Of a DNA stretch of 64,000 bases, positions 1 to 64,000 are shown piece by piece; the stretch's first letter is position 1; the number at the start of each line of letters is the position of its first letter. A program made the position numbers and the translations under genes. Below the pieces are notes generated by a model. The model had not been told where the DNA came from, made no database searches, and was given only the letters and a program-made list of their open reading frames with translations. The stretch is from positions 1 to 64,000 of the forward strand of contig CACEDU010000002.1 of assembly GCA_902558435.1 (NCBI GenBank), given 5' to 3'. The DNA is from an uncultured Pelagibacteraceae bacterium. GTDB taxonomy: Bacteria; Pseudomonadota; Alphaproteobacteria; Pelagibacterales; Pelagibacteraceae.

Positions 1-1
1 T

Positions 2-1351
2 ATAGATGAAATAGTAAATATAGTTGAAAAACCAGCAGTAATTATTTGTGATTTTGACAAAAAATTTTTGAATGTACCTAGTGAAATATTGATTACGACT
101 ATGCAGAGTCATCAAAAATATTTACCAACTTTTGATAAAAAAAATAATCTTACAAATAATTTTTTTGTAGTTGCAGATGTAAAAGATACTAAAGGGTTTG
201 TTAAATTAGGAAATGAGAGAGTGATTGAGGCAAGATTAAGCGATGCTGAGTTTTTTTGGGAAAAAAATAAAACTCAAAATTTAGTTAAGCAAGTAGATAA
301 ATTAAAAAATATAAATTATTTTAAAGGTTTAGGATCCTACTTTGACAAAATTCAACGAATGAGAAAGTTATCATCATTAATTTCTGATGATTTTTTAATT
401 AGTAAAGATAAAATTGAAATAGCCTCATCAATTTGTAAAGTTGATTTAATGTCCGATCTTGTTGGAGAGTTTCCAGAGCTCCAAGGTATTGTTGGTGGTC
501 ACTTTGCAAAATTTCAAGGGTTTGATAAAGAAGTTTGTCTTGCTGTATCTGAACAATATTTGCCCAACGGTATGGAAAGCAAACTACCAAAAAAAATGTA
601 CAGTGTTGCTTTATCTTTAAGTGATAAACTAGATTCATTAGTAGGTTTTTTTGGAATAAATCTGAAACCTACTAGTTCAAAAGACCCATATGCCATAAGA
701 AGAATGGCTATAAGTCTTGTCAGGATAATTGTTGAAAATGAAATAAAAATCAAACTTAAAGATTTAATTGTTTACACCTGTTCAGCATATAGAGATCAGG
801 GCTATGATTTTGACACCAAAAAGATACAAAACGAATTGAGCGATTTCATAATTGAAAGATTAAAAAATTATTTAAAAGAAAAAAAAATAAGACAAGATAT
901 AATTGAAAGTTCAACATTTTTGCTTGGATTGGATGATTTATTAAAGGCTTATAAAAAATCTTTATGTTTAAATAAAAATATTAAAAAGGAAATTGGTTTT
1001 GAAACTATTGCAGCATACAAAAGAGCTTCGAATATATTAAATACTGAAGAAAAAATGTCTATCGAAACCCTTGGTTTTGCAGATCCAGGCTTATTTAAAA
1101 ATGATTATGAGAAAAAATTATATAAAAAAATAAATGATATAAGAAAATATTTTTTGAGTTTTGGAAAAGACGAAAATTACGAAGAAAGTCTTAAAATTTT
1201 ATCAAGCATTAAGAACGAGGTAAACGATTTTTTCGATAATGTTATTGTTAATGATGAAGATATTATAATTAAAAAAAATAGATTAGAATTGTTAAATATG
1301 TTGTGTAAAACTTTTGATAACTATTTTAATTTTTCAAAAATAGAAACCTAG
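2..1351 (+). CDS. glyS: Glycine--tRNA ligase beta subunit (5' end missing)
   Basis: Charges tRNA-Gly with glycine in the cytoplasm as the beta half of the alpha2beta2 bacterial enzyme. The reading frame is open from base 2, so the gene begins before the window; the 449 residues here are about the C-terminal two thirds of the usual roughly 690. The stretch ILITTMQSHQKYLP near the start, GEFPELQGIVGGHFAK around residue 155 and DKLDSLVGFFGI followed by DPYAIRRMA around residues 210-240 are GlyS hallmarks. The stop codon lies one base before the ppdK start, so the two are probably co-transcribed; glyQ should lie just outside the window. The first ATG inside the frame is not the true start. Confidence 0.95.
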   Translation: MDEIVNIVEKPAVIICDFDKKFLNVPSEILITTMQSHQKYLPTFDKKNNLTNNFFVVADVKDTKGFVKLGNERVIEARLSDAEFFWEKNKTQNLVKQVDKLKNINYFKGLGSYFDKIQRMRKLSSLISDDFLISKDKIEIASSICKVDLMSDLVGEFPELQGIVGGHFAKFQGFDKEVCLAVSEQYLPNGMESKLPKKMYSVALSLSDKLDSLVGFFGINLKPTSSKDPYAIRRMAISLVRIIVENEIKIKLKDLIVYTCSAYRDQGYDFDTKKIQNELSDFIIERLKNYLKEKKIRQDIIESSTFLLGLDDLLKAYKKSLCLNKNIKKEIGFETIAAYKRASNILNTEEKMSIETLGFADPGLFKNDYEKKLYKKINDIRKYFLSFGKDENYEESLKILSSIKNEVNDFFDNVIVNDEDIIIKKNRLELLNMLCKTFDNYFNFSKIET

Positions 1352-1352
1352 T

Positions 1353-4013
1353 ATGAAAAAAATTATTTTTAATTTTAAATCAAATGAAATAAAAAAAATT
1401 AAACTTCCAAAAAATGTTCTTGGTGGCAAAGGTGCAAACCTTTCCGAGATGGGAAGAATGGGGCTACCTGTACCCCCTGGTTTTACAATATCTACTGAGG
1501 TATGTAATTTGTTTTACAAGAATGAAAAAAAATTAAATAAAAAAATACTCAATGAAATAAATAAAGAACTAAAATTAATTGAAAAAGAATCAGGAAAAAA
1601 ATTTGGAGATATAAAAAATCCTCTCTTAGTTTCTGTAAGATCTGGAGCTAGGGTTTCTATGCCTGGTATGATGGATACAATTTTAAATCTAGGCCTAAAT
1701 GATAATACGGTAATAGCACTTGCAAAAAAAACTTCAAATTTAAGATTTGCAAATGATAGTTATAGGCGTTTTATTCAAATGTATTCCAATGTTGTGTTGG
1801 GAATTGAGGCTTATCACTTTGAGGATATAATTGAGAATTATAAGTTAACTAAAGGAGTATTACTAGACACAGAATTAGATGAGTATGACTGGGAAGCCTT
1901 AATAAAAGATTTTAAAAACACAGTAAAAGAAAAAACAAAAAAAGACTTTCCTCAAAATGTTAAAGAACAACTGGTGGGAGCTATAAGTGCTGTTTTTTTA
2001 TCTTGGGAAAGTAACAGAGCAAAAGTCTATAGAAAATTAAATCAAATACCGTCTCATTGGGGCACAGCGGTTAATGTACAATCAATGGTTTTTGGAAATA
2101 TGGGAGATGATTGTGCAACTGGTGTAGTGTTTACTAGAAATCCATCAGATGGATCAAAAAATATTTACGGAGAATATTTAATAAATGCACAAGGAGAGGA
2201 TGTTGTTGCTGGAACCAGAACACCACAACATATTACAAAAAAAGCCAGAGTTGAATCAAAAGAAACTCTTAAGTCAATGGAAGAGGCAATGCCAGAGACA
2301 TACAAGCAACTAAAAAATATTCTAAATAAGTTAGAAAAACATTACAAAGATATGCAGGATGTAGAGTTTACTGTCGAAAATAAAAAACTGTGGATGCTTC
2401 AAACACGCTCTGGAAAACGAACAGCCAAGTCTGCTGTAAAAATAGCTGTAGATATGGTTAAAGAAAAGCTGATTACAAAAAAAGATGCAATATTGCGAAT
2501 AGAACCAAGTTCTTTAGACACTTTACTTCATCCAACCTTAGATGAGAAAGCAAATTTAGAAGTAATCGGGTTAGGCTTACCTGCATCACCCGGTGCTGCA
2601 AGCGGAAAAGTTGTTTTCACGTCCGAGGAGGCTGAAAGACTAAATAGTATGATGCAAAGTACAATATTAGTTCGTGTAGAAACTTCACCAGAAGATATAC
2701 ATGGTATGCATGCAGCAAAAGGAATACTTACCTCAAGGGGAGGTATGACAAGTCATGCTGCAGTAGTTGCTAGGGGGATGGGACGACCATGTGTTTCTGG
2801 TTCTAGTCAAATAGAAATCGATTATAAAAATAAATTATTCAAAACTAACAACAAAATAATTAGAGAGGGAGAAATAATTACAATTGATGGTTCAACAGGT
2901 AGAATAATTATTGGAGAGGTAAAAACTGTTAAACCAGAAATATCAGGCGATTTCTCAAAAATAATGAGTTGGTCTGATGATTTTAGAAAATTAAAAATTA
3001 GAACTAATTCCGAGACGCCATTAGATAGTAAAACTGCTAGAGAATTTGGTGCAGAGGGTATTGGTTTATGTAGAACTGAACATATGTTTTTTGACGAAGA
3101 AAGAATTTTATCTGTAAGAGAAATGATATTATCAAAAACAATAGAAGATAGATCCAATGCACTTAAAAAGTTACTACCACATCAAAAAAAGGATTTTATA
3201 GAAATATTTAAGATTATGGAAGGTTTGCCAGTTACAGTAAGATTACTTGACCCACCACTTCATGAATTTTTGCCAAAAAGTAATAACGAAATTAATGATG
3301 TTGCAGTTTCACTAAATATTCCTGTTAAAGAACTTGAGGTTAGAATTTCAGAACTTCATGAACAAAATCCCATGTTGGGTCACAGAGGTTGTAGATTAGC
3401 AATATCGTTTCCAGAAATTTATGAGATGCAGTGCACTGCAATTTTTGAGGCTTTAGTGGAATGTAAAAAGCAAAAAATTCAATCAACCATGCCTGAAATT
3501 ATGATTCCCTTAGTTTCAACAGAAGCAGAAATAAAAATTATGAAAGATTTAGTCATTAAGGTTGCAAAAAAAGTTCAAGATGAGAATAAAATTAAAATTG
3601 AATTTTTAATTGGAACAATGATTGAATTACCAAGAGCAGCAATTAAAGCAAAAGATATCGCTAAACATGCAGAATTTTTTAGTTTTGGTACTAATGATTT
3701 AACGCAGACTACATTTGGAATTAGTAGAGATGATAGTGGTAAATTTCTTAATGATTATATCGAGAACAAAATTTTTGAAATTGATCCTTTCATATCAATT
3801 GATGATGGAGTTGGAGACTTGATAAAAATGGCGACTGATAAAGGAAGAAAACAAAACAAAAAAATTAAACTTGGAATTTGTGGTGAGCATGGCGGAGATC
3901 CTAAAAGTATAGAATTCTGTGCAATAACTGGATTAGATTATGTATCTTGTTCTCCCTATAGGGTTCCTGTTGCAAGATTAGCAGCAGCTCAAGCTCAAAT
4001 AAAAAAAAATTAA
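1353..4013 (+). CDS. ppdK: Pyruvate, phosphate dikinase
   Basis: Interconverts pyruvate + ATP + Pi and phosphoenolpyruvate + AMP + PPi in the cytoplasm, linking glycolysis and gluconeogenesis. At 886 residues it is full length. The N-terminal ATP-grasp part carries GGKGANLSEMGRMGLPVPPG and SVRSGARVSMPGMMDT. The central swivelling domain has the phospho-histidine motif GGMTSHAAVVARGMG near residue 465. The C-terminal TIM barrel has GIGLCRTEHMFF near 568 and FGTNDLTQTTFG near 778. It starts one base after glyS and its last 4 bases overlap the end of the convergent nadC gene. SAR11 genomes are known for unusual carbon metabolism, and PPDK fits a PPi-linked PEP node. Confidence 0.97.
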   Translation: MKKIIFNFKSNEIKKIKLPKNVLGGKGANLSEMGRMGLPVPPGFTISTEVCNLFYKNEKKLNKKILNEINKELKLIEKESGKKFGDIKNPLLVSVRSGARVSMPGMMDTILNLGLNDNTVIALAKKTSNLRFANDSYRRFIQMYSNVVLGIEAYHFEDIIENYKLTKGVLLDTELDEYDWEALIKDFKNTVKEKTKKDFPQNVKEQLVGAISAVFLSWESNRAKVYRKLNQIPSHWGTAVNVQSMVFGNMGDDCATGVVFTRNPSDGSKNIYGEYLINAQGEDVVAGTRTPQHITKKARVESKETLKSMEEAMPETYKQLKNILNKLEKHYKDMQDVEFTVENKKLWMLQTRSGKRTAKSAVKIAVDMVKEKLITKKDAILRIEPSSLDTLLHPTLDEKANLEVIGLGLPASPGAASGKVVFTSEEAERLNSMMQSTILVRVETSPEDIHGMHAAKGILTSRGGMTSHAAVVARGMGRPCVSGSSQIEIDYKNKLFKTNNKIIREGEIITIDGSTGRIIIGEVKTVKPEISGDFSKIMSWSDDFRKLKIRTNSETPLDSKTAREFGAEGIGLCRTEHMFFDEERILSVREMILSKTIEDRSNALKKLLPHQKKDFIEIFKIMEGLPVTVRLLDPPLHEFLPKSNNEINDVAVSLNIPVKELEVRISELHEQNPMLGHRGCRLAISFPEIYEMQCTAIFEALVECKKQKIQSTMPEIMIPLVSTEAEIKIMKDLVIKVAKKVQDENKIKIEFLIGTMIELPRAAIKAKDIAKHAEFFSFGTNDLTQTTFGISRDDSGKFLNDYIENKIFEIDPFISIDDGVGDLIKMATDKGRKQNKKIKLGICGEHGGDPKSIEFCAITGLDYVSCSPYRVPVARLAAAQAQIKKN

Positions 4014-4846
4014 ATCTCTAATTTTAAATCTAAAGCTTGAATACTATGTGTTAATTCACCTACTGATATTCTATCAACGTTTGTTGCAGCAAAATTTTTT
4101 ATATTCTTTAAAGTTATTCCTCCAGAGGCTTCCGTTTCATATTTCCTTTTTGCATATTTAATAGCAACTTTAAGATTTTTTGGACTCATATTATCAAATA
4201 GAACTGTATTAAAATTAAGTCCATTAATTCTCTTAAATTGTTTCAAAGTGTCTACTTCAACAGTAATTTTTCTTTTATTTTTATTCTTAATTGCTTTTTT
4301 TATTATTTCTTCAAATTTCTTTGATGAGGCTAGATGATTGTCTTTAATTAAAAATTCATCACTTAAATTAAATCTGTGGTTTGTCCCACCTCCTAGTTTT
4401 ACAGCATATTTTTGAATAACTCTTAGATTGGGAATTGTTTTTCTAGTGCAACAAATTTTTGTTTTCTTGCTTACCTTTTTTACAAATTTGTTGGTTTTAG
4501 TTGCTATACCTGAGATATGAGAGAGAAAATTTAGTGCAACTCTTTCCCCGATTAATATGTTTTTAATTTTACCTTCAATTACAGCAATTTTAGAACCTTT
4601 ATTAACTTTTGCTCCTTCTTTTTTTTTTATATGAAATTTAATATTTCTATCTAATAAATTAAATGTTTGTTTAGCAAATTCCAATCCACCTATAATACCT
4701 TTTTCATTACTTATTAGGTTAACTTTTGAAATTGAATTATTATTTAATAGATTTGTTGTAATATCTCCTGAAGGATATAGATCCTCATTAAGAGCTAATT
4801 TACAGGCGGATCGAATAAAATTTTTACTTAATTGAATTTTTGGCAC
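4010..4846 (-). CDS. nadC: Nicotinate-nucleotide pyrophosphorylase (carboxylating)
   Basis: Converts quinolinate and PRPP to nicotinate mononucleotide, CO2 and PPi in de novo NAD synthesis. The 278-residue length is normal. Family motifs seen: EDLYPSGDITTNLL near the N terminus, GERVALNFLSHISGIAT, the substrate-binding CTRKTIPNLRVIQKYAVKLG, HRFNLSDEFLIKDNH, and ASGGITLKNI near the C terminus. The frame opens with a GTG at 4846, five bases after the nadA stop codon, so the two form a nadA-nadC operon. No nadB (L-aspartate oxidase) is beside them; iminoaspartate would have to come from a gene elsewhere. Confidence 0.95.
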   Translation of the reverse strand: MPKIQLSKNFIRSACKLALNEDLYPSGDITTNLLNNNSISKVNLISNEKGIIGGLEFAKQTFNLLDRNIKFHIKKKEGAKVNKGSKIAVIEGKIKNILIGERVALNFLSHISGIATKTNKFVKKVSKKTKICCTRKTIPNLRVIQKYAVKLGGGTNHRFNLSDEFLIKDNHLASSKKFEEIIKKAIKNKNKRKITVEVDTLKQFKRINGLNFNTVLFDNMSPKNLKVAIKYAKRKYETEASGGITLKNIKNFAATNVDRISVGELTHSIQALDLKLEI

Positions 4847-4851
4847 AGAAT

Positions 4852-5841
4852 TTATCTGCCTATTTCAGCCATTCTTTCTACCGATTTCCTAGCTCTCTCA
4901 ATTGTTTCGTGTTCCATTATTAATTCGTTTGTTTCATTTTCTAAACAATCAAGTATTTTAGGTAGTGTGATTCTTTTCATGTGAGGACATAAATTACATG
5001 GTCTTATAAACTCGACATTAGGGTTATCAATTTGAACATTATCACTCATTGAGCATTCAGTGACCATCATAACCTTTTCAGGTTGATTATCTTTTACATA
5101 TTTAATCATCCCACTTGTTGATCCTGCAAAATCACTTGCCTGTATTACATCTGGAGGACATTCTGGATGTGCAATGATTTTAATTCCTGGATTATTTTTT
5201 CTTATTTCATTTATCTCCTCGTCATTAAACTGTTCATGTACTTCGCAAGTACCTTTCCATGAAATAATTTCTACATCGGTTTGTGAGGCAACATATTTCG
5301 CTAGATAATCATCTGGCAGAAAAATTACTTTTTTAACTTCTAAAGAATTTACAATTTTAACAGCATTTGCTGATGTACAGCAAACATCTGTTTCAGCCTT
5401 GACATCTGCAGAAGTGTTTACATATGAAACGACAGGAACTCCTGGATATTGCTTTTTTAAATTTCTTACATCTTTTCCAGTTATAGATGAGGATAAAGAA
5501 CATCCTGCTTTCATATCTGGTAATAAAACTTTTTTATTTGGGCTCATTAATTTAGCAGTCTCTGCCATAAAATGTACTCCACACATAACAATAATGTCTG
5601 CCTCTGTTTTTGAAGCTTCAATTGCTAAAGCTAAAGAGTCTGCAGAAAAATCCGAGATACCGTGGTATATTTCAGGTGTTTGATAATTATGTGCAAGAAT
5701 TACAGCATTTTTTTCTTTTTTTAACTTATTGATTTTATAAATATAAGGTGCATGAGTAGCCCACTCTATTTCAGGGATAGATTTTGAGACTTTCTGATAA
5801 ATTGGATCTGTAGCTTTTTTAATCTGAGTAGTAAATTCCAT
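4852..5841 (-). CDS. nadA: Quinolinate synthase
   Basis: Condenses iminoaspartate with dihydroxyacetone phosphate to quinolinate, using a [4Fe-4S] cluster; first gene of the nadA-nadC unit. I choose the ATG at 5841 (329 residues), which begins MEFTTQIKKATD; a TTG five codons upstream is possible but gives no added similarity. The three cluster-cysteine regions of the family are visible: CGVHFMAETAK, GTCEVHEQF and CNLCPHMKR. Also present are AHNYQTPEIY near residue 50 and GCSLSSSITG. The gene is read towards the left, away from the tRNA-Leu gene at 5898. Confidence 0.95.
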   Translation of the reverse strand: MEFTTQIKKATDPIYQKVSKSIPEIEWATHAPYIYKINKLKKEKNAVILAHNYQTPEIYHGISDFSADSLALAIEASKTEADIIVMCGVHFMAETAKLMSPNKKVLLPDMKAGCSLSSSITGKDVRNLKKQYPGVPVVSYVNTSADVKAETDVCCTSANAVKIVNSLEVKKVIFLPDDYLAKYVASQTDVEIISWKGTCEVHEQFNDEEINEIRKNNPGIKIIAHPECPPDVIQASDFAGSTSGMIKYVKDNQPEKVMMVTECSMSDNVQIDNPNVEFIRPCNLCPHMKRITLPKILDCLENETNELIMEHETIERARKSVERMAEIGR

Positions 5842-5897
5842 ACTAAAACTTATCAACTTGAAAAAGAAATGTCATTCATTTAATCTGACGCATATTT

Positions 5898-5983
5898 GCG
5901 GCCATGCTGAAATTGGTAGACAGGCACGGTTGAGGGCCGTGTGGGTTTAACCCATGAGAGTTCAAATCTCTCTGGCCGCACCA
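5898..5983 (+). tRNA. tRNA-Leu (anticodon GAG)
   Basis: A class II tRNA with a long variable arm. The acceptor stem GCGGCCA at 5898 pairs with TGGCCGC ending at 5979, followed by the discriminator A and an encoded CCA (5980-5983). The anticodon stem CACGG/CCGTG encloses the loop TTGAGGG, giving anticodon GAG, which reads CUU and CUC. The T arm is GAGAG-TTCAAAT-CTCTC. The D arm contains the usual TGGTAGAC. It marks the left edge of the variable island that follows. Confidence 0.97.
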
Positions 5984-6019
5984 AAAAATAAGTTTTTTCA
6001 GCAAATTTTTTAACAAAGT

Positions 6020-6646
6020 TTAAAAATTAGTTTTTTTTAGTAGAAAAATCATTGAATTGCTTAAAGGATAAAATCTTCCGCTATACCTTATTTTCAATAT
6101 TTCCAGAGGTGCTTTTGACGAAAAAATTAATTTTTTAAATGTTTTAACTGAAAAAAATTTTATGTGTCCATGTTTCCAAAGAACTGTGTAGTGTTTGTCA
6201 TTTAGATTAAGTAAACTTATAAGTAAATTTTTAAAATAACCATGATAAGGTGTTGATATAATTATGTATCCATTTTTGTTTGTTATTTTAGACAATTTTA
6301 TAATAAAATCCATTGGGTCATATTGATGTTCTATTACTTCAATTGCAGTTACAAAATCAAATTTTTCCTCATTTTTAATTAAATTTTCTAAACTTTCATT
6401 TTTAAATTTTATTTTTTCATTTTCATATTTTTTTGCAAATTTTATACCATCTTCTGAAAGGTCTATGCCAAGAGATTTATTAAAAAATTTACAAAATTTA
6501 ATAGTTAATGCTCCATTGCCACAACCAACGTCAATATGATTTAGTGATTTGTAATTAGGATTGTTCAATAATTTTGACAAATCATGCTCTATTTTGGGAG
6601 TATGGTGATTGTCATTGTTCCATTCGTAATCTAGTTTTGTTAACAT
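6020..6646 (-). CDS. Class I SAM-dependent methyltransferase
   Basis: A small methyltransferase (208 residues) of the UbiG/Methyltransf_11-like type; the substrate is not evident. The SAM-binding motif I is HIDVGCGNGALTIKF, followed by an acidic residue in GIDLSEDG, and by FDFVTAIEVIEHQYDP, typical of this family. I choose the ATG at 6646, giving MLTKLDYEWNN. The frame is open for 17 codons further upstream to a TTG, but those codons run into the decayed tmRNA copy and are not credible protein. Very AT-rich; island setting and neighbouring FkbM-type enzyme suggest modification of a surface glycan or similar. Function is inferred. Confidence 0.8.
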   Translation of the reverse strand: MLTKLDYEWNNDNHHTPKIEHDLSKLLNNPNYKSLNHIDVGCGNGALTIKFCKFFNKSLGIDLSEDGIKFAKKYENEKIKFKNESLENLIKNEEKFDFVTAIEVIEHQYDPMDFIIKLSKITNKNGYIIISTPYHGYFKNLLISLLNLNDKHYTVLWKHGHIKFFSVKTFKKLIFSSKAPLEILKIRYSGRFYPLSNSMIFLLKKTNF

Positions 6647-6670
6647 ATTTTTAATATTGAACGCTTTTAG

Positions 6671-6870
6671 GTGGAGTTCTGTTGCCAGGAGCCCCAAGCC
6701 TCGTAACCTTATTAATATATATATTTATATATCAATTAAGCTGTAATTGCATAACTTTCGTTTGTATTTATAAATTAGTCCATTTCTGCGGAACAATACC
6801 GAATGAAAGAACAACTTTTAGTCACCCATCGATCCTAATTCACCCCCATAAGTTGAAAATGTTAGAGGTG
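6671..6870 (-). pseudogene. Decayed second copy of the permuted tmRNA gene
   Basis: Read on the minus strand this closely resembles the functional tmRNA at 9196-9440. From the GGGGGTG 5' end of the coding piece (6847) to just past the tag stop codon, 103 of 114 positions match without gaps; the 12-base intervening segment (6848-6859) is identical. Ten of the eleven differences are G/C in the intact gene and A/T here, the pattern expected of decay in an AT-biased genome. The tag frame (6736-6765) would encode TNESYAITA, the terminal CCA has become ACA, and similarity stops at 6870 where the T stem should begin. The 3' hairpin (6671-6695) has lost part of its GGGGC/GCCCC pairing. Without a T arm and CCA it should not be aminoacylated. 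Confidence 0.8.
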
Positions 6871-6991
6871 GGGGACGCCGCACATGAGGACTCAAGTCTC
6901 TCCGAGTGGACCAAGATTTTAAAAAGATAATAAAAACAAAAATTTATTGTATTGGTTTATAAAAACCTCAAATAATTTTGAAGAAATATCT

Positions 6992-7816
6992 TTATTTTAA
7001 AAAGTTGTAAAATCGATTTTTTAAGCTTTTTATTAGGGATGGAAAAATTCTTTTTAAGTGATACCTAAAACCTTGAGCATGTATAATTGGGTTATACCTA
7101 ATTTTACTTAAGTTCTTGTATTCTTTGATAGAACAATGAATATCTTTCCAACCTAATCCATTAATTAAAAAATATGGAAGTATAGACTTTTTGTCATAAT
7201 AATTTCCTAGAATATCATCCCCATAAGGGCCTGAAGAGTCAAAATCAAAATTTATTTTTTTTTTCTTATGATTAATATCTGCTATTTCAATATCTTTTAA
7301 TTTATTTCCTCCATCAATAAACTTAAAAGATTTATAAGGTGAATTTAAGATTAATCCAATGATATCACTATCAAAACATTCAACACTTAAATTATTTGGG
7401 ATAATTTTATTTTTAAACAAATCTTGAAGTATAAATTTATCATATCCCTCAACATCAATCTTAATATATTCAATTTCAGATATATCATAAATTTGTAAAT
7501 ATTTATTTATAAGAGAACTTACCTTTTCACATTTAACTTTTATTTTGTGATAATAATCTAAGTTTTCAGGGCATAGAGTGCTGTAAGTGTCATTAATTTT
7601 TGAGACGTAAAAATCTATAAATTCAATATTATCTTTATGTGAAACAGCAATATTATCAATTATTAATTTTTTGGATTGTACAAAATCATCAAATTTTGAT
7701 TTTATTTGATTTACTAGGTTAGTATCTGCTTCAATAGCAATAACTAAATCTGCTTTCTGTAAAAAATAATTTAAATTTTGCCCATTATTAGCGCCTATGT
7801 CAAAAATTATTTTCAT
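6992..7816 (-). CDS. FkbM-family methyltransferase
   Basis: A 274-residue SAM-dependent methyltransferase of the FkbM type, a family that often O-methylates sugars or secondary metabolites. The N terminus FDIGANNGQNLNYFL is the SAM-binding glycine-rich motif; VIAIEADTNLV follows with the ribose-binding acidic residue, and YIKIDVEGYDKFILQ near residue 118 is the diagnostic FkbM block. The C-terminal 80 residues are basic and not recognised. It stands alone between the decayed tmRNA copy and the third tmRNA fragment, so it looks like cargo of one of the inferred insertions. The target molecule is unknown. Confidence 0.85.
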   Translation of the reverse strand: MKIIFDIGANNGQNLNYFLQKADLVIAIEADTNLVNQIKSKFDDFVQSKKLIIDNIAVSHKDNIEFIDFYVSKINDTYSTLCPENLDYYHKIKVKCEKVSSLINKYLQIYDISEIEYIKIDVEGYDKFILQDLFKNKIIPNNLSVECFDSDIIGLILNSPYKSFKFIDGGNKLKDIEIADINHKKKKINFDFDSSGPYGDDILGNYYDKKSILPYFLINGLGWKDIHCSIKEYKNLSKIRYNPIIHAQGFRYHLKRIFPSLIKSLKNRFYNFLK

Positions 7817-7918
7817 TTTGATAATTAAATTTATACTATATTTTTCTTCAAATAAATTACGATTTAAAGTCTATCTTTAGAAAAGTTTTAAGTGCTAGCA
7901 ATTGTAAAGGTTGAAATA

Positions 7919-7941
7919 GGGCGTTCTGTTGCCAGGTGCCC
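7919..7941 (-). repeat. Third copy of the tmRNA 3'-end hairpin (att-like repeat)
   Basis: These 23 bases are identical to 9197-9219, the terminal hairpin of the functional tmRNA coding piece; the 14-base core GTTCTGTTGCCAGG (7923-7936) also occurs at 6676-6689 and 9201-9214. The arms GGGC and GCCC would still form a hairpin. Nothing else of tmRNA is present here apart from a possible TAACTT remnant just to the right. The three cores are spaced about 1.25 and 1.28 kb apart and share orientation. The rest of the gap 7817-8064 shows nothing else except one of the 20-base repeats. Confidence 0.8.
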
Positions 7942-8001
7942 TTAACTTTATTTGATTATAGCCAATTATTTTTCCAAAATCATATAAATTTTACGTATTA
8001 G

Positions 8002-8021
8002 GACGAGTAGAGGACGAGTCA
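8002..8021. repeat. 20-base direct repeat, copy 1
   Basis: GACGAGTAGAGGACGAGTCA, exact copy at 9121-9140. The two copies bracket the orphan genes 8065-9113. The unit is itself an imperfect tandem of GACGAGT. At this copy the second half continues into an inverted repeat, GACGAGTC (8013-8020) and GACTCGTC (8027-8034), able to form an 8-bp hairpin with a six-base loop; copy 2 lacks the second arm. Confidence 0.85.
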
Positions 8022-8064
8022 AAATCGACTCGTCACAGATTGTTGGATTTGATAAACTTTGATT

Positions 8065-8406
8065 ATGAAAAAGCTTTTAGGAATACTAGTTCTGAGTTTG
8101 TTATTAAGTGGAAATGTATATGCAGATTGCTTTGACGATTTAGATTTTGAGAGTAAATGGTATGATGTTAAATATCCATATCAGGAGTTCACTTTTAAAA
8201 ATAAATCTAAAAATACAATTGAAATTGTTAAGACAGGTATCTATGCAAAAGATTCAAAGGATATAGTCATAGAATGGAACGATATTCCAACTATTGTGTT
8301 TGGCTATAGGCAAGTAACGTTTAGCTATGGTTATTTAGGAAATTTAAATCCTGATATATTGGGAAAAAGGTATTATGCTTGTAAATACAATTACGACTAT
8401 GATTAA
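8065..8406 (+). CDS. Small secreted protein, unknown function
   Basis: 113 residues from the ATG at 8065; a TTG two codons earlier is a less likely start. The first 20 residues, MKKLLGILVLSLLLSGNVYA, are a classical Sec signal peptide with cleavage expected after VYA, so the mature protein of about 93 residues should be periplasmic. The mature part begins DCFDDLDFESKWYDVKYPYQ and has two cysteines, many Tyr/Asp/Lys and no recognised domain; the middle (FTFKNKSKNTIEIVKTGIYAKD) is beta-rich in character. It is the first gene of the segment bracketed by the 20-base repeats, with the next gene nine bases downstream. I do not recognise it. Confidence 0.75.
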   Translation: MKKLLGILVLSLLLSGNVYADCFDDLDFESKWYDVKYPYQEFTFKNKSKNTIEIVKTGIYAKDSKDIVIEWNDIPTIVFGYRQVTFSYGYLGNLNPDILGKRYYACKYNYDYD

Positions 8407-8415
8407 AGTAAATAT

Positions 8416-9012
8416 ATGAACTTTGTTCAAACGTATTTCCAAAAGAGAACTAATAACTCTGTTGCTAATCTTGACTATGAGCTTGCTGAGCAATTTATGA
8501 ATGCTGACTTTAAATTTGTAGAAAGAGATTTAGATAAAAATGGACAATACGATGGAATATTAATCGGCAAAAAATTCTTTCATTTAGAAGGCATTTTTTT
8601 ATTCCTTACCGATAGAACTTTGAGCCATCCACAAGTCCCTTATCGCCACGAAGATAGAGGTGGAAAATTTGGTAATATTTTAAAAGAGATGGGATTTGGT
8701 AATAGGAAAGTAATTTGGCAACCTTCAGATCTTTTTGATTTAGATGGTTATTTAGATGCTAATTGGTTTCCAGAACAATTAAAAATGTATCACAGAGAAT
8801 ATGATGAATTACTTGAAGCCAAAGAACTTTATAGTGAAAGGGCTATAAGTTTTTTAGATTATTTTTTTAAACGCTTAGATACTTACTATGTTTGTGAAAT
8901 GCCTACTTTTATAAAGTATTATAGAGGCGTTGATTTAGAAAAATATAAAGATAAAATCAGAAGAATAACTAATGACTTTCCACATTTAAATGAAAAAGGA
9001 GAAGTGATTTAA
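8416..9012 (+). CDS. Hypothetical protein, 198 residues
   Basis: I do not recognise this protein. It has no signal peptide or membrane segment and is probably cytoplasmic. Visible features: an acidic N-terminal third with DLDKNGQYDG, which resembles a calcium-binding or dockerin-like loop but occurs once only; the run HPQVPYRHEDRGGKFGN; and an aromatic-rich C-terminal half (FLDYFFKRLDTYYVCEMPTFIKYYRG). It follows the small secreted protein with a nine-base gap and ends in TAATG shared with the next tiny ORF, so the three are probably one transcript. Presence only between direct repeats suggests accessory cargo. Confidence 0.65.
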   Translation: MNFVQTYFQKRTNNSVANLDYELAEQFMNADFKFVERDLDKNGQYDGILIGKKFFHLEGIFLFLTDRTLSHPQVPYRHEDRGGKFGNILKEMGFGNRKVIWQPSDLFDLDGYLDANWFPEQLKMYHREYDELLEAKELYSERAISFLDYFFKRLDTYYVCEMPTFIKYYRGVDLEKYKDKIRRITNDFPHLNEKGEVI

Positions 9013-9113
9013 TGGAAAAATTTATATTAGAGACTTTAAAAAAATATCCAAAAAAGAAGTTTAGAATAAATTTTAAAGATACTTATCTCTATAAGTTATT
9101 GAGTAAAATTTAA
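9012..9113 (+). CDS. Tiny ORF, 33 residues, basic
   Basis: An ATG overlapping the stop codon of the preceding gene (TAATG) opens a 33-codon frame, MEKFILETLKKYPKKKFRIN at its start, ending in TAA at 9113. Eleven of 33 residues are lysine or arginine. The translational-coupling arrangement supports it being real, but it could be a remnant of a longer gene truncated at the repeat that starts eight bases later. No function can be given. Confidence 0.35.
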   Translation: MEKFILETLKKYPKKKFRINFKDTYLYKLLSKI

Positions 9114-9120
9114 TCATAAT

Positions 9121-9140
9121 GACGAGTAGAGGACGAGTCA
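9121..9140. repeat. 20-base direct repeat, copy 2
   Basis: Exact second copy of GACGAGTAGAGGACGAGTCA (first at 8002-8021), just after the tiny ORF and about 55 bases before the tmRNA 3' end. Between 9141 and 9195 nothing else is seen. Confidence 0.85.
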
Positions 9141-9195
9141 TCAGGTTGTATTTTTAAATTAACGTTGATTATTAGAACTTATTTAAGAGTAGGAA

Positions 9196-9440
9196 GGGGC
9201 GTTCTGTTGCCAGGTGCCCCAAACCCCGTAACTTAATTAGTAAACTAATTAAGCTGCAAGTGCGTAACTTTCGTTAGCATTTATAAATTAGCCCATCGCG
9301 GCGGAACAATACCGAACGAAAGAACAACTTTTAGTCACCCGTCGATCCTAATTCACCCCCATAAGTTGAAAATGGTGGAGGTGGTGGGTACTGCCCCCAC
9401 GTCCGTAATGTTTATTACGAAATTCGTTTATCGTCATAGT
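9196..9440 (-). ncRNA. ssrA: Transfer-messenger RNA, circularly permuted two-piece form
   Basis: Read leftward. The acceptor piece comes first: T arm GTGGG-GGCAGTA-CCCAC, acceptor strand CACCTCC, then ACCA ending at 9373. A 12-base intervening segment (9361-9372) follows, then the coding piece from GGGGGTG at 9360, which pairs with CACCTCC. The tag frame at 9249-9278 reads GCT AAC GAA AGT TAC GCA CTT GCA GCT TAA, peptide ANESYALAA, close to the common ANDENYALAA type. The coding piece ends in a hairpin closed by GGGGC/GCCCC (9196-9220). The 5' end of the acceptor piece is uncertain; AACGAA near 9425-9430 could pair with TTCGTT of the coding piece. With SmpB it rescues stalled ribosomes and tags proteins for proteolysis. 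Confidence 0.95.
9201..9214 (-). repeat. tmRNA 3'-end core, intact copy of the att-like repeat
   Basis: Core GTTCTGTTGCCAGG inside the terminal hairpin of the functional tmRNA; repeated at 6676-6689 and 7923-7936. In other bacteria the 3' part of ssrA is a frequent integrase target, so this is the likely original attachment sequence. Confidence 0.6.
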
Positions 9441-9496
9441 TGGAAAACCAACACGATTAATATAAAACCAATATTAAGAGATTCAATAATTAATTC

Positions 9497-10444
9497 ATGA
9501 AACTTACCAAAGATCAAATAAACGATATAAAAGAGCAACAAAGTCAAGAGAGTATAACTAAAAGAGTAACTGCTCCAGAGCTGGAAAAAATTTTATATGA
9601 GGCTATGCCAGCTCTTGACCATGGCTTTATAAGAGTAATTGATTACATGGGAGACGATAGTTCAATTGTTCAATCAGCAAGAGTCTCTTATGGAAAAGGA
9701 ACAAAAAAGGTTTCAACCGATAGTGGATTAATAAAATATCTTATGCGTCATTGGCATAGTACTCCATTTGAAATGTGTGAAATTAAATACCACGTAAAAC
9801 TACCTATTTTTATAGCTAGACAATGGATCAGACATAGAACTGCAAATGTAAACGAATACTCAGCAAGATATTCAATTTTAGATAAAGAATTTTATTTGCC
9901 TGATCCAAAAAACTTAGCAGCTCAATCAATTGCAAACAGACAAGGTCGGGGTGATGTGATAGAGGGAGAACAGGCAAAAGAAGTTCTAGAACTTTTGAAA
10001 AATGATGCAGAAAGAACATATCAGAACTATGAGGCCATGCTAAATCAAAAATATGATGGAAGTACAATAGATGAAAATAAAAAAGGACTGGCTAGGGAGT
10101 TAGCAAGAATGAACTTAACATTAAATACATATACTCAATGGTATTGGAAAACAGATTTACTTAATCTAATGAATTTTTTAAGATTGCGTGCAGATCATCA
10201 CGCACAATATGAAATAAGAGTTTATGCAGATATAATGTTGGATACATTAAGGAGATGGGTTCCAATTACCTATGATGCTTTTATGGACTATAGAGTAGGT
10301 GGCACAGAAGTTTCAGCTAAGGGGAAAATTGTTATTCAGAGCTTATTAAAAGGTGAGGAAATAAATCTTGATAATTCTGGACTTTCAAAAAGAGAGTGGA
10401 ATGAGCTTATGGAGGCTTTTGAAATTAAAGATAAGACTGTTTAA
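9497..10444 (+). CDS. thyX: Flavin-dependent thymidylate synthase
   Basis: Makes dTMP from dUMP using methylenetetrahydrofolate, FAD and NADPH; replaces the ThyA type. 315 residues, somewhat long for ThyX because of an N-terminal extension and an insert after residue 150. The ThyX signature [15 protein letters not shown] is at about residues 112-126, preceded by HWHSTPFEM, the usual folate/FAD-binding block. The C-terminal [14 protein letters not shown] also matches the family. Divergent from the tmRNA gene, about 55 bases apart, and overlapping the end of convergent mrp by 20 bases. Confidence 0.95.
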
Positions 10445-11249
10445 TTTTCTCAGCAAATTCTAAATAAATTTTTGTTATTTTATGACCCGGATCCTTTTCA
10501 ACAATAGGGATACCCATATCTCCATATTTTCCTACATCAGCATTAATTGGAATTTGACCTAAAAATTTTTTTTCAAATTCTTTAGCTGTTCTTTCAACAC
10601 CATTCTCACCAAAGATAGCATATTTTTTTCCGTCATCACCAATGAAATGACTCATGTTGTCTATCAAGCCAATGATATTCACTTTTAATTTTTCAAACAT
10701 CCTTATTCCTCTTTTAACATCTTGAAGAGCTATCTCTTGGGGAGTTGAAACAATAATTGCACCATCAACATTTATTTCTTGTGCAAAAGTTAATTGTGTA
10801 TCACCAGTTCCTGGAGGCATATCAATTATGATAAAATCTAAATCTTTCCATCCAACTTTTTGAGTAAAAGTTTTTATCGCACTTGTTACCATTGGTCCCC
10901 GCCAAATCATTGGAGTTTGTTCATCTGTCAAAAATCCAATAGACATACACTGAATGTCATACTTTATAATTGGTTTTAAAATTTGACCATCACTTTCAGG
11001 CTTTTCATTTATTGAAAATAATTTAGGCAAAGATGGTCCATAGATATCAGCATCTAAAATTCCAACTTTACAACCAACTTTTTTTAGTGCTAAAGCCAAA
11101 TTTGTTGCAAAAGTTGATTTTCCAACACCACCTTTTGCGCTTGAAATAGCAATTGTAAATTTAGTACCTGGAATAGGGTTTCTTTTGAAGGTTTTTGGCT
11201 CTGTTTTTGCCTTCATTGTGTCACTAAGACCTACTTTTTTATCGTTCAT
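10425..11249 (-). CDS. mrp: Mrp/ApbC-family P-loop ATPase (Fe-S carrier), without CxxC
   Basis: A soluble MinD-like ATPase; Mrp/ApbC proteins bind and transfer Fe-S clusters. 274 residues, lacking the N-terminal DUF59 domain of longer homologues. The deviant Walker [16 protein letters not shown] is near residues 36-50, [13 protein letters not shown] is the Mrp-specific block, and [14 protein letters not shown] the Walker B region. The segment where most Mrp proteins carry the cluster-binding CxxC reads [17 protein letters not shown], without cysteine; only two cysteines exist in the whole protein, far apart. Cluster binding must therefore differ, or the role has changed. Convergent with thyX, divergent from hflK. 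Confidence 0.9.
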
Positions 11250-11302
11250 AAAAATACACTTACCTTGTTTTTGACCATAAAGACACTATATAGAATGTCA
11301 TA

Positions 11303-12394
11303 ATGACGATTTACAAAAATCAAAGCCCATGGGGCACGCCGCCAGGAAGTGGTGGAAACGGAGGAGGTTTCAGAAGAGGCCCAACTCCCCCTAACTTAGA
11401 TGAGGCAATTAAAAAATTACAGGATACAATAAATAAATTTACAGGAAGTAGCGCAGGTGGAAAAAAACCCATCATACTTGGATTAATTATACTAGTTGTT
11501 ATTTGGGCATTAAGTGGTTTGTACAGAGTTTTACCTGATGAGCAAGGTGTGGTCTTAAGATTTGGAAAATTTGTTAATACTACTCAACCGGGATTAAATT
11601 ATCATTTGCCATTTCCGATTGAAAGTGTGCTAACGCCTAAAGTTACAAAAGTAAACAGAATGGATATTGGTTTTAGATCAGAGAGAGACAGTGGATTTGG
11701 ACAGGGTGGTGGTGTTGCAGATGTACCAGAAGAAAGTCTAATGTTAACTGGTGATGAAAATATTGTTAATATTGATTTTTCAGTATTTTGGGTAATTAAA
11801 GATGCGGGTAACTTTTTATTTAAAATTCAAGACCCAGAGGGAACAGTTAAAGCTGCAGCCGAAACTGCGATGAGAGAAGTAATAGCAAGATCAGATATTC
11901 AACCAATTCTTACAGAAGGTAGAGCAGTTATAGAAAGAGACACACAAGATATTATACAGGGTATACTTGATGAATATGAAAGTGGAGTACAAATTACCCA
12001 AGTTCAGACTCAAAAAGCTGACCCACCTGATCAGGTAATTGATGCTTTTAGAGATGTCCAGGCTGCTAGAGCTGATATGGAGAGATCTAAAAACGAAGCA
12101 GAGGCTTATGCTAATGATGTAATACCAAGAGCACGAGGAGAAGCTGCTAAAATTTTACAAGCCGCAGAGGCTTACAAAAAAGAAGTTGTAGCAAAAGCAG
12201 AAGGTGAAGCTAGCAGATTTTTGTCCATTTATGCAGAGTATGCAAAAGCAAAAGATGTAACTCAAGAGAGAATGTATTTAGAAACAATGGAACAAGTCCT
12301 TGCAGATATTAACAAGATTATTATAGACAAAGATTCTGGGTCTGGTGTAGTTCCTTATCTTCCATTACAAGAATTAAAGTCGGGGGCAAATTAA
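11303..12394 (+). CDS. hflK: Membrane protease modulator HflK
   Basis: SPFH/prohibitin-type protein that, with HflC, surrounds the FtsH protease and limits its action on membrane proteins. 363 residues. The N-terminal 50 residues are Gly/Pro-rich (WGTPPGSGGNGGG), followed by one membrane segment at about 55-72 (IILGLIILVVIWALSG) and the SPFH domain starting LPDEQGVVLRFGKF. A helical, Glu/Ala-rich stretch (NEAEAYANDVIPRARGEAAK) follows, as in the family. The large part should lie in the periplasm. The stop codon overlaps the hflC start (TAATG). Confidence 0.95.
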   Translation: MTIYKNQSPWGTPPGSGGNGGGFRRGPTPPNLDEAIKKLQDTINKFTGSSAGGKKPIILGLIILVVIWALSGLYRVLPDEQGVVLRFGKFVNTTQPGLNYHLPFPIESVLTPKVTKVNRMDIGFRSERDSGFGQGGGVADVPEESLMLTGDENIVNIDFSVFWVIKDAGNFLFKIQDPEGTVKAAAETAMREVIARSDIQPILTEGRAVIERDTQDIIQGILDEYESGVQITQVQTQKADPPDQVIDAFRDVQAARADMERSKNEAEAYANDVIPRARGEAAKILQAAEAYKKEVVAKAEGEASRFLSIYAEYAKAKDVTQERMYLETMEQVLADINKIIIDKDSGSGVVPYLPLQELKSGAN

Positions 12395-13254
12395 TGAAAG
12401 CTGGAAAATTTATACTGCCAATAATTATTTTAATAGCTGCAACGCTATTTTTTTCAATATTTATTGTCAAAGAAGTCAATCAAGCTATCGTTCTTCAGTT
12501 TGGAGATCCAAAAAAAATAATTTTAAAACCTGGTCTTAATTTTAAAATTCCTTTTATCCAAAATGTGGTTTTTTTAGATAAGAGAGTTTTAAATTTAGAT
12601 ACACCTCCGGAAGAAGTAATTGCTTCAGATCAAAAACGACTGATTGTTGATGCTTTTGCAAGATTTCAAATTGTTGATCCATTAAAATTTTATATTTCAG
12701 TGGGTAATGAAAGAGTTGCCAGATCAAGATTAGCAACGATTATAAATTCAAGAATAAGAAACGTATTAGGTCAACAAAAGTTACAAACATTACTATCTGA
12801 GGATAGATCTAAACAGATGGCCTTAATTCAACAGGGTGTAAATAATGAGGCGGAAAATTTTGGAATAAACATTGTTGATGTCAGAATTAAAAGAGCAGAC
12901 CTACCTCAAGCTAACAGCGATGCAATTTTTAGAAGAATGCAAACTGAGAGGGAAAGAGAAGCAAAAGAATTTAGAGCAAAAGGAGCAGAAATGGCTGTAA
13001 CAATAACGTCTACTGCAGACAAAGAAGTCACAGTTATTCTTGCAGATGCTCAAAAAAAATCTGAGATAATGAAAGGGGAAGGTGACGGTCTAAAGAATAA
13101 AATTTTTGCAGATGCATTTGGACAAGATCCTGAGTTTTTCGGATTTTATAGAGCAATGCAAGCCTATCAAAAAGCCCTAATCGGTGGAGAAACATCTATG
13201 ATTTTATCACCTGATAGTGAGTTTTTTAAATTTTTTGGAAATAAAGAAAACTAA
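12394..13254 (+). CDS. hflC: Membrane protease modulator HflC
   Basis: Partner of HflK in the FtsH-associated complex. 286 residues with a single N-terminal membrane segment (FILPIIILIAATLFFSIFIV) and an SPFH domain that begins NQAIVLQFGDPKKIILKPGLNF. The block DVRIKRADLPQANSDAIFRRM near residue 163 and the following REAKEFRAKGAE coiled region are typical of HflC. Coupled to hflK by a one-base overlap and followed after 15 bases by the DUF2065 gene and then htrA, forming an envelope protein quality-control cluster. Confidence 0.95.
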   Translation: MKAGKFILPIIILIAATLFFSIFIVKEVNQAIVLQFGDPKKIILKPGLNFKIPFIQNVVFLDKRVLNLDTPPEEVIASDQKRLIVDAFARFQIVDPLKFYISVGNERVARSRLATIINSRIRNVLGQQKLQTLLSEDRSKQMALIQQGVNNEAENFGINIVDVRIKRADLPQANSDAIFRRMQTEREREAKEFRAKGAEMAVTITSTADKEVTVILADAQKKSEIMKGEGDGLKNKIFADAFGQDPEFFGFYRAMQAYQKALIGGETSMILSPDSEFFKFFGNKEN

Positions 13255-13269
13255 TTAAAATTATTTTAA

Positions 13270-13455
13270 ATGAGAGAATTGATCATAGCTTTTGGTCTTT
13301 TCTTATTTATTGAAGGTGTTTTGTATGCCTTATTTCCATCAAAAATGAAAAATATGTTAAAAAAATTAGATTTAATTGCAGACAGACAATTAAGAATAGG
13401 TGGTTTAATTTTTGCTATAATTGGTTTTGCGATTATTTGGTATTTAAAAGTATGA
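13270..13455 (+). CDS. DUF2065 (YjeT-like) small membrane protein
   Basis: 61 residues with two predicted membrane helices: LIIAFGLFLFIEGVLYALF and LRIGGLIFAIIGFAIIWYL. The sequence between, PSKMKNMLKKLDLIADRQLR, fits the DUF2065/YjeT family, which is regularly found beside hflKC in Proteobacteria. Function unknown; it overlaps the htrA start by ATGA (13452-13455), which suggests coupled translation. Confidence 0.85.
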   Translation: MRELIIAFGLFLFIEGVLYALFPSKMKNMLKKLDLIADRQLRIGGLIFAIIGFAIIWYLKV

Positions 13456-14849
13456 AATATTTGGTAAAAATTTTTACTGTTTTATTAGTTTCAATTAATT
13501 ATTTTTCTATCTCATTTGCAAATTCGATACCATCATCTTTTGCTGATCTTGCAGAAAAATTGATGCCTTCAGTTGTAAATATATCAACAACAACTACGGT
13601 TACTACAAGATCAAACCCTCTTCCATTTGAATTTCCTCCTGGGTCTCCTTTTGAAGATATGTTTGGTACACCACAACAAAGACAGACTAGTGCATTGGGT
13701 TCTGGCTTTATTATTGATGAGGAAGGTATAGTGATTACTAATAACCACGTTATTCAAGGTGCACAAGATATAGTGGTTAGAGTAAATGGTGATAAAGATT
13801 ATAAAGCAAAAGTTCTTGGTGCTGATGCTGGAATGGATCTAGCAGTTTTAAAAATAGAGTCCGATGAGAAATTTAAACCTGTAAATTTTGGCAATTCAGA
13901 TAAATCAAGAATAGGTGATTGGGTAATAGCTATAGGAAATCCTTTTGGTCTTGGCGGTACAGTAACTGCAGGAATAATATCTGCAAGAAATAGAAGCATA
14001 GGTTTATCAAGATACGAAGATTACATTCAAACCGATGCATCAATTAATCAAGGAAATTCTGGAGGCCCATTATTCAACATGGCGGGTGATGTTATTGGAA
14101 TAAATACTGCTATTCTAGGTCAATCAGGTTCAATAGGTATTGGTTTTGCAATTCCTTCTAATAGCGCTCAAAAAGTAATTAAACAACTTATAGAATTTGG
14201 AGAAACTAAAAGAGGTTGGCTTGGAGTTAGAATTCAAGTTGTTGATCAAGGAATTGCTGATGCAGAAAATTTAGATAAACCAAGAGGAGCACTTGTTGCA
14301 AGTGTTGCACAAAATAGTCCTTCAGACAAAGGTGGTATTAAACCAGGTGATATCATTTTAGAGTTTGATGGGAAACCTATAAATGAAATGAAAGAATTAC
14401 CAAAGATTGTAGCAGAGACAGATGTTGGAAAAAAAGTTGTCGTGAAAGTTTGGAGAAATAAAAGAGAAATAACTAAAGAAATAATTCTTGGTAGATTAGA
14501 AACATCTGAAGATTTCAAAGCACAAAAACCAGTAATAGAAAAACCTAAAGTATCAAGAATTGATGGTTTAAAAATAGAAGTTCGTTTATTGAATAAAGAT
14601 GATATTGAGTCAAGGAACTTACCAAAAGGAACAAGTGGTGTGGTAATCACAAAAATAGATAAAGAAAGTCCAATAAATTACTTACAAGTTGACAATATAA
14701 TAGTAGAGGCTAATAGAAAAAAAATTAATACTATTGGCGATCTTGATAATGTTGTTAAGTTGAAATTAAGAAGTGACGAAAATAATTTATTGATTGCAAT
14801 ATATAATAATCAAAATCAGAGAACATACGTAGGCGTTAAGCTTAAATAG
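13452..14849 (+). CDS. htrA: Periplasmic serine protease, Do/HtrA family
   Basis: Degrades or refolds misfolded envelope proteins in the periplasm. 465 residues from the ATG at 13452, which overlaps the previous stop; a TTG five codons upstream is less likely. Signal peptide at the N terminus (LVKIFTVLLVSINYFSISFA). The catalytic triad is visible: His in ITNNHVIQGA, Asp in MDLAVLKI, Ser in GNSGGPLFN. Two PDZ domains follow, the first around GWLGVRIQVVDQGIA to PGDIILEFDGKPI, the second from DGLKIEVRLLNKDDI onwards. The hflKC neighbourhood is conserved widely in Alphaproteobacteria. Confidence 0.96.
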   Translation: MKYLVKIFTVLLVSINYFSISFANSIPSSFADLAEKLMPSVVNISTTTTVTTRSNPLPFEFPPGSPFEDMFGTPQQRQTSALGSGFIIDEEGIVITNNHVIQGAQDIVVRVNGDKDYKAKVLGADAGMDLAVLKIESDEKFKPVNFGNSDKSRIGDWVIAIGNPFGLGGTVTAGIISARNRSIGLSRYEDYIQTDASINQGNSGGPLFNMAGDVIGINTAILGQSGSIGIGFAIPSNSAQKVIKQLIEFGETKRGWLGVRIQVVDQGIADAENLDKPRGALVASVAQNSPSDKGGIKPGDIILEFDGKPINEMKELPKIVAETDVGKKVVVKVWRNKREITKEIILGRLETSEDFKAQKPVIEKPKVSRIDGLKIEVRLLNKDDIESRNLPKGTSGVVITKIDKESPINYLQVDNIIVEANRKKINTIGDLDNVVKLKLRSDENNLLIAIYNNQNQRTYVGVKLK

Positions 14850-14853
14850 TCAA

Positions 14854-15762
14854 ATGGACCTTAAGTCCAAAATAATTTTAATATCAGGACCTACCGCTTC
14901 AGGAAAATCTGAATTAGCAATTAAATTTGCTAAAAAAATTAATGGAGAAATAATTAATGCAGATAGTATGCAGGTCTATAAAGAATTAAAAATATTAACA
15001 GCTAGACCCATTAAAGAAAATACCAATAAAATCAAACATCATTTATATGGCTTTCAAAGTGTTAAAAATGAATTTTCTACTGGTCAATGGTTAAAGTTAG
15101 TTAAAAAAAAAATAAAAGAAATAAGAAATAAAAACAAAATACCTATTCTGGTTGGTGGCACTGGTCTTTACTTTAAAGCTCTAACAGATGGTTTAGTTAA
15201 GATACCTAAAATTCCTAACACTATTAGAAATAAAATAAGATCTATACAAAAACAAATGGGTCAAAAGAAATTTTATTTAAAACTTTTGAAACTAGATAAA
15301 TTTGTAAAAAATAAAATAGACTCTACAGATGTCCAAAGATCTTTAAGGGCTTATGAGGTGATTTACTTTACAAAAAAATCAATCTTTGAGTGGTATAAAA
15401 AAACAAAATCACAATATAAAAAAGACGAATTTTTAAGTATTTATATTGATTATCCTAAAGAGCAATTGGTAAATAAAATTACAAAAAGAGTAGATCAAAT
15501 GATAAAAGATGGGGCTGTCGAAGAGGTTAAGAACTTTGAAAAGTTGAATTTAAACAATGATAATAATCTTAATAAAGTTATTGGCATCAGAGAGATCAAA
15601 GATTTTATTGAAAAAAAAACTTCATTTAAAGAAATGAAACTAAATATTGTAATAAAAACGAGGCAATACGCTAAAAGACAAAGAACTTGGTCTAGAGGTC
15701 AGATGAGTGATTGGCAAAAATTTGATCCTAAGGGGCTGCTTAAATTTATAAAAAAATTATAA
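14854..15762 (+). CDS. miaA: tRNA dimethylallyltransferase
   Basis: Adds a dimethylallyl group to A37 of tRNAs that read codons starting with U. 302 residues. P-loop SGPTASGKSELAIKFA near the start, then INADSMQVYKELKILTARP, PILVGGTGLYFKALTDG and DVQRSLRAYEVI, all MiaA blocks. The C-terminal KTRQYAKRQRTW motif is also family-specific. Four bases separate it from htrA, so it is the last gene of the hflK-to-miaA run; about 50 bases then precede ilvB. Confidence 0.96.
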   Translation: MDLKSKIILISGPTASGKSELAIKFAKKINGEIINADSMQVYKELKILTARPIKENTNKIKHHLYGFQSVKNEFSTGQWLKLVKKKIKEIRNKNKIPILVGGTGLYFKALTDGLVKIPKIPNTIRNKIRSIQKQMGQKKFYLKLLKLDKFVKNKIDSTDVQRSLRAYEVIYFTKKSIFEWYKKTKSQYKKDEFLSIYIDYPKEQLVNKITKRVDQMIKDGAVEEVKNFEKLNLNNDNNLNKVIGIREIKDFIEKKTSFKEMKLNIVIKTRQYAKRQRTWSRGQMSDWQKFDPKGLLKFIKKL

Positions 15763-15815
15763 TTTATCTCTACAATAACTTGACCAATGAGTACAACTTC
15801 AGCTAGATTGTCTGA

Positions 15816-17582
15816 ATGCCAAAATTATATTCAGGAGCTGAGATTGTATTTAAATGTTTAGAGGATCAGGGCGTCAGTCATATTTTTGGATATCCTGGAG
15901 GAGCAGTTCTTCCAATTTATGATGAATTAAAAAATTTTAATTTTATCAAACATATTTTAGTAAGGCACGAACAAGGTGCCGGACATGCTGCGGAAGGTTA
16001 TGCAAGATCAACAGGTAAACCAGGTGTTTTATTGGTAACATCTGGACCTGGCGCAACAAATGCCGTTACTGCATTGACAGATGCATATATGGACTCTGTT
16101 CCGTTAGTTTGTATTACAGGACAAGTTCCAACTCATCTAATTGGAACTGATGCATTTCAAGAGTGTGACACAACTGGAATTACTAGACCTTGCACTAAAC
16201 ATAATTGGCTAGTTAAAGATATTAATGATCTATCAGAAATAATGCATAAAGCTTTCGAAGTGGCAACCACTGGTAGACCAGGACCAGTGTTAGTTGATAT
16301 TCCAAAGGATATACAATTTCAAAAGACAAAATATAAAAATTATCGAAAAGTAAAAAAGTTGAATGGCAAATCTCATGATAATTTTTCTCAAAAAAATATT
16401 GACGAACTTATTAAATTAATAAGCAAAGCAAAAAAGCCAATTTTTTACACAGGAGGAGGTGTAATTAATTCAGGACCAAAGGCGAGTGAACTTTTAAGAG
16501 AACTTGTGTATGCAACTGGTTTCCCTATAACTTCAACTTTGCAAGGCCTTGGTTGTTTCCCTGCTGATGATAATCAATTTTTAGGAATGTTGGGAATGCA
16601 CGGAACTTACGAAGCTAATAATGCAATGTATAGTTGTGATTTAATGATTAATATTGGTGCAAGATTTGATGATAGGATTACTGGTAAAATTGATGAATTC
16701 TCACCTAAATCAAAAAAAGTTCATATTGATATTGATCCATCGTCTATAAATAAAAATGTTAAGGTGGACTTACCAATAGTAGGAGATATTAAATCAGTAT
16801 TAACATCAGCACTAAAAACTTTAAAAAAATCTAAAAAGAATTTTTCTAAATCAAATAAACATCAAATATCTAATTGGTGGGAAAAAATACAAAAATGGAG
16901 ATCTAAACGTTCTTTAGATTATATTGGTAGTGAAGAGACAATTAAACCTCAGTATGCTATTGAGAGATTATATGAATTAACTAAAGATAAAGATACGTAT
17001 ATTACAACTGAGGTTGGACAACATCAAATGTGGGCTGCTCAACACTACAAGTTCAATAAACCTAATAGGTGGATGACCTCAGGTGGTCTTGGAACAATGG
17101 GATATGGTTTGCCTGCAGCAGTCGGAGTTCAAATAGCACATCCTAAAAAATTAGTTATTGATATTGCTGGAGAAGCCTCAGTTTTAATGACGATGCAGGA
17201 AATGTCTACTGCAGTTCAGTATAATTTACCAATAAAAATATTTATCTTAAATAATGAGTACATGGGGATGGTAAGGCAGTGGCAAGAGTTACTGCATGAT
17301 AAAAATTATTCCGAGAGCTATACTGCTGCGTTGCCAGATTTTGTTAAAATGGCTGAAGCTTATGGTTGTGTTGGCATAAGAGCAAAAACGCCTGAAGAGT
17401 TAGACGACAAAATTAATGAAATGTTAAATACTGATCGACCTGTAATATTTGACTGTCTTGTAGACAAACAAGAAAATTGTTTTCCCATGATTCCTTCAGG
17501 AAAACCACATAATCAAATGTTACTGGGTCCAAAAGATCAAAAAGAGAAAAAAATTACAGGAAAAGGACGAACTTTAGTTTAA
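15816..17582 (+). CDS. ilvB: Acetolactate synthase large (catalytic) subunit
   Basis: Condenses two pyruvates, or pyruvate and 2-oxobutyrate, in the first common step of valine, leucine and isoleucine synthesis; needs ThDP, Mg and FAD. 588 residues. N-terminal pyrimidine-binding domain with GYPGGAVLPIYDEL and the catalytic Glu in RHEQGAGHAAEGYAR; central FAD-type domain; C-terminal ThDP domain with AGEASVLMTMQEMSTA and NNEYMGMVRQWQEL. The family's usual GDGSF motif reads AGEASVLM here. Followed after one base by the regulatory subunit gene. Confidence 0.95.
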   Translation: MPKLYSGAEIVFKCLEDQGVSHIFGYPGGAVLPIYDELKNFNFIKHILVRHEQGAGHAAEGYARSTGKPGVLLVTSGPGATNAVTALTDAYMDSVPLVCITGQVPTHLIGTDAFQECDTTGITRPCTKHNWLVKDINDLSEIMHKAFEVATTGRPGPVLVDIPKDIQFQKTKYKNYRKVKKLNGKSHDNFSQKNIDELIKLISKAKKPIFYTGGGVINSGPKASELLRELVYATGFPITSTLQGLGCFPADDNQFLGMLGMHGTYEANNAMYSCDLMINIGARFDDRITGKIDEFSPKSKKVHIDIDPSSINKNVKVDLPIVGDIKSVLTSALKTLKKSKKNFSKSNKHQISNWWEKIQKWRSKRSLDYIGSEETIKPQYAIERLYELTKDKDTYITTEVGQHQMWAAQHYKFNKPNRWMTSGGLGTMGYGLPAAVGVQIAHPKKLVIDIAGEASVLMTMQEMSTAVQYNLPIKIFILNNEYMGMVRQWQELLHDKNYSESYTAALPDFVKMAEAYGCVGIRAKTPEELDDKINEMLNTDRPVIFDCLVDKQENCFPMIPSGKPHNQMLLGPKDQKEKKITGKGRTLV

Positions 17583-17583
17583 A

Positions 17584-18132
17584 ATGGCTAATTCAAAATC
17601 AGCTTACAGTGTAGCTGGAAAAAAACAGAAAAACGATACTCACATAATAGTAGTTTGGGTAGACAATGAAGCTGGAGTTTTAGCAAGAGTAGTAGGGCTC
17701 TTTTCTGGAAGAGGTTATAATATAGAATCTTTAGCTGTTGCTGAGGTTGACCAAAAGGAAAATATCTCAAGAATTACAATAGTTACAACTGGAACCCCCC
17801 AGGTTATTGATCAAATTAAACTTCAACTAAAAAAATTAATACCTGTCCATAAAGTTGCAGATTTTAAAAGAGAAGATAAAAATGTTATTTTTAAAGAAAT
17901 GGCTTTATTTAAATTTGTTGCTGACAGTGAAAAATTAATTAAAGCTTTTAAAGCGTGCAAAAACTTCAATCCTGTTATATTGGATGAAACAAAAAAATCA
18001 AAAGTTATTCAAATCACAGCTTTAAGAAGGGAAATAGATAAAATGTCTAAGAATTTAACAAAATTTGGTTTAGTAAGTGTTTCTAGAACGGGTGCTGTTG
18101 CCATGACTAGAGGATCAGATGTATTTAAATAA
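17584..18132 (+). CDS. ilvH: Acetolactate synthase small (regulatory) subunit
   Basis: Activates the catalytic subunit and gives valine feedback inhibition. 182 residues, with an N-terminal extension of about 20 residues before the ACT domain (IIVVWVDNEAGVLARVVGLF, then SGRGYNIESLAVA). The C-terminal part carries REIDKMSKNLTKFGLVSVSRTGAVAMTRG, as in IlvH/IlvN. Sits directly between ilvB and ilvC, so the order is the standard ilvBHC. Confidence 0.95.
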   Translation: MANSKSAYSVAGKKQKNDTHIIVVWVDNEAGVLARVVGLFSGRGYNIESLAVAEVDQKENISRITIVTTGTPQVIDQIKLQLKKLIPVHKVADFKREDKNVIFKEMALFKFVADSEKLIKAFKACKNFNPVILDETKKSKVIQITALRREIDKMSKNLTKFGLVSVSRTGAVAMTRGSDVFK

Positions 18133-19170
<1,038 letters not shown>

Positions 19171-19185
19171 ATCGATTACTATTTT

Positions 19186-19245
19186 TTGGCATAAATTAGC
19201 CAATTTATTTTGCAATCTGAGCGTGAGCATGTATGATGCCTACGC
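19186..19245 (+). promoter_or_regulatory. Inverted repeat and hairpin in the leuA leader
   Basis: The 88-base gap before leuA contains two structures. TTGGC (19186-19190) and GCCAA (19199-19203) form an inverted repeat eight bases apart. A second, GCGTGAGCAT (19221-19230) against ATGCCTACGC (19236-19245), can form a 10-bp stem with one mismatch and a five-base loop, ending 13 bases before the leuA ATG. There is no T run, so it is not a standard terminator. It may control leuA translation or stabilise the ilvC 3' end; role is inference. Confidence 0.4.
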
Positions 19246-19258
19246 TTAAATTAATAAA

Positions 19259-21882
<2,624 letters not shown>

Positions 21883-21887
21883 TTAAA

Positions 21888-22730
21888 ATGTCTAGAGAAA
21901 TGGGCAGAGACGATTTTGTTATATCTGCTCGCTCTGTATTTTTAAATAAAGGGAATAGGCAAAAATTTTCTTTATTAACTCTTCTTATAATTTCAATAGT
22001 TGTTCTGTCTTTAGAGTACTTTAAATCTGGTCCTGTAAACAAGATAAGGATGATTACCAAAGATATTATTATAAAATCTTCGTATGTTGCTTCATTTCCT
22101 TTCAAATCAATTTCAAAAACATATTCCACAGTAATCGATCATTTTAAAATGTATGATGAATATGAAAAGTTAAAAGCAATAGAAATAAAAAAACAAAACT
22201 TAATTTTAGAAAACAATTTTTTTAAGGAGGAAAATCAAAGATTAAAAAAATTAATAAATGAAAAAAATCTTTATAATGATGAATTCTATATAACTAAAGT
22301 GTTATTAGATCAGAAAAGTCCATATTTAAGATCTTTACTAATAAATAAAGGTTTTAAACATGGAATAAAATTAGGTGCTGCGGTCAGAAGTGATTCATAC
22401 TTTATAGGTAAAATTGTAGACTCAAACTATCTTACTTCAAGAATATTACTCATAAGTGATTTAAATAGTAAAGTTCCTGTTATAATTGAACCTGGTTCTA
22501 TAAGTGCAATTTTATCAGGTACTGGAAATAATGAATTAGGTGAAATTGAATACTTGCCTGAAAATATAAATATTAAAGAAGGTAGTATAGTTTATACGTC
22601 TGGATCTGATGGAGTAATATCATCAGGTATACCTGTTGGAAAAATTATTTTGGAAAACAATCTGATTAAAGTAGACTACTTTACAGATTTTACCCAAATT
22701 AATTTTGTAAAGGTTTATTACAAAAAGTGA
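21888..22730 (+). CDS. mreC: Rod-shape-determining protein MreC
   Basis: Single-pass protein linking MreB to the periplasmic wall machinery. 280 residues: a cytoplasmic N-terminal tail, one membrane helix (FSLLTLLIISIVVLSLEYF), a coiled coil at about 75-115 (LILENNFFKEENQRLKKLIN) and beta domains with LLINKGFKHGIKLGAAV and VYTSGSDGVISSGIPVGKI, which are typical of MreC. Five bases after mreB; its stop overlaps the GTG of mreD. Confidence 0.93.
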   Translation: MSREMGRDDFVISARSVFLNKGNRQKFSLLTLLIISIVVLSLEYFKSGPVNKIRMITKDIIIKSSYVASFPFKSISKTYSTVIDHFKMYDEYEKLKAIEIKKQNLILENNFFKEENQRLKKLINEKNLYNDEFYITKVLLDQKSPYLRSLLINKGFKHGIKLGAAVRSDSYFIGKIVDSNYLTSRILLISDLNSKVPVIIEPGSISAILSGTGNNELGEIEYLPENINIKEGSIVYTSGSDGVISSGIPVGKIILENNLIKVDYFTDFTQINFVKVYYKK

Positions 22731-23251
22731 GTATTATAAAAAAAACTTATTCAAAGTTTCTAGCAATTTTTCCAGTTGTAATTTTATTTGTATCTATTCT
22801 TGCAAATTCAAAATATAATTTCATTTATGATGAAAATTATTTTAGTTTTAACATAAGTTATATAATAGTTTTTTTTTGGAGCTTAAAAAGACCTGAATAT
22901 TTTGGATATGGATATATTTTTTTAGCAGGTATATTGAATGATGTAATTCAAAATAATCCTTTAGGAATTTCCTCAATTGAGTATTTATCAATTTGCGTGT
23001 TAACAGCATTTGTTAGTAGGAGGATAATATTACAAAATTTAATTTATGATTGGGTATTTTTTTTAATTTCAATTCTAATTGTAGGATCGATTAATTATAT
23101 TATATTAGTATACATATTTAACATTCCAATCGTATATAACAGCTTGTTATTAGGATTGTTTGCAACCTTTATAATATATCCTATAATTGCCAAAATATTA
23201 AGTTGGATAGATAATATTCTTCAAGAAAGTATCTATGATAAAAAGAACTAG
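22727..23251 (+). CDS. mreD: Rod-shape-determining protein MreD
   Basis: Small inner-membrane protein of the elongasome. 174 residues with five or so hydrophobic segments, among them FLAIFPVVILFVSILA, ISYIIVFFWSL and FFLISILIVGSINYIILVY. Sequence conservation is weak in this family, and the call rests on position between mreC and mrdA as well as the motif GYIFLAGILNDVIQNNPLGISSI, which matches MreD. GTG start within the mreC stop (GTGA), and the last 17 bases overlap mrdA. Confidence 0.85.
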   Translation: MSIIKKTYSKFLAIFPVVILFVSILANSKYNFIYDENYFSFNISYIIVFFWSLKRPEYFGYGYIFLAGILNDVIQNNPLGISSIEYLSICVLTAFVSRRIILQNLIYDWVFFLISILIVGSINYIILVYIFNIPIVYNSLLLGLFATFIIYPIIAKILSWIDNILQESIYDKKN

Positions 23252-25178
23252 TAATTTAGATAAAAATAAAACTATCAATAGAAGACTTTTTATTCTTGGG
23301 TCAGCCAAAGTTGGATTATTAGGATTAATAACTTCAAGATTATATAATCTTCAGATATCTGAAAAAAAAAAATATGAAATTTTGTCTGATAAAAATAGGT
23401 TTAGAGAATGGAAAACACCACCAAAACGTGGGGTAATTACAGATTTTTACAACAATATAATTGCAGACAATAAAAGAGTTTATCAAGTGTATTTGTCTTT
23501 AGATGAAACAAAAGATTTTAATAATTCTATATTTAAATTAAAAAATATAATTGGATTAAGTGATGATGAACTAAGTAAAATTTATGAAAAAAAACAAAAA
23601 ATTAAACCTTGGGATACTATCTTAGTATCTGAAAATTTATCTTGGGAAAAATTTTCAAAATTAAATTTGTATCTTCATGAAATCGAAGGAGCTAAGCCCG
23701 TTTTATCTACTTCTAGATACTATCCTTACTCAAACGATTTAGTTCATATTATTGGGTATGTGGGAGAAGCAAGTGCAGATGATATCACCAAGAATAAAAA
23801 AATTGAGGAAAATTTTGTTCCAGGCTTAAAGGTTGGAAAAATAGGAATTGAAAATTCAACTGACCAAATATTAATCGGAAATTACGGTTTAAAAAGATTT
23901 GAAGTAAACTCTTCGGGAAAAAAAATTAAAGAAATCAGCTATAAAAAAGAAACTCAAGGTGAAAATCTTAGAACTACTATTGATTTAGAAGTTCAAAGAC
24001 TTGCACAAAAACTTCTTGAGAATAAAGCGGGCTCAATTTGTGCTATGGATATTTACAGCGGTGAAATAATTGCGCTTGCATCTTCGCCAACTTACGATCC
24101 AAACAAATTTACATATGGCATAAACAAAAAAGATTGGAATGAGATTAAAAACAACAAATTGAGACCTTTGGTTAATAAATCAATAGCTGGTTTATACTCT
24201 CCTGGATCTACAATAAAACCATTGGTGGCTCTCGCAGCTTTAGAGTATGGCATTATAAACCCAAAACTAAAAGTCAAATGTAAGGGACATGATCATCCAT
24301 ATGAATTGTATGGACAAAAATATCATTGTTGGAAAAAAGATGGCCATGGAATAATGAGTTTAAGAAATGCAATTAAGCAATCATGTGATATTTATTTCTA
24401 CGAAGTAGCAAGATTGCTTGGAGTTGATAGATTATCAATTATTGCAAAAAGATACGGTCTAGGATCAAAAGTATTAGAGGATATATTCCCAGAGGAAAAA
24501 AAAGGACTTGTCCCATCGACAAAGTGGAAAAAACAAGTTCTTGAGCAATCTTGGTATCTTGGAGAGACTGTAATAACAGGAATTGGCCAAGGTTATATTC
24601 AAACGACCCCTTTGCAGCTTTGTTTGATGACTGCACAATTAGCAAATGGTGGATTTAAAATAAAACCAAATTTAATTTATAATAATAATTTTAATTACGA
24701 AGAAATTTTATCAAAGATCCAATCAGAGAAAAATAAACCTATAGAAGCAAATATATTACACGAAAAAGATATAAATCTTTATGAAAAACTATATAAAAAT
24801 TCTAAAAATATACAAATTGTTCTTGATGCAATGTATGGATCAACAAATGAGCAATCTGGAACATCATTCAGATCAAGACATAAAGATAAAAAATATAGAT
24901 ATGCCGGAAAAACAGGAACCTCACAGGTAAGAAGAATTACAGATAAGGACAGAGAACTAGATTTAGATACATCTGAAATCGAGTACAAAAATAGAGATCA
25001 TGCATTGTTCGTAGCATTTGCTCCTTATGATAAACCAAAATATGCAATAAGTGTTTTAGTTGAGCACGGTGGATCTGGAAGTAAAGCCGCAGCACCTTTG
25101 GCTAATAAGTTGATAAAAAAAATAATTGATAGAGATAAGGAAAGAGAAATAAAAAGAAAGGAGCTTAAGATTATTTGA
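23235..25178 (+). CDS. mrdA: Penicillin-binding protein 2 (elongation transpeptidase)
   Basis: Monofunctional transpeptidase that crosslinks side-wall peptidoglycan together with RodA. 647 residues. One N-terminal membrane segment (RRLFILGSAKVGLLGLI), a pedestal domain with KTPPKRGVITDFYNN, and the transpeptidase domain: active-site Ser in SPGSTIKPLVAL, SCDIYFYEVARLLG as the second motif, and GKTGTSQVR as the KTG motif. The C terminus has HALFVAFAPYDKPKYA, usual for PBP2. Overlaps mreD by 17 bases and rodA by one. Confidence 0.96.
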   Translation: MIKRTSNLDKNKTINRRLFILGSAKVGLLGLITSRLYNLQISEKKKYEILSDKNRFREWKTPPKRGVITDFYNNIIADNKRVYQVYLSLDETKDFNNSIFKLKNIIGLSDDELSKIYEKKQKIKPWDTILVSENLSWEKFSKLNLYLHEIEGAKPVLSTSRYYPYSNDLVHIIGYVGEASADDITKNKKIEENFVPGLKVGKIGIENSTDQILIGNYGLKRFEVNSSGKKIKEISYKKETQGENLRTTIDLEVQRLAQKLLENKAGSICAMDIYSGEIIALASSPTYDPNKFTYGINKKDWNEIKNNKLRPLVNKSIAGLYSPGSTIKPLVALAALEYGIINPKLKVKCKGHDHPYELYGQKYHCWKKDGHGIMSLRNAIKQSCDIYFYEVARLLGVDRLSIIAKRYGLGSKVLEDIFPEEKKGLVPSTKWKKQVLEQSWYLGETVITGIGQGYIQTTPLQLCLMTAQLANGGFKIKPNLIYNNNFNYEEILSKIQSEKNKPIEANILHEKDINLYEKLYKNSKNIQIVLDAMYGSTNEQSGTSFRSRHKDKKYRYAGKTGTSQVRRITDKDRELDLDTSEIEYKNRDHALFVAFAPYDKPKYAISVLVEHGGSGSKAAAPLANKLIKKIIDRDKEREIKRKELKII

Positions 25179-26305
25179 TGATATCTTCGTCTTTAAATTC
25201 TTTAAATTACTCCTTTTTGGAAAAATTAAAATCTGTTGACTATTTTTTAATTTTATTAGTTTTATTAATTGGAGCTATTAGTGTTTTTTCAATTTATTCT
25301 ACAGAAAGTGGAGACTTTTCTTTTTATACAAAAAATCATTTAATAAGATTAGTTGCTTTTTTTTTATTGTTCTTAGCTTTATCATTTGTAAGAGTCTCAA
25401 CTTGGTATAGGCAAGCATATACATTTTATTTATTAGGACTCCTACTTTTATTGTCAGTTATTTTTTTTGGAATTTCAGCTTCAGGTTCTAAACGTTGGAT
25501 TAATCTAGTTGTATTTAATCTTCAACCATCTGAGCTTATGAAAATTGCAGTAATTGTTAGTTTTGCAAGATATTACCATAGGATACAAAGTGCAGATATC
25601 GAAAGTTATAAATATTTACTGCAACCTATAATACTTTTGTTGATACCTTGTTATTTAGTGATTGCTCAACCTGATTTAGGAACTGCTATTTTGATAGCAG
25701 GTAGCGGAATAGCCATTATTTGGCTAGCGGGTTTAAATATTAAATATTTTATTTATTCAGGATTAATAGCCCTTGTCTCTATGCCATTTATAATTTCAAT
25801 TTTAAAACCATATCAAAAATCAAGAATTTTGACTTTTTTCAATCCAGAAAGAGATCCTTTGGGCGCCGGTTATCAGATTATTCAATCTAAAATAGCCATA
25901 GGATCTGGAGGCATGTATGGAAAAGGATTTTTAAAAGGTACTCAAAGTTATTTGGAGTTTTTACCTGAAAAACATACAGATTTTATATTTACTCTTTTTT
26001 CAGAGGAATTTGGATTTTTAGGATCAATCTTACTTATTTTTTTGTATGTCTTATTGATTTTTAGGATTATTAAAATAGGATTTTCTTGTAGAAGTTTTTT
26101 TGCAAAACTTTACTGTTTTGGCTTTTCATCAGCCCTTTTCCTATATGTATTCGTTAATATAGCTATGGTTGTAGGGTTACTGCCAATTGTAGGTGCACCT
26201 CTACCAATTATGTCTTATGGAGGGTCATCTATGCTTTCAATTATGATTGGTCTAAGTATTGTGATGAGTTGTAAAATTTATAGTCAGGAAATAATATCAA
26301 ATTAA
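25178..26305 (+). CDS. rodA: Peptidoglycan glycosyltransferase RodA
   Basis: SEDS-family polymerase of the elongasome, partner of PBP2. 375 residues from the ATG at 25178 that overlaps the mrdA stop (TGATG). About ten membrane helices. SEDS motifs: FGISASGSKRWINLVVFNLQ, PSELMKIAVIVSFARYY, QPDLGTAILIAGSGIAIIW, and LPEKHTDFIFTLFSEEFGFL near residue 265; the end has PLPIMSYGGSSMLSIM. Final gene of the cell-shape operon, followed by a 77-base gap. Confidence 0.95.
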   Translation: MISSSLNSLNYSFLEKLKSVDYFLILLVLLIGAISVFSIYSTESGDFSFYTKNHLIRLVAFFLLFLALSFVRVSTWYRQAYTFYLLGLLLLLSVIFFGISASGSKRWINLVVFNLQPSELMKIAVIVSFARYYHRIQSADIESYKYLLQPIILLLIPCYLVIAQPDLGTAILIAGSGIAIIWLAGLNIKYFIYSGLIALVSMPFIISILKPYQKSRILTFFNPERDPLGAGYQIIQSKIAIGSGGMYGKGFLKGTQSYLEFLPEKHTDFIFTLFSEEFGFLGSILLIFLYVLLIFRIIKIGFSCRSFFAKLYCFGFSSALFLYVFVNIAMVVGLLPIVGAPLPIMSYGGSSMLSIMIGLSIVMSCKIYSQEIISN

Positions 26306-26382
26306 ACTTATTACATATCTTGATATCAGCCGCGATCAAATATCATATATAATTTAATTCAACACCATCTATATTTCAGTAA

Positions 26383-27624
26383 ATGTCTGATAAAAATTTA
26401 AAAATTGGTATAGTTGGTGCAGGCATTCAAGGAGTATGTAACGCTCTTTTTCTTCAGAAAAAAGGATATCAAGTAGTACTCTTTGATAGAGACGAGCCAG
26501 GTAATGCGGCATCTTATGGGAATGCAGGTCATTTCTCGCCTTATGCTTCAGTCCCACTAAACAGACCAGATATTTTATCTGATGTCCCAGCAATGTTAAT
26601 GAGTTCTAGAGGACCACTCGCTTTAAAATGGAACTATGTTCCAAAAATGATCCCATGGTTTACAAGATTTGTTGTGAATTGCACAAAAAACAAAATGATG
26701 CACACTGCAAAATATATGCATCAAATTTTAGATCAGTCTTTAATTGCATATGACGAACTTTTTGATGAAATAGATTTAGAGGGGTTAGTTGAAAATAATG
26801 GAATACTTTATATTTGGAACGAGAAAAATTTAAAAAGTAGAGAGTTAGAAATAAAAATTAGAGAAGATTTAGGAGTAAAACAGAAAATAGTAACTAAAAA
26901 AGAAATTCATGACTTAGAGCCTAACTTAAAACCTATTTATTCTGGTGGAGTATTTTATGATTATGCAAGGCATGCAAGGAATCCGAAGAAAATTTTAGTT
27001 AAGTTATTTGAAAATTTTATTAAAAAAGGTGGTAAATTTATAAAATTAAATATTCAAGACTTAAACTTTGATGAAAGTAAACCAGTATTAAGGTCTGAAA
27101 CTCAAAGATTTGTATTTGATAAATTAGTAATTGCTTGTGGAGCATTTTCAAAAAAACTTACAGATAAACTACATGAAAGTATTCCACTAGATACTGAAAG
27201 AGGATATCACGTACATTTCAAAGATTTTGATCATTTAATTTCTAGACCAGTTGTAAATTCTAATAGAGGTTTTGGAATGTCTCCAATGGACCAAGGATTA
27301 AGGGTAGTCGGTACAGTTGAATTTGGTGGTTTAGAAAATGCACTATCAAAAAATAGAATTAAAAATTTAATTTTAAATGCAAAAGAAATGCTGGATGGAT
27401 TACCAGAACATAAAGATGAGTGGCTTGGTTTTAGGCCAACTTTGCCTGACTTTTTGCCAGTAATTGGGCCATCTAAAAATTATGAAAATGTATATTATTC
27501 ATTTGGTCATCACCATTTAGGATGGACTTTAGGTGCAATATCTGGAAAAATAGTTTCAGGGATGATTGCAAATGAAAATACTAATATGGATTTAAAACCA
27601 TATAGTTCAGTCAGATTTGCATAG
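26383..27624 (+). CDS. FAD-dependent amino-acid dehydrogenase/oxidase (DadA-like)
   Basis: DAO-superfamily flavoenzyme, 413 residues, most like D-amino acid dehydrogenases that oxidise amino acids to 2-oxo acids and pass electrons to the respiratory chain. The Rossmann motif IGIVGAGIQGVCNALFLQKK is followed by VVLFDRDEPGNAASYGNAGH, and the C terminus has GFRPTLPDFLPVIGP and GHHHLGWTLGAISGKI, all DadA-like. Substrate cannot be read from sequence. It leads a run with the indolepyruvate oxidoreductase (14 bases downstream), whose 2-oxo acid substrates could come from this enzyme; that link is inference. Confidence 0.85.
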   Translation: MSDKNLKIGIVGAGIQGVCNALFLQKKGYQVVLFDRDEPGNAASYGNAGHFSPYASVPLNRPDILSDVPAMLMSSRGPLALKWNYVPKMIPWFTRFVVNCTKNKMMHTAKYMHQILDQSLIAYDELFDEIDLEGLVENNGILYIWNEKNLKSRELEIKIREDLGVKQKIVTKKEIHDLEPNLKPIYSGGVFYDYARHARNPKKILVKLFENFIKKGGKFIKLNIQDLNFDESKPVLRSETQRFVFDKLVIACGAFSKKLTDKLHESIPLDTERGYHVHFKDFDHLISRPVVNSNRGFGMSPMDQGLRVVGTVEFGGLENALSKNRIKNLILNAKEMLDGLPEHKDEWLGFRPTLPDFLPVIGPSKNYENVYYSFGHHHLGWTLGAISGKIVSGMIANENTNMDLKPYSSVRFA

Positions 27625-27638
27625 TAAAGTTATATAGT

Positions 27639-30600
27639 GTGGATATTAAACTTGAGGATAAATATAAATTAAGTGAAGGTACTAGATTTTTAACTGGTGC
27701 CCAAGCATTAGTCAGAGTTCCTATCGTTCAAGCTAGAAGAGATAAAAAAAAGGATCTATACACTGCGTGCTATATTTCTGGTTACAGAGGTTCACCCCTT
27801 GGTGGTTACGATCAACAAATAATAAAAAATAAAAAATATTTAAATGAAAATAATATTTTCTTTCAACCTGGAATTAATGAGGAACTCGCAGCAACTTCCT
27901 TATGGGGTACACAACAAGTTAATCTCAGAAAAAAAGATAAATATGATGGTGTATTTGGCATTTGGTATGGTAAAGGACCAGGCGTCGATAGAGCGGGGGA
28001 TGCATTAAAGCATGTAAACTTAGCAGGTACCTCGAAGTTTGGTGGTGTTATAGCTCTAATGGGAGATGATCACATCTGCGAGTCTTCTACAACTTCGCAC
28101 CAAAGTGAATTTGCGATGATAGATGCAATGATACCTTTTTTTAATCCAAGTGGTGTTCAAGAAATATTAGATTATGGGATAATAGGAATTGAATTATCAA
28201 GAAAAAGTGGTTGTTGGGTTGGTATTAAGTGTGTTCATGACAATGTCAGTTCAGGTGCAACAGTTGATTTAGATGAAAACAGAGTTGTTCTTAAAGATAT
28301 TTCTGAAGAAAATTATCCATCCGATGGATTAAATATTAGATTGAAAGATACAGCTCAAGAAAAAGAATATCGCTTACATCATCATAAATTAAAATACGTA
28401 AAAGAATATTGTAAATTAAATAATCTAAATAAATTAATTTTTGACACGGAAAAACCTAGAATTGGAATAATTAGTACTGGAAAATCTTTCTTAGACACCA
28501 AACTAGGACTTGAAAAAATTGGAATAAATAAAAAAATGGCGAATGATATAGGAATTAAATTTCTTAAAATTGCTATGCCTTGGCCATTAGAAGAAACAGT
28601 AATTGAAAAATTTGCAGAAAATTTAGATAAGATTATTGTAGTTGAGGAAAAAAGATCAATTATTGAGACACAAGTAAAAGAAATTTTATTTAATAAAAAC
28701 CTAAAAGTAAAAGTAATTGGAAAAAAAGACGAGAAAAGTAACGATCTGTTTGTTTCGTCTGGAGCTTTAGATCCGGGAGAGATTGGCTTAAAAATTTATG
28801 AAACAATAAAATATCTAAAATTACCTAAGGATGTGACTAATTTTTCAATGGAATTGAAATCTTTAACTGAGTCAACTAATTCAAATATTTCCTTAAAAAG
28901 AATCCCACATTTTTGTTCAGGTTGCCCTCATAATACCTCAACTAGAATTCCAGAAGGTAGTAGAGCAATAACAGGTATTAGTTGTGCTTATCTTGTCGAA
29001 CATATGGAAAGAGATAACGAGGGTTTTTCACAAATGGGATCTGAGGGAGCTACTTGGGTAGGAGAGTCGGTTTTTAGTAATACTGACCATGTTTTTCAAA
29101 ATATGGGAGATGGAACTTATATTCACTCCGGAATTCTCTCGATTAGACATGCAGTTGCAGCAAAAACTAAAATGACATTTAAGATATTATACAATGATGC
29201 TGTTGCCTTAACCGGAGGACAAGCATTAGATGGCTTACCAACTGTTGCCCAAATGTCCAAACAGCTTGAAGCAGAAGGAGTTAAAGAAATAGCAATAATT
29301 ACAGATGAAATTAAAAAGTATAGTGACACAGGAGGTTTTGCCAAAAATTCAAAAGTTTATGACAGAAAGAATATTATAGATGTTCAAATTGAATTAAGCA
29401 AAATTAATGGAACGACTGTCATAATTTATGATCAGACTTGTGCAGCAGAGAAAAGAAGAAGACGAAAAAAAGGTATATTAGAGGAACCAAAGAAAAAAAT
29501 TTTTATTAATAAAGATTTATGTGAAGGGTGTGGAGATTGTGGAATACAATCTAATTGTGTTTCAATTGCACCAGTTGAGACTGAGTATGGAAGAAAAAGA
29601 CAAATTGATCAATCATCATGTAACAAAGATTACACATGTGTAGATGGATTTTGTCCAAGCTTTGTAAGTCTTGAGGGAGAGATAAGAATTAAAAAAAATT
29701 ATGATGAAAACCTTCTAAGTAAAATAAATGCAAAAATTGAAGAGCCAATATTACCCAAAATAAATAAATCTTATGGAATAATGATTGCTGGTATTGGTGG
29801 AACTGGTGTTGTTACTATTGGAGCAGTACTTGCAACAGCTGCCCAAATAGATGGTAGAGGATCCGGTGTTCTTGATATGACTGGACTAGCTCAAAAAGGT
29901 GGAGCTGTTAAAAGCTTCTTAAGAATTTTTGAAAAACCAGAAAATGTTGGAGCAATCAGATTATCCTACGGGGATACAAACTTACTCTTAGGATTTGATT
30001 TACTAGTATCAAATGATTTAGAAATAATAAAAACTTTGGATAAAAAAATTTCAAAACTAATAATTAATACAGATGAAGTAATGCCAGGAGATTTTACGAG
30101 GGATAAAGATTTTTATTTACCATTTGATGAAATGCGAAACAATTTACTTAATACTGTAGGATTAGAGAATATAAAATTTATATCATCAAATAAAATTACA
30201 TCTAAGATATTAGGAAATTCAATATTATCAAATATGTTTAATGTTGGGATTGCATATCAATCAGGGCTGATACCAATTTCAGCCTCATCAATAGAAAAAG
30301 CAATTGAATTAAATGGCGCCAGTGTGAAAGATAATATCGATGCTTTCCGATTTGGTCGACATTATGAAAATTTAAAAGAAGAAGTAATTAATATACTAGA
30401 AGATGAACCTGAAATACTAGAGGATTTTGATGCAAAATATCAGAATAGATTTAAATTCTTAGAAGACTATCAAAATACAAAATATGCTCAAAATTATGAA
30501 GACCTGGTGAGTTATGCGAAAAAAGTTGATAAAGAAGTGGGAAATGGAAGTCAATTTTCCACAGCAGTATTAAAAAATTACTTTAAATTAATGGCTTACA

Positions 30601-31058
30601 AAGATGAGTATGAAGTATCAAGATTAATGACAAATAAAAAATTCTCAGATGATATAAATAAAAATTTTGAAGGTAACTTTAGTTACAATTTTTATTTAGC
30701 TCCACCAATTTTTAGTAAAAAAAGTAAAGTAGATGGTAAATTACTAAAGATTAAATTTGGTGGTTGGTTGTTTAATGTATTTAAATTAATCTCAAAATTT
30801 AAATTTTTAAGGGGGACAAAGCTTGATCCATTTGGTTATTTAAGTGAAAGAAAAAAAGAGAGAGAATTAATAAGAGATTACAAACAAACCATCGTTAATA
30901 TTGGATCAAAAATAAATAAATCAAACTATGAAACAGCTGTCAAAATAGCGTCAATACCTGATCAAATAAGAGGATTTGGACACGTCAAAGAAAAGAATAT
31001 AAAAGAAGCTATAAATAATAGAACAGATTTACTTAATTCTTTTCATGAAAACTCTTAG
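27639..31058 (+). CDS. Indolepyruvate ferredoxin oxidoreductase, fused form
   Basis: Oxidatively decarboxylates aryl or branched 2-oxo acids to acyl-CoA with ferredoxin as acceptor. 1139 residues, the large single-chain form of the alpha and beta subunits. The N-terminal half is the ThDP-dependent part (ISGYRGSPLGGYDQQI, FGIWYGKGPGVDRAGDALKH, FCSGCPHNTSTRIPEGSRA). The cysteine-rich stretch CEGCGDCGIQSNC (residues about 628-640) resembles an Fe-S site. The gamma-type domain starts IMIAGIGGTGVVTIGAVLAT near 713, with DMTGLAQKGGAVKSFLRI. Starts with GTG and overlaps the next gene by 14 bases. The family is usual in aerobic Alphaproteobacteria for aromatic amino acid breakdown. Confidence 0.93.
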   Translation: MDIKLEDKYKLSEGTRFLTGAQALVRVPIVQARRDKKKDLYTACYISGYRGSPLGGYDQQIIKNKKYLNENNIFFQPGINEELAATSLWGTQQVNLRKKDKYDGVFGIWYGKGPGVDRAGDALKHVNLAGTSKFGGVIALMGDDHICESSTTSHQSEFAMIDAMIPFFNPSGVQEILDYGIIGIELSRKSGCWVGIKCVHDNVSSGATVDLDENRVVLKDISEENYPSDGLNIRLKDTAQEKEYRLHHHKLKYVKEYCKLNNLNKLIFDTEKPRIGIISTGKSFLDTKLGLEKIGINKKMANDIGIKFLKIAMPWPLEETVIEKFAENLDKIIVVEEKRSIIETQVKEILFNKNLKVKVIGKKDEKSNDLFVSSGALDPGEIGLKIYETIKYLKLPKDVTNFSMELKSLTESTNSNISLKRIPHFCSGCPHNTSTRIPEGSRAITGISCAYLVEHMERDNEGFSQMGSEGATWVGESVFSNTDHVFQNMGDGTYIHSGILSIRHAVAAKTKMTFKILYNDAVALTGGQALDGLPTVAQMSKQLEAEGVKEIAIITDEIKKYSDTGGFAKNSKVYDRKNIIDVQIELSKINGTTVIIYDQTCAAEKRRRRKKGILEEPKKKIFINKDLCEGCGDCGIQSNCVSIAPVETEYGRKRQIDQSSCNKDYTCVDGFCPSFVSLEGEIRIKKNYDENLLSKINAKIEEPILPKINKSYGIMIAGIGGTGVVTIGAVLATAAQIDGRGSGVLDMTGLAQKGGAVKSFLRIFEKPENVGAIRLSYGDTNLLLGFDLLVSNDLEIIKTLDKKISKLIINTDEVMPGDFTRDKDFYLPFDEMRNNLLNTVGLENIKFISSNKITSKILGNSILSNMFNVGIAYQSGLIPISASSIEKAIELNGASVKDNIDAFRFGRHYENLKEEVINILEDEPEILEDFDAKYQNRFKFLEDYQNTKYAQNYEDLVSYAKKVDKEVGNGSQFSTAVLKNYFKLMAYKDEYEVSRLMTNKKFSDDINKNFEGNFSYNFYLAPPIFSKKSKVDGKLLKIKFGGWLFNVFKLISKFKFLRGTKLDPFGYLSERKKERELIRDYKQTIVNIGSKINKSNYETAVKIASIPDQIRGFGHVKEKNIKEAINNRTDLLNSFHENS

Positions 31059-31950
31059 TCCAATATATCTAGCCTCTCTATACTTGGTGCTCGCATGTTT
31101 ATTTTGGGCTGGTAATTTTATAGTCGGTAAAGCAGCAAGCATTATTGATATACCTCCAATATCATTAAATTTTTATAGATGGTTTTTAGCTTGGTTAGTT
31201 TTACTCCCATTTACTTATAAGGAATTATTAATTAAGAAAAAAATTATATTGGAAAATATTTTCTTATTTTCAATTTTAGGAATATTGGCCGTGAGTGTAT
31301 TTAATTCTGCACTTTTTTATTCTTTGAGACATACCCAAGTAATAACTGGAGTGCTTATGATATCTACAGTACCAGTTATGATAATATTATTTTCATCTTT
31401 ACTTAAAATTGAGAAAACAAATTTCTTTCAAATAACTGGTGTATTTCTCTCACTTACAGGTGTTTTGTTTATAATAACTAAAGCAAATTTAAATAATCTA
31501 TTAAATTTATCGTTTAATAAGGGAGATATTTTTGCATTGATTGCCATGTTTGCTTGGTCACTATATTCATCTCTCTTAAAAAAAAAGGAATTTAATATAT
31601 CTCCAATTTCTCTATTACAGGTCGTTATAACCTTTGGAGTTATTTTTTTAATTCCTATGTATTTTATCGACTACAGTTTAGGAAGTACAATCAAATTACA
31701 ATCTTCTTTTTATTTAGTTTTGTTTTATGTTGTTTTTTTTCCTGGTCTAATCTCATTTTTATTTTGGATAAAGGGTGTAAAATTAATTGGTGCAAATAGA
31801 TCTGGAGTTTTTTTACATTTGATGCCCATACTTGGCGCTATAATGGCTATGATAATTTTTAATGAGAAAATATTATTTTATCATTTCTTAGGTGCAATTT
31901 TTATTATTGCTGGTATTACAATTTCGAATAAAAAAACTCAAAATGCTTAA
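31045..31950 (+). CDS. EamA/DMT-family transporter
   Basis: Ten-helix drug/metabolite-type permease, 301 residues, made of two EamA repeats. The first repeat starts LYLVLACLFWAGNFIVGKAA, the second begins near GDIFALIAMFAWSLYSSLLKK. Motifs such as FNSALFYSLRHTQVITGVLM and GANRSGVFLHLMPILGAIMA are typical. These proteins usually export amino acids or other small metabolites; no substrate can be given. It overlaps the genes on both sides (14 bases before, 8 after), so it belongs to the run that begins at 26383. Confidence 0.9.
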   Translation: MKTLSPIYLASLYLVLACLFWAGNFIVGKAASIIDIPPISLNFYRWFLAWLVLLPFTYKELLIKKKIILENIFLFSILGILAVSVFNSALFYSLRHTQVITGVLMISTVPVMIILFSSLLKIEKTNFFQITGVFLSLTGVLFIITKANLNNLLNLSFNKGDIFALIAMFAWSLYSSLLKKKEFNISPISLLQVVITFGVIFLIPMYFIDYSLGSTIKLQSSFYLVLFYVVFFPGLISFLFWIKGVKLIGANRSGVFLHLMPILGAIMAMIIFNEKILFYHFLGAIFIIAGITISNKKTQNA

Positions 31951-32893
31951 AGTTGCTATTTTAGACGATTATCAAAACATCGCACAAGAATTTATTGATT
32001 TGAAAAATCTTTCATCAAAATTTGATATTGAGATTTTTAGTGAAACTTTTGAAAACGAGGACGATGCCATAGAAAAATTAAAAGAATTTGAAGCTCTGCT
32101 TATTATGAGAGAAAGAACGTCAATTAATTCAAATATTATTAAAAGTTTAAAAAAACTAAAATACATCTCTACAAGCGGAATGAGAAATAAAGCCATAGAT
32201 CTTGAAGCAACAAAAAAAGCTAAAATTATTGTTACAGGCACAGAAATTAATTCAAATCCAACATGTGAATTAACATGGGCCTTAATTTTAGGACTAGCAA
32301 GAAATATCAAAGTGGAAGTTGATAATATGTACCAAGGCTATTGGCAGACAACAGTGGGTGTTGAATTAAAAGGAAAAATTCTTGGTCTTATTGGTTTAGG
32401 AAAAGTTGGATCTCAAGTTGCTAAAATTGGAAAAGCGTTTGGTATGCAAGTAATGGCATGGAGTGAAAATCTCAGTCTAGATAAATGTAAAGAGCTTGAT
32501 GTTTTGCCTTCAAGCAAAGAAGATATAATCCAAAATTCTGATTTCATATCAATTCATGTACAAGGAGGAGAAAGATATAAAGATTGTTTTAAACTTGATG
32601 AGTTTGATAAAATGAAAAAAACTGCCTTTTTGATTAATACCTCAAGAGGTCCGATTGTAAATGAAGATGATTTGATTATAGCACTTTCAACTAATGTAAT
32701 CGCTGGTGCAGGAATTGATGTTTATGATAAAGAACCTTTGCCTGCTGGTCACAAACTAAGATTTGTACCTAATGCACTTTTGCTTCCACACTTAGGCTAT
32801 GTAACGGCAGAAAATTATTCTATTTTTTATACACAAATGATTGAAAATTTAGAAGCTTGTGTTGCTGGTAAGCCTATAAGAGAAATAAAGTAA
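31943..32893 (+). CDS. D-2-hydroxyacid dehydrogenase (NAD(P)-dependent)
   Basis: Reduces a 2-oxo acid to the D-hydroxy acid or the reverse. 316 residues from the ATG at 31943; the frame is open 17 codons further upstream but lies within the transporter gene. N-terminal substrate domain (MLKVAILDDYQ), Rossmann motif LIGLGKVGSQVAKIGKAFG near residue 148. Catalytic set: Arg in INTSRGPIVNEDDL, Glu in DVYDKEPLPAGH, His in LLPHLGYVTAEN. Works plausibly on 2-oxo acids made by its upstream neighbours, but this is only context. Confidence 0.9.
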   Translation: MLKVAILDDYQNIAQEFIDLKNLSSKFDIEIFSETFENEDDAIEKLKEFEALLIMRERTSINSNIIKSLKKLKYISTSGMRNKAIDLEATKKAKIIVTGTEINSNPTCELTWALILGLARNIKVEVDNMYQGYWQTTVGVELKGKILGLIGLGKVGSQVAKIGKAFGMQVMAWSENLSLDKCKELDVLPSSKEDIIQNSDFISIHVQGGERYKDCFKLDEFDKMKKTAFLINTSRGPIVNEDDLIIALSTNVIAGAGIDVYDKEPLPAGHKLRFVPNALLLPHLGYVTAENYSIFYTQMIENLEACVAGKPIREIK

Positions 32894-32894
32894 A

Positions 32895-33800
32895 GTGGAA
32901 TTACCAGTTGTAAATCATCCTGATTATGAAGCAAAGATTGGTGATGATAATAAATTTCCAATTAAAAAATTTGGTGAATTAGCAAATTTTCTTAAAAAAG
33001 AAAAAGTAGTTAAAAAATTTTATAAACCTGAGCCATGTTCATTCGATACACTTAAAGAGGTCCACTCGGAGGAGTATATTTTAAAAATTAAAAATAAAAC
33101 ATTAGAAGAAACACTAGTTAAAAAAATAGGCTTTCCTTTAGTTGATAGTGTCGTAAGAAGATCTTTAGTTGCAACAGGTGGAACCGTGTTAGCTTCTAAA
33201 TTGGCCATTAATTACGGAATAGCTTGTAATACTGCTGGTGGAAGCCATCATGCAATATATGATGAGGGTGCAGGATTTTGTGTTTTTAATGATGTAGCTG
33301 TTGCTGCAAAATATCTTTTAAATAGAGGACTAGCTAATAAAATTCTCATTTTAGATCTTGATGTTCATCAAGGAAATGGAAATGCAGAAATATTTAAAAA
33401 CGAAAATAATGTTTTTACATTTAGCATGCACTCAAAAGTTAATTACCCTCCGATAAAATCAAAAGGTGATTTAGATGTTGAGCTTGAACAAGACATGAAA
33501 GACGAGCAATACTTGGATATTTTAAAAAAGAATTTAATTTTCTTGAACGATTTCAATTTTGATTTTGTATTTTATATTGCAGGTGTTGATATTCATTTAG
33601 GCGATAGGTTAGGCAAGTTAAAAATTACTGATATTGGCATTAATAAAAGAGATGAAATGGTTATTAGAAACTTTTTTGAAAGAAGAATTCCTATTTGTGG
33701 TGTTTTAGGGGGTGGTTATAATAAAGACTTTGAAAAACTTATTGAATTGCACGCAAGTTTACATAAAAATTGTGCAAAATATTTAAATGACAAAAAATAA
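32895..33800 (+). CDS. Histone deacetylase-family amidohydrolase
   Basis: Zn-dependent deacetylase superfamily (HDAC/AcuC/AphA), 301 residues. Bacterial members remove acetyl or other acyl groups from polyamines, proteins or small amides. Motifs: GGSHHAIYDEGAGFCVFNDV with the catalytic His pair, ILDLDVHQGNGNAEIF with the Zn-binding Asp and His, GVDIHLGDRLGKLKIT with the third Zn ligand region, and VLGGGYNKDFEKL near the end. GTG start one base after the previous stop; overlaps msrB by 14 bases. Confidence 0.9.
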   Translation: MELPVVNHPDYEAKIGDDNKFPIKKFGELANFLKKEKVVKKFYKPEPCSFDTLKEVHSEEYILKIKNKTLEETLVKKIGFPLVDSVVRRSLVATGGTVLASKLAINYGIACNTAGGSHHAIYDEGAGFCVFNDVAVAAKYLLNRGLANKILILDLDVHQGNGNAEIFKNENNVFTFSMHSKVNYPPIKSKGDLDVELEQDMKDEQYLDILKKNLIFLNDFNFDFVFYIAGVDIHLGDRLGKLKITDIGINKRDEMVIRNFFERRIPICGVLGGGYNKDFEKLIELHASLHKNCAKYLNDKK

Positions 33801-34158
33801 CCCAAATTTATCAGATCAACAAAAAAAAGTTTTATTTGAAGAAGCAACAGAACCTCCAGGTTCAAGTGAACTTAATTTTGAAAAGAGAGAGGGTAGTTAT
33901 CATTGTGCAAACTGTGGCGTGAAATTGTTTGAGTCTAACACAAAGTATGAAAGTGGCTCTGGCTGGCCATCATTTTACGAATCTCTACCTGATGCATTTG
34001 AAACTACAACAGACTATCATATTGGTTATGCCAGAACCGAGTACCATTGCAAGAATTGTGGAGGTCATCATGGTCATATATTTGACGACGGTCCACAACC
34101 CACGGGCAAAAGATACTGCAATAACGGTGTTTGCTTGGTTTTTAAACCAAAAAAATAA
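33787..34158 (+). CDS. msrB: Peptide-methionine (R)-S-oxide reductase
   Basis: Repairs methionine-R-sulfoxide in proteins. 123 residues, single-domain form. Two CxxC pairs for the structural zinc: CANC near residue 39 and CKNC near 86. Core motif YESGSGWPSFYESLPDAFE and HHGHIFDDGPQPTGKRYCNNG, in which the Cys of RYC is catalytic. A second Cys four residues on (NGVCLVF) is unusual for the Ser/Thr normally there. Last gene of the 26383-34158 run; cytoplasmic since no signal is present. Confidence 0.95.
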   Translation: MTKNNPNLSDQQKKVLFEEATEPPGSSELNFEKREGSYHCANCGVKLFESNTKYESGSGWPSFYESLPDAFETTTDYHIGYARTEYHCKNCGGHHGHIFDDGPQPTGKRYCNNGVCLVFKPKK

Positions 34159-34223
34159 TACAAACTTAAAATTATCTTGTTAAATTTTCTCGTCCAATAT
34201 AGGTTTTTATATAAATACAAGTT

Positions 34224-35060
34224 ATGAAAAAAATACTTTTGGTCTCATTTCTCGTTTTATTTACAAGTAATTTGAGCGCAGATGTATCCAATAATATTTC
34301 ACAATATATATCTAATTTAATCCCAGGTGAGGGTGATACAGAGGTTAGTATTGATTTAAGAGAAAATAATAAACCCGATTATAGTATTCTTACAGTAAGA
34401 GAGATTGAAAAAACTGAAAATGGAAATTTTTTTTCGCAGTTATCTTTATTTAATACAGAAAAAGATAATGATGAAAGAATTGTAGCAAATATTGGCTTAG
34501 GTAAAAGATCATTAAGCCAAGATAATACGCTAATGACTGGTTTCAATGTTTTTCTCGATTATGATGATGCTGGAAACTTAAGATCTAGTTTTGGTTTAGA
34601 AGCAAGAAGTTCAGTTTTAGAATTTATGTACAATTATTATTTTGGATTAGATGATGCGTCAGATGAAAAAGTTTTAGATGGATACGAATTAGGTTTGGCA
34701 TCACAAATTCCTTATCTACATTGGGCAGATGTATTTATTAATACTTATGAATGGGAAGGTGTTTCTAGAGACAATGTAAAAGGCACAAAAATTGGATCAG
34801 AATTATTATTAAGTCCAACATTAAATCTAGAAATTGCGTTTGATGATAAAGACAAAAAGGGATTAGAAGATGAGTGGTATGCAAAAATAATGTTTGTTCA
34901 TCCTCCAAGAAATAAAAATTCATTACAAGATGGTTTCATAAGTGCAAATACATGGAGAGATCAAAAAGATATGTCTGGTCAATTGTTAACAAAAGTAAAA
35001 CGTAATAATAAAATTTTTGTAGAATTTAACGGTAAATCAACAATATCAAGAGCTGATTAA
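34224..35060 (+). CDS. Inverse-autotransporter-like outer-membrane beta-barrel, no passenger
   Basis: 278 residues with a signal peptide (LLVSFLVLFTSNLSA). The body resembles the beta-barrel domain of intimin/invasin-type inverse autotransporters: NIGLGKRSLSQDNTLMTGFN, VFLDYDDAGNLRSSFGLEAR, EFMYNYYFGLDDASDE, DGYELGLASQIPYLHWADVF and GTKIGSELLLSPTLNLEIAF follow the order found in that family. Normally a passenger of Ig-like domains comes after the barrel; here only about 45 residues remain (NSLQDGFISANTWRDQ to the end). The stop overlaps the start of the next secreted protein gene (TAATG), so the two are one unit. Outer-membrane location is inferred; the family assignment is by eye. Confidence 0.7.
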   Translation: MKKILLVSFLVLFTSNLSADVSNNISQYISNLIPGEGDTEVSIDLRENNKPDYSILTVREIEKTENGNFFSQLSLFNTEKDNDERIVANIGLGKRSLSQDNTLMTGFNVFLDYDDAGNLRSSFGLEARSSVLEFMYNYYFGLDDASDEKVLDGYELGLASQIPYLHWADVFINTYEWEGVSRDNVKGTKIGSELLLSPTLNLEIAFDDKDKKGLEDEWYAKIMFVHPPRNKNSLQDGFISANTWRDQKDMSGQLLTKVKRNNKIFVEFNGKSTISRAD

Positions 35061-35836
35061 TGAAAATGACTTTTAGAATATTAATTTTTGTAAAAATCAT
35101 AATGTTCTTTTCATTTTCAACTTTGCATGCTGCAAGCACAACTGGCCTTGCAAGTGTATACAAAGTAACAATGAAAAAAGTAGAATTATGTACAGCGAGT
35201 ACAAGTGTTTCAAGTTGTGTTGGTGCAGTCGTAATAGGAAATACCGAAAAAGTTGTGGATATTGCATCCGTAAATGCAGGTGCTGCAGCTGCTTCATATG
35301 GAGATCCAGCACTTTTACCTTTAGGAGAAACTTATACTCATATGAGAGTTACTATAGATAGAAAATTTACCATTCAAGCTGATTTAGAAGTTTCAGGTGT
35401 TACAGATAATTGCACGACGACTGCAGCACTCTCTGGCTCTGGTTACCCTGGTGGATCTTTAAGTAGTAATGAAAAATATGATAGAACACCAATTATTGCT
35501 GACGGGGGTACTGCTGCTGAAGCAGAATTATATTTAAAAAATGATCAAATGAAAGTTTGTGGAAATGCTGCTTGTACTGGAGTGGGTGATGCAAATACAA
35601 TCACTTATGCTCAAGGTAGTGGATCGTCTACTTACCAAACTCAGCATGCGGATGGGAGCACCTCGGACGATCATGTAATGGTCTATACTCTTACATCGCC
35701 TTATACTGTATCTTTAACACCCCCAATTATAGATATTAGTTTTGGTACTTCAGCAGCAATTAAAGCTACAGAAGTAGGAACAGATTTTTGTATGTTTGAC
35801 CCACAAGAACCAGTAGTTACAATAACTATTCAATAA
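35060..35836 (+). CDS. Secreted Thr/Ser/Ala-rich protein, partner of the barrel gene
   Basis: 258 residues, unrecognised. Signal peptide with a clear cleavage site (MFFSFSTLHAASTTG). Mature part is rich in Ala, Ser, Thr and Gly and poor in Lys, unlike most proteins here, with six to eight cysteines in pairs (LCTASTSVSSC, CGNAAC). Phrases such as LPLGETYTHMRVTIDRKFTI suggest beta structure. Translationally coupled to the barrel gene. It could be the surface partner of the barrel, a stand-alone passenger, but there is no direct evidence. Confidence 0.7.
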   Translation: MKMTFRILIFVKIIMFFSFSTLHAASTTGLASVYKVTMKKVELCTASTSVSSCVGAVVIGNTEKVVDIASVNAGAAAASYGDPALLPLGETYTHMRVTIDRKFTIQADLEVSGVTDNCTTTAALSGSGYPGGSLSSNEKYDRTPIIADGGTAAEAELYLKNDQMKVCGNAACTGVGDANTITYAQGSGSSTYQTQHADGSTSDDHVMVYTLTSPYTVSLTPPIIDISFGTSAAIKATEVGTDFCMFDPQEPVVTITIQ

Positions 35837-35874
35837 AACTTCATAATCTTCATAATTTAATTTAGACTATATTT

Positions 35875-37113
35875 ATGAATAGAAAAGTTGATCATAAAAT
35901 TATTCTAGCAAAAAAAAAGCTTAGAAAATTATCTAAAAATTATAAGCAAAATTTTAAAAATATTGAGAATTATATTAAAAAAGAGATTTATGAAATAAAG
36001 AGGTTAAAGAAGTTATCTAATAATATTATTCCTGAAATAAAGTATAAAGAACTTTTATCACCCAATTTACGAATAATTGATCAAATAAAAAAAAGAGGAT
36101 GTATTATTATTAGAGATGTATTTGACCAAAAAAAAATAGGTAAACTTAACAATGATCTAGAAAAATATATTGAACATAATGGATATTACAATGATCAAAA
36201 AAAGAAAGAGGGACTAGATAATTACTTTAGTGATTTAAAATCTGGTAAGCCTCAAATTTATGGATTGTATTGGTCAAAAGCTCAAATTAAAATTAGGCAC
36301 TCACAGAAAATGGCCAAAATTAAAAAATTTTTAAATAATCTATGGGTTTTTAAAAATGAGGAATATAAGGTGTTTGATCCAAATCGAGAACTTTCATACG
36401 CTGACAGGATCAGAAGAAGGGAACCAGGTGATGACAGTTTAGGTTTATCTCCACATTGTGATGCAGGATCAGTTGAAAGGTGGATCGATCCTTCATATCA
36501 AAAAATTTACAATGATATATTTGCTGATAGATTTAAAAATTTTAATCCATTTGATGCAAAATTCAGAGATAGGACAATAGAATTTGAGTCTCCAGCAGTT
36601 GCCCATGTTTTTAGAACCTTTCAAGGATGGACAGCCTTAACTGAACAAGGCCCTAAAGATGGAACATTACAGTTGATTCCAATCACAAAAGCCATGGCAT
36701 ATGTTTTAACTAGAGCATTATTAGAAGATGTTCCAGAAAATGAATTATGTGGATCAAAAGTAGGAAAGGCTTTATCAGTAAATGAAACTTATCATAGCTT
36801 ACTCTTAGAAGGATTAATTTCTATTCCCAAAATGTATCCAGGGGATACTATTTGGTGGCATCCCGATGTTATACATGCAGTAGAGGATAAGCATTTAGGA
36901 AAAAATTTTTCTAATGTTATTTATGTAGGATCAACACCATATTGTAAGAAAAATTTGGATTACATTAATAAGCAATCAAAAAAGTTTTTAGAAGGAAAAA
37001 GTCCTCCAGATTTTGCTGCTGAAGATTATGAAGTAAATTATAAAGGTAGAGTCACAGTAAATGACTTAACTGAATTAGCAAAAAAACAATTAGGATTAGT
37101 TGATTGGAATTAA
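35875..37113 (+). CDS. DUF1479 (YbiU-like) Fe(II)/2-oxoglutarate dioxygenase-type protein
   Basis: 412 residues matching the YbiU/DUF1479 family, predicted double-stranded beta-helix dioxygenases of unknown substrate. The metal site HCDAGSVERWIDPSYQKIY is near residue 195 (HxD), and the distal histidine is probably in DTIWWHPDVIHAVED near 325. DGTLQLIPITKAMAYVL is another family block. The N-terminal 65 residues are very lysine-rich and likely helical. It stands alone, 39 bases after the secreted-protein gene, and is convergent with grxC. Confidence 0.8.
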   Translation: MNRKVDHKIILAKKKLRKLSKNYKQNFKNIENYIKKEIYEIKRLKKLSNNIIPEIKYKELLSPNLRIIDQIKKRGCIIIRDVFDQKKIGKLNNDLEKYIEHNGYYNDQKKKEGLDNYFSDLKSGKPQIYGLYWSKAQIKIRHSQKMAKIKKFLNNLWVFKNEEYKVFDPNRELSYADRIRRREPGDDSLGLSPHCDAGSVERWIDPSYQKIYNDIFADRFKNFNPFDAKFRDRTIEFESPAVAHVFRTFQGWTALTEQGPKDGTLQLIPITKAMAYVLTRALLEDVPENELCGSKVGKALSVNETYHSLLLEGLISIPKMYPGDTIWWHPDVIHAVEDKHLGKNFSNVIYVGSTPYCKKNLDYINKQSKKFLEGKSPPDFAAEDYEVNYKGRVTVNDLTELAKKQLGLVDWN

Positions 37114-37114
37114 T

Positions 37115-37369
37115 TTATTTTAAAGATGCTTCTAATTGACCATTTTTTTCAAGGTCTCTAAGTTCTTCATAACCCCCAATATGTTCATCGTTAAAAAAAA
37201 TTTGGGGAACTGTTCTTCTTCCATTAGCTTTTTGAATCATCTCATCTCTAAGCTCTGGACCTGTAGATACGTCAATAACTTTGTATTCAAGATTATTTCT
37301 TTTTAATAATCTTTTTGCAGCATCACAGAATGCACACATTGGTCCTGAATACATTGTTATATTTTTCAT
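37115..37369 (-). CDS. grxC: Glutaredoxin 3
   Basis: Small thiol-disulfide oxidoreductase that reduces disulfides and deglutathionylates proteins with glutathione. 84 residues. Active site MCAFCDAAKRLL; the usual CPYC is CAFC here, so the proline is replaced. The cis-Pro loop is GRRTVPQIFFNDEHIGGYEEL, intact. Convergent with the DUF1479 gene (one base between) and 28 bases downstream of the TIGR03643 gene. Confidence 0.93.
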   Translation of the reverse strand: MKNITMYSGPMCAFCDAAKRLLKRNNLEYKVIDVSTGPELRDEMIQKANGRRTVPQIFFNDEHIGGYEELRDLEKNGQLEASLK

Positions 37370-37397
37370 ACTTTAGATATAATTATATTTCTTGATT

Positions 37398-37697
37398 TTA
37401 CCAGTTATGAATTTCATTTTTCTTTATCTTAACTCTTATTTGTTTTCTTGAATATTCAAACTTTTTTCTATGTTTAATGCTCTGTGAATTTACTCTTTTT
37501 CTCCATAGCCTAAAAGAAGAAGGTTTTAAACTTCTTCTCATAATCTTAATTACGTCAGATTCTGTTTTTCCAGTTTTTTTTTCTATATCTTCAAATGTAA
37601 TTCTATCTGCCCATGCTGCCCAAATGACCCAGTCTGGACTGCCAGGTTTTGGCTCAGGATTTTTAACTCTGGTTGTGGGCCTGTGACTTTTTTTCAT
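37398..37697 (-). CDS. TIGR03643-family protein (DUF2805)
   Basis: 99 residues, strongly basic. The middle WVIWAAWADRITFEDIEKKT, then TESDVIKIMRRSLKPSSFRLWRKRV, matches the small TIGR03643 family, which resembles a helix-turn-helix and is found next to cryptochrome/photolyase genes in some bacteria. No photolyase gene is near here. Function unknown; DNA binding is a guess from composition. Possibly co-transcribed with grxC. Confidence 0.75.
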   Translation of the reverse strand: MKKSHRPTTRVKNPEPKPGSPDWVIWAAWADRITFEDIEKKTGKTESDVIKIMRRSLKPSSFRLWRKRVNSQSIKHRKKFEYSRKQIRVKIKKNEIHNW

Positions 37698-37762
37698 AAA
37701 ATTCCTGTAATCTTGAAATAAATAAATAATGCAAATTTATATGCTTATGATATTATCATTTT

Positions 37763-37778
37763 TAGATAGTCCTATCTA
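37763..37778. promoter_or_regulatory. Palindrome in the gap before the LysE/RhtB gene
   Basis: TAGATAG-TC-CTATCTA, a perfect seven-base palindrome around a two-base centre, in the 118-base gap between divergent genes. A second, weaker inverted pair (TAGCTCCC and GGGCTA) lies at about 37787-37813. Could be an operator; no regulator gene is adjacent. Confidence 0.35.
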
Positions 37779-37815
37779 GCCATCTTTAGCTCCCGGTTTT
37801 TTAGGGCTATCCATC

Positions 37816-38430
37816 ATGCTTCCGTTAAATTATTTTCTATTTCTTCAAATTATCCTATTCATGTTTATCACTCCTGGAACTCCTAGAATTGTAATCATTT
37901 CATATTCTATGAATTATGGTGTTAGAAATTGTGTTTGGACTGCACTAGGAGATGTTACTGCAAATATTGTTCAAGCATGTCTTGTAATTTTTGTAATTGG
38001 ATCTTTTATCTCTGATAACCCAACTTTATTAAATATTTTTAAATGGTTTGGTGTAATTTATATACTTTACCTAGCATTCGACATTTATAAATCTAAACCT
38101 AAAGATATTAACTCAACTGAAACTTTACAAAAAAGTTCGTTGTCATTTTTTAAAGATGGTTTTTTAGTTGCGGGCACAAGTCCTAAAGCTTGGATGTTTT
38201 TTCCTTTTATTTTTCCTCAGTTCATTGATTTTAATTCAAATTACGTTGCACAATTTTTAATTTTAATAACAACTTATGTAATATTAGATTTTTTATCTTT
38301 GGTTGGTTATGCAGTCTTAGCAAATAAAATGATTACATGGGTTAAAGCAAAAGCAAAGGTCATAAACACAATTTCTGCGTGCGTCCTAGTTGTTATAGCT
38401 CTTATAATTGCATTTATGCAACAATATTGA
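37816..38430 (+). CDS. LysE/RhtB-family amino-acid exporter
   Basis: 204 residues, six hydrophobic segments. N-terminal LQIILFMFITPGTPRIVIISYSMNYGVRNCVW is the LysE/RhtB signature, with the typical TPG motif. KDGFLVAGTSPKAWMFFPFIFPQF near residue 112 is the second family block. RhtB-type carriers export homoserine, threonine, leucine or other neutral amino acids by proton exchange; no substrate can be read. Comes just before the first branched-chain ABC operon, which may be meaningful. Confidence 0.85.
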   Translation: MLPLNYFLFLQIILFMFITPGTPRIVIISYSMNYGVRNCVWTALGDVTANIVQACLVIFVIGSFISDNPTLLNIFKWFGVIYILYLAFDIYKSKPKDINSTETLQKSSLSFFKDGFLVAGTSPKAWMFFPFIFPQFIDFNSNYVAQFLILITTYVILDFLSLVGYAVLANKMITWVKAKAKVINTISACVLVVIALIIAFMQQY

Positions 38431-38454
38431 CCATTAATGCGATACTACTGTTAC

Positions 38455-38483
38455 TTGAAAAAAAACTAAATTCTTAGTTTAAT
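38455..38483 (+). promoter_or_regulatory. Probable promoter of livJ
   Basis: TTGAAA (38455-38460), 17-base spacer, TTTAAT (38478-38483), five of six matches to each sigma-70 box. The livJ start lies about 36 bases further on, with a clear AGAGGAG ribosome binding site at 38510-38516. Confidence 0.45.
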
Positions 38484-38518
38484 AAGGTTTAAATTAATTA
38501 ATTAATAAGAGGAGATAA

Positions 38519-39757
38519 ATGAAAATTAAAAACATTATAATTACATTTGTTTCTGCAATAGCAATTTTATTTTCAACTTCAGTTGTTTCATTTGCAAAAG
38601 TTGTTGGTGATAAAATTATCCTAGGTGCCGCAATTTCTTTAACTGGAAAATATTCATCTAACGGAGTTCACACTCAAAACGGTTATAATATGGCCGTTGA
38701 TAGAATTAACGAGATGGGTGGTGTTAAAGTTGGAGGAAAAACTTATATGTTTGACATTATCTATTACGATGATGAGTCAAATCCAAAAAGAGCAGCACAA
38801 CTTGCAGAAAGATTAATTTCACAGGATGGTGTTGAGTTTATGCTTGGTCCATACAGTTCAGGTTTAACAAAAGCAATTGCGCCTGTAACAGAGAAATATG
38901 GTGTTCCAATGGTTGAAGCTAATGGTGCATCACGATCTTTATTTACTAAAGGTTATAAATATTTATTTGCAGTGCTTGCGCCAGCAAACTTATATTTAGA
39001 TGTTGCAATTGAAACAGCCGTAGCGCTGAATGGTGGAAAAGGTGTTAGAATTGCTCAAGCTTTCGAGCAAGATGCATTCTCACAGGACGTTAGATTAGGA
39101 ATTCTAGATGCAGCAGAGAGAACTGGATCTAAAATCATAATTGATGACAAACTACCTAAAGAGCTAAATGATATGGCTGCAACTTTAGCAAAAGTTAAAG
39201 CTGTTAAGCCAGATGTGCTAGTTGTATCAGGTCATACAAAAGGTGCACTAACTGCAATCAGACAGATAGCTGAAATGAAAGTTGATGTTCCAATGTTAGC
39301 AATGACACACTGTGATGCTGCAAAATTATCTAAGCAACACGGTAAAAACTCACAGTACGCTTTATGTGCATCTCAGTGGCATAAAACATTAACTTACAAA
39401 GATGATTTCTTCAAAGACGGTATGACATATGCTGCAGACTTTGAGAAATTATTTGGTTATGATCCACCATATCAATCAGCAGAATCATCAGCTGCTTTAT
39501 TAGTATTCAAAGATGCATTTGAAAGAGCAAATACTTTTGATCAAAAGAAAGTAAGAGATGCTCTTGCAGCTACTAATATGCAAACATTCTATGGAAACAT
39601 TAAGTTTGCCGAGGGTGGTCAGAACGTTGACAAACCAATGGTACTTTTCCAAGTAATGTGTGATGACGCAGGAAAATGTGAAAATAAAGTTGTAGCTCCA
39701 TTGAAATGGGCTTCAGCAGAATTAATTCACCCAATTCCTAAGTGGTCTGAAAGATAA
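38519..39757 (+). CDS. livJ: Branched-chain-type ABC transporter, periplasmic binding protein
   Basis: HAAT-family solute receptor, 412 residues, with signal peptide (TFVSAIAILFSTSVVSFA). The start of the mature protein, KIILGAAISLTGKYSSNGVH, and MAVDRINEMGGVKVGG are typical of LivJ-like receptors. DDESNPKRAAQLAERLISQ and MLGPYSSGLTKAIAPV follow. Ligand not certain: amino acids or related amides are bound by this family. Strong ribosome binding site and a terminator hairpin straight after the gene suggest that it is made in excess over the permease genes, as usual for binding proteins. Confidence 0.9.
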   Translation: MKIKNIIITFVSAIAILFSTSVVSFAKVVGDKIILGAAISLTGKYSSNGVHTQNGYNMAVDRINEMGGVKVGGKTYMFDIIYYDDESNPKRAAQLAERLISQDGVEFMLGPYSSGLTKAIAPVTEKYGVPMVEANGASRSLFTKGYKYLFAVLAPANLYLDVAIETAVALNGGKGVRIAQAFEQDAFSQDVRLGILDAAERTGSKIIIDDKLPKELNDMAATLAKVKAVKPDVLVVSGHTKGALTAIRQIAEMKVDVPMLAMTHCDAAKLSKQHGKNSQYALCASQWHKTLTYKDDFFKDGMTYAADFEKLFGYDPPYQSAESSAALLVFKDAFERANTFDQKKVRDALAATNMQTFYGNIKFAEGGQNVDKPMVLFQVMCDDAGKCENKVVAPLKWASAELIHPIPKWSER

Positions 39758-39771
39758 TTAAAAATAATATT

Positions 39772-39800
39772 AGCCCCCTAGCAATAGGGGGCTTTTTTTT
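39772..39800 (+). terminator. Rho-independent terminator or attenuator after livJ
   Basis: AGCCCCCTA (39772-39780) and TAGGGGGCT (39785-39793) form a perfect 9-bp stem with a GCAA tetraloop, followed by eight T. It is among the most GC-rich stretches in the window. Since livH starts 19 bases further on, it probably lets part of the transcripts through. Confidence 0.9.
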
Positions 39801-39818
39801 ATATAGCATTTAGAAAAT

Positions 39819-40712
39819 ATGGATTTTTTAATTTTCCAAGTTCCGATGTTAACTTTACAAGCCGTGTTAGATGGTTTGTTACTTGGAATTTTATTTGCGT
39901 TAATCGCTTATGGAATGGCTCTCCAATGGGGAGTAATGAATATAATTAATATTGCTCAAGGTGATTTAGTTATATTAGGAGGATACATTGCATACTTTAT
40001 GTATCTGTATGGAATTCATCCCGCATGGGGAGTAATAGTTTCACCAATAATAATGTATTTTGTTGGTGTAATAATTTATAAATTAGTAATTAATAAAGTG
40101 GTTGATAGAGATCTATTCATTTCGATTTTAGCAACTTTCGGAATTAGTATCTTATTCATGCAACTAATGAACTTTGCATTTGGAGCAGATGTCGTCCTTG
40201 CAAACTCAGGATATGGTACAACAATGCTGTTTGATAACTCTGTTACATTGCCAAACTCAAAGATTTTTTCAGCATTTATAAGTATTGTGTTTGCTATCGG
40301 ACTTGTGATTTATATGAAAAAATCTAAGCTTGGAAGGGCTATTAGAGCTACAGCCCAAAATGCTAGAGCTGCAAAAATATTAGGCGTAGACACTGAAAAA
40401 GTTTATGCGGCAACTTTTGGAATAAATGCTGCTCTTTGTGGAGTAGCTGGAGCACTTATTTCTATAACATTTACTATACACCCTTATATGGGTTTACCTT
40501 ACACAATTAGATCTTTTATGATTGTAATTGTCGCTGGACTTGGAAATTTACCTGGTGTTGCAATGTCAGGTATGGGTTTAGGTGTATTTGAGGAGTTTGC
40601 AGATTACATTTTAGGAACAGAATTTAGAATTGGATCAGTATTTTTACTATTAGTTTTAATACTTGTTTATAGAAGATTTAAACTTTCAAGAAAAAGAGAA
40701 TATCTAAAATAA
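39819..40712 (+). CDS. livH: Branched-chain-type ABC transporter permease LivH
   Basis: Inner-membrane subunit, 297 residues, eight or so helices. LQAVLDGLLLGILFALIAYG and MNIINIAQGDLVILGGYIAYF at the N terminus and RAIRATAQNARAAKILGVDTEKVYAATFG near residue 165 (the contact loop for the ATPases) are LivH hallmarks, as is VIVAGLGNLPGVAMSG. Coupled to livM by TAATG. Confidence 0.93.
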   Translation: MDFLIFQVPMLTLQAVLDGLLLGILFALIAYGMALQWGVMNIINIAQGDLVILGGYIAYFMYLYGIHPAWGVIVSPIIMYFVGVIIYKLVINKVVDRDLFISILATFGISILFMQLMNFAFGADVVLANSGYGTTMLFDNSVTLPNSKIFSAFISIVFAIGLVIYMKKSKLGRAIRATAQNARAAKILGVDTEKVYAATFGINAALCGVAGALISITFTIHPYMGLPYTIRSFMIVIVAGLGNLPGVAMSGMGLGVFEEFADYILGTEFRIGSVFLLLVLILVYRRFKLSRKREYLK

Positions 40713-41761
40713 TGAACAAAAATATTATTTTATATGGTGCTATTTTAATATTTGGTATTGCCGCACCTTTTATTTTTCCAGCATTTAAGGTTCAATTGTC
40801 AATTCTTTGTATATTAATAATTCTAGCTATCACTTGGAACGTCCAAGGCGGTGAAATGGGTTATAATACTTTTGGAAATATTTTGTTTTATGGACTGGGA
40901 ATGTATTTATGTGCATCAGTTCAAGTAGGAATGTTTTTTCCTCTAGGAGAGTGGACTGAGGGCGGTGGAGAAAAAACTTTTGTTCATACTCCTGCTCAAT
41001 TCTTTCAAGGATTTGCAGTAGGCTTAGCAGTAGCAGCAGTAGTCCCAGCAATTATAGCTGGTTTAATTGGTTATTCAATTTTAGGTTTAAGAGGACATTA
41101 CTTTGCAATTTGTACATTAGGCTTAGGAGTCGCAGCTGGAGAAATTTCTGGTGGAATAGAAATCATCGGAGCAGGACAAGGTTTTACAACACCTCCATTT
41201 CCTAATGTTGATAGATTAGAGGCTAGGGGAGAATTTTTCTATTTTTGTAGTTTTATAGTTTTAGTTCTTACGTTTCTCGCAGTTAAAGCAATATATTCAA
41301 CAAGGTTTAAACTGGTTCTAAATGCAATTAGAGATAATGAGGATAAAGCTGAAGCAATGGGCATTCAAACAATGAAATATAAAATTATTGGTTGGATGAT
41401 CTCTGCATTTTTCTGTGGATTGGCCGGAGGTATCATGGGCGGACTAGTTGGATATATCGACTCAACTGATGTTGCATTTGATGGAAGAGAAATGGGAGTA
41501 TTCATGGTCTTGATGGCTATACTCGGAGGAAAAGGAACTTTGTGGGGCCCAGTGATTGGTGCAACTTTATTTCATATTTTTAAAGAAGGTTTTTGGACTT
41601 TCTTCTTGGGTTGGCAGTATGTTGCTCTTGGGGTTTTGATTGTTGTAATTGTTATCTATTTCCCAGAGGGGATTATGGGTTGGTTGAGAGAAAAGTATCC
41701 AGAGAGATTTGGTGAAGTTGTGGATGAAGCAGATCGGAAAGCACAGGTTACACTTAAATGA
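40712..41761 (+). CDS. livM: Branched-chain-type ABC transporter permease LivM
   Basis: Second permease, 349 residues. LCILIILAITWNVQGGEMGYNTFGNILFYG and LRGHYFAICTLGLGVAAGEI are typical of LivM; LNAIRDNEDKAEAMGIQTMKYKIIGWMIS is the ATPase-contact loop near residue 205. The C-terminal tail after the last helix is charged (LREKYPERFGEVVDEADRK). Overlaps livH by one base and livG by four (ATGA). Confidence 0.93.
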   Translation: MNKNIILYGAILIFGIAAPFIFPAFKVQLSILCILIILAITWNVQGGEMGYNTFGNILFYGLGMYLCASVQVGMFFPLGEWTEGGGEKTFVHTPAQFFQGFAVGLAVAAVVPAIIAGLIGYSILGLRGHYFAICTLGLGVAAGEISGGIEIIGAGQGFTTPPFPNVDRLEARGEFFYFCSFIVLVLTFLAVKAIYSTRFKLVLNAIRDNEDKAEAMGIQTMKYKIIGWMISAFFCGLAGGIMGGLVGYIDSTDVAFDGREMGVFMVLMAILGGKGTLWGPVIGATLFHIFKEGFWTFFLGWQYVALGVLIVVIVIYFPEGIMGWLREKYPERFGEVVDEADRKAQVTLK

Positions 41762-42498
41762 GTATTTTAGAGGTTAACAATGTCAGTAAGTCATTTGGCG
41801 GGGTAAAAGCGAATGTTGACATATCCATGTCAGTTGAAAAAGGAAAAATCGTAGGTTTAATTGGACCAAATGGATCAGGAAAAACTACATTGTTTAATTC
41901 TATAGTTGGAACATATCCTATAGACCAAGGGTCAATTAAGTTTAATGGTAAAGAAGTATCTGAATTACCAGTTCCAGTTATAGCTAAACTTGGTTTACTT
42001 AGAACTTTCCAGCAAACAAGAATTTATGGAAAATTGAATTGCGTAGATAATATGCTTATAAGTCACAAAGCAAGTGATGAAAGTTTAGTTTCTATATTTT
42101 CACAGATACCTCAAAATCTTACGGAAAAAGCAGAAAATTTATTGAATTTTGTTGGATTGTATCAAAAAAGAAAACTAAGAGCTGGAGATTTATCATTTGG
42201 TCAGCAGAAATTATTAGAATTAGCAATGGCATTAATGAATGAGCCTGAAATGTTATTACTGGACGAACCGACTGCAGGTATCAACCCTACATTAATAAAT
42301 GGAATTATTGATAGATTGATAAAAGTAAATCAAGATTTTGGAATTACTCTACTTGTTATTGAACATAATATGAGAGTAATAATGCAATTAGCTGAAAGCA
42401 TCTTTTGTCTTGCACATGGAAAAATGCTTGCAAATGGAACACCTGACGAAATTAAAAATGACAAGCGTGTTATTGACGCTTATTTAGGAGCTCAATAA
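41758..42498 (+). CDS. livG: Branched-chain-type ABC transporter ATPase LivG
   Basis: ATP-binding subunit, 246 residues. Walker A GLIGPNGSGKTTLFNSI near residue 33, signature DLSFGQQKLLELAMALMNEP, Walker B MLLLDEPTAGINPTLI, switch His in LLVIEHNMRVI. The region LGLLRTFQQTRIYGKLNCVDNM is LivG-like. Coupled by overlaps to livM and livF. Confidence 0.93.
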   Translation: MSILEVNNVSKSFGGVKANVDISMSVEKGKIVGLIGPNGSGKTTLFNSIVGTYPIDQGSIKFNGKEVSELPVPVIAKLGLLRTFQQTRIYGKLNCVDNMLISHKASDESLVSIFSQIPQNLTEKAENLLNFVGLYQKRKLRAGDLSFGQQKLLELAMALMNEPEMLLLDEPTAGINPTLINGIIDRLIKVNQDFGITLLVIEHNMRVIMQLAESIFCLAHGKMLANGTPDEIKNDKRVIDAYLGAQ

Positions 42499-43283
42499 TG
42501 GCAAATCAATACGAAGTTCTTGGTAAAGCTCCTGGAGCAGAGGATTTAAAAAAACTATCGTCTGAAAATGTTCACTTAACTATCAAGGGTTTATCAGCAG
42601 GTTATGGCAAGATGGAAATTTTACACAATTTTGATTTGTTTGTAAGTAAAGCACAATCTCTTTGTTTGATTGGTCCAAATGGTGCAGGAAAATCAACTAT
42701 ACTTCATTCAATATATGGTTTTACAAATATCTTTTCAGGAAAAATAGAAATTGATGGAAAAGAAATAACTAACCTCAGTCCTGCAGAAAAACTTAAGTCT
42801 GAGGGGATAGCATATATTCTACAGGATAATTCGGTTTTTCCAGATATGACTGTAGAAGAAAATCTTCTAATGGGTGGATACATTAAAGATAAAACAGAAG
42901 AGTCTTTTGAAGAAGCAGAGAGAGTTCTTCAAAAATATGAAAGATTAAGAAACAGAAGAAATCAACCTGCAAAAGTATTATCTGGTGGAGAAAGACGACT
43001 ATTAGAAATTTCTCGAGCCTTAGTTATGAAACCTTCTATCTTGCTTGTTGATGAACCATCAATTGGGCTTGAGCCTAGATATATTCAAATGGTTTTTGAA
43101 ATTTTAGATGATCTTCAAAAAAATGAGAAAAAAACAATTATATTGGTTGAGCAGAATGCCAAAAAAGGTTTAGAGTTTGCTGATATTGGTTATGTTTTAG
43201 TTTCAGGAGAAACAGCTATTGCAGGTAAAGGAGATGATCTTTTAAATAATCCAGATGTCGGCCGTCTATTTTTAGGCGGTTAA
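42498..43283 (+). CDS. livF: Branched-chain-type ABC transporter ATPase LivF
   Basis: Second ATPase, 261 residues, with an N-terminal extension of about 25 residues before the ATPase fold. Walker A CLIGPNGAGKSTILHSIYG, signature LSGGERRLLEISRALVMKP, Walker B ILLVDEPSIGLEPRYI. YILQDNSVFPDMTVEENLLMGG is LivF-like. One-base overlaps on both sides place it in the livH-M-G-F-azlC chain. Confidence 0.93.
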   Translation: MANQYEVLGKAPGAEDLKKLSSENVHLTIKGLSAGYGKMEILHNFDLFVSKAQSLCLIGPNGAGKSTILHSIYGFTNIFSGKIEIDGKEITNLSPAEKLKSEGIAYILQDNSVFPDMTVEENLLMGGYIKDKTEESFEEAERVLQKYERLRNRRNQPAKVLSGGERRLLEISRALVMKPSILLVDEPSIGLEPRYIQMVFEILDDLQKNEKKTIILVEQNAKKGLEFADIGYVLVSGETAIAGKGDDLLNNPDVGRLFLGG

Positions 43284-43987
43284 TGATAAACTTAAAATAC
43301 TTTATCAAAGGAATAATCTGCTCAAAAAAATTTGATAGTCCAGCAATTGCATTAGGAGCTAGTTTCATTGCTATAGGTGCCTTATTAAAAAATTTAGGTT
43401 TTAATATACAAGAAAGTATTTTCTCAACATTTTTAACTTATGCTCTTCCAGGATCATTAGTGATGGCAGAGTCAATGCTTATTGGCGCTTCACTAGTAAA
43501 TATTTTTTTAGCAGTATGGTTGGTAAATTCTAGACTATTTCCAATGACAGTTTCAATTATGCCATTACTTAAACATGATAGCCAACCAAGATGGAAATAT
43601 TATCTATCATGTCACTTTGTAGCTGTTTCGTCGTGGTTGATTTTAAAAAATAATTATGAGGAGATTGATAGGAAATATAGAATAGATTTTTGGATTGGTA
43701 TAGGAACAGCTACTTGGCTGATTGCCATTTTTTCAACAGTATTAGGATTCTATGCTGCCGACTTTTTAAGCAAAGATATGATTATTGGACTTGCAATAGT
43801 AAATCCAATTTATTTTATGTGTGCAATGATAGGAATAATGAAAACTATACAACTTTCCTCTGCAATTATTCTGGGTGCTTTTTTAGGACCAATTTTTTAT
43901 TTTTTTTCACCAGAATGGAGTGTTTTACTTGGTGGATTGGTAGCTGGTTCAATTGCTTACTTTATAGGAGAAGTTTATGACAGCTAA
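43283..43987 (+). CDS. azlC: AzlC-family amino-acid exporter, large subunit
   Basis: Large, hydrophobic component of two-part branched-chain amino acid exporters (AzlCD/YgaZH). 234 residues, about seven helices: AIALGASFIAIGALLKNLGF, TFLTYALPGSLVMAESML and VNIFLAVWLVNSRLFPMTVS are AzlC-like, the last including the conserved N-x-R. Overlaps livF by one base and azlD by 11. An exporter in an uptake operon probably guards against over-accumulation of branched-chain amino acids. Confidence 0.88.
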   Translation: MINLKYFIKGIICSKKFDSPAIALGASFIAIGALLKNLGFNIQESIFSTFLTYALPGSLVMAESMLIGASLVNIFLAVWLVNSRLFPMTVSIMPLLKHDSQPRWKYYLSCHFVAVSSWLILKNNYEEIDRKYRIDFWIGIGTATWLIAIFSTVLGFYAADFLSKDMIIGLAIVNPIYFMCAMIGIMKTIQLSSAIILGAFLGPIFYFFSPEWSVLLGGLVAGSIAYFIGEVYDS

Positions 43988-44303
43988 TATTGTTTTAGTA
44001 ATTTTAGTAACTTCTCTTGCAACTTATATTTCAAGATTTCTTGGTGCTTTAACTTCAGAAAAGATAGGGGAGACATCTAAAATTTATAAATGGTTTAATT
44101 GTGTAGCATATTCAACTCTTGCAGCTTTAATCTCAAGAATGTTAATTTTCCCATCTGGAGATCTTTCAGATGTACATTATATTTTAAGGATAATTGTCAT
44201 TTTATTATCAATATTAATTTTTTATGTCACTAAAAGAAATTTAGTTTATCCGACCATATTATCTGCTATAATTTTGGCTACATTAAATAGTTTTGCTGTA
44301 TGA
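43977..44303 (+). CDS. azlD: AzlD-family amino-acid exporter, small subunit
   Basis: 108 residues, four helices. TANIVLVILVTSLATYISRFLGAL is the AzlD start; YSTLAALISRMLIFPSGDLS follows the AzlD pattern. Overlaps azlC by 11 bases and the next gene by ATGA. Together they form the AzlCD pair. Confidence 0.85.
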   Translation: MTANIVLVILVTSLATYISRFLGALTSEKIGETSKIYKWFNCVAYSTLAALISRMLIFPSGDLSDVHYILRIIVILLSILIFYVTKRNLVYPTILSAIILATLNSFAV

Positions 44304-44806
44304 GAAAACTTTTTTTTATTATATTTTTTCTAATACTTTCTAGTAATGCAAATGCTGGATGTGATGATCCAATAGCTGATGGAGTAGACTATTCTAAATG
44401 TAAATTTTCAGATGGTCAGGATTTACAAGGAACTTTTCTTCCTAACTCTAATCTCTCATTTGCTAGTTTTATTCAAGTAAATTTTGACAAAAGTATAATG
44501 ATGAATTCAGATTTAACATTTGGAACTTTTTCAGAGTCATCTTTCATAAGAGCTAATTTATATGAGTCAAATTTAGGCGGTGGAAATTTTGAGCAATCAA
44601 ATTTTACAAGTGCTAACTTAACTAGAGTAGATTTTACAGGTTCTACTCTTATAGATGCAAATTTTCAGAATTCCAATTTAATGGAGGCAAACTTTACGTC
44701 ATCTAATATTTTAAATGCAAATTTTGATGGAGCTAATCTAATTGGCGCTACTTGGACAATGGGAGAAATTTGTGGACCAGAGTCTATAGGTACTTGTAAT
44801 AAATAA
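44300..44806 (+). CDS. Secreted pentapeptide-repeat protein
   Basis: 168 residues with a signal peptide (LFFIIFFLILSSNANA) and about 20 pentapeptide repeats of A(N/D)(L/F)xx type, for example ANLYESNLGGGNFEQSNF and ANFQNSNLMEANFTSSNI. These form a right-handed four-sided beta helix. Function unknown; periplasmic here. Coupled to azlD by ATGA. Confidence 0.88.
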   Translation: MRKLFFIIFFLILSSNANAGCDDPIADGVDYSKCKFSDGQDLQGTFLPNSNLSFASFIQVNFDKSIMMNSDLTFGTFSESSFIRANLYESNLGGGNFEQSNFTSANLTRVDFTGSTLIDANFQNSNLMEANFTSSNILNANFDGANLIGATWTMGEICGPESIGTCNK

Positions 44807-44810
44807 ACTC

Positions 44811-45731
44811 GTGAATAACCTTCTTAAATTAGATGGATTTGAAATTTCCTTTCATGAAAAATCTAAAAGGATTATAAATATAAAAATTGAGGATCAAATT
44901 ATTGATCGATTAGTGTTTCCATTTAAAAAATTTAATATTACAGCATTAGAGTATAAACCGTTTACAAGGTTCACTATTGCAAAAAGTTTAGATGAAACTG
45001 CATCTAATAAATTAAGTAATTTTTTAAACGAAATTATTAAAGATAGAGATACTGGTTGTTTTGTAATTGGTCCAAAAAATAAGTCTTCTAAAATAGATCA
45101 AACATTTTTAGTTAAACTATCAACCGCAATAACTCACTTAATTGGAAATCCAAATCACGACTCAATGGCTGGAAAATACTATGCAAGGTTTCATGTTAAA
45201 CATGAAGATAATAGCGACTCATATCTGCGTAAGGCATATATAAATATGGATTTACATACTGATGGAACATATGTACGAGAAATAACTGATTGGATATTAA
45301 TGTCAAAGCTTGAGGAGGAGAATGTGATTGGTGGAGAGACTGCTTTGCTACATCTTGATGATTGGGAACATTTGTCTGATCTCTCAGATGATAAAATTGG
45401 ACAGCAAAATTTTATTTGGGGATCTCCAAAAAGTAAAAATATTGATTACAAAGTTGAACACCCTGTGTTTTCTAAAGATAGTGATGGAAAACCTATTATT
45501 TCCTACATCGATCAATTTCCTGAACCAAAAAACATGGATCAAGGATTGTTTTTACAAAGATTATCTGATGCTCTTGAGGGTAGTAAAAATAAGATAATCA
45601 CATCTTTACCAGTTGGAAGTGCTGTTGTGGCGAATAATTATTTTTGGTTACATGGTCGAAAACCTTTTAAAGAAAATAAAAATTTATCAAGAGAATTACT
45701 AAGAATAAGAGGTTCCTTTTTTAACAATTAA
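44811..45731 (+). CDS. csiD: CsiD-type glutarate 2-hydroxylase
   Basis: Fe(II)/2-oxoglutarate dioxygenase family of CsiD/GlaH, which converts glutarate to L-2-hydroxyglutarate in lysine breakdown. 306 residues with GTG start. Block YINMDLHTDGTYVREITDWI has the metal-binding HxD, VIGGETALLHLDDWEHL and PIISYIDQFPEPKNMDQGLF match CsiD closely, and ANNYFWLHGRKPF has the third ligand His. The partner L-2-hydroxyglutarate oxidase (LhgO) is not in the window. Last gene of the livH-to-csiD chain, or nearly so. Confidence 0.85.
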   Translation: MNNLLKLDGFEISFHEKSKRIINIKIEDQIIDRLVFPFKKFNITALEYKPFTRFTIAKSLDETASNKLSNFLNEIIKDRDTGCFVIGPKNKSSKIDQTFLVKLSTAITHLIGNPNHDSMAGKYYARFHVKHEDNSDSYLRKAYINMDLHTDGTYVREITDWILMSKLEEENVIGGETALLHLDDWEHLSDLSDDKIGQQNFIWGSPKSKNIDYKVEHPVFSKDSDGKPIISYIDQFPEPKNMDQGLFLQRLSDALEGSKNKIITSLPVGSAVVANNYFWLHGRKPFKENKNLSRELLRIRGSFFNN

Positions 45732-45748
45732 GTGTAGAAAATACACTA

Positions 45749-46519
45749 ATGAAACTTGGATTTATAGGAACCGGCAAAATTACTTCAGCAGTAGTGACAG
45801 GTATATGTAATTCTAAAATCAAGTATTCTAAAATTATTGTATCCGAAAGAAATAAAAAAATTTCAAAACAATTAAAAAAAAGTTTCAAAAAAATTTATAT
45901 TGCAAAAAATAATCAAGATATTGTTAATGAGTGTAACTGGATTTTTCTAGCAGTAACACCTACTGTTGCAAATCAAATTATACATAAGCTAAAATTTAAA
46001 AAAAGTCAGGTAATTGTAAGTTTTATATCAACAATGAATCTTCAAAATGTTAAGAAAGCTGTAAAAGTAAAAGCAAATATTTCGAGAGTAATTCCTTTAC
46101 CACCTATCTCTCTTAAAAAAGGACCAATTCCTATTTTTCCACCAAACAGGAAAGTTAAAAACTTTTTTAAACATCTAGGGACAGTTGTTGAAATTAAAAA
46201 TGAAAAATTATCTAAAAATTTTTGGTCAACATCTGGAATGATGGCACCTTTTTATGAATTATTAAGAACAATGTCTGAATGGTTAAATGAAAAGGGAATT
46301 CAAAAAGACCAAGCTCAGAGATATATAACATCTCTTTTTTTGGCACTTTCTGAAGATGCTGTAGTTAATTCTAACAGAGATTTAAAAATACTTGTTAAAG
46401 ACTCCCAAACACCAAAAGGATTAAATGAGCAAGGTGTAAATGAATTAAAAAAAGCTGGTTTCTATAAAGCTACTAACAAAACCTTAAATAGTATTCTTAA
46501 AAGATTAAATAAAGTATAA
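45749..46519 (+). CDS. Pyrroline-5-carboxylate reductase-like protein
   Basis: 256 residues resembling ProC: MKLGFIGTGKITSAVVTGIC is the NAD(P) site; AVTPTVANQIIHKLKFKKSQVIVSFIST is also like ProC, but the conserved end motif differs, with DSQTPKGLNEQGVNELKKAGF (ProC has TSPGGTTIAGL). It might be a paralogue with another imine substrate rather than the proline biosynthetic enzyme. Six bases before the second ABC operon. Confidence 0.75.
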   Translation: MKLGFIGTGKITSAVVTGICNSKIKYSKIIVSERNKKISKQLKKSFKKIYIAKNNQDIVNECNWIFLAVTPTVANQIIHKLKFKKSQVIVSFISTMNLQNVKKAVKVKANISRVIPLPPISLKKGPIPIFPPNRKVKNFFKHLGTVVEIKNEKLSKNFWSTSGMMAPFYELLRTMSEWLNEKGIQKDQAQRYITSLFLALSEDAVVNSNRDLKILVKDSQTPKGLNEQGVNELKKAGFYKATNKTLNSILKRLNKV

Positions 46520-46525
46520 TTTTAT

Positions 46526-47302
46526 ATGCAGCAAGCTTCAAACATTCTGCAAATTGATAACTTATCAAAATATTTTGGTGGTTTGGCAGCTGTATCAAAT
46601 TGCTCATTAAAAATAAAAGAAGGTTCAATTACAGGAATAATTGGTCCGAATGGATCAGGCAAAACCACTCTATTTAATCTTATAGCAGGCAATCTCAAAT
46701 CATCAGATGGAAAAGTATTATTTAATAAAGAAGATATAACAAACGTTCCATCTCATGAGCTTTTCTCAAAAGGTTTACTTAGAACCTTTCAAATAGCTCA
46801 CGAGTTTTCAAATATGACTGTCCTTGAAAATTTAATGATGGTACCAGGTAACCAAACAGGGGAAATTTTAATAAATGCCCTTTTAAAACCAAATTTAATT
46901 AAAAAAGAGGAAGATATAATTAGAGCAAAAGCATACGAAGTAACTGAATTTTTAAATCTTAAACATCTAGCAAATGAACGTGCTGGTAATTTATCCGGAG
47001 GGCAAAAAAAGTTGCTAGAACTTGGAAGAACAATGATGGTGGATGCAAAGCTTGTTTTATTGGATGAAGTTGGAGCAGGGGTTAATAGAACATTATTAAA
47101 AGACTTAGGAACAGCAATATTAAGACTTAACAAAGAAAAAAACTATACTTTTTGTATGATTGAGCATGATATGGATTTTATAAGCAGAATGTGTGATCCA
47201 GTCATTGTAATGTCTGAAGGTTCTGTTCTTTTTGAGGGAACTTCAGATGAAGTTAAAAAAAACGAAAAAGTTATAGATAGTTATTTAGGTAGAAAGAAGT
47301 AA
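46526..47302 (+). CDS. Second branched-chain-type ABC system, LivG-like ATPase
   Basis: 258 residues. Walker A GIIGPNGSGKTTLFNLIAG, signature NLSGGQKKLLELGRTMMVD, Walker B LVLLDEVGAGVNRTLL. The Walker B-D-loop here has DEVGAG where most have DEPxAG. LLRTFQIAHEFSNMTVLENL is LivG-like. Order is G, F, H, M in this operon, unlike the first one (J, H, M, G, F). The next gene follows immediately. Confidence 0.9.
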   Translation: MQQASNILQIDNLSKYFGGLAAVSNCSLKIKEGSITGIIGPNGSGKTTLFNLIAGNLKSSDGKVLFNKEDITNVPSHELFSKGLLRTFQIAHEFSNMTVLENLMMVPGNQTGEILINALLKPNLIKKEEDIIRAKAYEVTEFLNLKHLANERAGNLSGGQKKLLELGRTMMVDAKLVLLDEVGAGVNRTLLKDLGTAILRLNKEKNYTFCMIEHDMDFISRMCDPVIVMSEGSVLFEGTSDEVKKNEKVIDSYLGRKK

Positions 47303-48010
47303 ATGGCATTTTTTGAAGGAAATAAAATGACAGGCGGATACGGTGATGGTCCTGATATTATCAGCTCGTGCACTATTAATGTTAATAGGGGTGAGATAGT
47401 TGCGATCCTTGGACCAAATGGAGCTGGCAAATCTACAGCAATGAAGGCAATGCTTGGCTTGTTAAATCTAAAATCAGGCAATATATCAATTGATGGAGAA
47501 GATATTTCTAAACTATCTCCTCAAGAAAGAGTTAAAAAGGGAATATCATTTGTACCACAAACTAGAAATGTTTTTGCAGAACTTACTGTTAAAGAAAATT
47601 TAGAGGTTGGTGCTTTTTTAAGAACGGATAATGTAAACAATGTTATCGAAGAAATATATGATCTATTTCCAATCTTAAGAGAAAAAAAAGATCAAGTTGT
47701 TGGACAATTATCAGGAGGGCAAAGACAACAAGTAGCTTTGGGACGAGCTCTAATGATAAAACCGTCTGTTCTTATGTTGGATGAGCCTACAGCAGGAGTT
47801 TCACCAATAGTTATGGATGAATTATTCGAACACATTATTAGAGTTAAAAATACAAAAGTAGCAATCATTATGGTCGAACAAAATGCAAAACAGGCTTTAA
47901 GTATTTCCGATCGTGGATATGTGCTTGTAACTGGTGAAAATAAATTTGAGGGGTCTGGTAAGGAATTATTAAATGATCCAGAAGTTAGGAGATCTTTCTT
48001 AGGAGCTTAG
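47303..48010 (+). CDS. Second branched-chain-type ABC system, LivF-like ATPase
   Basis: 235 residues. Walker A AILGPNGAGKSTAMKAMLG, signature QLSGGQRQQVALGRALMIKP, Walker B VLMLDEPTAGVSPIVM and switch His position replaced by Gln in MVEQNAKQAL, as is usual in LivF. FVPQTRNVFAELTVKENLEV is typical. No gap to the preceding gene; one base to the permease. Confidence 0.9.
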   Translation: MAFFEGNKMTGGYGDGPDIISSCTINVNRGEIVAILGPNGAGKSTAMKAMLGLLNLKSGNISIDGEDISKLSPQERVKKGISFVPQTRNVFAELTVKENLEVGAFLRTDNVNNVIEEIYDLFPILREKKDQVVGQLSGGQRQQVALGRALMIKPSVLMLDEPTAGVSPIVMDELFEHIIRVKNTKVAIIMVEQNAKQALSISDRGYVLVTGENKFEGSGKELLNDPEVRRSFLGA

Positions 48011-48011
48011 T

Positions 48012-49022
48012 ATGGATTTAATTAATGCAGTAATAGTTTTATTGAATTATACAATTATTCCGGCCTTAACTTATGGTTCTCAATTAGCACTTGGAGCAAT
48101 TTTTGTAACATTAATATACGGTATTTTAAGATTTGCTAACTTTGCAACTGGAGACATGATGTCATTTGGTACAATGTTTGCGGTGCTTTTGACTTATTAC
48201 TTTCAATCAATCGGAATTAACTTTGGTTTTCTGCCTACAGCTTTACTCACTATACCTTTTGCAATTTTTATGATGATTTTCTACATGCTGATAATTGATC
48301 AGACAGTATTTAAATATTATAGAATTAAGAAAAGTCCACCAGTAATGCTTGCAATGGTTAGCGTTGGTGTAATGTTTGTAACACAGGCGATCATAAGAAT
48401 TATAATTGGGCCTACTGATCGTAGATTCTTAGATGGTGAAAAATTTATTTTAAAAGCAACTGAGTTTAAAGAAATGACAGGTCTTGCAGAAGGTTTAACA
48501 ATTAAATCTACACAAATGATAACAATCGTAGTTACAATAATTGTTGTTGCTATTATGTTTTGGTTTTTAAATAAAACTAAAACTGGAACTAGCATGAGAG
48601 CCTATTCAGATAATGAAGATTTAGCTCTCCTCTCAGGAATAGATCCAAAAAAAGTAGTTCTAATTACCTGGATTATAGCTGGAATATTAGCAACAATTGG
48701 TGGAATTCTTTATGGTTTAGATAAAAGTTATAGACCATTTGTGTATTTTAATAACATGTTACCCATTTTTGCTGCTGCGATAGTAGGTGGAATAGGAAAT
48801 CCATACGGTGCATTCTTTGGAGGTTATGTTATAGCATTTGCTGAAATATTTTTGACTTATGCATATAAAAGATTTTTAGTTTATATTTTGCCAGAGTCTT
48901 TAGAACCAAATTCATTGATGCAATTATTATCAACTGATTATAAATTTGCGATTTCATTTTCTATACTAGTAATTGTTTTGATATTTAGGCCATCAGGTAT
49001 ATTTGAAGGAAAACGCATATGA
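48012..49022 (+). CDS. Second branched-chain-type ABC system, LivH-like permease
   Basis: 336 residues. SQLALGAIFVTLIYGILRFANFATGDMMSFG is LivH-type; TKTGTSMRAYSDNEDLALLSGIDPKKVVLI near residue 195 is the ATPase contact loop; AAAIVGGIGNPYGAFFGGYV is also conserved. About eight helices. Overlaps the LivM gene by four bases (ATGA). Confidence 0.9.
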   Translation: MDLINAVIVLLNYTIIPALTYGSQLALGAIFVTLIYGILRFANFATGDMMSFGTMFAVLLTYYFQSIGINFGFLPTALLTIPFAIFMMIFYMLIIDQTVFKYYRIKKSPPVMLAMVSVGVMFVTQAIIRIIIGPTDRRFLDGEKFILKATEFKEMTGLAEGLTIKSTQMITIVVTIIVVAIMFWFLNKTKTGTSMRAYSDNEDLALLSGIDPKKVVLITWIIAGILATIGGILYGLDKSYRPFVYFNNMLPIFAAAIVGGIGNPYGAFFGGYVIAFAEIFLTYAYKRFLVYILPESLEPNSLMQLLSTDYKFAISFSILVIVLIFRPSGIFEGKRI

Positions 49023-50389
49023 GGAATTATTTAAATATAATTATAGCGTATTCGATAATGATGCTTTTAATTATTTTAGTTGGCATCTTTCAGTCTTGGT
49101 CTATAGCATTAACAATTTTTAATTATTGTATGATTTCGGCAGTAATGACTCTGGGAGCAAATATTCAATGGGGTTATGCTGGCCTAATAAACTTTGGAAT
49201 CATGGGGTATACTGCATTAGGTGGTTTGGCAGTTGTGTTAGTATCTGTAGCTCCTGTACCAGAAGCTTGGAGTGTGGGTGGAGTAAATATGATGACATGC
49301 CTAGGAATAATCATATTAATGATTTTTTCTACAAGGTATATTTTAAAAAATATTCCAAAATCTAACAAAAGAAATTATTTAATAGCTGGAATAATTATAG
49401 TTGGATTAATTCTAATAAAAATAATTGCTGGACCTGCAATTGAACAAATAGAAGCTGTTGACCCTGCAAAGACAGGGTTTCTAGGAGGACTTGGGTTACC
49501 AGTTTTATTCTCATGGATAGTTGGAGGACTTTTTGCTGCTGGACTAGCTTTTATAGTAGGGAAAGTTGCTCTAGGATTAAGAGCAGATTATTTAGCTATT
49601 GCAACTTTATTGATAGCTGAAATTGTTGTTTCTATTATTAAACATGAAGATTGGTTGGCAAGAGGTGTGAAGAACGTTATTGGGTTAAAAAGACCAGCGC
49701 CTTATGAAATTGACCTACAAACTTCCCCTTGGTTTATAAATTTAGTAGAAAAATTTCACTCAACAAAATTAGATCTAGCAAATTCATTATCGGAAAGACA
49801 AGATATTTTAAATCAGTTAGTGATTGATGCATCATCTGTTTATGTAAAACTATGCTTTGCAGGTATGTTTTTAGTTGTAGTTATAATTTTATTAATAATT
49901 ACACAAAAAGCTCTTTACTCACCTTGGGGTAGAATGATGAGAGCAATAAGAGATAATGAAGAAGCTGCAAGTGCAATGGGTAAGAATGTTGTTAAACAAC
50001 ATTTGTTTATATTTATTCTAGGATCAGCAATAGTTGGTATTGCTGGAGCTATGATGGTAACTAATGATGGCCTGTTTACCCCAGGCAGTTATAGACCAAT
50101 GAGATATACATTTGTAATTTGGGTTATGGTAATTGTTGGTGGTACAGGAAATAACTTTGGAGCAATTCTAGGAGGGTTTGTTGTATGGTTTTTATGGGTA
50201 GAAGCAGCACCAATTGCTTTATTTTTTATAAATTTATTTACAGCTCATTTACCTGAAACAAATGAAATCAAAGTTCATTTAATTAATAGTGCTCCATATT
50301 TTAGATTTTTGCTTGTTGGTATTGGACTTCTTTTGATTATGAGATTTAGGCCCCAGGGAATAATTCCAGAAAAAATTATAAAACAATAA
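49019..50389 (+). CDS. Second branched-chain-type ABC system, LivM-like permease
   Basis: 456 residues, about 100 more than the LivM at 40712 because of extra segments at residues about 95-165 and 225-270. MTLGANIQWGYAGLINFGIMGYTALGGLAV and LGLRADYLAIATLLIAEIVV are LivM-like; MMRAIRDNEEAASAMGKNVVKQHL the contact loop. C-terminal MRFRPQGIIPEK is typical. Six bases to the LysE-type gene. Confidence 0.9.
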   Translation: MRNYLNIIIAYSIMMLLIILVGIFQSWSIALTIFNYCMISAVMTLGANIQWGYAGLINFGIMGYTALGGLAVVLVSVAPVPEAWSVGGVNMMTCLGIIILMIFSTRYILKNIPKSNKRNYLIAGIIIVGLILIKIIAGPAIEQIEAVDPAKTGFLGGLGLPVLFSWIVGGLFAAGLAFIVGKVALGLRADYLAIATLLIAEIVVSIIKHEDWLARGVKNVIGLKRPAPYEIDLQTSPWFINLVEKFHSTKLDLANSLSERQDILNQLVIDASSVYVKLCFAGMFLVVVIILLIITQKALYSPWGRMMRAIRDNEEAASAMGKNVVKQHLFIFILGSAIVGIAGAMMVTNDGLFTPGSYRPMRYTFVIWVMVIVGGTGNNFGAILGGFVVWFLWVEAAPIALFFINLFTAHLPETNEIKVHLINSAPYFRFLLVGIGLLLIMRFRPQGIIPEKIIKQ

Positions 50390-50395
50390 TTTACG

Positions 50396-51004
50396 ATGAG
50401 TTTTTTCATTTTAGGGTTCTTTACAGGACTGAGCTTAATATTAGCTATTGGTGCTCAAAATATATTTGTAATTGAGCAAGGTTTAAAAAAACAATTTATT
50501 TTTATTGTATGTGTAATTTGTACATTTTCAGATTTCCTTCTTATTTTTTTAGGAATTTTCTTATTTCATTATTTTGAAAGTTTTTTTTCGCCTTCAGTTG
50601 AGTTAATTTTAAATATCCTTCTATTTTTATTTTTAGTTCATTTTATTTGGAAAAAACTTAAAAATATAAATACAAATTTTGAAATAAATCAAAAAAATGA
50701 AACCAAAGGTCTAGGTTCTGTAATAATTAAAACTCTTGGTTTTACTTATTTAAATCCCCATGTTTATTCTGATACTGTATTTTTTTTAGGAAATTTTTCT
50801 AAAAGTTTTTTAATTAATCAAAAACTATTATTTGGATTTGGTGCAACTCTTTCCTCAATTATATTTTTTTTCACATTGGGATACTTATCTAAGTTTTTAT
50901 CTAGTTACTTAAATAGCAATAAAGTTTGGAAAATTATAAATATGCTAATAATTTTATTTATGTCAGCACTTAGTATTTTTGTATTAATCAATATTTTAGG
51001 ATAA
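50396..51004 (+). CDS. LysE/ArgO-type basic amino-acid exporter
   Basis: 202 residues, six helices. LSLILAIGAQNIFVIEQGLKKQFIFIV is the LysE/ArgO start, and TYLNPHVYSDTVFFLG is also typical of this branch rather than RhtB. It probably exports arginine or lysine. Last gene of the second ABC operon, so uptake and export again lie together, as with azlCD in the first. Confidence 0.85.
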   Translation: MSFFILGFFTGLSLILAIGAQNIFVIEQGLKKQFIFIVCVICTFSDFLLIFLGIFLFHYFESFFSPSVELILNILLFLFLVHFIWKKLKNINTNFEINQKNETKGLGSVIIKTLGFTYLNPHVYSDTVFFLGNFSKSFLINQKLLFGFGATLSSIIFFFTLGYLSKFLSSYLNSNKVWKIINMLIILFMSALSIFVLINILG

Positions 51005-51008
51005 AAAA

Positions 51009-51036
51009 AACTCCAGCGATTTTCACCGCTGGAGTT
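51009..51036 (-). terminator. Rho-independent terminator between convergent genes
   Basis: AACTCCAGCG (51009-51018) and CGCTGGAGTT (51027-51036) form a perfect 10-bp stem with an eight-base loop. Read on the minus strand the stem is followed by a run of eight T, so it ends transcripts of the binding-protein gene at 51050-52240. On the plus strand it lacks a T run, but the hairpin might still end the operon from the left. Confidence 0.88.
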
Positions 51037-51049
51037 AAATAATTAAGTA

Positions 51050-52240
51050 TTATCTTTGTTTTTTGTCTTTAAACTTACCACCTTTGATTTCTTTCTCAAT
51101 AAAGGCTCCAGACGCTTCTCCAACATCTGTAAGTTCTACACTTGATGCTCCTTCATAATTTACAGCTTTTCCACTAGCTAATAAATCTAAAGCTTTTTTC
51201 AATTCACCAGGATAAATTTTTGTTCCTGGAGCATTCGCAACAGACATTACATTTGCTTGTACAGTTGCTCTGTCAGCTTTGCCACCAGCTTGCATAGCTA
51301 ATACTATCAAAGCCGCAGCATCGTAAGATTCTGAGGTGTAAGGACCCGAAGAATCAATTCCTGCAGCACCAGCAACATCTTTGAATATTGTTGCACCTTT
51401 ACCCATTGATCCTGGAAGTGATCCAAAAGATTTATTTAAATCATTACCAAATCTCTCTGTTAAAGAGTCACCGATCATACCATCAGATAATACAAACACA
51501 TCAAATGCACCTGAGTCTAATGAACCATCAATGATACTTCCACCAGCTTGGTCTAAGTAACCTAATACAGCTAAAGCATCTCCACCTGCAGCTGCTAATG
51601 TAGCAACTTCTGCACCGTAGTCACCTTTACCTTCTTCATGAGCTGTTACAACAGTTACGTTTATTCCATGAGCTTTAACAGCTGCAACGTATACATCTGC
51701 TAAACCTTTTCCGTAGTCGTTATTCGTATGTGTAACTGCAATACTTTTAACTTTTCTATCCTTAGTTATATCTGCTAATACTTGACCACCTCTTGCGTCA
51801 GATGGAGCAGTTCTAAAGAAATATCCATTATCTTTAAGATCAGTTAATCCTGGAGAAGTAGCTGATGGTGAAATCATTACAACACCATTTGGAACAGCAA
51901 CGTTAGTTGCTATAGCCCCAGTTACACCAGAACAATCAGCACCCATAATTGCTACTACACCGCCAGATATTAAGCCTTCAGCAGCAGCTGTTGCAGCAGC
52001 TGAGTCAACACAAGTTGAGTCTGCTCTTTCAACAGAAATTTTCTTTCCACCAAGTAGCGAACCTGAGTCTGAAGCTTCTTTGAAAGCAAGCTCAGCTGAA
52101 GCAGCCATTGCTGGAGTTAGGGACTCAATAGGACCTGTAAATCCTAAAATAATTCCCATTTTAATGCCATGTCCATCTGAATATGCTTTTGATGCAAAGC
52201 AAGAAACAAATACAAACATCGCTAATACTAGTTTTTTCAT
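51050..52240 (-). CDS. Second branched-chain-type ABC system, periplasmic binding protein
   Basis: 396 residues, signal peptide (LVLAMFVFVSCFASKAYS). Mature start GIKMGIILGFTGPIESLTPA, then MGADCSGVTGAIATNVAVPN, MISPSATSPGLTDL and GYFFRTAPSDARGGQVLA are typical of HAAT receptors. Codon and residue use differ from neighbours: many Ala, Gly and Ser, few Asn and Ile, as often in highly expressed proteins. Convergent to the permease operon at 46526-50389, of which it is the likely receptor. Strong RBS AGAGGGAAT before the ATG. Confidence 0.9.
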   Translation of the reverse strand: MKKLVLAMFVFVSCFASKAYSDGHGIKMGIILGFTGPIESLTPAMAASAELAFKEASDSGSLLGGKKISVERADSTCVDSAAATAAAEGLISGGVVAIMGADCSGVTGAIATNVAVPNGVVMISPSATSPGLTDLKDNGYFFRTAPSDARGGQVLADITKDRKVKSIAVTHTNNDYGKGLADVYVAAVKAHGINVTVVTAHEEGKGDYGAEVATLAAAGGDALAVLGYLDQAGGSIIDGSLDSGAFDVFVLSDGMIGDSLTERFGNDLNKSFGSLPGSMGKGATIFKDVAGAAGIDSSGPYTSESYDAAALIVLAMQAGGKADRATVQANVMSVANAPGTKIYPGELKKALDLLASGKAVNYEGASSVELTDVGEASGAFIEKEIKGGKFKDKKQR

Positions 52241-52313
52241 ATATTCCCTCTAATTGTTAACAATTTATATAATTAAAATTAAATCCTATTAGTTTTAATT
52301 TTCAATGAGAAAA

Positions 52314-53171
52314 TTATCTCATTTTTTGTGCAAAAAACACAGAAGTTATAACAATTATTCCACCAATTATTGTGATGAATGATGGAATCTCACCGAAAAT
52401 GAAAAAAGTGAGTATTAAACCAAACACAGGAAATAAAGCATAGAAAGGCAAAACCATATCAAGAGGATAAAATTTATACAAATAAAACATCATTAAATGT
52501 CCAAGAAGGGAAATAATTGCCCCAGCATACAAAACTGTAAACCAACTCCCTAAACTAATATTTGTTATAGTTTGTATAGCGTTACCCTCAAATACAGATG
52601 ATAATATAATTAAAATTATAAATCCTATGAAACTCATTATTGTATTTGTATATTTAACATCTAAATCTTTTAAATATCTTGAAAAGACTTGTGACAGCCC
52701 ATAAAAAAAGGCCATTCCACAAATAAATAGTGATCCTATAATTTCATCAACAACTTTTGGATCAAAAGCAAGAATTACAATTCCAAAGAATGATGTGATA
52801 ATAAGTAGCCATTTTTTGTAACTTATTTTTTCTTTTAAAAATACAGAACTTAATATAATTCCAAAAGGAATTGAAAGCTGAGCACCTATTGTTATTGGAG
52901 CTAGTATGCTTGACGCATTGATAGATAAATATAAAAACATATTTACTGCAACGCCAAAACAGATTGAAAATCCAACTAAAGGAATAATAAATTTTTTTTC
53001 AGGAATATAAAATTTAAAGAAAGGAACTAAGCAAATAAATACAACTGCCATTCTTAAAGCTCCAAAAAGAATTGGAGGAATTGAATCATTTAATCCAAGT
53101 TTCCCCGTTGGATAAGCACTTCCCAATAGAAAAACTACAAACAAAATAAGCAATGTGTGTTTTGTCGACAA
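52314..53171 (-). CDS. EamA/DMT-family transporter
   Basis: 285 residues, ten helices, two EamA repeats. LLILFVVFLLGSAYPTGKLGL begins the first; SLFICGMAFFYGLSQVFSRY begins the second; MFYLYKFYPLDMVLPFYALFPVFGLIL is also typical. Three bases after the aldehyde dehydrogenase gene, thus last in the leftward run from 58875. Might move the substrate or product of that pathway. Confidence 0.88.
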   Translation of the reverse strand: MSTKHTLLILFVVFLLGSAYPTGKLGLNDSIPPILFGALRMAVVFICLVPFFKFYIPEKKFIIPLVGFSICFGVAVNMFLYLSINASSILAPITIGAQLSIPFGIILSSVFLKEKISYKKWLLIITSFFGIVILAFDPKVVDEIIGSLFICGMAFFYGLSQVFSRYLKDLDVKYTNTIMSFIGFIILIILSSVFEGNAIQTITNISLGSWFTVLYAGAIISLLGHLMMFYLYKFYPLDMVLPFYALFPVFGLILTFFIFGEIPSFITIIGGIIVITSVFFAQKMR

Positions 53172-53174
53172 ATA

Positions 53175-54656
53175 TTATCTTATAGAGAAAGGATCTAAAG
53201 TTGGTTCATCAGAAGTGTAATACCATGTAGTTTTTACTCTAGTATAATCTTTAATTGAATCCATTCCCGCTTCCTTTCCATATCCACTATCTTTAATTCC
53301 ACCAAAAGGTGCTGATGGTGAAATTAATCTGTAAGTGTTAACAAATGTTATTCCAGCTCTAATTGCATTCGATACTCTTAAACCTCTAGCAAAGTCACTT
53401 GTGTAGACACCAGAAGATAACCCATATTGATTATCATTCATTTTTTCTATTACTTCTTTTTCATTATCAAATTTCATGACAGATAAAACTGGACCAAATA
53501 ATTCGTTTTCAGCAGTTGGAAGGTTATGATTATCACATTCAATTATAGTTGGAGGAAAATAATATCCTTCATTAGAAAAAGGATGTCTTTTACCACCACA
53601 TCTTACTAGTCCACCTTGTTCAATTGTTTTTTTTATGTTTTTTTCAATAATTTCAAGTTGTTTAAAGTTACTTAAAGGACCCATTTCAGTCTCAGGATCC
53701 ATAGGTGCACCTATTTTTATTTTTTCAGCTCTTTTTATTAGTTTATCAAGAAACTCATCATAAATTCTTTTTTGCAAATATAGCCTAGAACCTGCAATAC
53801 AACTTTGTCCACTAGCACCAAATATACCTGCGGTTATACCATTAATAGCATTTTCTTGGTGTGCATCATCAAATACTGCAACTGGGCTTTTTCCACCTAA
53901 TTCTAAACTAACCTCAGATAAGTTTTCTGCAGAGTTTCTAATAATATGCCTTGCAGTTTCAGGCCCTCCTGTAAAAGCAACTTTCTCAACTAAATCATGT
54001 GTGGTTAAAGCTTTACCGCATGGATCTCCAAACCCTGTAATCACATTTACTACTCCTTTTGGAATACCAGTTTCCTCTATAAGTTTTGCAAATTCAAACA
54101 TCACAGCAGGAGCAAGCTCAGAGGATTTAATTACAACGGTATTTCCCATAGCAAGAGCTGGAGCGAGTTTTGTTGCTGTTAAAAACATTTGAGAGTTCCA
54201 TGGCACAATTGCAGCAATAACACCTATAGGTATTCTTGAGGTTATGGCTTGAATGTTTGGTTTATCTATTGGAAGAACAGTACCTTCAACTTTATCAGCC
54301 ATACCAGCGTAATAGTCATAATACTCTGCAATATAGTTTGCTTGTTTGTTTGTTTCTCTAAATAGTTTTCCAGTATCAATTGTTTCAATCTTACCAAGTA
54401 ACTCTGCATTGTCTCTAAGTTTGTTTCCAATAGCTCTTAAAAATTTAGCTCTTTCTCTTGGCAATATTTTTGGCCAATCCCCTTCAAAAGCTTTTTGAGC
54501 AGCTTTAACTGCTTTATCTACATCATTGGCACTTGCCTCTGGAACAACAGCCCATGGTTTGTTATCTTCTGGGTTTAATGTTTCAAAAGTTTTTTTAGTA
54601 TCAGATTCAACCCATTCTCCTCCAATAAACATTTTATATTTTTTTAATTTAGGCAT
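53175..54656 (-). CDS. Aldehyde dehydrogenase (NAD(P)+)
   Basis: 493 residues, complete ALDH superfamily member, like betaine-aldehyde or hydroxymuconic-semialdehyde dehydrogenases. PWNSQMFLTATKLAPALAMG, SLELGGKSPVAVFDDA with the general-base Glu, and GASGQSCIAGSRLYLQ with the catalytic Cys are intact; NELFGPVLSVMKFD and PFGGIKDSGYGKEAG are conserved. Overlaps the hydrolase gene by eight bases. Should oxidise an aldehyde made by the enzymes upstream. Confidence 0.93.
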   Translation of the reverse strand: MPKLKKYKMFIGGEWVESDTKKTFETLNPEDNKPWAVVPEASANDVDKAVKAAQKAFEGDWPKILPRERAKFLRAIGNKLRDNAELLGKIETIDTGKLFRETNKQANYIAEYYDYYAGMADKVEGTVLPIDKPNIQAITSRIPIGVIAAIVPWNSQMFLTATKLAPALAMGNTVVIKSSELAPAVMFEFAKLIEETGIPKGVVNVITGFGDPCGKALTTHDLVEKVAFTGGPETARHIIRNSAENLSEVSLELGGKSPVAVFDDAHQENAINGITAGIFGASGQSCIAGSRLYLQKRIYDEFLDKLIKRAEKIKIGAPMDPETEMGPLSNFKQLEIIEKNIKKTIEQGGLVRCGGKRHPFSNEGYYFPPTIIECDNHNLPTAENELFGPVLSVMKFDNEKEVIEKMNDNQYGLSSGVYTSDFARGLRVSNAIRAGITFVNTYRLISPSAPFGGIKDSGYGKEAGMDSIKDYTRVKTTWYYTSDEPTLDPFSIR

Positions 54657-55422
54657 TTTGTATATGGTCTTTTATTGTATTATTTACATCATCTGAGCAT
54701 TCAATACTACAGAGATGTTTTCCTTTAGGAATAATTTTTACAACAGAATTTTTAATTTTTTTACCCAAATTAATTGACATTTCTGGAGTTGATCCTACAT
54801 CACCTTCACCCGTTATCACCAAAGTTTTAGTATTAATGTTTTCAAATTTTTCATTGTCTTGGTGTTTCACAAATAAGGAATAGATCTTTATAAAATTATT
54901 CATATTATTGTTTTGAAGAATAGTGAAAATTTTATCTGAAATATCTGGATTTTTATTTAAAAAATCTTCTGTAAACCATCTTTTAAGAGCGTCTTTAGTA
55001 AGTTTATGATCTTTTTTGGTTTGTTCAAATCTATCATTTACTATTTTCTGCTCTTTATCAGATCGATTAAATATAGAGCATAAAAGTGTAAGAGAGGCCA
55101 ATCTATTATTAAATCTTGTGGCAAAATTTCTTGCAATTAATGAACCTATAGAAAAACCAACTAAGTGAACTTTGTTAAATTTTAATTCATCAATTAAGTT
55201 TATTATTTGATCCGAAAAGTCATCAAAACTTAAATCATTTTTGTTTAAAGGTGTTTTGCCATGACCTAGAATATCATAAATTAAAACAGTATTATCAAAT
55301 TCATTTATCTGCGGATCCCATATAGAGTGATCAAGTCCTACACCGTGGATAAATATGATTGGAGTTCTATCTTTTTTATTTAATATATAAAATGTACCTT
55401 TAGAGTCTGTTGCATTGATCAT
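54649..55422 (-). CDS. Alpha/beta-fold hydrolase
   Basis: 257 residues, like 3-oxoadipate enol-lactonases and related esterases. Oxyanion region PIIFIHGVGLDHSIWDPQI, GHGKTPLNKNDLSF, nucleophile Ser in VGFSIGSLIARNFA near residue 92, acid residue probably in VITGEGDVGSTPEM, His in PKGKHLCSIECSD. Triad complete. Sits two bases after the DUF1185 gene. Substrate is unknown; an ester, lactone or beta-diketone-type product is plausible. Confidence 0.85.
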   Translation of the reverse strand: MINATDSKGTFYILNKKDRTPIIFIHGVGLDHSIWDPQINEFDNTVLIYDILGHGKTPLNKNDLSFDDFSDQIINLIDELKFNKVHLVGFSIGSLIARNFATRFNNRLASLTLLCSIFNRSDKEQKIVNDRFEQTKKDHKLTKDALKRWFTEDFLNKNPDISDKIFTILQNNNMNNFIKIYSLFVKHQDNEKFENINTKTLVITGEGDVGSTPEMSINLGKKIKNSVVKIIPKGKHLCSIECSDDVNNTIKDHIQNA

Positions 55423-55424
55423 TA

Positions 55425-56012
55425 TTACTTTGGTTCAATGCCCATTTCCTTCATGTCTTGGTACCTATCACCTGTTCTTGCATGTGCTCTTCCAGTTGAA
55501 GCACCTCCAATGGCAATTACAATTTCGTCATCAAAAGGAGCATCATGTATTGTAAACTCATGTGTTAAATAATAAGGTCTTAAACCTGAGTCAGTTTTAT
55601 GCATCATTGGGATTGATATTTTTGATCCGGCAGGACCCCTTGTGTTCGTAAAACTTAGGTAAGAAGTACCACCGACCGCATCTCTAAATTTATTACCAAA
55701 TCTCAACGTATGAATGAAAGCAGATGCATGCTCAATTTCTCCATTTAATCCAACTACACCGGCTTTTCCATAAGCTAATATTTTATCAGGAGAACCTATT
55801 TCTTTAATTAATTCTGGGACAAGTAAATCTCCAAGTTTTGGAGCTAGATCTAAAATTATGGGTTTTAAATCTTCTACAAAACCTTTCCCGTCCCAAGGAT
55901 TTTTAAAAACTGCTGCTACAGAAACCATTAAAACTGGATCTTTAGCTTCTTTTCCACCCTCAATAAAAGTTTTATCTACAAATTTATTAAATTTTCTTAA
56001 TTCTAATTTCAT
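55425..56012 (-). CDS. DUF1185 (amino acid synthesis family) protein
   Basis: 195 residues, of the PF06684 family (named amino acid synthesis, function unclear). MKLELRKFNKFVDKTFIEGG at the N terminus, NPWDGKGFVEDLKPIILDLA and HASAFIHTLRFGNKFRDAVGG and TRGPAGSKISIPMMHKTDSG match the family. C terminus IAIGGASTGRAHARTGDRYQ. Overlaps the ThDP enzyme gene by four bases. Often found with flavin monooxygenases and hydrolases in catabolic clusters. Confidence 0.8.
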   Translation of the reverse strand: MKLELRKFNKFVDKTFIEGGKEAKDPVLMVSVAAVFKNPWDGKGFVEDLKPIILDLAPKLGDLLVPELIKEIGSPDKILAYGKAGVVGLNGEIEHASAFIHTLRFGNKFRDAVGGTSYLSFTNTRGPAGSKISIPMMHKTDSGLRPYYLTHEFTIHDAPFDDEIVIAIGGASTGRAHARTGDRYQDMKEMGIEPK

Positions 56013-57709
56013 TTTTTAATTCGATGTGTAAAGCTATCTCTTCTAAAACTGTATAATGCTTTTGGATCTACATCAACATCTATAACAACTGGTTTGTTTG
56101 CTTTAAGTGCACTTTTAACTGCTTGATTTACCTCTGATAATTTTTTCACTTTAATTCCTTTTGCACCGTAAAGTTTAGCAACCTCATCAAAAGGAGGACT
56201 TTGAATATCTGCACCCAAATACCTTTCACCGTAAAAATCTTTTTGGTAAGCCTTTTCGGCACCCCAACTTTTATTATTCATAACTATTGTAATTGTATTT
56301 ATTCGATGCTCTACAGCAGTGCTTAATTCTGAAATGGTCATACCAAATCCACCATCGCCCATTAAACTAACTACAGTTTTATTAGGTTTTGCAACCTTAA
56401 TGCCTAAACCACAAGCAAATGAAAAACCTACTAATCCAAAATCTAACGGAGTAAAAAGAGAAGGAGGATTGTAATACTCTAAAGCATCAGTAGCTTGAAG
56501 GCAAAGTGTGCCAGCATCAAGTGTAATAGCTGAATTTTTAGGAAGAACTTTTCTTAACTCTTTAAATAGTCCATTTGGTTGTATTGGATAATTTTTAGAT
56601 TTTATATTATCCCTATTTATTAAAAACTTTGATCTTTCTAATAAAAAATTATTTGTCCATTCTTTATAACTTAAAATTTTTTTTTGTTTTTTTAAATCAT
56701 TCAACATTTGATTTGCAACATTTGCAGCATCACCATGAATACCAATATTAATAGGAAAATATTTTCCTAACATTTTTTTTTCTAGTTCAACTTGAATAAT
56801 TTTAGCTTTCTTGTTTATATTATCGTAAGAATAGAAAGTAGAATTAAAACCAAGTCTTGTTCCTAATGCAATAATAAGTTCTGCTTCTTTAACCAGTCTT
56901 GAAGCAACTAAATTGCCTCTTGGCCCCATTTGTCCAGCATTTAGTTTGTGACTAAATGGTATCGCATCTCCGTGTCCAGCAGCTGTTACTATTGGAACGT
57001 TTAAAAATTCAGCAAGATCAGTTACAGATTTAAATTTTGAATTATATTTTATCCCTCCACCAGCAACAATTACAGTTTTCTTAGAATTAAGAATAAGTTT
57101 TGTTGTTTTCTGAATTAAATCTTTTTTGCTTTTTAAATTACTTTCACTTTTAAAAGACTTTTTATTTACATTGATTTTAAATTTTGAAGTATCTGAAAGT
57201 ACATTTCTTGGTAGATTAATACAAACTGGACCTCTCCGTGGTGACATTGCAAGATTGAAGGCATCGCTAAAAGCTTTTGGAATATGACTTGCCTTTTTTA
57301 CAGTCCAAGTCTTTTTGGTTATTGGATTAAATAGTGACTGTTGATCAAGTCCTTGAAATGCATCTTCCATTTTATCCTTGGTAGAATATAAACCCGCAAT
57401 AGAAACAACGGGCGAAAATGCTGCTTTTGCTTGAGCAATTCCTGTAACCAGATTAGTTGCTCCTGGGCCATTTTGTCCAGCAATAATAACACCAGGTTGA
57501 TTGGAAACTCTTGCATAGCCATCGGCCATGTGTGTTCCTGTTCTTTCATCTCTTACACCTATAAATTTAATTTTTTTTTCATGATACAACGCATCAAACA
57601 TTTCCATTGTAGCAGAACCAATTAAACCAAAGACGTGTTTAACTTTTTCCTTTTTTAGGGATTTCACTGCCGCTTGACCACCGGTCAAGGTATTCTTGGA
57701 CTTAATCAC
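56009..57709 (-). CDS. ThDP-dependent enzyme, acetolactate-synthase/sulfoacetaldehyde-acetyltransferase-like
   Basis: 566 residues in the acetohydroxyacid synthase superfamily. N-terminal GLIGSATMEMFDALYHEKKI, then GVRDERTGTHMADGYARVSN with the conserved Glu, AGQNGPGATNLVTGIAQAK. C-terminal LMGDGGFGMTISELSTAVEH and NNKSWGAEKAYQKDFYG as ThDP-binding site. The N terminus is nearer to sulfoacetaldehyde acetyltransferase and related enzymes than to IlvB (15816). Reaction unknown: a decarboxylase, carboligase or acyl transferase. Overlaps neighbours by four bases on both sides. Confidence 0.85.
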   Translation of the reverse strand: MIKSKNTLTGGQAAVKSLKKEKVKHVFGLIGSATMEMFDALYHEKKIKFIGVRDERTGTHMADGYARVSNQPGVIIAGQNGPGATNLVTGIAQAKAAFSPVVSIAGLYSTKDKMEDAFQGLDQQSLFNPITKKTWTVKKASHIPKAFSDAFNLAMSPRRGPVCINLPRNVLSDTSKFKINVNKKSFKSESNLKSKKDLIQKTTKLILNSKKTVIVAGGGIKYNSKFKSVTDLAEFLNVPIVTAAGHGDAIPFSHKLNAGQMGPRGNLVASRLVKEAELIIALGTRLGFNSTFYSYDNINKKAKIIQVELEKKMLGKYFPINIGIHGDAANVANQMLNDLKKQKKILSYKEWTNNFLLERSKFLINRDNIKSKNYPIQPNGLFKELRKVLPKNSAITLDAGTLCLQATDALEYYNPPSLFTPLDFGLVGFSFACGLGIKVAKPNKTVVSLMGDGGFGMTISELSTAVEHRINTITIVMNNKSWGAEKAYQKDFYGERYLGADIQSPPFDEVAKLYGAKGIKVKKLSEVNQAVKSALKANKPVVIDVDVDPKALYSFRRDSFTHRIKK

Positions 57710-58875
57710 GATACTTTTTTAACTTCAGTATCTAGATCATCTTTAAAGTTAGGCATTACTTTTTCAGTGAATAATTTGATACTTTTCATACAATCTTCAT
57801 GCTTAACACCCGGAAAGTTAGACCAGACTTGAAGATTTTGAAGATTTAGCTCTGATTGAAGTTCTTTTATCTTATCTGTTACGTATTCAGGAGTACCAAA
57901 CAACATATTTCTCTTGTGTAAAAACTCATAGTTAAGAAGATCTAATTTTCCTTCTGTTTGTGGGAGTTCTTCACCTGGGTCCATATGATTTCCTAGACCT
58001 CTCCAATGACAAACCCACCTCATATAATTTACCATGTGTTCACCAGCTTTCTCTTTGGCTTCTTCCATTGTATCTGCAACAAACATATCTCTAACAAGAG
58101 TTACCCCCTCTCCTAAAGGAACGTTTTTTTTTGTAACCTCTGATCTTTTATTTTTGTATGCTTCAAATCTTATTTTGAGTGCTTTAACAGTAGGTATCCA
58201 CATAATTACATTAATATTATTTTCTGCAGCCCACTCAATAGATCTTATACCATCAACAACTTGGTGTATTGGAGGATGTGGATTTTGATATGGCTTAGGC
58301 AAAACACTAATTTTTTTCATAGTGCTATCTTCCATATTCATAAATTCTTCACTAGGTGGACTCATATCGTGTTGCCATACATAGTTAGGCGATGGATAAG
58401 TATAAAATTCTCCTTCGTGATTAAAAAATTTTTCTGACCAAGCTTTCTTTAAAATTTCTAATGTCTCTGCAAACAATCTAAAGTTTTTTGCCTGATCTTT
58501 TAAATCTGCTTCTTTATTTAGATTTATTGCTTCTCGACCATAAACTCCTCTGGCAACACCAACTTCTACTCTTCCTTTAGAAAGTTGATCAAGTGTAGCA
58601 ATATCTTCTGCCAATCTAATTGGGTTATGAAAAGTAATCACGTTTGCAGCTTGTCCTATTCTTATATTTTTTGTTCTTGCTGCAGCATCTGCTCCTAACA
58701 TTAAGGGATTAGTACACGACTCCATTCCCTCATGATTAAAATGATGTTCTGTAAACCATATTGAATTCCAATTATTTTGATCACAAAATTCTGTGATTTC
58801 TTTAGTCTCATCTAATAGCTGGTGATATGGTTTGTGAGTCCAATTTGTGGTATTACAAAAATAACCAAACTTCAT
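57706..58875 (-). CDS. Luciferase-like (LLM) flavin-dependent monooxygenase
   Basis: 389 residues, F420/FMN TIM-barrel family related to bacterial luciferase and alkanesulfonate monooxygenase. MKFGYFCNTTNWTHKPYHQL, WFTEHHFNHEGMESCTNPLM, RIGQAANVITFHNPIRLAEDIATLDQLSKGRVEVGVARG are diagnostic. First gene of the leftward operon, with a strong RBS at 58880-58888. Needs a flavin reductase, not seen in the window. Oxidises an unknown substrate, possibly a C-S, C-N or ketone bond. Confidence 0.9.
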   Translation of the reverse strand: MKFGYFCNTTNWTHKPYHQLLDETKEITEFCDQNNWNSIWFTEHHFNHEGMESCTNPLMLGADAAARTKNIRIGQAANVITFHNPIRLAEDIATLDQLSKGRVEVGVARGVYGREAINLNKEADLKDQAKNFRLFAETLEILKKAWSEKFFNHEGEFYTYPSPNYVWQHDMSPPSEEFMNMEDSTMKKISVLPKPYQNPHPPIHQVVDGIRSIEWAAENNINVIMWIPTVKALKIRFEAYKNKRSEVTKKNVPLGEGVTLVRDMFVADTMEEAKEKAGEHMVNYMRWVCHWRGLGNHMDPGEELPQTEGKLDLLNYEFLHKRNMLFGTPEYVTDKIKELQSELNLQNLQVWSNFPGVKHEDCMKSIKLFTEKVMPNFKDDLDTEVKKVS

Positions 58876-58878
58876 TAA

Positions 58879-58888
58879 AGCCTCCTTT
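58879..58888 (-). promoter_or_regulatory. Strong ribosome binding site of the LLM monooxygenase gene
   Basis: Minus-strand TTAAAGGAGGC just before the ATG at 58875, a full match to the Shine-Dalgarno consensus. The rest of the 186-base gap 58876-59061 is AT-rich, without hairpins or tRNA-like structures that I can see. Confidence 0.6.
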
Positions 58889-59061
58889 AAAAATTAATTT
58901 AAAGACGACCGATCCCACTTTCGTATAAGATTTTACGACGAGTTATGTATCGCTTTATATTATTATTATAGCATTTACATATGAAATTGTGAATATTAAT
59001 TTTATAAGTGATAATAAATTTATATTTTTTCCACTTAAAAATTATCTATAAATAAGCATTT

Positions 59062-60147
59062 ATGAGTACAAAAATAATAGTTGCTAGTTTTTTTTCAATT
59101 TATCCAGTAACTTTTGGCTCCTCTGTTGTAATAAGTAGTTTTTTCGAAAATATACCAAATAAAAATAAAGTACTATTTCATATATCAAAAAAAAATATCA
59201 AAAAAAGCAAAACTAAGAATATAATAAATCAAAGTGATGTTAAGATTTTTAAATTGTTTTCAGTTCTATTACTTATCAGAAAAATACTATTTGAGATCAA
59301 ACATTCAAATCACAAAAATGTATTAATTATAGAGGGAGCGAGTTGGGTTGGTTACTCTTTTCTTTTATTATTTTTAGTTAAATTTTTTTTTAAAAAGGTT
59401 AAGATAATTTATAGAGGTCACAGCATTGAATATGAAATTAGAAAAAGAAATAGTAACTTTATAATTTCATATTTAAGCTTTATTTTTGAAAAATTTGTTT
59501 ATCAAAACTCTCATGTGTCAACCTCAGTTTCCTCTTTAGAGCAAAAAAAAATTAAAAAATTATATAATATTCAAACTGAAGTATTTCCTAATATTATTGA
59601 AATTACAAAAACAAATAAAAATTTTTTAAAATTTAATAAAAGATATATTTTCTATTCTGGATCATATGATTATTTACCTAATAAAAAAGCTATAGATAGG
59701 CTTGTAAAAAAAATTATGCCGATAATAATTAAAAAAAAACCAAATTTGTCATTAGTTCTTACTGGGAGCAAAAAAATTCCTTACAATTATAATTGGTTAA
59801 AAAATTTAGGTATGATTTCAAAAGATAAATATTTTAATATATTAAAAAATTCTCTTTGTTTAATAGTACCAACTAGAGAAGGGTACGGAACAAGAGTAAA
59901 AATTATTGAGGCTTTATGCAACGGCACAGTTGTTGTTTCCTCTAGAATTGGAATAGAGGGAATATCATACGATCGTAAATTTCCACCACCGTTTGAATGC
60001 AATACTGATCTGTCTTTTGTAAATTCAATATTAAAAATATTAAACAATAGTAAATATAAACAAAAAGCAAAAAAAAATAGACATAAATATATTAAAAAAT
60101 ATAGTGCAAAATTAAATACTCAAATATTTGTGAGAAATCACACATGA
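59062..60147 (+). CDS. Glycosyltransferase, GT4-like (group 1)
   Basis: 361 residues. GT-B fold: N-terminal part begins IIVASFFSIYPVTFGSSVVI with the family's loop; RGHSIEYEIRKRNSNF near residue 119; the C-terminal part has YIFYSGSYDYLPNKKAIDRL, LSLVLTGSKKIPYNYNWL, and LIVPTREGYGTRVKIIEALCNGTVVVSS, which is the donor-binding E(x7)E-like block. Transfers a sugar from a nucleotide sugar; acceptor unknown, likely a surface polysaccharide. Overlaps the next gene by four bases. Confidence 0.87.
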   Translation: MSTKIIVASFFSIYPVTFGSSVVISSFFENIPNKNKVLFHISKKNIKKSKTKNIINQSDVKIFKLFSVLLLIRKILFEIKHSNHKNVLIIEGASWVGYSFLLLFLVKFFFKKVKIIYRGHSIEYEIRKRNSNFIISYLSFIFEKFVYQNSHVSTSVSSLEQKKIKKLYNIQTEVFPNIIEITKTNKNFLKFNKRYIFYSGSYDYLPNKKAIDRLVKKIMPIIIKKKPNLSLVLTGSKKIPYNYNWLKNLGMISKDKYFNILKNSLCLIVPTREGYGTRVKIIEALCNGTVVVSSRIGIEGISYDRKFPPPFECNTDLSFVNSILKILNNSKYKQKAKKNRHKYIKKYSAKLNTQIFVRNHT

Positions 60148-61097
60148 AATATATAAACGATTTAATAAGGTTTTTTTTAACTTTTTTATCTTTTCCTAAT
60201 AATTTAAAGAGAGAAAAACTTACAAAAAATCAACAATTAATTATTAAAAAGATTCAAGATAATTTAAAAAATCTTACTCGGGTGAGTGATGATAAATTAT
60301 TAACTCATCAACATTTTAGTAATTCAGTAATGTCATTAATTCAGGAGGGAAAATTAGAAAATTTTTTAAGAAAAGGATTTATTCAAAAGATGTTTTTTGT
60401 TCATAATAGATTCTATAATTTTAAATTTTTAAAAAAAATCCTTAATTCAAAACAAGAAAATTGGATTAAACTTTTAGATGAAAATGAAATCGGGAATCCA
60501 GTTCCCTTTTTTATGAATAAAAAAACAAGTGGAAATAGAATCAGACATGTATATTTAGCCAAAGAAATTTACGATTTTGGACATATAAAAAATTTAGACT
60601 CAGTAATTGAAATAGGAGGTGGGTACGGGTGTATGGCTTCAATTTTCAATAAAATAGATAAAAATATTGATTATACAATTTTTGATTTACCTGAGGTCAA
60701 TTTACTTGCTTACTACTATTTAGAGTCGTTAAATATAGATTGTGGTATAAATAGTGTTAATAAAAATATCAACTTGTTGTCAGACATAAAATTAATCCAA
60801 AAAAAATTTGATATGCATCAAAATGAAAATAAAAATACTCTATTAATTGCAAACTGGTCTCTATCAGAAATGCCTATTAAACTAAGATTAAAATTAGAAC
60901 ACTTAATAAAAAATTGTACTTATGGAATAATTTCTTTTCAGTCTAAGTTTGAAGAAATTTCAAATATTGACTATTTTAATAAATTGCAAATAGAATTAGG
61001 TAATACCTATGTTTCTGATATAAAACATCTAGATCAAATGAACAGCTATTTAAACTCAATTAATCACTATACTTTTTTATTCAAAAAAAACATTTAA
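60144..61097 (+). CDS. Putative sugar O-methyltransferase
   Basis: 317 residues, resembling the TIGR04371 family (putative sugar O-methyltransferase). MNKKTSGNRIRHVYLAKEIYDF precedes the SAM motif DSVIEIGGGYGCMASIFN near residue 155; YTIFDLPEVNLLAYYYLESL and LLIANWSLSEMPIKLRLK follow. Coupled to the glycosyltransferase by ATGA, so a methylated surface sugar is the likely product. Very AT-rich, as often in polysaccharide islands. Confidence 0.82.
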   Translation: MKYINDLIRFFLTFLSFPNNLKREKLTKNQQLIIKKIQDNLKNLTRVSDDKLLTHQHFSNSVMSLIQEGKLENFLRKGFIQKMFFVHNRFYNFKFLKKILNSKQENWIKLLDENEIGNPVPFFMNKKTSGNRIRHVYLAKEIYDFGHIKNLDSVIEIGGGYGCMASIFNKIDKNIDYTIFDLPEVNLLAYYYLESLNIDCGINSVNKNINLLSDIKLIQKKFDMHQNENKNTLLIANWSLSEMPIKLRLKLEHLIKNCTYGIISFQSKFEEISNIDYFNKLQIELGNTYVSDIKHLDQMNSYLNSINHYTFLFKKNI

Positions 61098-61137
61098 TTT
61101 AGTTCTCTAACAATAAAATTAAGTTATATAAAATAAA

Positions 61138-62109
61138 TTAACGTTGATATTCAATAAATTTTTTTAAGGATTTATTTAAAAATTTATCATATCTCAGCCC
61201 ACCATTTGTTAATTTTTTCTGATTTAAAAATGAAACATTCATTTTAAAGTCATATGAGGGCTCAAAAAAGAAAGGAATAGAAAGCCTTTTTTGCTTATTC
61301 CACAATACCCTGTGATTTGTTGCTTTAAACTTTCCTTTGCTTAAATATTCTAGCGCTCTACCTGTATTTACCACCAAGGCATTTTTATTGAAAGGAACAT
61401 CATGCCATTTTTTTGTTTTTCGGTTTTGAACTTGGAGACCACCTTTTTTATTTTGATATAAAACTGTGAAAATACCACTATCAACATGTGTTTCACATCC
61501 AAGTGCGACCCCATCTTGTTTGGATATTTCAACTGGTTTTGATTGATTAGGGTAATAATTAAATCTTAAAGTGCTGAGTGTTTTTAATCTTGAAAAAACT
61601 TTTTTAGATAAATTGGGATCTTTTTTATAAATCTTTATAATACTTTTGAACAGAGTTTCGCTTAAATTAAATAAATTTTTATAATAATCATCTAGTTTTT
61701 CAATAGATTGCTTATTAAATGACCTCTCTATACTTAAATGCTCGATGTATTGATTTCTAGTTTTTTTTGAAAAACCCCTTGTCACCTTTAAGTCACCTAA
61801 GTCTAATCCTTCTTTTCCATTAACATCATTTGGAAAATATCCTCGATAAATATTTTTATTCTTTTTATTCCATTTTTTTGGAGCTAATTTAAATTTAATA
61901 TTTTTATTTGATTTAAAAAAATTTTCTCCAATTTTGCATACTTTATTTATTTGTTTTAATTTAATTCCATGACCAATTATTTGAAAAAAACCAACCTCAA
62001 CACAAGCTTTTTCAATTTCCCTAGTAATTTTTAATGTTGCTTTTGAATTGAAGTTATTATTTAGAATAGGATTTATATTTATTGTTGGAATATAATTTTT
62101 TCTTATCAT
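61138..62109 (-). CDS. Isopenicillin-N-synthase-like 2-oxoglutarate/Fe(II) dioxygenase
   Basis: 323 residues. N-terminal DIOX_N part PTININPILNNNF, VGFFQIIGHGIKLKQ; metal-binding HVDSGIFTVLYQNKKGGLQV with HxD near residue 208; third His in KATNHRVLWNKQKRLSIPFF with the RxS 2-oxoglutarate motif. Substrate unknown; bacterial members hydroxylate amino acids or small molecules. Overlaps the transporter gene by four bases. Confidence 0.85.
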   Translation of the reverse strand: MIRKNYIPTININPILNNNFNSKATLKITREIEKACVEVGFFQIIGHGIKLKQINKVCKIGENFFKSNKNIKFKLAPKKWNKKNKNIYRGYFPNDVNGKEGLDLGDLKVTRGFSKKTRNQYIEHLSIERSFNKQSIEKLDDYYKNLFNLSETLFKSIIKIYKKDPNLSKKVFSRLKTLSTLRFNYYPNQSKPVEISKQDGVALGCETHVDSGIFTVLYQNKKGGLQVQNRKTKKWHDVPFNKNALVVNTGRALEYLSKGKFKATNHRVLWNKQKRLSIPFFFEPSYDFKMNVSFLNQKKLTNGGLRYDKFLNKSLKKFIEYQR

Positions 62110-63056
62110 CTATTTGCTGGTGTATCTGTAGCAATCATTTGTCCTCGGACTTTTTCTCTAAAATAAATATACACGCCAGCACCAATAATTATTGATGCAC
62201 CTAGAAAAGTTCTTGGCACTGGTATTGTTTCAAATAATATATAACCAGCTACCATTGCAAACACTATGTATGAATACTCAAATAATGAAACCACAGAAGG
62301 TGAGGCAATACTATAGGCAGTAAATACACAAAAAAATGAAATCGAAGCAACTATTCCCATAATTAAAACATAGGGCCATGCCTCTCCTGGGTTAGTAAAC
62401 CATTCTCTAACAATAAATTGTAAAGTTGGATCTGTAAAAGTGTTAAATTTTCCATCTCCGCTAACAAAAAATATTACCAAACTTGCAAATAATGCAAAAA
62501 TATAAAGCCAAGTCATTTGAGTATAAATACTATCTTTATCGGATGTATATTTTGTTATTGTCATCGAGATTGAATAGCAAAGCGCACATGCTACAGGTGC
62601 TAATTTAAAGAAATTAAAATCATCTAAAGATGGATTTAAAACAATTAATACTCCAATAAATCCAACTACAATTGCACTCCATCTTCTAATTCCAATTTTT
62701 TCTTTTAAGAAAAATTTAGCAAACATAGACATAAAGAACGGGCAGGAGAAAAATAGTGCACTTGTCATCGCAAGCGTCATAAAAGTCAGTGAAATATAAA
62801 AAAAACTAAAACCAAAGAAAAAACATACAACTCTTATTAATGTTAATAATGGGTAATGGGTTTTTAAAGATATTGTTTTTTTAGTTATTAAAACAAAGGA
62901 TAGCAAAAATACTGATTGTATAAGGGTTCTTCCAAAATAAAGCTCGAATAAAGCAATATCCTCAAAAATAAATTTAATTAAAGAGTCTTGTATTGAAAAA
63001 AAAGCCATACCAGTCATTATAAAAAAAATACCTCTGGTATTTTGGTTTGTATCCAT
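62106..63056 (-). CDS. EamA/DMT-family transporter
   Basis: 316 residues, ten helices. GIFFIMTGMAFFSIQDSLIKFIF begins the first EamA repeat, and SALFFSCPFFMSMFAKFFLKEKIGIRRW is typical; the second repeat starts about LAPVACALCYSISMTITKYT. A loop of about 25 residues with GDGKFNTFTDPTLQF lies between helices seven and eight. Co-transcribed with the dioxygenase. Confidence 0.87.
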   Translation of the reverse strand: MDTNQNTRGIFFIMTGMAFFSIQDSLIKFIFEDIALFELYFGRTLIQSVFLLSFVLITKKTISLKTHYPLLTLIRVVCFFFGFSFFYISLTFMTLAMTSALFFSCPFFMSMFAKFFLKEKIGIRRWSAIVVGFIGVLIVLNPSLDDFNFFKLAPVACALCYSISMTITKYTSDKDSIYTQMTWLYIFALFASLVIFFVSGDGKFNTFTDPTLQFIVREWFTNPGEAWPYVLIMGIVASISFFCVFTAYSIASPSVVSLFEYSYIVFAMVAGYILFETIPVPRTFLGASIIIGAGVYIYFREKVRGQMIATDTPANR

Positions 63057-63091
63057 GAGACACCTATATCAAATCAGTGGTGATAATAATA

Positions 63092-64000
63092 TTAATTATT
63101 TAAAATTGTCTCTGAGCCTTTTTCAGCAATCATAAGTGTAGGAGCATTTAGGTTTGCACTTGGTATTTCAGGTATCACTGATGCATCAATCACTCTTAAA
63201 TTTCCAATCCCATTTACTTTCAAATCTTGATCCACTACTGCCATATCATCAACTCCCATTTTGCATGTTCCACAAGGATGATATGCAGTGTCTGCTTTCG
63301 ATCTAATATATTCATTTAATTCATCATCTGAATGTGCATCAAAACCTGGCCCAACTTCATCACCAGCATGCTCTGCTAAAGCTGGCTGTGATAGAATTTT
63401 TCTTGCAACATGAATACACTCTCTTGTTTGTTTAAGATCTTCTTCTTCTTTTAAATAATTAAATAAAATTTTAGGGTAATCGTATGGGTCTGAAGAATTA
63501 AGTGTTATTTCACCTCTACTTTTTGGATGATTTGGACTTGCATGTAATTGATAACCATGTGTATCAGGTTCTTCTAGGCCATGATTTATCACAAATGATG
63601 GAAAAAAATGAAATTGAATATTAGCAACTTTTCTATCAGGCGATGATTTTGCAAAACCACCAGCCTCTAAAAATGATTTTGAGCAGGGTCCAGATTTAAA
63701 CATAAACCATTGCATACCTGCTAAAATTTTAGGAATTAATTTTGTGTATGTGTAAAGTGTATTAGGAGTTTTACATTTTTGCTGTATGTAAGTTTCAAGA
63801 TGATCTTGTAAATTCTTTCCAACACCCTTTGAGTGATGAACAACTTCAATACCATTATCTCTAAGATGGGTTTCGTCGCCTATACCAGATAACATTAATA
63901 ATTGTGGAGAATTTATAGACCCTCCACTCAAAATGACTTCCTTATTTGCATAAATCTTTTCAACTTTGTTATTTATTTTTACTTGAAGACCAACTGCTTT
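63092..64000 (-). CDS. GMC-family oxidoreductase, choline-dehydrogenase-like (5' end missing)
   Basis: FAD-dependent alcohol oxidase/dehydrogenase. The frame is open to the last base of the window, so the start lies beyond it; 302 C-terminal residues are present of a usual 530 or so. EVILSGGSINSPQLLMLSGIG is the GMC signature 2, followed by LPKN-like GVGKNLQDHLETYI. Catalytic His in DTAYHPCGTCKMG near the end, second in NAPTLMIAEKGS region (usual Asn). Such enzymes oxidise choline or other alcohols, in line with SAR11 use of methylated compounds; substrate unproven. Confidence 0.92.
   Translation of the reverse strand, partial: KAVGLQVKINNKVEKIYANKEVILSGGSINSPQLLMLSGIGDETHLRDNGIEVVHHSKGVGKNLQDHLETYIQQKCKTPNTLYTYTKLIPKILAGMQWFMFKSGPCSKSFLEAGGFAKSSPDRKVANIQFHFFPSFVINHGLEEPDTHGYQLHASPNHPKSRGEITLNSSDPYDYPKILFNYLKEEEDLKQTRECIHVARKILSQPALAEHAGDEVGPGFDAHSDDELNEYIRSKADTAYHPCGTCKMGVDDMAVVDQDLKVNGIGNLRVIDASVIPEIPSANLNAPTLMIAEKGSETILNN

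Follow-up and report, generated by a model that had tools for sequence, protein, structure and literature searches.

The 3' end of the permuted tmRNA gene in Pelagibacterales as a probable integration hotspot for very small cassettes

Islands at RNA genes and the tmRNA locus of the window

The tmRNA gene, ssrA, is a one-piece gene in Dehalococcoides; in cyanobacteria, islands are said to lie at the 3' end of a permuted ssrA (Williams, in 2003, under the title 'Traffic at the tmRNA gene'). The cyanobacterial case resembles the one described here in that integration takes place at the non-tRNA-like 3' end made by gene permutation, in a different phylum.

Of the systems already described, the closest is the array of ssrA islands in Dehalococcoides. 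According to the sections of that report used here, its islands are arranged in tandem downstream of ssrA and are bounded by ssrA or by a direct repeat of 20 bp from its 3' end; an integration module is absent from 15 of the 31 islands, and 16 have a serine-recombinase module (PMC3146451). Here too, units in tandem have repeats of the ssrA 3' end as their borders, although in 7 of 40 loci the cores occur without a tmRNA in the stretch. Two differences emerge from the same sections (PMC3146451): the crossover in Dehalococcoides is in the T loop, whereas here the non-tRNA-like 3' end of a permuted gene serves as the core, and the units described here are mostly 0.3-3 kb with no recombinase found, in contrast to the serine-recombinase modules of Dehalococcoides.

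In the islands collected by Islander, as here, a regenerated target and a displaced fragment mark the ends (PMC4383910, in the parts used). The same parts indicate that this procedure looks for an integrase gene and admits a tandem array only if each member has an integrase and a fragment of its own; the arrays described here would be filtered out because an integrase is required of each member (PMC4383910). SAR11 genomes are very small, and gene exchange of this kind would be missed by an island finder with such a requirement. A third relevant case is the additive flexible island of 'Ca. Methylopumilus', in which the last 20 bp of tRNA-Lys recur. As here, an additive island of a streamlined aquatic bacterium has 3' repeats of an RNA gene as its limits, but the bacterium is another one, the target is tRNA-Lys, and the sections of the report in question describe no ssrA array (PMC10872708).

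No description of ssrA cassette arrays in SAR11 was found in the literature searched, which included few subscription papers and does not prove that such arrays are unpublished. As far as this literature goes, the new elements are the use of the permuted-tmRNA 3' end as a core, the tiny units in which no recombinase was detected, the presence of the same core behind an RNase H gene, and cargo common to units at tRNA-Met. This appears to be a little-described route of gene swapping in very common marine bacteria.

The window, i.e. the whole stretch of 64,000 nucleotides that was analysed, comes from a Pelagibacteraceae genome of 1.32 Mb in 28 contigs. Its features relevant to this study are the following.

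5898..5983, plus strand: tRNA-Leu(GAG) (ARAGORN; relatives), the other border of the island and the near neighbour of tmRNA in empty sites
5984-9191: island between tRNA-Leu(GAG) and tmRNA
6020..6697, minus strand: methyltransferase ORF between the decayed tmRNA and tRNA-Leu; its real start is probably further in than the listed TTG, which overlaps the decayed copy
6668..6874, minus strand: decayed partial tmRNA (T-stem 3' strand, acceptor 3' strand, intervening segment, coding piece, 3' end)
6670..6695, minus strand: core sequence inside the decayed copy, 4 mismatches in 26
6875..6913, plus strand: diverged tRNA 3' end, nearest to tRNA-Leu(GAG), 24/34 over 6880-6913
6992..7816, minus strand: FkbM-type methyltransferase gene within the island (PF05050, E 1.1e-6)
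7917-9220: cassette 1, between two cores
7917..7942, minus strand: third ssrA fragment, the displaced core at the distal end of cassette 1, 3 mismatches in 26
8002..8021, plus strand: second copy of the two-part direct repeat, 59 bp inside the distal core
8065..8406, plus strand: cassette 1 cargo, 113 aa, without Pfam family, leader MKKLLGI...LSGN.YA
8416..9012, plus strand: cassette 1 cargo, 198 aa, without Pfam family
9121..9140, plus strand: two-part direct repeat GACGAGTAGAGGACGAGTCA, candidate arm-type site, 54 bp inside the tmRNA-side core
9158..9490, minus strand: intact permuted tmRNA (ssrA), tag ANESYALAA, anchor of the array (ARAGORN 9158-9468; RF01849 9490-9192, 227.2 bits)
9195..9220, minus strand: 26-bp core, candidate attachment site, at the 3' end of the intact coding piece, 0 mismatches to the consensus GGGGCACCTGGCAACAGAACGCCCCT

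Both genes are present in 26 loci of relatives, and in 21 of these just 16-28 bp separate tmRNA from tRNA-Leu, a count biased toward empty sites since many of the 26 loci span just 1.5 kb; the gaps in the remaining five are 155, 270, 1362, 1386 and 6646 bp. The gap in the window is 3.2 kb, and the island at 5984-9191 is therefore an insertion at the conserved tRNA-Leu/tmRNA junction. In the nearest relatives thyX lies on the opposite side of tmRNA (the thyX of the window matches PF02511). Since the relatives keep the intact tmRNA between thyX and tRNA-Leu, the intact gene is the resident one. The initial annotation had raised the possibility that an incoming intact copy displaced the ancestral gene, or the reverse, and had proposed synteny with thyX as the arbiter; with thyX on one side of the intact copy and tRNA-Leu 16-28 bp away on the other in the relatives, neither form of this displacement is supported.

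The window has three copies of the tmRNA 3' end. All share one orientation, the two extra ones being downstream of the intact gene, and this is the arrangement that repeated integration into the 3' end of an RNA gene would produce. The third copy, at 7919-7941, is identical to the intact gene over 23/23 positions (E 6.1e-5 in a BLAST search of the own genome), with a chance expectation from base composition of about 2e-11 per genome. Cassette 1 thus has an intact target at 9195-9220, a displaced fragment on the same strand at 7917-7942 and an empty counterpart in relatives (21/26 loci). It contains no integrase gene, its two ORFs belonging to no Pfam family, and the ORF list and Pfam revealed no integrase-like ORF in the island as a whole. 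Elsewhere in the window, an rhtB sRNA (RF01814, 74.6 bits) was found on the plus strand at 37747-37829.

Core arrays in related genomes

The 13-base pattern of the tmRNA 3' end, CCTGGCAACAGAA, was found in 217 of 297 genomes of the family. At least two copies were present in about 110 of the 297, with up to six (hand tally, other contigs and strands included), and the reversed pattern used as a control gave 4 matches overall. Among the places listed, many were in tandem, on one strand and 0.3-4 kb apart; others were on separate contigs. Forty stretches from 36 genomes, most of them picked for several copies, were fetched and analysed with the window, giving 41 sequences.

The 26-bp core common to the arrays is the consensus given above. 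When cores were counted with up to 6 mismatches, we obtained 56 inter-core intervals in the 41 sequences, 55 of them of 274-4174 bp and one of 13,653 bp; no core on the opposite strand was found in the window or the 40 loci. The fragments of tmRNA in the arrays start at query positions 230-295, mostly 250-284. In the 25 arrays starting with an intact tmRNA, the mean number of core mismatches is 0.0 at the tmRNA and 0.92 at the second copy, and it reaches 2.0 at the third (10 arrays). Because mismatches rise away from the tmRNA, units seem to enter at the tmRNA while older ones are pushed outward and decay. The arrays thereby give exact, countable insertion units and an apparent order of insertion from core decay.

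The flanks of the cores form families. Both arms belong to the same cluster in 24 of the 35 intervals in which both were assigned (hand count), including cassette 1 of the window, whose two arms are in cluster 2; among the 11 intervals with arms of different clusters, 8 correspond to one recurring cluster pair. In addition, a non-simple repeat of at least 12 bases lies just inside both ends in 7 of the 56 intervals, the window's included, and in three intervals this repeat is itself built of two short direct repeats. The arm-type sites of lambda-type integrases can consist of such short direct repeats. When we searched for the arm-plus-core pattern, all 80 named records listed, out of 118 stretches, were Pelagibacteraceae, Pelagibacterales or Candidatus Pelagibacter.

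Most genes of the largest interval (L065, 13.7 kb between cores) lie on the tmRNA strand, in contrast to the small antisense cassettes that are usual. Judged by the starts of its ORFs, this unit looks like sugar or surface biosynthesis.

In our view very small mobile cassettes of Pelagibacterales probably use the tmRNA 3' end as an integration hotspot, the window being an occupied site; this degree of confidence covers the whole explanation, that is the hotspot together with the duplication discussed below. We infer that a recombinase would join the 26-bp core carried by a circular cassette to the identical core at the tmRNA 3' end. The tmRNA would be restored with the core of the cassette, and the old core would be shoved to the far side. 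Such a recombinase would have to act in trans, because none was found inside the cassettes. Indeed, 31 phage-integrase hits (PF00589) were obtained in 28 of 32 genomes and none of them was within an array. Integron cassette arrays have an IntI gene and attC sites that recombine as folded single strands; with the same profile and genomes, no tyrosine recombinase was detected in the arrays described here. Resolvase-type recombinases (PF00239) were found in 0 of the 32 genomes, 10 of 14 controls being positive, and a serine-recombinase integration module of the Dehalococcoides kind was not observed. The arrays also differ from tycheposons, which, in the sections of PMC10872708 that describe them, combine a tRNA border with a tyrosine recombinase of their own.

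On contig C12 of the window's own genome (L300 1225-2878), a 422-aa phage-integrase ORF (PF00589, E 2.2e-6) lies 0.3 kb past tRNA-Cys, with many small ORFs on the opposite strand beyond it. By its gene arrangement this region looks like a prophage or a phage satellite, and it is a candidate helper. Other candidates are a protein of about 325 aa, found in single copy in most of the genomes searched for PF00589, and the integrases of pelagiphages.

In viral sequences, the exact 21-base core is present in 8 contigs, each with a tmRNA match of 216-287 bp. The arm-plus-core pattern, which covers some of the arm families only, was found in no virus of the viral collection. These viral contigs (L110-L117) hold permuted tmRNA genes that group apart from the host genes.

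Cargo and target genes other than ssrA

Setting aside the 16 ORFs of the large interval, 84 of 96 cassette ORFs of at least 60 aa are antisense to the core/tmRNA strand. Both methyltransferase genes of the window island run with the tmRNA and so may not be ordinary cassettes. Many cassette proteins are small and have a near-identical leader (MKKLLAIVVLGLLWSGNA-like), for example in L040, L063, L066, L067 and the window ORF at 8065-8406, which reads as if cargo were swapped behind one start. For Pfam and PADLOC, 10 proteins each were picked by hand, in partly overlapping sets. An inverse-autotransporter beta domain and Mrr and GIY-YIG nuclease domains were identified, and PADLOC assigned L042 7168-8124 to the candidate defence family PDC-S11 (E 2.1e-123) and L044 7464-8384 to PDC-S02 (E 2.9e-44); several of the hand-picked proteins had no Pfam or PADLOC match. 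The cargo of the arrays thus includes candidate phage-defence and surface proteins. A two-gene unit (~238 + 286 aa) occurs at differing array positions in five genomes.

The 198-aa protein of cassette 1 has matches in 7 of 398 other genomes of the genus, and no ssrA core was found at these seven loci. Three of them are beside a tRNA-Met gene or its 3' fragment. L301 has two units whose borders are direct copies of the tRNA-Met(CAT) end, covering at least its last 45 nt, and the second unit contains an 82% identical full-length match; L302 has a 36-residue remnant of the protein in a unit laid out in the same way, and in G370 a partial match is separated by 144 bp from a copy of the tRNA-Met end. 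No tRNA was found within the other four loci. The presence of this protein in both ssrA and tRNA-Met units indicates that one cargo family rides in units with different targets. The 25-base tRNA-Met end was found in 143 of 201 genomes of the genus, with at least two copies in 11, and in 9 of these 11 the copies are in tandem on the same strand, 1.1-2.3 kb apart (hand tally). The units at this tRNA-Met(CAT) hotspot (L301 1521-5933, L302 2841-4749) are small and without evident integrase.

In 7 of the 40 loci we saw cores but no tmRNA in their vicinity. In five of these seven, the first core lies 0-3 bases past the stop codon of a 140-aa gene; the genes of all five loci are alike (blastp), and the two tested encode RNase H (PF00075). 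The first core is followed by none to six further cores. In oriented coordinates, these first cores are located as follows.

L044 6194: first core behind the RNase H-type gene
L045 6721: first core behind the RNase H-type gene
L047 6887: first core behind the RNase H-type gene
L073 6001: first core behind the RNase H-type gene
L078 5723: first core behind the RNase H-type gene

Two genomes, G083 and G101, have cores at the tmRNA and also at the RNase H gene. In another genome (G051), two single cores are on the same contig as the tmRNA, about 290 and 325 kb from it.

L053 6350: single exact core behind a short ORF
L054 6925: single exact core behind a short ORF

These single cores may be secondary sites or terminators. 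Since the core also lies behind the RNase H gene, ssrA is not the sole site; the cores found elsewhere weaken the term 'ssrA-specific' and leave 'cassette array' standing.

The positions of these cores, 0-3 bases past the RNase H stop codon in five loci and 15-17 bases past short ORFs in two, are also what would be expected if the cores were a dispersed terminator-like repeat (a GGGGC...GCCCC hairpin) that spreads or is duplicated behind genes and does not serve for attachment, the 'cassettes' being merely the genes between repeats. This explanation is very unlikely in view of the tandem copies on one strand, with their gradient of mismatches away from the tmRNA, of flanks that recur as arm families, of the empty sites in many relatives, and of the cargo family that is also found between exact tRNA-Met 3' ends elsewhere.

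The integration hotspot could be part of something broader. Units of ~0.3-3 kb, made of a core, arm sites and one or a few genes of cargo and lacking their own recombinase, might constitute a trans-mobilised SAR11 cassette system. Such units would be stacked at the 3' ends of the permuted ssrA, of the RNase H gene (same core) and of tRNA-Met (other core), would swap cargo between target specificities and would be served by a host Xer-like or a phage or satellite recombinase. We propose this tentatively, judging its chances to be a little short of even. If true, it would work like an integron without the integron integrase beside it.

The decayed tmRNA copy and its origin

Pseudogenes of tmRNA and fragments made by islands were already noted by the authors of the tmRNA Website; in the parts of that report used here the cases include neither one from SAR11 nor, unlike the window, a copy fused to a tRNA (PMC4131195). 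The decayed copy at 6668-6874 matches the intact permuted tmRNA well above chance (E 5.6e-55, BLAST search of the own genome). The initial annotation had described it as a second permuted tmRNA on the minus strand, and its particulars were recovered here: 103/114 identical positions from the 5' end of the coding piece to the tag stop when recomputed, an intervening segment identical at 12/12 positions, G/C to A/T changes in 10 of the 11 coding-piece differences on recounting the alignment, a tag that reads by eye as TNESYAITA, and ACA in the place of CCA. The alignable part passes through the acceptor-stem 3' strand, reaches into the T-stem 3' strand, ends at 6874 and corresponds to a start at position 114 of the tmRNA query; neither the T loop nor anything upstream of it is present. 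The post-tag part is worse eroded, with 8/13 identities over 6723-6735 and a 12-base A/T insertion. This erosion, the island context, the third ssrA fragment and the tRNA-Leu-like piece are additions to the initial annotation.

When aligned with 62 host tmRNAs, the decayed copy departs from the consensus in 21 of the 152 columns that are at least 95% conserved, compared with 1 for the intact gene. The covariance model RF01849, run on both loci as had been proposed, gave the decayed copy 75.7 bits, over the gathering score of 50, vs 227.2 bits for the intact gene. Its match (7006-6668) leaves 46 bases unaligned at the place of the T arm and many 5' pairs unmatched, and so does not amount to a full-length tmRNA with an alternative T arm and CCA; ARAGORN reports the intact tmRNA alone. 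Neither a complete T arm with the 5' acceptor-side piece nor a CCA end for charging is present, and the earlier view of a decayed partial ssrA copy unable to act as tmRNA is borne out: 6668-6874 is a pseudogene.

In a BLAST survey with the tmRNA, in which 290 of 399 genomes of the genus matched at E <=0.01 (a few just at chance level), no second long copy was found in the 398 other genomes; the second matches in 21 genomes, besides that of the window, are each of 21-35 bp. In a tree, the branch of the decayed copy is 0.19 long vs a median end branch of 0.0063; the copy falls among the tmRNA genes of the window's genus, its exact position unresolved, and apart from the 8 viral tmRNAs. The intact and decayed copies both have A/T at columns 180 and 220, a state seen in 0 of 28 relatives aligned. 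On the strength of this shared state, in two columns alone, they look like paralogues of one lineage.

The T-stem break of the decayed copy abuts the tRNA 3' end at 6875-6913 on the plus strand. Among the 26 tRNA genes of the genome, tRNA-Leu(GAG) is the best match for this piece (23/33 vs a 99% point of 19 for shuffled sequences), and it is also the best in a complete relative (30/32 tRNA loci and six leu loci). Rfam gave no match on 6840-6960 with E up to 10, so that the identification of the tRNA piece is an alignment result. No tRNA of the own genome is within 3 mismatches of the 24-base end of the piece, its fold is no better than those of shuffles, and BLAST of the tRNA-like piece and the tmRNA against the phage collection gave no match.

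Judged by its extent in the alignment, the decayed copy is not an ordinary displaced core, as those start much nearer the 3' end. Given the island, we lean slightly towards its being the remains of a tandem duplication of a short stretch with one end in the tRNA-Leu variable arm and the other in the tmRNA T stem. The joint would have formed at CCCAC, shared by the tRNA-Leu variable arm and the tmRNA T stem, and the resulting order would be tRNA-Leu, tmRNA 3' part (decayed), tRNA-Leu 3' part, tmRNA; insertions on either side would then have shifted the extra copy off its neighbours. Lacking the T loop and the 5' piece, this copy would never have worked, and so decayed. The normal neighbour of tmRNA is tRNA-Leu(GAG). 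A duplication predicts both the fused joint and the order of the four RNA pieces, and the A/T state common to the two tmRNA copies also speaks for it. The 70-base joint predicted from six relatives and from the window itself (best L051) aligns without gaps, with identities of 20-21/30 in the tRNA-Leu part, 5-7/13 in the junction and 22-25/27 in the tmRNA part. Against a duplication, the tRNA-Leu piece is more diverged than the tmRNA piece (24/34, with 2/7 in the acceptor strand), its changes are toward A/T in 5/10 cases only, and no core or spacer that a duplication would predict is recognisable by eye at 6914-6991 or 5984-6019.

It is unlikely that the decayed copy is instead the displaced 3' part of the host gene, left by an element of another integrase that entered the tmRNA T arm and supplied the present 3' two thirds. 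The break in the T stem is near a classic crossover place, a crossover in the T loop of a permuted gene should leave behind some 200 bp, and the intact 3' part is nearest to L086 and L106 (3 differences each) while thyX is nearest to L088, L087 and L096. However, both 3' parts carry the A/T state seen in none of the 28 relatives, a direct junction to a tRNA-Leu-like end is not predicted, the island has no integrase-like ORF, and such a fragment occurs in no other genome of the 399.

An element inserted in tRNA-Leu(GAG) and spanning 5984-6913 would account for the orientation and the place of the piece at 6875-6913, which would be the displaced tRNA end, with the decayed tmRNA as cargo from an imprecise excision; tRNA-directed units with such fragments do exist in the genus (L301, L302). 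Their tRNA-Met fragments are, however, identical over 45 nt vs 24/34 here, and the abutment of the tmRNA break on the tRNA break is left unexplained, which makes this origin decidedly unlikely.

A phage- or element-borne tmRNA gene as the source, conceivable because viral contigs with long permuted-tmRNA matches exist, is highly improbable: the 8 viral genes cluster on their own with 100/100 support, and the copy in the window sits among host genes of the same genus. On the tree, we rejected a phage origin. That the copy is still in use, e.g. as a regulatory RNA or a reduced tmRNA, is scarcely credible despite an open tag frame, a coding piece 90% identical and an RF01849 score above gathering, since it lacks the T arm and the 5' piece, has ACA for CCA and 21/152 conserved columns broken, and was seen in none of the 398 relatives surveyed.

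The decayed tmRNA is in itself minor, and it led to the hotspot; with duplication as the preferred origin, it suggests a route by which a convergent tmRNA/tRNA pair could be duplicated and fused.
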